Shown: piece by piece, positions 1 through 26,495 of the stretch
How the letters are laid out: the number at the start of each line of letters is the position of its first letter
Position numbering within the stretch: position 1 is the first letter of the stretch
Assembly: GCA_001275005.1 (NCBI GenBank)
Contig: JWZX01001413.1
Location: 1-26,495, forward strand
Origin: Chrysochromulina tobinii
Taxonomy: Eukaryota; Haptophyta; Prymnesiales; Chrysochromulinaceae
Direction of reading: 5' to 3'
DNA length: 26,495 nucleotides
The notes under the pieces: generated by a model
The model's input: the letters and a program-made list of their open reading frames with translations, nothing else
Told to the model about the DNA's origin: nothing
The model's database searches: none
Translations under genes and position numbers: made by a program

Positions 1-387
1 GGCGTTCCGGCGGCGGTGAGGTGGGAAGTAGGATGCCCGCGCGCTCGCGTGTCGCGAGCCTCCGCAAGCATCGTGACCGTCGTGTAGTGGGCGAGGGATA
101 GGTCGACGACGTCGTGGACTCGGAGACCGAATTTTCGCGCCCCCGGGCCCCGCGCGGCATTAAGCCTTAACCCGCGGCGGGTGTCGTAGAATAAAAGCGC
201 AAGCTCGTAACCGCGCACGACCGGAAGCCGGGCGCGCGGACAGCTTTACTGTGAAGTCGCACAATGGAACGTGGAACGGCGTCTGGGCCATGTGACAAGA
301 CCATCATGTATAGACCAGGGCAAGGCATACGGACAGGGGTGGGTCCATGGACATGGGCATGGACATGGGCTCCAGTATACACATATG
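1..387. other. 3' flank of the GRK-like gene
   Basis: No gene is supported. Visible items are a perfect 12-bp tandem pair (ATGGACATGGGC twice, 347-370) just downstream of the kinase stop, and an AATAAA on the plus strand at 190-195 that could serve a plus-strand gene entering from the left. No minus-strand AATAAA is evident for the kinase gene. Confidence 0.5.
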
Positions 388-3300
388 TCAGATGGTGGAC
401 ACGCAGCGGTACATGGACTCCAGGTACTCCTCTTCGATGGCCGTGGGCGACACAAAGTCCCACGTGTGCACCACGTCCTCGTCCGAATCCGCATTCTGCT
501 TCAAGTCCGCATCGTGCATGGTCTGGGCGGTCCGCAGCGCGAGCAGCTCCTTGTCCTTCTTACGCTTCGGGACGCCCTTCACACCTTTGAGCGGGGAGGG
601 GAGGGTACATGATGGGACGATATCCCAGTCGATGCCCTTAAAGTACGGGTGCCGCTTGATCTCGTCGGGGCCCGCCGAGCCGCAGCCGAGGCGACTGTGC
701 CAGTCCTGAGTAAGCAGCTTTTCGCAAAAGTCCTGGCACTCATAGGACGGAAAGTTGCCCGGCCGGTAGGTCGGCCTGGACTGATCTCGATTTGAGAAGG
801 GGAGCGCGCCGTTGAGGAACTCGTACAGCAACACCCCCACCGTGTACCAGTCGACGGAAGTGCCGTACGCCTCACGGTTCTTGCGAGCCCAGCGCACCTC
901 GGGGGCCATGTAGCAGTCTGTGCCCACGCGCGAGGTGCGCCGCGGCCGGTCGCCTGTCCAGCGCACGGCGAGGCCCATGTCAATCAAGCGCACATGGCCC
1001 GCTTCATCGACGAGCAGATTCTCGGGCTTGAGATCGCGGTACAGGATCTTTTGTGAGTGCATGTAGCAGAACACCTCGACCGTCTCCATGATGACCCAGC
1101 GTGCTTGGTCCGCCGTGAGCCGGCGCGGTGTGAGTACAAACTCGGACAAGTCGCCAGAGGGGACGAGGTCCATCACGAGACACAAGAACTCGGGGTTCTG
1201 GAAGGCGTATCGGAGATTGACCAGGAACGGATGCTGCATCGCGGAGAGAAGGTTTGCCTCCATCGCGATCTTCTTGCGCCATGATTGGCCGAGGGCTTGC
1301 TTCATCGACTCCTTCTTCATCACCTTCATCGCGTAGCGCACGCCGCAGTCGCGCTTGATCACCTCGATCACCTGGCCGAAGCCGCCCTCGCCAAGGACGC
1401 GGATCACCTGAAACTGCTCCAGCTTGGGCACGATCCCCTCCTTCGCCTTCATCGCGACGATGTAGTTATAGTGCTCCGAGCCAAGGAACCTCGCGTACCT
1501 GCGATGGTCATCAGTGGCACTCAGAGGTCATACGTAGCCATAAGTGGCCATCAGTGCCAATCAGCGGCCATCAGCTTACCAATGACTCTCAATGTACGCA
1601 GCCGCCAAGGTCGCCATCTCGCCAAACATGCGACGCGCCTGCGCGTTCATGATCGTGCCCGCCTTGAGCGCCGCAATCTGATGGGCGAGCTCCTCGCGCA
1701 TCCGCTGCGGCAGGTAGGGCAGGTAGAGCGGCGCCGTCGTGTCCCAGACATGTTTATCCGCGATGAGTTTCGCCTCCTTGATCAGAACGTGCGCGTCGGG
1801 TAACTTGCGGAACTCAATCTCGCGCACCACGAGATCGAACGAGCCGAGCGCCACGTTGATCGGATGATCGGCCTCGTCGTGGGTCACATTGCCTCGTGCC
1901 ACGTCCTCTTGCACCGAGAGCAGGTACTTGCGCAGCAGCCCGTTGAACGCCTTGCTTTCGAAGATTTGCTGGACAGGCACGCGGATTGCGGACGTCGTGA
2001 CCGTCGGCGCTTTGGACTCGGCCGCAGCCTGAGTCAGCTGATAGAGGCGCTCCGCCTGGTAGGCGGCGATGAAGCAGAAGAAGCGGCCCGGCAGCCCGGG
2101 CGACGACTGGAAGAGCTCCTCCAGGTACTGTCCCTCGAGGCACACGAGGAGCGTGTCCTCATCCGCGGCGATCGATGCGGTGGCGATCCCGGATTTGAGG
2201 AGGGAGGTTTCGCCGAACATGTCGCCTGCGCGCCGAAGGCCTACCATGACGGCCTGCGCCGTGTCCTTGATCTGCAGCTCGACACGCACGGAGCCCTTGA
2301 TGATCTGGAAGAGCGCCGCCGTCGGCTGCCCCTCCCTCAAGACGTACTCACCCTTTTTATACGAGCGCTGCTTGGCACCGGCGAGGAAGTGGACCCAATC
2401 GTCTTCGGTGAGCGAGAAGTCGATGGCGCGATGATTCTGCGCCCTGGCCTCTTGCAGCACCATGGGCTCAAACATCTCGTCGAACTCGTCAAGCGCCGCG
2501 GAGCCCGACGCCGCCGCGCCGTGGGTCGCATCCTTGGAGATCTCCGCCGCCAGGGCTTGGATCCGCGCCGCCTCGAGCACGAGCATCGCCTCCTCGATCC
2601 CGTGGTCGATGGTCACCTCATACGAGGAGCCTTTGAGTTGCACATGGACCGTGTTGTGCATGGCATCATGCCGCAGCAGCCCGGCAATGTCCTTGCACTC
2701 GATGACGAACTGCTTGTGGAAAGCGAACACTTTGATATCGAAGCACAGGTGTTTCGCGAAAAGGAACATGTCACCTACGTTCGCTTGCGACTCGAGGACT
2801 CCTTTGTTCTCGGCGCGCACCGAGCACTGATAGTACGACATGAGCTTCTCGTCCGCGAGGAGACCGAACTGCACGCGCGTCTTCGAGATCTCCGCCGCAG
2901 GCAGCAGCTGCTGCGACGTTTGCCCCTTGCCCTGCGCCGACGTCGAGTCGCTGGTCACCTGCGCGCGCAGCTTGCCGGAGAGCTCCGAAATGCGCTCAGC
3001 GAGCGCGATGGCCATCGCCTTGAAGAGCCGACCCGACTGGCCGGGGTCAGCCTTGAGTTGCGCGATCAGCTGCGTCTGCAGCACCTCGACGCATACCACC
3101 GGCCCATCAGCCACGGCTGACACTGTGGACTCGTGGCCCAGCAGCAGCGCAAGCTCGCCAAGCACGTCACCCGGTCCACGGGTGGCCAGATGGCTCTCGT
3201 GGCCCGTTTCTGATTTCAGCATGAGCTTGACATAGCCCGTCCTGATGTAGAAGGCTGACTCCGACACCTGACCCTGCCAGATGAAGGTCTCTCCGTCCAC

Positions 3301-3438
3301 CAGGTGGCGCTCCTTGCCCTGATCAATGAAGAGCTGCTCGATGACCTTGGAGCTCTTCGATCTCTTGAGCCTCCGCGTGCCGCCGCTCGCGCGCGTCGCA
3401 TCGAGACCACCCTCCTGCCTCGATCCTGCGCAGCCCAT
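388..3438 (-). CDS. GRK-like AGC protein kinase with two CNB domains, a GRAM domain and an RGS domain
   Basis: Two exons: 1580-3438 and 388-1498, joined across an 81-nt GT-AG intron in phase 2 to give 989 residues. Domains in order: cyclic-nucleotide-binding-like domain (about 33-130), GRAM (about 188-295), second CNB-like domain (about 340-445), RGS (about 488-633, spanning the intron), AGC kinase (about 648-905) and C-tail. Kinase motifs are intact: GEGGFGQV loop, Lys in AMKV (678), YRDLKPENLL with Asp 775, and GTDCYMAPEV. The Mg-binding motif is DMG instead of DFG (GRKs have DLG). RGS directly before an AGC kinase is the GRK arrangement, so substrates may be activated receptors; that is inference. 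I chose ATG 3438 because it has G at -3 and +4 and begins MGCAGS, a classic N-myristoylation plus palmitoylation signal. An upstream in-frame ATG at 3549 has a weak context. It could be mislabelled a cGMP-dependent kinase, but both CNB phosphate cassettes lack their arginine. Confidence 0.87.
1499..1579 (-). other. Intron of the GRK-like gene, built of decamer repeats
   Basis: An 81-nt intron. The donor GTAAGC follows exon end CATTG and the acceptor CATCGCAG precedes GTACGC. Splicing restores the reading frame through the end of the RGS domain (SHW then YARFLGSEHY). Almost the whole intron is diverged 10-11-nt units such as CTGATGGCCG, CTGATTGGCA and CTGATGGCCA, the same family as in the ABCC gene. 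The two boundaries share a short GGTAAGC / GGTACGC similarity. A longer flanking duplication is not visible here. Confidence 0.88.
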
Positions 3439-3929
3439 CGCGATGGTCCTAACTAAGGAACCACGAATTGGAAAAAGCTCGCCAAGTGCGGCATCGCAAA
3501 AGCCCGCAAACGCCCGCGCCGGCGCTGATCCGCAACGGCGCTTTGACATTGGAATACAATGTAGACGGGTTTTATGAAACGGCCCCACACGCCCTCACGC
3601 TCCCTCGTTCGACTCTCATGTGCATGCAGCTCAGTGTCCCGATACAGCCCTTTGTGATTACCCAAATGCCGGCGCCGGTGCCCGATCCCTCGATCGCATA
3701 CAACCCAAACCGGCGCCGGTGCATCCTTTCCGCGCCATGAAGTATCTCAGAGGGGGCGGTGGGCGCGAGCGGAAAGACAAGTTCTCGAGCGTACGCCCTC
3801 ACATTCTCATTGAAGGAGGTATGAAGGAGGAGCCCTTGTTCGGCACGCACGCTAAGCCGCTCCTGGAAAGGTCCCGATGCGGCGTACGCGCTCATCATGG
3901 CGCTCAATGCGAAGTGAGCCCCAGCGCTC
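3439..3929. other. Intergenic: GRK-like gene promoter side and 3' end of the repeat protein gene
   Basis: About 490 bp between two minus-strand genes. It should hold the promoter of the GRK-like gene and the 3' end of its neighbour. The palindromic core CCGGCGCCGG with a following TGC occurs twice, about 40 bp apart (near 3667 and 3708). No TATA box or further gene is convincing. Confidence 0.4.
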
Positions 3930-6900
3930 TCATGCAAGGTGGATGGCGAGCGCCGCAGAGAAGCCTTCGCGCACGAAGGTGCTCGCCGGCTCGTTGAAGT
4001 CCACCACTTCGCCATCCACTTTTACCGAGCCCACAGCGCTCTTGCCGGGCACAGCGCTCTTGTGGGCCTTGACTGCTGCCTCCACAATCTTCTTGAGAGG
4101 GCTGGTGAGCCATTTCGGATTGAGCTTGGTCTCAGATGCACTCAGCAGCTCATCACCCCTCCATAGCTCGATGATGAAGTGCGGCACGTCCGCTGGAGGT
4201 GCGTCCGCACCCTCGAGCATCACCAGCACATCCACTGGCGTCCCATCCTTGTCCACATACACGGACGCCTTGAGGGTCTCGTCAATCTTCTCGCCGTTGA
4301 TGGTGACAGTACTCCAACGCTCCTTCTTTTTGCCGATCGCCTCGAGCGCCGGCTTGATGAGACCCTCGGCCAGTGACTTGCCCAGCCAGAAGGAGTTGAG
4401 CGAAGTCTCCATCTCCGTTAGGCGGGAGCCATCGGCCCCCGCGATGTGGATGACGAAATGGCCGACAGGCCCGCTCGACAATACGTGGGCAAGCCCGTGG
4501 GCCATGGAACCAAGCCCGTGGGAGAGTCCGTGTGCCACAGAGCCCACCCCGTGACTGAGGCCGTGGCCCACAGAGTGCCCAAGCCGGCTCGCGCCCTCCA
4601 TCATCTTCTGGATCATCGGGTCCTTGTGGTTGAGCTTGATGTCGATCTCGACCGGTGAGCCGTCGTCATGCATGAAGTTAGTCGCGGGCTTCGTCGCGTC
4701 CACCTCGCCTAAAGGTCCCCCGACGCTTCCAACGAGCACCGCGACGACCGCGGCGTGGTGTATCTTGTTCGCCTTGAGCGCGGGGTGGATGAGCGCCGCA
4801 AGCAACGACTTGCCCTTGAGCCATTTCAGCGTGGGGCGCGTCTGGCTGGCCACCACAGCCTCGCCGTCCAGCGAGATCTGGACAATGAAGTCGCACGGCG
4901 CGAGACTCGGGTCATTGACCGCAGACGAGAGCGCCTTCGGCTTGAGCTCTCGCTCGGTAGGCTTGAGATGCACGACCACCCGCGCAGGCATCCCCACCGT
5001 CTTCGACGCCCGGTCCGCCACCTTGCCCGCGAAGATGTCGGCCACCTCGTCGCCGTCGACAGTCACCGACGCCCAGCCTACATCGGTAAGCTGCTCCGCT
5101 CGGAGCACGGGCTCAACGAGCGACTTGCCGAGCGACTTCTGCAGCCAGCGCGCGTTGAGCTGTGCCTCCACAGCTGTGATTAGCACCCCGTTCGAGTCGA
5201 CGATGTCGATGATGAATTTGGGCGCGTGGTCGATGATGGCCCTCTCCGGCAGTATGCACTTGACGAAGACTTCGTGGGTGCCTGCTTTGGCGTACATGGA
5301 CGTGATCGCGTGGGTGTCCACGTCGAGCCCATTGATCTGCACCGACATGTTCTTCGTGTTGATCGTGAGGGTGGGGTGCGCCTTGACGAAGGCCTTCACC
5401 GCCGGCTCGATGACGGACACACCTAGCGAGTTCGTCATCCATTTTCCGACCACCTCGCTCGTTAGCTGGTCCATGGCGTTGGTGCTCGTCGACCCGTGGT
5501 GGAAGGAGACGGTGAACTTGCTCGCCTTCTCCGCCGCATAGGCGCCCGCAGGCAGGAGCACCTCGACGTGCGTCACGACGGGGTCGCCCTTATTCCCCAC
5601 TGGCAAGCCGTTGACGTACTTGATGCCATCGACGACGGGCGCGATGAACTGGAGCGTTTCGGCGTGCACCACCCTCCGATGGTCCATCTCTTGCCCATCC
5701 ACCTTGATGCTGAGCTGAGGCGGTTGGCTGGGGAAGACGACGTTCAGATGCTTGAGCGCCGGCTCGATCAAGCCGGAGAGCAGCGGCTTCTTGAGGAGCG
5801 ATTGCGAGAGCACTGTCTGGAACGAGGAGAGCACCTCTCCGTTGCGCATCACGATGTCGATGGTGAACGACTTGGGCTCCGAGGACTTGTCCAGCTTGAT
5901 CTCCACGTTGATGTCGTGCCCCTGCTCCTCAAACTTTTGGACGTACTTGTGGCAGTCGAGCTCCGCCGAGCCGATGTTCTGGCCGTTGATTGAGATCGCT
6001 TTGACCTTGGCCTTGGCCATGTCGGCCGCCTCGAGCGCCGGGTAGACGATCGCTGTGCTGAACGGCCGGTGCATCCAGGCAGTCCCCGCAGGAGCGAGGG
6101 CGGCGAACCAAGAGCTCGACATATCCGGGATGGGCACTGACATTTTGTAGAGCGGCGCATCGCCATCCCTGTGCGTCACTATCGAGATAAGGAATTGCTT
6201 GGGCTTGGCCTTGGGGTCGTCAATGAGGACGATGTCGACCAACGTCGTCTCCTCAGCGCTGCCCACAACCTCGGAAAGCTTCGCCTTCAGGTCGGCGGGC
6301 GCACCGTTGACTCGGTACTGGCCGATGGCCGAGCTCTTGACGTTGAAAGAATCGAGCGCCGGGGTGATCAAGTCCTTTCCGAGCACGCCCTTCAACTGCT
6401 TCTCCCCAAGCTCCGTCGAGAGTGCTTTGAGGATCTCCCCGGCGGCATCCAGGATGCGTACTTCAAAGCGGCTCGGGCCGGACCCTGCACCTGTGCTCTC
6501 CCCCTTGGCCCCCTTTTTAGGCGACTTCTCTCCCTTTTTGGCGACCTTTTTGCCCTTTTCCCTCTTCGCCGGCGTGCCCTCCCCGCTCTCCTCGTCAGCA
6601 GCTCCCTCAGCAGCTCCCTTCTTAGCCTTGGCCCCCTTCTTCTCCTTGCTACCCTTCTTCGCGGGCGTCTTCTTGCCCTTGCCGCCCTTTTCGGAGCGCA
6701 TCGTGTCAGCGCCATTCGCGACCGCCTCTTCGGCCGCATCGGCACCAGTTGCTGCATCCCCTGCTGGTGTGCCCGCCGGCTCCTCATCCAGCGCCGCCTC
6801 AGCAGCCGCCGCTTTGTGAGACGCGACAGACCGCGGCGTGAAGAAGATTTCGCCATCCTCGTCATCAACGGCGATCACCTGAGGGGGCGCCGGCATCGTG

Positions 6901-7883
6901 AGCTTCAACGGCATCCCCAAAGAGCCCGCTTTGAGCCCCTGTTGCGCCGCCATCGTACGCGGCGTGAAGATGGGTGCCGCGTCCTCACGCGCGCCGTCCT
7001 GGGCTCCGTCCGCTGGGAGGGCGAGCCGTAACTGCAAGACACGCGCGCTCATCGGGGCCTGCGCAGCAAGCGAGCGCGGCGTGAAGAGCGGCTCGCCCGT
7101 CCCGCCGGCGGGCTCGGGCTCCTGGCGCGGCGTGAAGAACGGCATATCCTCCGTATCATTCTGCTGCCACTGTTGGAATTTGATGGCCGTCGCTTCTTGA
7201 CGACTCGTGAATAGCGGCTCGGGGGCCTCGCCCGCGGGCGGAGGAGGAGGGAGGGCAGAGCTGGCAGCGGCCAAGGCTCGAGGCGTGAAGATGGGCCCAT
7301 CATCCCCGAACTGGGCCAGAGCTGGGCCACCTGGCGTGGGGATGGTTTTCGAGCCCGGGGGAGCAATCGAGAGCGTAGGTACTTGGACCTTGAAGCCTCC
7401 GTTCCCGTAGGACGGCGTGGTCGGCGAGCCGGGTGACTGGGGCGAGTCGAGCTCGGTCTCTACGGGTGGCGGCGGCGGCGGCATGGCCTCAAACTCGTCA
7501 GCCTGGGGCGGCGGCGGCGGCGCCTCCTCCTCCGCTTCTTCGAATTCCTCTGGTGGCGGTGGTGGAGGTGTCGAGAAGTCCTCAACACTGCCTCGGTGCG
7601 AGCGAGGCGTCATCGAGACCGACACCTTGTCGATCTTCTCAGCTTCAAAATCGAAGCCGCGATGAATCGCGTGGCGCTCCGGCGTGCGCACCTCCGATAG
7701 CGCCGCCTGCACCTTCTTGAGAGTGAAAGCGCGAAGCTGGAGAGGGGCGAGCGCCGCTGCGAGATCCTCCTCTGGGAGAGCTTGTAGCGCCCTGACCGTC
7801 GGTGCGACCGATAGGATGGCGTCTAAGAGACCCGGAATATTGCCTAGCCCAGACTGCTCCAGCGTTGTGCCGATGTCTTCCAT
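3930..7883 (-). CDS. Large multi-domain repeat protein (SAM-like, polyproline, FTPR motifs, about eight beta-grasp-like repeats)
   Basis: A single-exon frame of 1,317 residues; I do not recognise the family. Order: a helical SAM-like segment (1-65, ending LPEEDLAAALAPLQL and a KKVQAAL helix); acidic and polyproline tracts (105-140), possible profilin or SH3 ligands; six [PIF][FIL]FT[PS]R motifs (197-202, 223-228, 248-253, 265-270, 304-309, 346-351); a Lys/Ala-rich H1-like stretch with TPAKK and SPKK (396-462); then about eight repeats of 80-105 residues starting near 472, 563, 672, 789, 889, 998, 1142 and 1235. Repeat pattern: FxIxI, G, WLxKSL, LIxPALKA, VxVxG, VxVxxxL. The beta-hairpin, helix, strand, turn, strand pattern suggests a ubiquitin-like beta-grasp fold (inference). 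An HGLSHG-type run lies at 1102-1133. There is no signal peptide or membrane segment. Start 7883 is the first ATG, in a strong GGCCATGG context. A scaffold role is plausible but unproven. Confidence 0.85.
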   Translation of the reverse strand: MEDIGTTLEQSGLGNIPGLLDAILSVAPTVRALQALPEEDLAAALAPLQLRAFTLKKVQAALSEVRTPERHAIHRGFDFEAEKIDKVSVSMTPRSHRGSVEDFSTPPPPPPEEFEEAEEEAPPPPPQADEFEAMPPPPPPVETELDSPQSPGSPTTPSYGNGGFKVQVPTLSIAPPGSKTIPTPGGPALAQFGDDGPIFTPRALAAASSALPPPPPAGEAPEPLFTSRQEATAIKFQQWQQNDTEDMPFFTPRQEPEPAGGTGEPLFTPRSLAAQAPMSARVLQLRLALPADGAQDGAREDAAPIFTPRTMAAQQGLKAGSLGMPLKLTMPAPPQVIAVDDEDGEIFFTPRSVASHKAAAAEAALDEEPAGTPAGDAATGADAAEEAVANGADTMRSEKGGKGKKTPAKKGSKEKKGAKAKKGAAEGAADEESGEGTPAKREKGKKVAKKGEKSPKKGAKGESTGAGSGPSRFEVRILDAAGEILKALSTELGEKQLKGVLGKDLITPALDSFNVKSSAIGQYRVNGAPADLKAKLSEVVGSAEETTLVDIVLIDDPKAKPKQFLISIVTHRDGDAPLYKMSVPIPDMSSSWFAALAPAGTAWMHRPFSTAIVYPALEAADMAKAKVKAISINGQNIGSAELDCHKYVQKFEEQGHDINVEIKLDKSSEPKSFTIDIVMRNGEVLSSFQTVLSQSLLKKPLLSGLIEPALKHLNVVFPSQPPQLSIKVDGQEMDHRRVVHAETLQFIAPVVDGIKYVNGLPVGNKGDPVVTHVEVLLPAGAYAAEKASKFTVSFHHGSTSTNAMDQLTSEVVGKWMTNSLGVSVIEPAVKAFVKAHPTLTINTKNMSVQINGLDVDTHAITSMYAKAGTHEVFVKCILPERAIIDHAPKFIIDIVDSNGVLITAVEAQLNARWLQKSLGKSLVEPVLRAEQLTDVGWASVTVDGDEVADIFAGKVADRASKTVGMPARVVVHLKPTERELKPKALSSAVNDPSLAPCDFIVQISLDGEAVVASQTRPTLKWLKGKSLLAALIHPALKANKIHHAAVVAVLVGSVGGPLGEVDATKPATNFMHDDGSPVEIDIKLNHKDPMIQKMMEGASRLGHSVGHGLSHGVGSVAHGLSHGLGSMAHGLAHVLSSGPVGHFVIHIAGADGSRLTEMETSLNSFWLGKSLAEGLIKPALEAIGKKKERWSTVTINGEKIDETLKASVYVDKDGTPVDVLVMLEGADAPPADVPHFIIELWRGDELLSASETKLNPKWLTSPLKKIVEAAVKAHKSAVPGKSAVGSVKVDGEVVDFNEPASTFVREGFSAALAIHLA

Positions 7884-8197
7884 GGCCCCCCGCTCGGCAA
7901 TCACAGGCACGCGTCCAGTGTGCAGATCGCTGCGCCTCTATCCCCCGCGCGCCGACGGTAGACCTGTGATTTGGAGATTTTGGAAGTCTTCCAAATCGGA
8001 CAAGTCTCGAAACCACCGACACCGTGCCTCTGCACCGGCGACCGGGGACGAGCACACATTTTGTACAACCTAAATATTTGGCAGACTCAACATAAAACGC
8101 GGCGTACGGCTGCCGTGTCTCCCTCGCGTCTTCAACTTCATACCTCAGTGATTCCTCAGCCAATCTCGGGTGAGTCGCTCGGTGCTCAGTGCGGCGC
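7884..8197. other. Intergenic with a 17-bp palindrome upstream of the repeat-protein gene
   Basis: A 314-bp gap between the ABCC stop and the start of the repeat protein. It holds a perfect palindrome, TTTGGAAG-T-CTTCCAAA (7979-7995), about 100 bp upstream of ATG 7883, and an AT-rich near-palindrome CCTAAATATTTGG near 8069-8081 that resembles a CArG/MEF2-type site. Both could be factor-binding sites; function is inferred from symmetry and position only. Confidence 0.4.
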
Positions 8198-11100
8198 TCA
8201 ATCCAAGTGCCTCGCGGCGCCCACCATCTCTCGAAAGACGCTCGTCGGGTTGGCCATGAGCGCCTTGGGCGTACCAAACTCGATCAGCCGGCCGGACCCA
8301 AGCACGAGCACCTTATCCGAGTCGAGGATCGTGTTGAGCCGGTGCGCAATCGTGAGCACGGTCGCCGTAGCGAATTCGGCGCGCACCGTGCGCTGGAGAA
8401 GGGACACCGACGGTCAGTGGAGCAGTGGAGCGCCAAGGCAGTCAGTGGCCATCGGAAGCCATCGGAGGCCATCGGAGGCAATCAGTGGCCATCAGTATGT
8501 GCACACACCTGGATGAGGGCATCGGTCTCGGAGTCGACCGAGGAGGTGGCCTCGTCCATGATCACGATCGCGGGTCGAGTCAGCAGCGCTCGCGCGATGC
8601 ACAATAGCTGGCGCTGCCCCGCTGACAAATTCGCGCCCTCCTCCAGCACATGGTCTTCCAGCGTGTGAATGGCATGCGTGAGCTGCACGCGCTGGAGCAC
8701 GCGCCACAGCTCATCCTCCGTGTAACGTCCCAGAGGGTCGAGGTTGAACCGAACGGAGCCTTCAAAGAGCGTAGCCTCCTGGGGGATGACACACACGCTC
8801 GAGCGGTATGAAAGTAAAGGCAGCGAGCTCAGCTCAGATCCATCGAGCCAGATAGAGCCAGATCGAAGTGGGGGCGCCACCAGCCGAGTAAGAGCCACGA
8901 GGAGGCTGCTCTTGCCTGAGCCGGTCCGCCCGACCACACCCACCTTCTCGCCCGCCTTGATGCGCACGCTCAGTCCCTCAAGTGCGAGGGGCAGCCCCGG
9001 GCGGTAGCGCAGCCCCACGTTCTCGAGCACGAGCGCGCCGCGGCTCGGCTGGCCACCGGACCCCTTCTCGGCGGCTGCCAAGCCCGGCTCGGCCCACCAA
9101 GACCGGCTCGGCCACCAGCCGGCCAACGGAGACGGCGGCGGGGGAGCCCCGCTGAACACCCAAGTCGCGGGTGCGCCGCTGGCCAAGGGAGCTGCTGCGG
9201 TGGACGAACTGTCTGGAGGGTGTGAACGGTCTGGAGGGTGTGAACGGTCTGAAGGCTCCACGGAGGACGTCTGGCGTGACGCCGGCGCCGGTCGGGCCTC
9301 GCGTCCGATTGGCCGAACATGGAGTCCTCTCAAGTTCGGGACGTCTTCGGCTGCGTAGCCGGGCTCGGGGGGTACGTCGCTGTAGGTGCGCATCCGTTCA
9401 ACTGCAACGAGATGTGCCTCGAGCTCCGCCGCCTGTCGCACTGACCAGTTGAGTGCTTGGGTGACCTGCATGGCTAATGACACGGAGAGAGCCGCGCGCC
9501 CTACGCTGCGCGCGCGCGCGCCCACCCCGGCCGCCGCGCCCGCCGCCGCTGCCACCGCCGCCGCTGCGCCCACTGTGGCCTCCGTTGCCGCGCATATGGC
9601 CGAGTCCACGGCCCACTTGTCAAATATGGAAGGGCCCTCCATGGTCGCCGCACAGACTGCGGACTCGACGGCTTGTGTGGCAGCAGCAGCCGCCCCTTGC
9701 AGCAGCGAGGGACCCCGGCCGAAGGCAAGAAGGGCAGCGATGGCCGCAAGCGTGGCGCCGAGAAGCTCCAAACGTAGCCCCAACCAGCAATTGGCGATCG
9801 CCGACGCGAGGCCAGCGCGCACGTTGCGATCGATCTTGTGCTCGGCCTGGCGACCAAAGCGTGGCTGCGCATTGTACGCGCGGATGGTGTCCAGCCCGTC
9901 GAGCGTCTCCGACACGTGCGTGAGCATCGGCGCGCGCGTGCTCGATTCGAGTCGCTTCATCTCGCGCGAGCTCGCCATGTAGAAGGAGGAGAAGGACACG
10001 TAGGCCCAGCCGAGCAGCGGCAGCGTGAGCGCGAACGTGGGCGAGTTGGCACACACGACCGCAAGGGCGGAGACGACGGCGAAGGTCGTCGAGCCTAGCG
10101 TCTGAACGGCCGAGGGCAGCGCCACGTCGACGGTCTGGAGATCGCGCGAGAAGCGTGCGAGCAGCCGGCCGATCGGCGTCACATCGAAGAAGGCCACCGG
10201 TGCGCGGAGGAGGCTGATCAGCAGCTGGTCGTGCATCCCCGAGCCGGCCGAGAGGCCCACCGAGAGCACGATCATGTGGCGGACCACCGTCAGAAGCGCC
10301 GCCGCGAGCGCCCAGCCCGCGTACCCGGCCAAATAGAAGCGGTTGCGCTCTGCGGGCGCATTGGCCCACTGAGTGAGCCACCACGAAGAGCCGAGTTGTA
10401 GGACCTCGACGAGGATCATAGGAACCAGCATGAGTGGCACCACGCGCGCGCCGCCACCCGCCGCCTGCAGCCAGGCGCCGAGGACGGCGGCGGACACGCG
10501 CCCCTGCTCTATGAGCTCCTCCTCCCCCGTAGCCGGCGCCTTCACACCCCCCCCCAGCTCTTCCGAGTCGTTGGACGCCCCTGATACCGAGGTGTTGAGC
10601 GCGGCGGCGGCGGCAGGGGCGGCGGGCGCGTCGCTCTCGCCCTTCTCCCACGGAGCTGCAGCCCCAGCCGTGCTTCGAGCCGCCTCGTCAGCGTGTGCCG
10701 GGGAGGTGGGCGCCGTCATGGGCATCGACGCCGTCCTGGGCGTAGTCCGAGGCGCCGTCATGGGCATCGGCGCCGTCCTGGGCGCGGGCACAGCCTCGTC
10801 CGAGCCGCCCATGACGGCGCCCATTGGCGGCCCGGGCCTCGCTGCCACGTTCGCGCCCGCGCCCAGGACGGCGCTCGTACCGCTCGGAGCCTCGTCGGCG
10901 TTGGGTGAAGCGACCTCGACGGATCCCTCCTCCGCGCCGTCGCGGGCGTCCGCGCCGTCGCGGGCGTAGCTCTGCGTCTGGAAAGCGAGCAGCCGCGCGA
11001 AGGCGCCTTGCCGGCTCGTCAGCTGCTCATAGGATCCTTGCTCGATGACCTCGCCCCCCTCGAGCACAAGGATGCGTTGCACCGAGCGTAGCCGATCGAG

Positions 11101-11644
11101 CGAGTTGGTGGCCATCACGACGAGCCGGCCGGCAAGGAGGCCGTTCGGACCAATACAACGCTCCATCAGGTGCGTGGCCACGCTGCCGTCGACCGCAGCC
11201 AGCGGGTCGTCCAGCAGGACGATCTGTGCGTCGGAGTAGGCCGCCCGTGCGAGCGAGATGCGAGCACGTTGCCCGCCCGACAGAGACACGCCACGTTCTC
11301 CGATGACGGTCGCATCGCCCTCGGCGAGCTGCAGCAGGTCGGAGGTGAGCGCGCATGCATCCAGGACTCGATGGTAACGAGACTCGTCGAAGGGCTGGCC
11401 GAAGAGGATGTTATCGCGCACGGAGCCGCTTAGGATGAAGGGGCGCTGCGCGGCGTAGGCGAGCGAACCACGCACATGGACCGATCCGCGCGTTGCCGCG
11501 AGCGCCCCCGTGAGGGCGGCGAGCAGGGTGGACTTGCCCGAGCCCACCGCGCCGACGATCCCCACTAGCTCGCCACGGCGCGCCTCCAAGTCGACCCGAA
11601 GACGAAAGCCACCCGCCGTCGCCGCTGCCGAAGGGCCACGCGCT

Positions 11645-11678
<34 letters not shown>

Positions 11679-13811
11679 GCTCGGGACGGCGCTCGGATCG
11701 GTGCTCGACATTGGTGGCGGACGCGGCAGACGGCGTCGGCGACGACGGCGTACTCGCAGCCGCAGCCGCCGTTTCTGCCGACGCGCCAGGTGGTAAGCTC
11801 TGATGACGCTTGATGGCCTCTGATGACGCACCGCCCGACGCGACAGATGGCACGCTCGTTTCCGCCAGCAGTGCATCCCGATCCCCCACCTTCCCGCCGG
11901 CCTCCCGCCTCGCTCTCGCCATCTCCTCCTCCTCCCACGCCGCCGCCGCCGCCGCATCCCAAGCCGCCGCCGCCGCCGCCGCCGCCGCATCCCACGAGAG
12001 CTCGACACCCTCGAGGCGCAGGCCGACGTCGGCGAGTGGGCCTGGCGTAAGGCTACGGGCCTCGGCAGCGTGCAGGAAGGCCTGGGGACGGGCGAGCGAG
12101 GCAATCAGTCGCAATCAGTGGCAATCAGTGGCACCGAGAGGCGATCAGTGAAGACGGGCGATCGAGTGGCACTAAGGGGCATTCAGTCGCAATCAGTGGC
12201 ACTCAATGGCACTCGGTAGCGCTCAGTGGCCATCTGAGGTCATCATCAGAGGTCATTGACGAGACTCACGTGCTCGAGGGCAATGGGGGCTCCATCAGTG
12301 GCAATCAGTGGCCATCAGAGGTCATTGACGAGACTCACCTGGAGACGTGCGAGCGAGGTACGCGCCTCCTGAGCCGACTGCAGCACGAGAGGCAAAAAAA
12401 GCAGCGGCGAGCGTAGCAGGTTGACCGCCGAGAGTACCGTCATCGCCGTCTGGAGTCGCAGAGTGCGTCCCAGGAGCGCGTACGTGCCCAAGATGGCCAC
12501 TGCGACGAGCGCAGGCGTGGAGGCGAAGACGGCGGCAAGGAGAGAACGCAGTCTGATGAGTGCGGTGAAGGCCGCTACCTCTTGCCCGCGCGCTTGTCCC
12601 ACGCGCTCGCCAAAGGCAAGTTCCCACGCATGCAGCTTGATGACTTTGATGGCCCCAAGCGCCTCACGCGCGCGCCTCACGCGCAGATCTCGGGCGACCA
12701 GCAGCACCTGCAGAGGCAATCAGAGGTCATCAGAGGTCATCAGAGGTCATCAGAGGCCATCAGAGGTCATCAGAGGTCATCAGAGGTCATCAGAGGTCAT
12801 CAGAGGTCATCAGAGGTCCCGGGCGACTAGAAGCACCTGCTGGCACCGGTAGGTGGCCGTGGCTATTGCTCGATTGGCGAGCAGCATGCCAAGCACCACT
12901 GCGAGACCAGGCAGCAGCGGCAGGAGGCCCACCTCGCTATAGAGTAGCCCGAGCGCTGCGAGGACCTGCAGTCGCGCACACGATAGTCAGTCGCACTCAA
13001 TCGCACTCAATCGCAGTCAGTCGCACATAATCGCAATCAGTCGCACTCAGTCGCACTCAGAGATAATCAGCCCAAGCGCCGCGAGGACCTGCAGTGGCGC
13101 GAACCAGAGCGCGTGAAGGTAGGGCACCAGATCGCAGATACGCTGCGAGTCCGGCCCGATGAGGTTGGTGACATCTCCGGAGGAGACACGTGCCGTGGGC
13201 GCCACCCGGAGCAGCTTGCGGTACGTGGCGCCCACCACGGCCGCGCGCAGCCTCAGACCGGTGCGGAAGAGCTGCGCGAAGTAGTGGCGCAAAGAGAACG
13301 CTTGCAAGCACGAGACGGCGAACAGCGCGAGGGTGGCGCGCACGCCCTGCGCGGCGTTCGCGCCGCCCTCGAGCAGAGCGATCATGTGGCGCAGCAGCAA
13401 GGGCGTGGCCAGCTGGCACACGTCGGAGAGCAGCTTGACGACGCCCGCCGCAGCAAACTCACGGCCAAAGCTGCGCCATAGGCTTAGGGCCACTGCGTTC
13501 GGCTGCGATGCCGTGCCGACGGCTCGCATCGCCTCGAAGTGGTGATCAAAGTTGTCCGTGGCTGTCTGCGACGAGTCCATCTTGCTAAGTGGCGGCAAAT
13601 CATGCTCTTCAAGCGGCCGCTGGTTGCCGAGTCGCAAGGTCGGGTTGAGCCACGCAAAGGTTGCCCGCGAGAGCACGCCGGCTGCGGCCTCGGGCTCCAA
13701 TTCGCGCGATGACGGTGGACGGTCGTAGCTGGTGGTAGGTAGTTTGGGTAAGCCGACCGCCTCATTTGACCCAAGCAGCGTCGTGACCAGAACCGCCAGC
13801 GATGCCTTCAT
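8198..13811 (-). CDS. ABCC/MRP-type full ABC transporter, five exons
   Basis: Exons 13089-13811, 12837-12965, 12339-12707, 8509-12081 and 8198-8392 give 1,662 residues; all four introns are phase 0 after CAG. It is a short MRP without TMD0: an N-terminal [16 protein letters not shown] motif, TMD1, NBD1, Ala/Pro-rich linker, TMD2, NBD2. NBD1 has Walker [10 protein letters not shown], signature LSGGQR, Walker [11 protein letters not shown] (Asp instead of catalytic Glu) and ATN at the H-loop. NBD2 has [26 protein letters not shown] and AHRLNTI. The degenerate first site is normal for ABCC exporters, which move conjugated organic anions and related compounds. Oddities are a low-complexity Ala-rich insertion of about 125 residues between the first strand and Walker A of NBD1, and an Ala-rich insertion of about 75 residues in TMD2. 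The first 20 residues are mildly signal-like. Exon joins match MRP1 spacing as I recall it around VLAALGL and VLLVARDL. Confidence 0.9.
8393..8508 (-). other. ABCC intron 4, decamer-bearing
   Basis: A 116-nt intron with donor CAG|GTGTGT and acceptor CTTCTCCAG|CGC. It joins SETDALIQ to RTVRAEF inside NBD2, the spacing expected for ABCC proteins. It contains units such as CTGATGGCCA, CTGATTGCCT and CCGATGGCCT. Unlike the other three introns of this gene it shows no clear flanking duplication beyond TCCAG. Confidence 0.85.
11793..11829 (+). repeat. Opposite-orientation decamer copy inside an ABCC exon
   Basis: The plus strand reads GGTAAGCT followed by CTGATGACGC, TTGATGGCCT and CTGATGACGC. This matches the intron family, including a donor-like GGTAAGCT also seen at the start of the GRK-gene intron, but in the antisense direction relative to the ABCC gene. 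It is translated in frame as part of the low-complexity insertion in NBD1 (peptide around [12 protein letters not shown]). Confidence 0.7.
12082..12338 (-). other. ABCC intron 3, decamer-bearing, duplicated splice-site segment
   Basis: A 257-nt intron with donor CTCCAG|GTGAGT and acceptor CGTCCCCAG|GCC. Splicing gives [12 protein letters not shown], the normal ABCC spacing after TMD1. The last about 23 nt of the intron copy the end of exon 3 (20 of 23 identical, including CAGG). A 26-bp block containing the donor occurs twice identically (12244-12269 and 12313-12338). The remainder is diverged decamers. Confidence 0.85.
12708..12836 (-). other. ABCC intron 2, near-pure decamer array with duplicated exon start
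   Basis: A 129-nt intron with donor CAG|GTGCTTCTAG and acceptor CTCTGCAG|GTGCTGCTGG. Its first about 25 nt copy the start of exon 3, so both copies encode VLLVARDL. The centre (about 12711-12818) is a near-perfect tandem array of CAGAGGTCAT (plus strand), about ten units. Splicing leaves one copy, as MRP spacing requires ([13 protein letters not shown]). Confidence 0.88.
12711..12818. repeat. 10-bp tandem repeat array (minisatellite)
   Basis: CAGAGGTCAT on the plus strand (CTGATGACCT group in sense) repeats about ten times with almost no variation; one unit reads CAGAGGCCAT. It is the most homogeneous member of the decamer family and lies wholly within ABCC intron 2. Confidence 0.95.
12966..13088 (-). 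other. ABCC intron 1, decamer-bearing with duplicated junction
   Basis: A 123-nt intron. Both junctions read ACTGCAG|GTCCTCGC. About 33 bp around the junction is duplicated, 29 of 33 identical, covering roughly 12 bp before and 21 bp after the splice site. The centre is decamers in sense such as CTGAGTGCGA and CTGATTGCGA. Splicing gives [18 protein letters not shown], the normal MRP length. Confidence 0.87.
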
Positions 13812-14831
13812 CCGTCAGTCGCCGTCTCGCCGCCGAGCGACCGCGACCGAGATCGATCCCGCCTCCACACGAGATGCAACACACCGAGTGTCCCCCTGCA
13901 GTCAATCGACAAGGAGTTACTACGGTTCAAAAAACACAGGGGGGGGGCGGGACACACACGGGTCCAGTACATGGGTGTACATGACATGTGTCTGTCCAAG
14001 CCTTTGCTCGAAGATCCCTTATCAGCTTTTTCTGAGCTTCTGCTACATCATGTAACACTACTGCTTCCTCCGCAGAGCTTTTCCAAAATAAACTCTGCGG
14101 CACACGCCCTTAGGGTCCCAGCAGCTGCAAGCACCAGACCGCGAGACCACGCAGGATCATAGGAACCACCTGCAAGGCCTTGGCCCTTGCTGCTTCCTAG
14201 TTGCTGCCGCCCGACGACTGCTGGGCGGGTCCGGGATCGGGTGATGCATCGCCGGTAAGCGGTAACGCAGGCGCGGGGAAAGGCGCGGAGGGGATTCGCA
14301 TGTGGGCGGGTGTGTTAGGCCCGTACCCTGTAACAGTTTATAACTGGCTGCTGCCCAAAATAGAGCGCGCCACTGTAATTGTGAGGACTTCTTAAGGACT
14401 TCGCTTGCACGGATGACTGTGCCGGGCTTTCGATTTCGACTGGAAAACGAGCCCCCGGCCGCGCGCGAACAGGCGCGACGACAAAGTCGAAGTAAAGTCG
14501 AAGACGCGTGCCGTCGGTACGCTCACACACATTAAAAGGTTCACAAAACGCACGGAAACGCGTGTCCAGAGCTGGGCTGGCGCAGGGGCTGACTAAGGGG
14601 CTGACGCGGAGTTCACCTGAGATCCACGTCCGCTGCGATGCTGCTCACTGCTGACTCACTCTTGCAACCCACTTGAGTAGCCCTCAGCACAGAGGATCTT
14701 CCACGGAGTGCTCGTCTCCTAACTCGTCTCCACACTCAAGTCGTCTCACATCGACACTTGGCCGATGCTGCGCTAGAGGTAGCAGACCCACGTCATCTGG
14801 CCGTTTATGATCTCTTCCTCGCAGCTGGCAG

Positions 14832-15371
14832 CTATGCCCTTCCTTTCTTGGCAGTGCCAGATTTCCTTGCTGTCGCTGTAATCTGCTCAAGGTTGAAAAT
14901 GAAACGCGCGCGAAAAAGGGCACAGGTTAGGAAGCACAGACAGACGGGCGTGGCGGGAGTGAGAGAGTTGCGGGATTGAAGCCGTTCGATGGCTAAGGAA
15001 GGTGAAGGTAGCATACCGCCCTGAAGCTCGCACCCATCGAGCTCGGCGTGCGTCGATGGCATGGATGGGTAGAGGTCTACATACGTATATACGTGAGGTG
15101 CGACAGGCGGAGGGGCACATGCCCAGACGTCGTCAGCCGACTCCTTGCCGACGACTTCGCAGCCGCCAAGCCAAGCGAGAAGGTTGTTGGCGTACGCCCC
15201 CGCACTTGACGGCGAACGTACGCCTCGTGTCACGTACGTGCGCCTCGTGTCACGTACGTGACGGCGTGGTGACATTCCTGCCACGTGACGGCGGACGTAC
15301 GTACATGACGAGGCACGTGGTGTCACAACGGACGCCGCCACGAGGGGGATGCACAACAGAGCCGTCATCAT
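14832..15371 (-). CDS. Doubtful small secreted protein
   Basis: An intact ATG-to-stop frame of 179 residues starting with two Met codons and a hydrophobic stretch (MMTALLCIPLVAASVV) that looks like a signal peptide. The rest is rich in Arg, Ser, Thr and Pro with scattered Cys and no recognisable domain. Part of it overlaps the ACGT tandem repeats, which argues against coding. In GC-rich DNA frames of this length arise by chance, so this is only a possibility. Confidence 0.2.
   Translation of the reverse strand: MMTALLCIPLVAASVVTPRASSCTYVRRHVAGMSPRRHVRDTRRTYVTRGVRSPSSAGAYANNLLAWLGGCEVVGKESADDVWACAPPPVAPHVYTYVDLYPSMPSTHAELDGCELQGGMLPSPSLAIERLQSRNSLTPATPVCLCFLTCALFRARFIFNLEQITATARKSGTAKKGRA
15211..15320. 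promoter_or_regulatory. ACGT/G-box cluster with a perfect 20-bp tandem repeat
   Basis: CGCCTCGTGTCACGTACGTG occurs twice in direct tandem (15221-15240 and 15241-15260). The surrounding 110 bp contains about nine ACGT cores, two of them in CACGTG G-boxes. ACGT cores are bZIP/bHLH sites in plants and algae. It lies about 1.4 kb upstream of the ABCC start and over 600 bp downstream of COX20, so its target is unclear. Confidence 0.4.
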
Positions 15372-15945
15372 GCCACGCCACTTTGCGCTGAAGTCCCTCG
15401 TCTCGCGTTTTCCAAAATGGATCTGAGGGATCTCCCGTCAAATTACGTCACTTAGAAAGTTGCCGAAGCGTCATGGGCACCAATTTATCAGTTTTCCATT
15501 TATCTCATGCCCTTCCTTGGTCCCACGTTCAACGAACCGCCCCTCACTTTGGGGGCATTCTCGCCGCCGATTGTCGCCCGCCGCGTCCCTTGCGCGCCGC
15601 GTTCTATAGAGGTACGAGTCAGAGCACAGGGAGAGAGAGCACAGGGGGGCGGGGTTAAAGGGGCGAGGTGCGAGCGCGCTGCGCGCGCGGCGGGCGCCGT
15701 GGGCTCAAGCGGCGGCGTCTTAGCGGCGTCGCCCGTCGCTTTCGCGTTTCGGCTTTGCGCATTGCGGCTTTTTCCGGATTTGACCAGATATTGATTCGAT
15801 TATACAAATACATGTCATTGATGCCTCTCCCTCCATGGCAGTCGTGTTTCCTATTTTTCAAGGGCCACCGTGCGCGGCGCTGCATGTAGCATAATATTGC
15901 ATAGATTGCTATTGCTGGATACTCGCCTCGTTCTGTGAGGGCCGA

Positions 15946-16341
15946 TCACTGCTTAGGCCCCCGCGCTGCATAGCTTCGCTCTTCTAGTTTGGCCTGATAT
16001 TCGGCCATCGCTTTAGGGTCGCCCGCTGCCACACGTTGCAGCAAGTGGACTTTATCCTGCTTCTGCGCATACATCGCTCGACGGCACGTAAACCACGACG
16101 TTCCAGCTAGCAAGCCCGCAACGACGCTTCCCCATGTGAAAGCAGAGCGCCCGCCACTACCGCTGATGTAGCGTAGCCCTCCGATCCCCAAGCCGCCGGC
16201 TGCGCCAATGCCAACAGATGGTGCAAGGCATGGAGCCCTGTGAAAGGTTCTGAGAGACTCCCAGCGCGAGTTCGACTTCGCAGCCTCGCGGTCGCCCTCG
16301 TTGATCACGACTGCGTCCTTGGAGCCGAGAGGTGGCGGCAT
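15946..16341 (-). CDS. COX20: Cytochrome c oxidase assembly protein COX20
   Basis: A single exon of 131 residues, near the usual size of COX20 (FAM36A). COX20 is an inner-mitochondrial-membrane chaperone that binds newly made COX2 and presents it to SCO copper chaperones. The match rests on the core: an RAPCLAPS segment equivalent to the conserved PCAR-S region, a Gly-rich first membrane segment (GIGAAGGLGIGGLRYI), a second membrane segment (FTWGSVVAGLLAGTSWF) and a following CRRAMYAQKQ, equivalent to CRYNYAKQ in animal COX20. The C-terminal tail is charged and helical. The ATG at 16341 is the only plausible start. An almost perfect inverted repeat lies about 90 bp upstream. The family is divergent, so the call rests on pattern and size. 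Confidence 0.75.
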   Translation of the reverse strand: MPPPLGSKDAVVINEGDREAAKSNSRWESLRTFHRAPCLAPSVGIGAAGGLGIGGLRYISGSGGRSAFTWGSVVAGLLAGTSWFTCRRAMYAQKQDKVHLLQRVAAGDPKAMAEYQAKLEERSYAARGPKQ

Positions 16342-16867
16342 GCCTCGAGTGCCACTTTATCACTCGTGCTCGCGCTTCGACCCGCGAGCCGGGCGGGACT
16401 GGGTCGCCGACACAACACGGAACTTTCCTGTGTGAACGTTCATGTTCAGAAACATTCACGTTCACACGGTACTCTTCAAAGTGAAACTTGATTGTGTTGT
16501 AGTTCGGCGCGGCTTCGCGCGCCGGCACGCAAGTACGCCGTATGGCCGGCCGCCGCCAATTCCGCGGCTGCCGATCGCAATTACTAATCCATCATCCAGG
16601 ATCCATGGGATCCACCTCGCTGTACATGTACATGCGTATGGGAACAGGGAGAGAGCGGCGGTAACGGCCTGCCCGCCGCGCCTACCCGCCAGCTGAACAC
16701 GGCCACCCATCGCGGCACAAGGCAAACATGCTCGGGTGTCTCCATGGCTGCAAACACATCGGTGGCAGCGGGAGAGAGCGGGGCGACTCCGCTGAGGCAA
16801 CTTGTACAATTGAGCACCCGTTGGCGAGGCCTGCGAGAAGCTGAGGATGAGCACTGCTGCTGTCGCT
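16342..16867. other. Intergenic between Tudor-repeat gene end and COX20 start
   Basis: About 525 bp. It holds the inverted repeat at 16430-16467 (listed separately) and a short GTACAT repeat near 16623-16634. Open frames here have no recognisable domain. A small extra 3' exon of the Tudor-repeat gene is possible, because its stop codon overlaps a donor-like AG|GTAAAG. Confidence 0.4.
16430..16467. promoter_or_regulatory. Near-perfect 17-bp inverted repeat upstream of COX20
   Basis: Arms GTGTGAACGTTCATGTT and AACATTCACGTTCACAC pair at 15 of 17 positions around a 4-nt CAGA loop. It lies 89-126 bp upstream of the COX20 ATG, so it is a promoter or 5'-UTR element. It contains several GAA/TTC triplets, including a GAACGTTC head-to-head pair like a minimal heat-shock element. 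As RNA it would form a stable hairpin. Confidence 0.6.
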
Positions 16868-18868
16868 TTACCTGGCGAGGCTGCCGTAGCCGAGGCTGCT
16901 GCTGCCCAACCCGCTGCTGCTCCCGAAACCGCCGCTTGCTTTCGAGACGAGCGTGCATGCAAACGGGAGTGGCTCTGCCTCGGCTGCCTTGAAGTCGGCG
17001 TCCTCGGCGGGCTGCAGCGAGTGCGCTGCCACGTGCAGCTCGATCTCGCCATCGTCGTACTGCACATTGAAGGTGCCCTCGGAGTGGTTGACTGAGCAGA
17101 TGCGGCCCAGGCACCAGGTGCCGCACGACTGCCAGTTGGCGCGCACTCGCTCGCCATGCACGTAGTCTTGCTTGATGTGGCCCGTCGACATGGGCTGCAC
17201 GCGCGAGGGGGGCACGTGCTTCTCAAGATGGCCGTTCTCGTACTTGATCGTCTGCGGGCACGAAAGGGTAGGTTGAGGGGGAAGGGGGAGGAAAAGGGAG
17301 GGTGCGATGGGTCAGCGGTGGGCGGCGCATGCGTGCGCAGAGCGCCGAGTGAGCCTGAGCCAAGCGTGTGGAGAGGTGGCAGCGGAAGGGGGAGGGGAGG
17401 CAGGCGCGAGTGGCGTGTGGGGAAGCTCGCTCACGAAGACGCGAAATTTGGTGTCGATCGCGATGATGCGCCCCGTGTACCAGGAGCCGTGCCCCTTGAG
17501 GTCAGCTTTGACCACGTCGCCCACCCCGAATGCATGGAAAGCGTCGGTGAGCTCGATGCTCACGGGGTGGACGCGTTGCCGCGGCACGTGGCTCTCGAAG
17601 TCTCCGTCGTCGTACAGGATATCGAGGGTCTCATCCTCGTGGTTGATGGCGAGCACTTCCCCCGGGTACATAACGCCCCGTCCAGCCCAATTCGCACGCA
17701 CAAAGTCGCCAATCTCAAAGGTCGTGAGCGGCGCAAGCACCGAGGTCGGCGGTGCGTGCGTGAGCGAGATGGGCGTCAGGAACGGCCCAGGCAGCACGCC
17801 GTCCTTGGCGCGCTCCCAAGGCATCTCGAGAGGGGGCGTCCCGGCATTCGAGCGCAAACAGAAGAAGCACTTCGGCGCGGCAGCGCCAGTCGCCTCCTTG
17901 GCGGGTGGGCCAGGGGCGGGCTGCGCGAAGCTCTCGGCAATGTACCAGAAGCGCCCGCCCGAAACGGAGCGGCGGAGCAGGCTGTACTGCACGCCGCCCG
18001 CCCCCTTGTACGTATACTTGGGCACACCGTCGCTCTCACCACTTTGGGTGTACACGCCGTTGACCGCCTTCAGGGCGGCCCCCGATACCAAGTAGGCTGA
18101 GCCTGAGAAATTTCGGCGTTTCAGCTGCGCGATTGACGCCGACGCCGAGGCGGTGGGTGCGGCGACGTCGCGCCCGCTCTCGCTGCTGCTTGCACCAGAT
18201 GCGCCCATCGCATCCGCCCCTGAACTGGTGAGATGTGACGACGCTGCAGTGCCGCCGCCGCTGCCCATCGAGCTCATGCACTGCCGCAGCTTGATGCGGT
18301 CGACGAGCGCATTGTAAAAGTCCACAAAGTCGCTGTACGTGACCTTGGTCTGGGGGCGATGTGCGAGGAGACGCGCGGAAGTGAGCGGAAGGCACACACG
18401 GGCGCGGCCATGCCTGGGGGCTCAAAGGCTGTGGGCACGAGCGCTCCGCAGCAGCGCGCACCAAGCGGCGATAGCGCGTCATCTGCAATACAAACTCCTC
18501 GACGTCGCCGTCATAGTTGAGCGATTGAGAGAGCAGCATCGACGTGAGCATTGAGCTCAACTGCGAGGTCCCACACGGGGGAGGGAGCGTGGTGCCACTC
18601 AGCACGTTGCGCGCGCGTGGGTGAGCAGCGCCAGCGACGCGCACGGGCCGAGGGACGGACGGGAATGGCCAGGCGCCCGTGTCTGGCGGTGCTCCCAGGC
18701 CGTAAGCCCAGAGCCCCGCAGAAATTCGGGCTTGGCAGCAGCTCTGCCCACCTGCTCCACAGCCACAAGGCCGTCAGCGTCCGAGTCGAGCAGCATGAAA
18801 ATCGTGCGGGCCGTGGAGGCCCGCTCCTCGAGCGCTCTCAAGAGGTCCTCGACATTCGATGACGCCAT
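16868..18868 (-). CDS. EF-hand-like, VNGVY-module and triple Tudor-like repeat protein, four exons
   Basis: Predicted exons 18752-18868, 18462-18560, 17435-18349 and 16868-17251 (504 residues), all joined in phase 0 at GT-AG sites. Residues 24-43 form an EF-hand-like loop (DSDADGLVAVEQ), with Gln instead of Glu at position 12. Residues about 157-212 hold a module with VNGVY, then Y-x-Y, YSLLRR and RFWYIAE. Three Tudor/agenet-like repeats follow at about 283-335, 346-398 and 407-459, each with a (V/I)GDxV(R/K)A start, a W or Y, a GxI/V centre, YDDGD/E or YENG, and HV. The third exon junction falls inside repeat 2 and restores its pattern (FRVF-TIKYENG), which supports that intron strongly. Such repeats often bind methylated Lys/Arg, so a chromatin or RNP reader is possible. 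The first two introns are less certain. The C-tail is Gly/Ser-rich. Confidence 0.75.
17252..17434 (-). other. Ordinary intron in the Tudor-repeat gene
   Basis: A 183-nt intron, donor TTC|GTGAGC, acceptor CCCGCAG|ACG. It restores the second Tudor-like repeat. It is Ser/Pro-codon-like and purine-rich in sequence and has no decamer units or flanking duplication. Confidence 0.82.
18350..18461 (-). other. Ordinary intron in the Tudor-repeat gene
   Basis: A 112-nt intron, donor CGCTTG|GTGCGC, acceptor GCCCCCAG|ACC. It joins MTRYRRL to TKVTYSDFVDF. No decamer repeat. The acceptor is convincing; the exact donor is less so. Confidence 0.6.
18561..18751 (-). other. Ordinary intron in the Tudor-repeat gene
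   Basis: A 191-nt intron, donor GAGCAG|GTGGGC, acceptor ACCTCGCAG|TTG. It joins DGLVAVEQ to LSSMLTSM, extending the EF-hand-like helix. No decamer repeat. Confidence 0.6.
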
Positions 18869-19280
18869 ATGACGTCCGGGACGCACGCGCAGCGCCCGCC
18901 CTGCACGCCCGCCCAGGCAGGCTGGTTGGCTGTCTTGGCTGCTCGCGAAGGGGAAATTCCCAACTTCTACAAAGCTAATCCGTTTCGACGAAACCTCCAA
19001 CACGCGCCTATCATGAAGAGGCACGCTCCCTTGCAACCCCTCCACGGAAGGAACACACGACTTCACACTCCGCGACCGCGTCGACACACTTCACACCGTG
19101 GCATCGCAAGTCAATTCAAATCTATACAGAAACAACAGAATGCGCCTTCTGTGTCGAATGCGCTCCGGACTCCAGTGTGACTCGACTTGACACGACTTGA
19201 CTTGTCTTAGCAGTCGCAGCCAGTCACGACCCTCATACAGCGGGACTCCATCACCCGAGCTGAGCTCCGACAGATCGATC
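18869..19280. promoter_or_regulatory. Shared divergent promoter region
   Basis: 412 bp between the divergent Tudor-repeat gene (minus) and the Ca2+ pump (plus). It must contain both promoters. It holds a 33-bp element (19107-19139) that recurs at 26438-26470, and GACTTGAC-type repeats (about 19181-19205). No TATA box is clear. Confidence 0.55.
19107..19139. repeat. Dispersed 33-bp upstream element, copy 1
   Basis: It shares 29 of 33 bases with 26438-26470, including CAAGTCAA at the start and AAACAACAGA at the end. It lies 239 bp upstream of the Tudor-repeat gene ATG; copy 2 lies 307 bp upstream of the kinase-PH ATG, in the same orientation relative to the gene. Confidence 0.65.
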
Positions 19281-22200
19281 ATGCTCCGCACGGGTGTCTT
19301 GCTGCTCCTTAGCTGCACGGCGATAACGGCGGAGCTGTCGCCGACGTCAACCCCATCCTCGCACGTGCACGCGTCGCCGCGCGAGCGACGCTTTCGGCCG
19401 CTTCCGGCGCTGCACCAACTGCGTGGCGGCACGGCCGCTGTGACGAACGCGCCTCCTGGTGCGGCGCCGGGCGAGCTGACGACCGCGCCGCTCCCCGCGC
19501 ACGCGTGCGAGGTGGAGGCATACCTTCTGCGTGTGGGCGTCTCGCCCGACGTTGGCCTGAGCGAGGCGAGCGCCAAAGAGCTCCTTGCAATCCATGGGCC
19601 GAACAAGCTCCAGGTCGACTTGGGCGAGCCGCTCTGGAAGCTCTTCGTCGCGCAGTTCGACGACCGGCTGGTGCAGATCCTGCTGGGGGTGGCGGTGCTC
19701 TCTTACACGCTCGCGCGCCTCGAGGGTGAGGCCAACGGCTGGGTCGAGCCCGTCGTCATCCTGGGCATCCTCCTGCTCAACGCTGCCATAGGCACCTGGC
19801 AAGAGGCCTCGGCCGCCTCAGCGCTCGATGCGCTGCAGAAACTACAGCCGGAGCGCGCGCGCTGCCTGCGCGAGGGCAAGTGGCAGCATGACTTTGCGGC
19901 CGCCGCGCTAGTGCCGGGCGACATCATCGAGCTGCGAGTGGGCGACCGCGTGCCCGCCGACGCGCGTCTGCTCTCGCTCTCTACCACGACCCTCTCGGCC
20001 GACGAGGGCTCCCTCACAGGAGAGTCGATGACGGTGAGCAAGACGCTGGCCGCGGTGCCCGCGGACGCACGCATCCAGGATAAGGCCAACCTGCTCTTCG
20101 CGGGCACCGTCATCACCAACGGGCGCGGACTTGCCGTCGTCACTGCCACGGGCGGCGCGACTGAAATGGGCAAGATCCAACAAGGCGTCCAGGCGGCCAA
20201 GGGCGACGAGGAGCGCACACCTCTCGCACAGAAGCTCGATGCCTTCGGCGAGAAGCTGACGCTCGCCATCAGCGGCATCTGTGTCGCCGTGTGGGCCATC
20301 AACTTCCGCAATTTTTGGCAGCCTGCCTTCGGTTCGCCCTGGCGCGGCGCGCTGTACTACCTTAAGGTCGCCGTGGCCCTCGGGGTGGCTGCGATCCCCG
20401 AGGGCTTACCGGCGGTGATCACGCTGTGCCTCTCGCTCGGCACCCGTCGAATGGCAGCGCGCCGCGTCATCGTGCGCAAGCTCCCATCCGTCGAGACCCT
20501 CGGCTGCACCACCGTCATCTGCACCGACAAGACCGGTACTCTCACGACCAACCAGATGACGGTGACCAGCCTGGTGACCGTGCAGAGCGACGGCGTCCAG
20601 CAGCGCGTGCGCGAGTATGAAGTCGAGGGGGTCTCGTACTCGCCAGCCGGCGCCGTTCTCGGCCTGCAGCCGAGCACCATCCTCGGCAGTGGCTTCGCTG
20701 ACCTCGCCGCCGTGTGCACGTTGTGCAACGACGCCGAGATCGGGTACACCGATGGCCAGTTTACGCGCGTGGGCGAGCCGACCGAGGCAGCGCTCAAGGT
20801 ACTCGTCGAAAAGATTGGCCTGCCGAACACGCCGAGCCCGACGACCGTCGAGGCGTCCGCGAGCCACTACTCCTCCCTCCGTGCATCCGAGTGGACGCGC
20901 GTCGCAACCCTCGAGTTCTCACGCGAGCGCAAGTCGATGTCGGTGCTCTGCAGGCACCGTCGCACCAACCTGAACAGTCTCTTTGTTAAAGGTGCACCAG
21001 AGGGGCTGCTCCCTCGGTGCGACTTTGTGCGCCTCGTCGACGGCACGACGGTGCGCATGACCGACGAGTGGCGTCGCAAATTGCAGACCCAATTCGACGA
21101 GATGGCGCGCCGCCCGCTGCGCTGCCTGGTGCTTGCCGTCAAGGACGACGAGCTTGGCGAGCTCGGCGAGATCTCCGCACCGGGCGTCATGCCGGCGCGC
21201 GCGGCGCCGCTGCTGGCGGACGCGTCGGGCTTCGCGAACCTCGAGAGCGGGCTCACCTTCGTCGGCATGGTGGGCATCAAGGACCCGGCGCGCCCCGAGG
21301 TGGCCGACGCCATCCGAACGTGCGGCCTAGCGGGCGTGCGCGTCGTGATGATCACTGGAGACTCGGCACAGACCGCCACGGCCATCGCACGCGACGTGCA
21401 CATCTTTGGTCAGGACGAGGCGCCCGAAGGGCGCGTCTTCGTGGGCGGCGAGTTCTTCGATCTGCCGCAATCTCAGCAGGACAAGCTGCTCACGAGCTCC
21501 AATCTCGTCTTCTGCCGCGCCGAGCCGCAGGACAAGCAGCGGCTGCTCAAGCAGTTGCAGGTGCTGGGGGAGGTCGCGGCGATGACGGGCGACGGCGTCA
21601 ACGACGCCCCCGCCCTGCAGCAGGCGTCCATCGGCGTCGCGATGGGCATCGCGGGCACCGAGGTGTCCAAGCAGGCGGCCGACATGGTGCTCGCCGACGA
21701 CAACTTTGCAACCATCGTGGCGGCGATCGAGGAGGGTCGCTCGATTTACGCGAACATGAAGGCCTTCATCAACTTTTTGATCACGTGCAACATCGGCGAG
21801 GTGATGGCCGTCTTCCTGTCGACGCTGCTCGGGCTGCCAGAGGTGCTTGGCCCGCTCCACTTGCTCTGGGTCAACCTGGTCACCGACGGTCCGCCCGCGA
21901 CGGCGCTCGGCTTCAACCCGCCCGATCCGAACAATATGCGCCGCCCGCCACGTGGCCGAAACGACCCGCTGATCAGCCGTTTCACCGTGCTGCGCTATGC
22001 GCTCTGTGGCACGTACGTGGGCGCCGCGACGGTGGGCGCCTTCATGTACAAGTACCGCCAGATGGGAGTGCCCTTGGCCAAGCTGCGCAGCTGGACGCAA
22101 TGCACCCAGTGGGAGGGCGCCGACGTGGGTCTGGCCGCTGTTGGCGAGGTCGCAGCAGTCGCGTGCGATGCCTTCGACGCGCACAAGGGCAAGTTGCTCC

Positions 22201-22499
22201 CCTCGAGCGTCGCTCTCTCGACGCTTGTCGCGATGGAGATGCTTCGCGCCCTGTGCTCGGTTTCGGACACGCAGTCACTGCTCCAAAAGCCCTTTTGGGC
22301 CAACCGCTGGCTGCTGGGCGGCGTCACGATGCCGGTGCTCCTGCATCTGGGCGTGCTGTACACGAAGCCACTCGCGAGGATCTTCCAGATGGCGCCGCTG
22401 AGCAAGGCAGACTGGCTCACGGTCGCGGCCTTCGCCGGCCCGCTTGTGCTGCTCGAGGAGCTGCTGAAGCTCGTTGCGCGCGTCATGAACATCACATAG
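19281..22499 (+). CDS. SERCA-type (P-IIA) Ca2+-transporting ATPase with N-terminal signal peptide
   Basis: A single exon of 1,072 residues that pumps Ca2+ out of the cytosol using ATP. Motifs are intact: TGES (246-249, actuator), CTDKTGTLT with phosphorylated Asp 416, KGAPEG, ITGDS, and [10 protein letters not shown] hinge. Both SERCA Ca2+ sites appear present: VAAIPEGLP (M4), CNIGEV (M5), [12 protein letters not shown] (M6) and [13 protein letters not shown] (M8), so two Ca2+ per cycle is likely. Unusually for SERCA, it begins with a cleavable-looking signal peptide ([17 protein letters not shown]) followed by a Ser/Pro/Arg-rich stretch and LRGG (47-50). That resembles bipartite plastid targeting in secondary-plastid algae, so the pump may sit in a plastid-related or other endomembrane. 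The C-terminus (VMNIT) has no KDEL or di-lysine signal. I chose ATG 19281 as the first ATG giving the signal peptide. Confidence 0.92.
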
Positions 22500-23172
22500 C
22501 GTGCAGGGGCCACATGCGAGCGAGCGCGCGAAGGAGCGGCGAGGCGGGCGCACAGCAGATCCGCGCGGAATGAATGAATGGCGAGCAGTTGAATGTTGCA
22601 CGTGATCGTGAGGCGCAAACCGCAGCACGATTATGGGCGAGGGGGGCGGTGGGCGGGGGACGGTCGAGAGGATGGAGAAAAAACCTTGCCTAACAGGAAC
22701 GGTTGAATCGTTGAAATCGGATAAATGTTTATTTTGTTGCCACTTTCACGGAACGCGAAGGATCGCGACCGGGACGCTCGACGTCGCCCCTAGCCCCTAC
22801 GTCGCCCCACCCGCGTCGGGCGGCAGGCCGCACAGCCACAGGCAGGCCGCCGGGGCGCGCGCCGAAAGCTCGCCTCGACCGGTTACCGGTAACGATCTTA
22901 GAAGTAGATCTCGTTCAAACGAACATCGATTGCAGGCCGCCACGTCGACGGCCGCCGCGCCATCGGCGGCGGCCACGTCGGCGGCAGCCAGATTTATTAC
23001 ATCTCAGCGCGCTCTCGAGCTGTGAGGCTGAGCAGACGCCCGGCGTCGCATCCCACATGCCCGCCAAGGACGCACGTGGATCGACGAGAGCGTGCGCAGT
23101 GCCCGCTCACATGACGGAGACGGTCGCCGCAGGCGCTTGGGCTATCCACCCATAGGCGCACGGCGTGCCCGC
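22500..23172. other. Convergent 3' region of the Ca2+ pump and kinase-PH genes
   Basis: About 670 bp. It holds a second, diverged copy of the kinase-PH C-terminus (23107-23160), minus-strand AATAAA signals at 22993-22998 and near 22727, a perfect palindrome GTTACCGGTAAC (22882-22893) and GCC/ACGTCG-rich repeats near 22940-22990. A plus-strand frame of 130 codons (22633-23025) has no domain and is probably chance. Confidence 0.5.
23107..23160 (-). pseudogene. Second, diverged copy of the kinase-PH C-terminal segment
   Basis: Exactly 66 bp downstream in the gene direction of the real C-terminus (23173-23226), with no gaps over 18 codons. It encodes YGWIAQAPAATVSVM then TGA, against YGPIGHAPAANLSVM then TGA. 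Ten of 17 residues are identical and most differences in those codons are silent. The 14 nt GTGCCCGCTCACAT around and after the stop are identical. It is either an alternative terminal exon or a relic of tandem duplication. Confidence 0.55.
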
Positions 23173-26131
23173 TCACATTACGGACAGGTTTGCTGCTGGT
23201 GCATGTCCAATCGGCCCATAAGGGTTCGCCACGGCAGGCCCTTGCCCGTTACGCGCCGCATGCTGATGATGCATGGACTGCTGCATGGACTGCTGCTGCT
23301 GTGGGGAGGAGTGCTGCAGCGCCATCCACTCGCTCGAGATAGCGGCCACCCACAGCGCCAGCGCCTGCGCCGACGGCGCACGCAAGCGGTACGAGCGGTG
23401 CTTGCACACGACCTCGAACTCATATTTGAGCTTCGAATACATGCGCACACACGTGACGGTCGCGAGGGGGATGCGCTTCTCGTCCTTATCAATGACGGGG
23501 GGAATCTCGTCCGTGTCGAGCGAAGGCCGCTTGGTGCGGTAGCACAGGGCATCGTCGACGAGGTAGAAGAAGCGGCAACGGTAAATGAACGGCATCCAGG
23601 AACGGCTTCGCTTCCACAGGAAGCCTACAAGGGGCATCTGCTGCTGCTGCTGCTGCAAGTGCTGCTGCTGTAAGTGCTGCTGCTGGTAGGGCGGCGCCTG
23701 CGCCGGCGGCTGCGCGAGTGCCGCGAGGACCTCGCACCGGTATGGCGTCAGCTGTGAAGTCAGCTGTCCTTGGGGGTGCTGTGAGTAGGCGTATTGCGCT
23801 GGCACTAGAGGAGGCGGCAGCGGCAGCGGCGGAGCCAGCCCGTTGATCATCCTTAATGGCGGCGCCATCGGCGACCTGTCGGCGGCCGATGGCGCCCACG
23901 ATGGCGCCCACGCCTCCGCAGCCCGTGGGCCCCTGGTAGGCGAGGGGCCGCCATCGAGATCGGAGGGAGGTCGACTCTCCGCGCGCTCTTCCTCCGTCAC
24001 CATCCATCTGTAGGCCTGGTGCATTTGATGCGGCCCGTCGCTGTCGGTGCTGGGGGCACTCGCGCGACAGGGATGGGCTTCCTTATTAGGAACGCCTGGC
24101 AGCCGCTGCAATCGTGCCTCCTCGCGGCTCAGCGAGTGCCCAAGCTGCTCGCGCGTGCCGTTCTCTTCCTTTGGCCCAGAGGCAGGGTCGAGTCGCCCAC
24201 CTTGCCGTGCACCGACCGGTATTTCGGGCAGCTGCTCCGCGGAGGTACTGGAGACCAGAGCGCCGTCGCGGGCGGACGCTCGGGCCCGTCCCTGTGAGCT
24301 CGCGGGCGAGCTCGTGGTGCGGGCGAGCTCGGACTGCTCCTCTGCCGCGTCCGTCCCGGAGAGCCGGGCGCTGCCCCGGGCGCTCCGGTAGCTTCCCCCT
24401 GCACGGGCGCTGCCCCGGGCGCTGCCGCCGGCCGCGCGGGTAGGGTAGAGGTCTTGGTCGGGGGGGGCAGTGCGACGGGTCCGTCTGAGCACGCCTCAGG
24501 ACGGGCCGCCCGATCTGGGGCTCGATCTGAGGCGAGCTCGTTGAGCTCGTTGGGGTGTGCTGTGAAGAACTGTGCTGTGAAGAACTGGCCGCCAAAGCCC
24601 CCGTTCTCTCACCCGAGTTGTGGCGCGAGCGATGGCCCATGGCGTCCTTGTCCGAGTGCTGCCGCGAGCCGCCGCTGCCGTATTGGCTGCTGCCGCCCTG
24701 CTCCTGTCGAGAGCCGCCCCGCGAGGATTCGCCCACGACGGCGCCCCGCGAGGATTCGCCCACGACGGCGCCCCGCGAGGATTCGCCCACGACGGCGCCC
24801 CGCGAGGATTCGCCCACGACGGCGCCCCGCGAGGATCCGCCCACGACGGCGCCCCGCGAGGATTCGCCCACGACGGCGCCCCGCGAGGATTCGCTACACC
24901 GGCGGTGCTCCGGCGCCGTGCCGGGCGCCGATGCGTGTGCGTAGTAGCCCTGCGGATCGGAATCGTAACCGTCGCTTGGGGACAGCAGCCCGCGGTGGCT
25001 GCTGCCCGAACGGATCGTCGTCACCGTCTGCACCTCGAGTTGACCGATGCGCTTCGGCGGCGCGCGAACGGAGTCCAAGGCCAGCAGCGCGGAGGCGCGC
25101 GCGGCGGCGGCGTCGCGGGCACCCTCGAGCCACGCGTGCCGACGAAGCTGCGAGGCCGTCGGGCGTGCGGCCGGGTCGCGCGTGAAGCACATGGTCACAA
25201 AGGAGAGCAGCGCGGGAGAGAGGTCCGACGGCAGCGGCGGGTGCTCGTCCTGCACGATGCGGTAGAGTGCCGTAATGGGCTTGAGCTCAAAATAGGGAGG
25301 CTCGCCTGTGAGCAGCTCCAGGATGGTACATCCGAGGGACCAGATATCCGAGGCGGTGGTGAAGGCCGACATCTGGATGATCTCGGGCGCCATCCAGTAC
25401 GGCGTGCCCACCACCGAATTCTTCGCCGTCGGGCGCGAGTCTTCCTTTTTGGCGACCCCAAAATCCGCAAGCTTGACCTGCCCGTCCTTGGTGATCAACA
25501 GGTTGGCACCCTTGATATCGCGATGGCACACGCCCTGCTCGTGCAGCCACTCGAGCCCGATGAGCACCTGGTGCACGTACACGCACACCAGGTGCTCGGG
25601 GAGGGCGCCAAAGTGCTTGACGAGCGTCGCGAGCGAGCCATTCTCCACGTACTCGAGCACCAGGTACAGGTGCTCCTCGGTGCGGATCGTCTCGAAGTAG
25701 CGCACAATCTGCGGGTGCTGTAAATTGTGCAGCAGGTCGATCTCCGATTGCACCGCCTCAAGGTGCCCGATGGGCATGTTGCACGCCGGGATCTGCTTGA
25801 TCGCCCGGAAGTCGCCCGTCTCCCGGTTGAGAGCACGGTAAACCTTGCCAGAGGAGCCACGTCCCAGCTCCTCCCCAAGCTGGTACTTGGAGTCGAGCAC
25901 GCACTGCTGTGGCGGCTTCGGACGCGCGCGAAGGTTCTTGAAGCTGGTCTGGCAGTGCTGGCCGTCCGAGCCATCCTGTGCGCGGGAGGAGGAGCCTGTT
26001 CTCGACAGAGGGTCTCCCGACGCGGAGCGAGAGCCGTTCAAGGGCTCGGCCCCGGTGGGCGCAACTCCTCCGGAGTCGGTCCGACCAGAGTCAAATCTGG
26101 ACGGATGGTGCGCCCTGGGTGCAAAGCTCAT
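23173..26131 (-). CDS. Cdc7/SepH/MAP3K-epsilon-like STE kinase with C-terminal PH domain, frame broken at a C8 run
   Basis: The kinase domain (residues about 83-335) has GRGSSGKV, AIKQ, CHRDIKGANLL, ADFGVAKK, VGTPYWMAPEI and SDIWSLGCTILELLTGEPPY. The ALYRIVQDEHPPLP region is typical of the MAP3K-epsilon / SepH / Cdc7 branch, which acts in septation and cell-division signalling. Then comes a nonamer repeat ESSRGAVVG (414-481, about seven copies), Ser-rich linker, Gln-rich tract and a PH domain (nt about 23323-23634; GFLWKR, RFFYLVDD, WVAAIS) that may bring the kinase to membranes. The frame shifts at eight Cs (24460-24467): the kinase frame runs on only into Arg/Pro-rich nonsense to 24086, while the PH frame is open from about 24492. 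A seven-C run would join them, so a homopolymer sequencing error is the simplest explanation. ATG 26131 is the first ATG. The two halves could be separate genes, but no ATG fits the second. Confidence 0.82.
24686..24892 (-). repeat. 27-bp in-frame tandem repeat in the kinase-PH linker
   Basis: Seven complete 27-bp units plus a partial one encode ESSRGAVVG; one unit begins with Gly instead of Glu. The period is a multiple of three, so copy number can change without a frame shift. The encoded linker is likely disordered with many potential Ser phosphosites. Confidence 0.92.
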
Positions 26132-26495
26132 CGCCGAGGAAGGCCACAGCGGCAAGCTCGTGCGTCCACGGCGGGCCGGACTGATGAGAAAACGCCGCAG
26201 CCCGTCGCAGCTAATATCGCTGCCCGTCGACGAAAAGTGGATCCATCCTTTACCAAAAGTGGAATCTTAACTTCAAAAGACAGTCTCGTAGCATTGCGTA
26301 CTCCAGCCACGAGGCCTCCTGTAGGATTCCTATTTAAAACGTGAGATGATCGCTATTGTTCAAGAGGCGATGGCGATTTCCAAGTGTGTATGGGGCTATG
26401 GGCTACATGTATGGGCCTTTCCAGAAGTGGTCTGTGTCAAGTCAAGTCAAGTCCATACATAAACAACAGACAACCATACGGAAGCCTATCGAATG
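26132..26495. promoter_or_regulatory. 5' flank of the kinase-PH gene
   Basis: 364 bp to the window end, expected to hold the promoter. It contains copy 2 of the 33-bp dispersed element (26438-26470), including three CAAGT repeats. Nothing else is recognisable. Confidence 0.45.
26438..26470. repeat. Dispersed 33-bp upstream element, copy 2
   Basis: See copy 1 at 19107-19139; 29 of 33 bases match. Both copies are followed within about 30 bp by TCGAATG, which suggests the shared unit is longer, but this copy is cut by the window end. Confidence 0.65.

Follow-up and report, generated by a model that had tools for sequence, protein, structure and literature searches.

How spliceosomal introns originate is a long-standing question, and few natural cases still show the scar of the event. 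The question is raised in a concrete form by an ABCC (MRP-type) transporter gene of the haptophyte Chrysochromulina tobinii, located on the minus strand of contig JWZX01001413.1, whose 26,495 nucleotides are here called the window. A first-pass annotation had noticed that exon sequence is repeated at both ends of the first introns of this gene, and had taken the repeats as a candidate trace of how these introns arose, through tandem duplication of an exon segment containing AG|GT. What, then, lies between the copies, how often does the same arrangement recur in the genome, and do relatives exist without these introns? The portion of the gene concerned, together with two further introns serving as internal controls, is as follows.

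13089..13811, minus strand: ABCC (MRP-type) transporter exon 1, starting at the ATG at 13811
12966..13088, minus strand: ABCC intron 1, 123 nt, GTCCTC...CTGCAG, GT-AG, phase 0
12837..12965, minus strand: ABCC exon 2
12708..12836, minus strand: ABCC intron 2, 129 nt, GTGCTT...CTGCAG, GT-AG, phase 0
12339..12707, minus strand: ABCC exon 3
12082..12338, minus strand: ABCC intron 3, 257 nt, GTGAGT...CCCCAG, GT-AG, phase 0
8393..8508, minus strand: ABCC intron 4, a minisatellite intron without duplication, internal control
1499..1579, minus strand: kinase-gene intron, a minisatellite intron without duplication, internal control

Removal of introns 1-3 restores the reading frame, and the spliced ABCC protein aligns with the solved MRP1 chain (8vt4) with zero gaps at junctions 1-3, the MRP1 stretch WSAPLQVILALYLLW being an example of the alignment across a junction. 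On the basis of frame and homology, introns 1-3 are predicted to be spliceosomal introns, whose splicing would leave, as the first-pass annotation had anticipated, a single copy of the duplicated sequence. Among named proteins, those nearest to the ABCC product are from E. huxleyi and Pleurochrysis, and the nearest to the calcium pump is from Chattonella. A search for RNA families in the window returned none at the gathering score. The repeated stretches around the junctions are the following.

13069..13100, minus strand: target duplication of intron 1, copy on the upstream side, 32 bp with 29 identical positions
12946..12977, minus strand: target duplication of intron 1, copy on the downstream side
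12820..12840, minus strand: target duplication of intron 2, copy on the upstream side, 19 of 21 identical
12691..12711, minus strand: target duplication of intron 2, copy on the downstream side
12338..12358, minus strand: end of the preceding exon, duplicated within intron 3, 19 of 21 identical
12081..12101, minus strand: copy of that exon end just before the intron 3 acceptor

These copies emerge when the donor junction is laid over the acceptor junction of the same intron, that is, when the two are compared in register. Intron 1 matches at 29 of 32 positions, from -12 to +20 around the junction (score 23), in agreement with the copies of about 33 bp with 29 identical positions first described; the coordinates and splice sites of all three introns are likewise as first given. 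Intron 2 matches at 19 of 21 positions, from -4 to +17 (score 15); of the 27 bp with 23 identities originally claimed this core stands, while the rest is richer in mismatches. Intron 3, for which 20 of 23 had been given, matches at 19 of 21 positions from -20 to +1 (score 15), indeed on the upstream side only. When donors and acceptors of the five minisatellite introns located in the window are mispaired, none of the 20 resulting combinations scores above 9, and of the 394 AG|GT donors on the minus strand with a YAG 60-300 nt downstream only those of ABCC introns 1-3 reach a score of 12. ABCC intron 4 and the kinase-gene intron score 5 and 4, respectively, and have no duplication, so that in-register duplication is found in three of the five minisatellite introns. 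A null of random draws was set aside, as 127 of its 200000 draws score at least 23, probably from draws in which donor and acceptor were one and the same site. Chance similarity of the copies was rejected on the window scores and on the controls from sampled loci given below.

At introns 1 and 2, not at intron 3, AGGT is present in both copies and usable as splice sites, so that splicing restores one copy. Precise restoration of the coding sequence with AG|GT in both copies is also the signature of intron gain by tandem duplication, an accepted mechanism described, in the available parts of both papers, in a review (PMC3443670) and in a potato case (PMC4974935). In the latter model, as far as these texts set it out, the body of the intron comes from the duplicated segment itself. 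In the window, in contrast, a foreign repeat lies between the copies.

12987..13060, minus strand: 10-bp minisatellite at the centre of intron 1 with about 7 copies (81% match)
12711..12818, minus strand: 10-bp minisatellite in the middle of intron 2, 10.8 copies, 95% match
12244..12269, minus strand: 26-bp perfect direct repeat within intron 3, with its second copy at 12313-12338

The unit of the intron 2 minisatellite is CTGATGACCT, that of intron 1 is related to it, and the array of intron 3 is more worn (63% match); the 26-bp repeat inside intron 3 is read as a later, nested duplication. Since the centres are not exon copies, simple tandem duplication was rejected for the window introns, and this part of the first-pass annotation, namely birth through duplication of an AG|GT exon segment, is not supported. 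The unit itself includes CTGAT with pyrimidines after it. CTGAT fits the branch-point consensus, yUnAy, and may act as a branch point.

The minisatellite is not confined to the window. A 30-mer of the intron 2 array has 412 + 374 = 786 exact matches, overlapping ones included, in the 53-Mb genome (G000) to which the window belongs; these are genomic places and not called introns. The flanks of such tracts were compared in a sample of 20 ten-kilobase stretches, 3 more, 27 short stretches round 30-mer places and a set of 3-kb loci, to which 15 smaller stretches round the second insert described below were added; contigs C33, C45, C167 and C206, like the short stretches, were included on account of the repeats in them, and 19 ten-kilobase loci (L011, L013-L030; 190 kb) were unselected. 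Among 95 minisatellite tracts, from loci sampled for the most part because they contain the repeat, the flanks match at a score of at least 12 in 50, against 8 of 285 controls in which flanks were paired across different loci, and at a score of at least 20 in 25, against 0 of 285. The other 45 tracts have no duplication at the cut-off of 12. Thirteen of the 50 duplications were set aside because the copied stretch holds minisatellite words, and the 37 left measure 12-44 bp (median 21), where 12 is the floor of the cut-off.

GT and AG stand in register in 20 of these 37 duplications in the sense orientation of the insert and in 1 in the antisense orientation; with the 13 cases restored, the counts are 23/50 sense versus 4/50 antisense. 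Seventeen of the 37 are without GT-AG in register, 6 of which have GC-AG. These sense/antisense figures, together with reversed controls, replace an earlier count over all dinucleotide pairs, uncorrected for composition (GT/AG 13, CT/AC 17, mean 7.1). The place of the junction in the 20 GT-AG cases varies: in 10 it is at most 5 bases from the start of the duplication, in 4 at most 2 from its end, and in 6 inside. When the junction is at the start the insert tends to supply the acceptor, as with CCCTCATCAG|GT at L012, where the duplication is still perfect (34/34) around a foreign centre; when it is at the end, the insert tends to supply the donor. A viral source of the minisatellite was also considered, and rejected, as a 28-mer of it gave zero exact matches in a viral sequence collection.

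A second type of insert flanked by duplications, not present in the window, is the 37-bp module GCATGCAAGTGCTCACCACGGCGCCCTCTCCCCACAG, which ends in CCCCACAG. Its core is found at 748 genomic places (again places, not called introns) with at most 1 mismatch, versus 0 for the reversed pattern, and the whole module at 96 places with at most 3 mismatches, among which are further module pairs 70-84 bases apart. In the sampled sequence 20 of 34 core matches have a flanking duplication at a score of at least 12, against 4 of 170 controls, the 34 being matches with 2 mismatches allowed, some probably due to chance. A looser search gave 65 pattern matches, of which 20 without an AG in range were dropped and 45 kept, several of these being chance matches at 3 mismatches; in 24 of the 45 a duplication in the acceptor register reaches a score of at least 10. 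The first bases of these 24 duplications are GT in 17, GC in 4 and others in 3. To the left of the junction 18 of the 24 have just 0-4 matching bases, which means that the duplication mostly starts at the module end, and the remaining 6, with 9-44 bases on the left, are apparently tandemly repeated units or overlapping matches. At L063 the duplication is perfect over up to 46 bp (44/44 after the junction) around a foreign centre; other examples are L060 (score 30 over 33) and L073 (score 25 over 34), and at L069, L070 and L071 the unit formed by target copy and module is itself repeated two or three times.

As the centres are either a minisatellite that recurs at many places in the genome or, at other loci, the 37-bp module, the duplications are better read as target-site duplications round an insertion. 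Against the tandem-duplication model stand the recurrence of two insert types at hundreds of places and the one-sidedness of many duplications, exemplified by the 18 of 24 module cases, and copies that are still perfect, such as those of L012 and L063, already enclose a foreign centre; as an account of these introns in general we hold it to be quite improbable. We consider it probable instead that recent spliceosomal introns are born here by insertion, in an introner-like manner, with long and variable target duplications supplying the splice sites. A staggered break, or a pair of nicks, would open the exon, and a short DNA segment dense in intron signals would be inserted, the minisatellite of about 10 bp here and the 37-bp module elsewhere. 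Fill-in of the stagger would then copy a stretch of exon (about 12 to 46 bp, the lower bound being the score cut-off) to both sides of the insert. The donor would be the GT of the upstream copy or, less often, would be supplied by the insert, the acceptor would be the AG at the insert end or in the downstream copy, and after splicing the mRNA would be unaltered. The duplications, the GT/AG register at many loci, the shared insert families and the sibling protein without intron 1 discussed below are observed; from them we infer the splicing of these sites in the cell, the order of the events, the staggered break and the branch-point role of the repeat.

Insertion as such can be accomplished in different ways, and repair of a staggered double-strand break, in which end joining captures filler DNA and no mobile element is needed, a mechanism put forward for neointrons of Daphnia, is a possibility that we regard as tentative. 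Direct repeats of variable length are the scar expected of it, and in the cases inspected the minisatellite units differ between loci and are alike within a locus, as if locally expanded. In addition, the nested second repeat of intron 3 resembles the staggered-then-staggered class of Daphnia neointrons (PMC4202315, available part), where terminal exon bases are repeated at the far end of the intron and nested internal repeats occur, as they do here. The exon-derived repeats reported in that part of the Daphnia study are 4-12 bp long, whereas ours are mostly longer and accompany recurrent inserts. Moreover, break repair as we understand the model would bring in an unrelated insert in each case, unlike the two recurrent types found here, and the 96 places of the 37-bp module do not look like random filler. 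The recurrence of the inserts favours an introner-like mover over random filler; on the other side, the duplications are long and vary in length, unlike the short ones described for the introner transposons known so far.

A further way would be retro-insertion: introns that have been spliced out would have their 3' ends, with branch point, pyrimidines and terminal AG, reverse transcribed into nicked DNA adjoining a GT, and this would account both for the recurring acceptor half and for a duplication that starts at the AG of the insert. The arrest of the module match 0-4 bases left of the junction (18/24) agrees with this, and the genome contains 26 matches to reverse-transcriptase (RVT_1) domains, 22 of them over the cut-off, with no link to the inserts. 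A variable stagger fits target-primed reverse transcription. On the other hand, the GT could come from selection for splicing alone, the left end of the module looks fixed across the copies inspected and not randomly truncated, and in 4 of the 20 GT-AG cases with the minisatellite the junction lies at the opposite end. We judge retro-insertion rather unlikely. Similarly unlikely in our estimation, yet worth stating, is that what moves are half-made introns: the only mobile part would be a short acceptor module (branch point, pyrimidines and AG), copied off the 3' termini of introns already present and primed where a nick precedes an exon GT, the long duplication of the target would give the donor and the 5' part, and the branch-point-like arrays would represent another form of the system, one that slips. 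Since break repair and retro-insertion both count as sub-mechanisms of insertion, the degrees of confidence expressed here overlap and do not sum to one.

How far the process extends over the genome can be judged from the unselected loci. In the selected loci and the window, GT-AG stands in register in 49 of 82 direct-repeat pairs, versus 8 of 82 in the reversed control; in the 19 unselected loci the corresponding figures are 6 of 36 and 5 of 36, and with no GT-AG excess in the latter scan we abandoned the view that the process touches the majority of introns in this genome. The unselected loci contain 18 labelled minisatellite tracts, 13 of them in L015, and 8 of the 18 have a duplication; 4 of these 8 pass the minisatellite-word filter, and GT-AG is in register in 0 of the 4, a result that slightly lowers our confidence in the insertion reading. 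As for the module, 2 of its 4 matches in these loci are duplicated (L019 and L024, not L015 and L030), and L017 has one further perfect duplication of 24 bp with GT-AG in register. Either certain genes concentrate the process, or too little unselected sequence was sampled to show it. At position 9319 of L018 a tandem duplication without insert and without GT-AG in register was sighted incidentally.

The age of the introns was approached through homologous proteins. These proteins look like unspliced reading frames, since several run into intron-like tails and then stop, among them P0121 (...SAVNLITTDCHH) and P0124. P0127 (65 member sequences) and P0128 (13 members, with a contig of 24,177 bases as the longest) share 94.5% and 95.5% identity, respectively, with the spliced window protein. 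Both cross junction 1 uninterrupted and both have the ending that the window itself gives when read on into intron 2 as far as the stop, which indicates, at the protein level, a sibling without intron 1 and with intron 2. P0127 could derive from a partly spliced transcript, against which the 24-kb contig of the P0128 cluster counts. The more distant P0121, with 82% identity over residues 150-430 and 69% over exons 1-2, is without introns 1 and 2, and P0122 and P0123 are without all three. Altogether nine rows are without intron 1, namely P0121, P0122, P0123, P0124, P0127, P0128, P0130, P0132 and P0140. P0130 diverges one codon ahead of junction 2, which is possibly another recurrent site.

The first-pass annotation had named introns at these positions in distant species, lacking the duplications, as grounds for refuting its reading, and this test counts against it in part. 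P0131, P0133-P0139 and apparently the E. huxleyi gene model P0125 do end or diverge at junction 1, where an intron is indistinguishable from a contig end. On a tree of 19 rows (P0126, P0129 and P0141, which do not reach the junction or were not used, were left out), the eight E. huxleyi-like rows form one supported clade, the window stands beside P0127/P0128, separated from them by short branches of 0.012 and 0.026, and the state of junction 1 has to change 3 times, 2 of the changes being forced by well supported branches. The three changes may represent three gains or one gain and two losses. The second solution, like the interrupted relatives, would suit an old intron of conserved position that was lost in several lineages and whose flanks were made alike by gene conversion or by selection on splice signals. 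Selection of that kind would not yield 29 matches in 32, and neither the nine rows without intron 1 nor the short branches around the window suit an old intron, an explanation that we find highly improbable. Recurrent gain at one CAG|GT site is the favoured, though not proven, reading of junction 1, and introns 1 and 2 look recently gained. In this sense the duplications can be retained as a record of intron birth, a reading to which the sibling represented by P0127/P0128 lends support.

The insertion reading invites comparison with introners, described in the available text of Gozashti et al. 2022 (PMC9860276) as similar introns in exons of aquatic protists, with target-site duplications that give one or both splice sites. 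The inserts of C. tobinii share with them the presence of many similar copies in one genome, the supply of splice sites by the duplications and the preservation of the coding sequence. They depart from them in the length of the repeats, which is 3-9 bp in the earlier characterised families according to that text, whereas here, above the score cut-off, it is 12-44 bp for the minisatellite and up to 46 bp for the module. Part of the introner families also have terminal inverted repeats. An intron-less orthologous site, by which introners are recognised, is seen for junction 1 in P0127/P0128, at the protein level only; the complexity expected of an introner is found in the 37-bp module, unlike the low-complexity 10-bp minisatellites of the window introns. 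Introner elements of Amoebophrya (PMC7789003, available part) likewise form repeated introns that are flanked by direct repeats where they meet the exons, but these repeats measure 3-5 nt, and the elements have inverted repeats and splice sites that are non-canonical. Rogers and Bendich 2025 (PMC11782384) report direct repeats of 4-30 bp (mean 11.4) close to the borders of introns in general, found by manual shifting at a similarity of at least 70%; in contrast to the present case, the available text of that study ties them neither to an insert family nor to intron-less siblings. A search by title and start of abstract, with most subscription journals outside its range, found no report of minisatellite introns with long target duplications.

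According to the available text of the introner survey (PMC9860276), putative families of low complexity were discarded by manual examination, so that minisatellite introns like these would probably have been excluded. The present locus points in this way to a class of introns probably passed over, as low complexity, by a large survey. Should the half-made-intron reading be true, the slipping arrays would be what surveys filtering low-complexity introns have missed. Finally, with targets copied over up to 46 bp, some of them perfectly, and with an intron-less sibling at hand, the age of such introns, the rule by which they are inserted and the selection for splicing that acts on them could become directly measurable.

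At three loci sampled elsewhere in the genome (L069, L070 and L071), a unit made up of the target copy, that is, the flanking duplication of the insertion site, and the 37-bp acceptor module is present two or three times in head-to-tail orientation, the units at L071 being identical to one another. Such serial units could have arisen by repeated hits on one site or, alternatively, by slippage once a first insertion had been made. In the ABCC gene of the window, intron 3 contains a 26-bp perfect direct repeat with a spacing of 69 bases (12244-12338), which looks as if a second event had struck a young intron close to its donor. At L012, a minisatellite flanked by a perfect 22-bp duplication (7685-7897) overlaps a 37-bp-module intron on its donor side, as if one insertion had occurred across the scar of another. 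The reading frames of the homologous ABCC proteins P0121, P0124 and P0129 enter intron-like tails where the window is intron-free, which suggests frequent turnover in this gene.

Two other features of the window were recorded:
24715-24894, tandem repeat, 27-bp unit, 6.7 copies, 98% match
3933-7937, minus strand, open frame of 1335 aa
The length of the 27-bp unit preserves any reading frame; the open frame gave no Pfam match at E 0.001.

At L009, a perfect 21-bp duplication flanks a minisatellite (4628-4769) with no GT-AG in register, possibly an insertion outside coding sequence. Such a case would help to distinguish the rule of insertion from selection operating on splicing.
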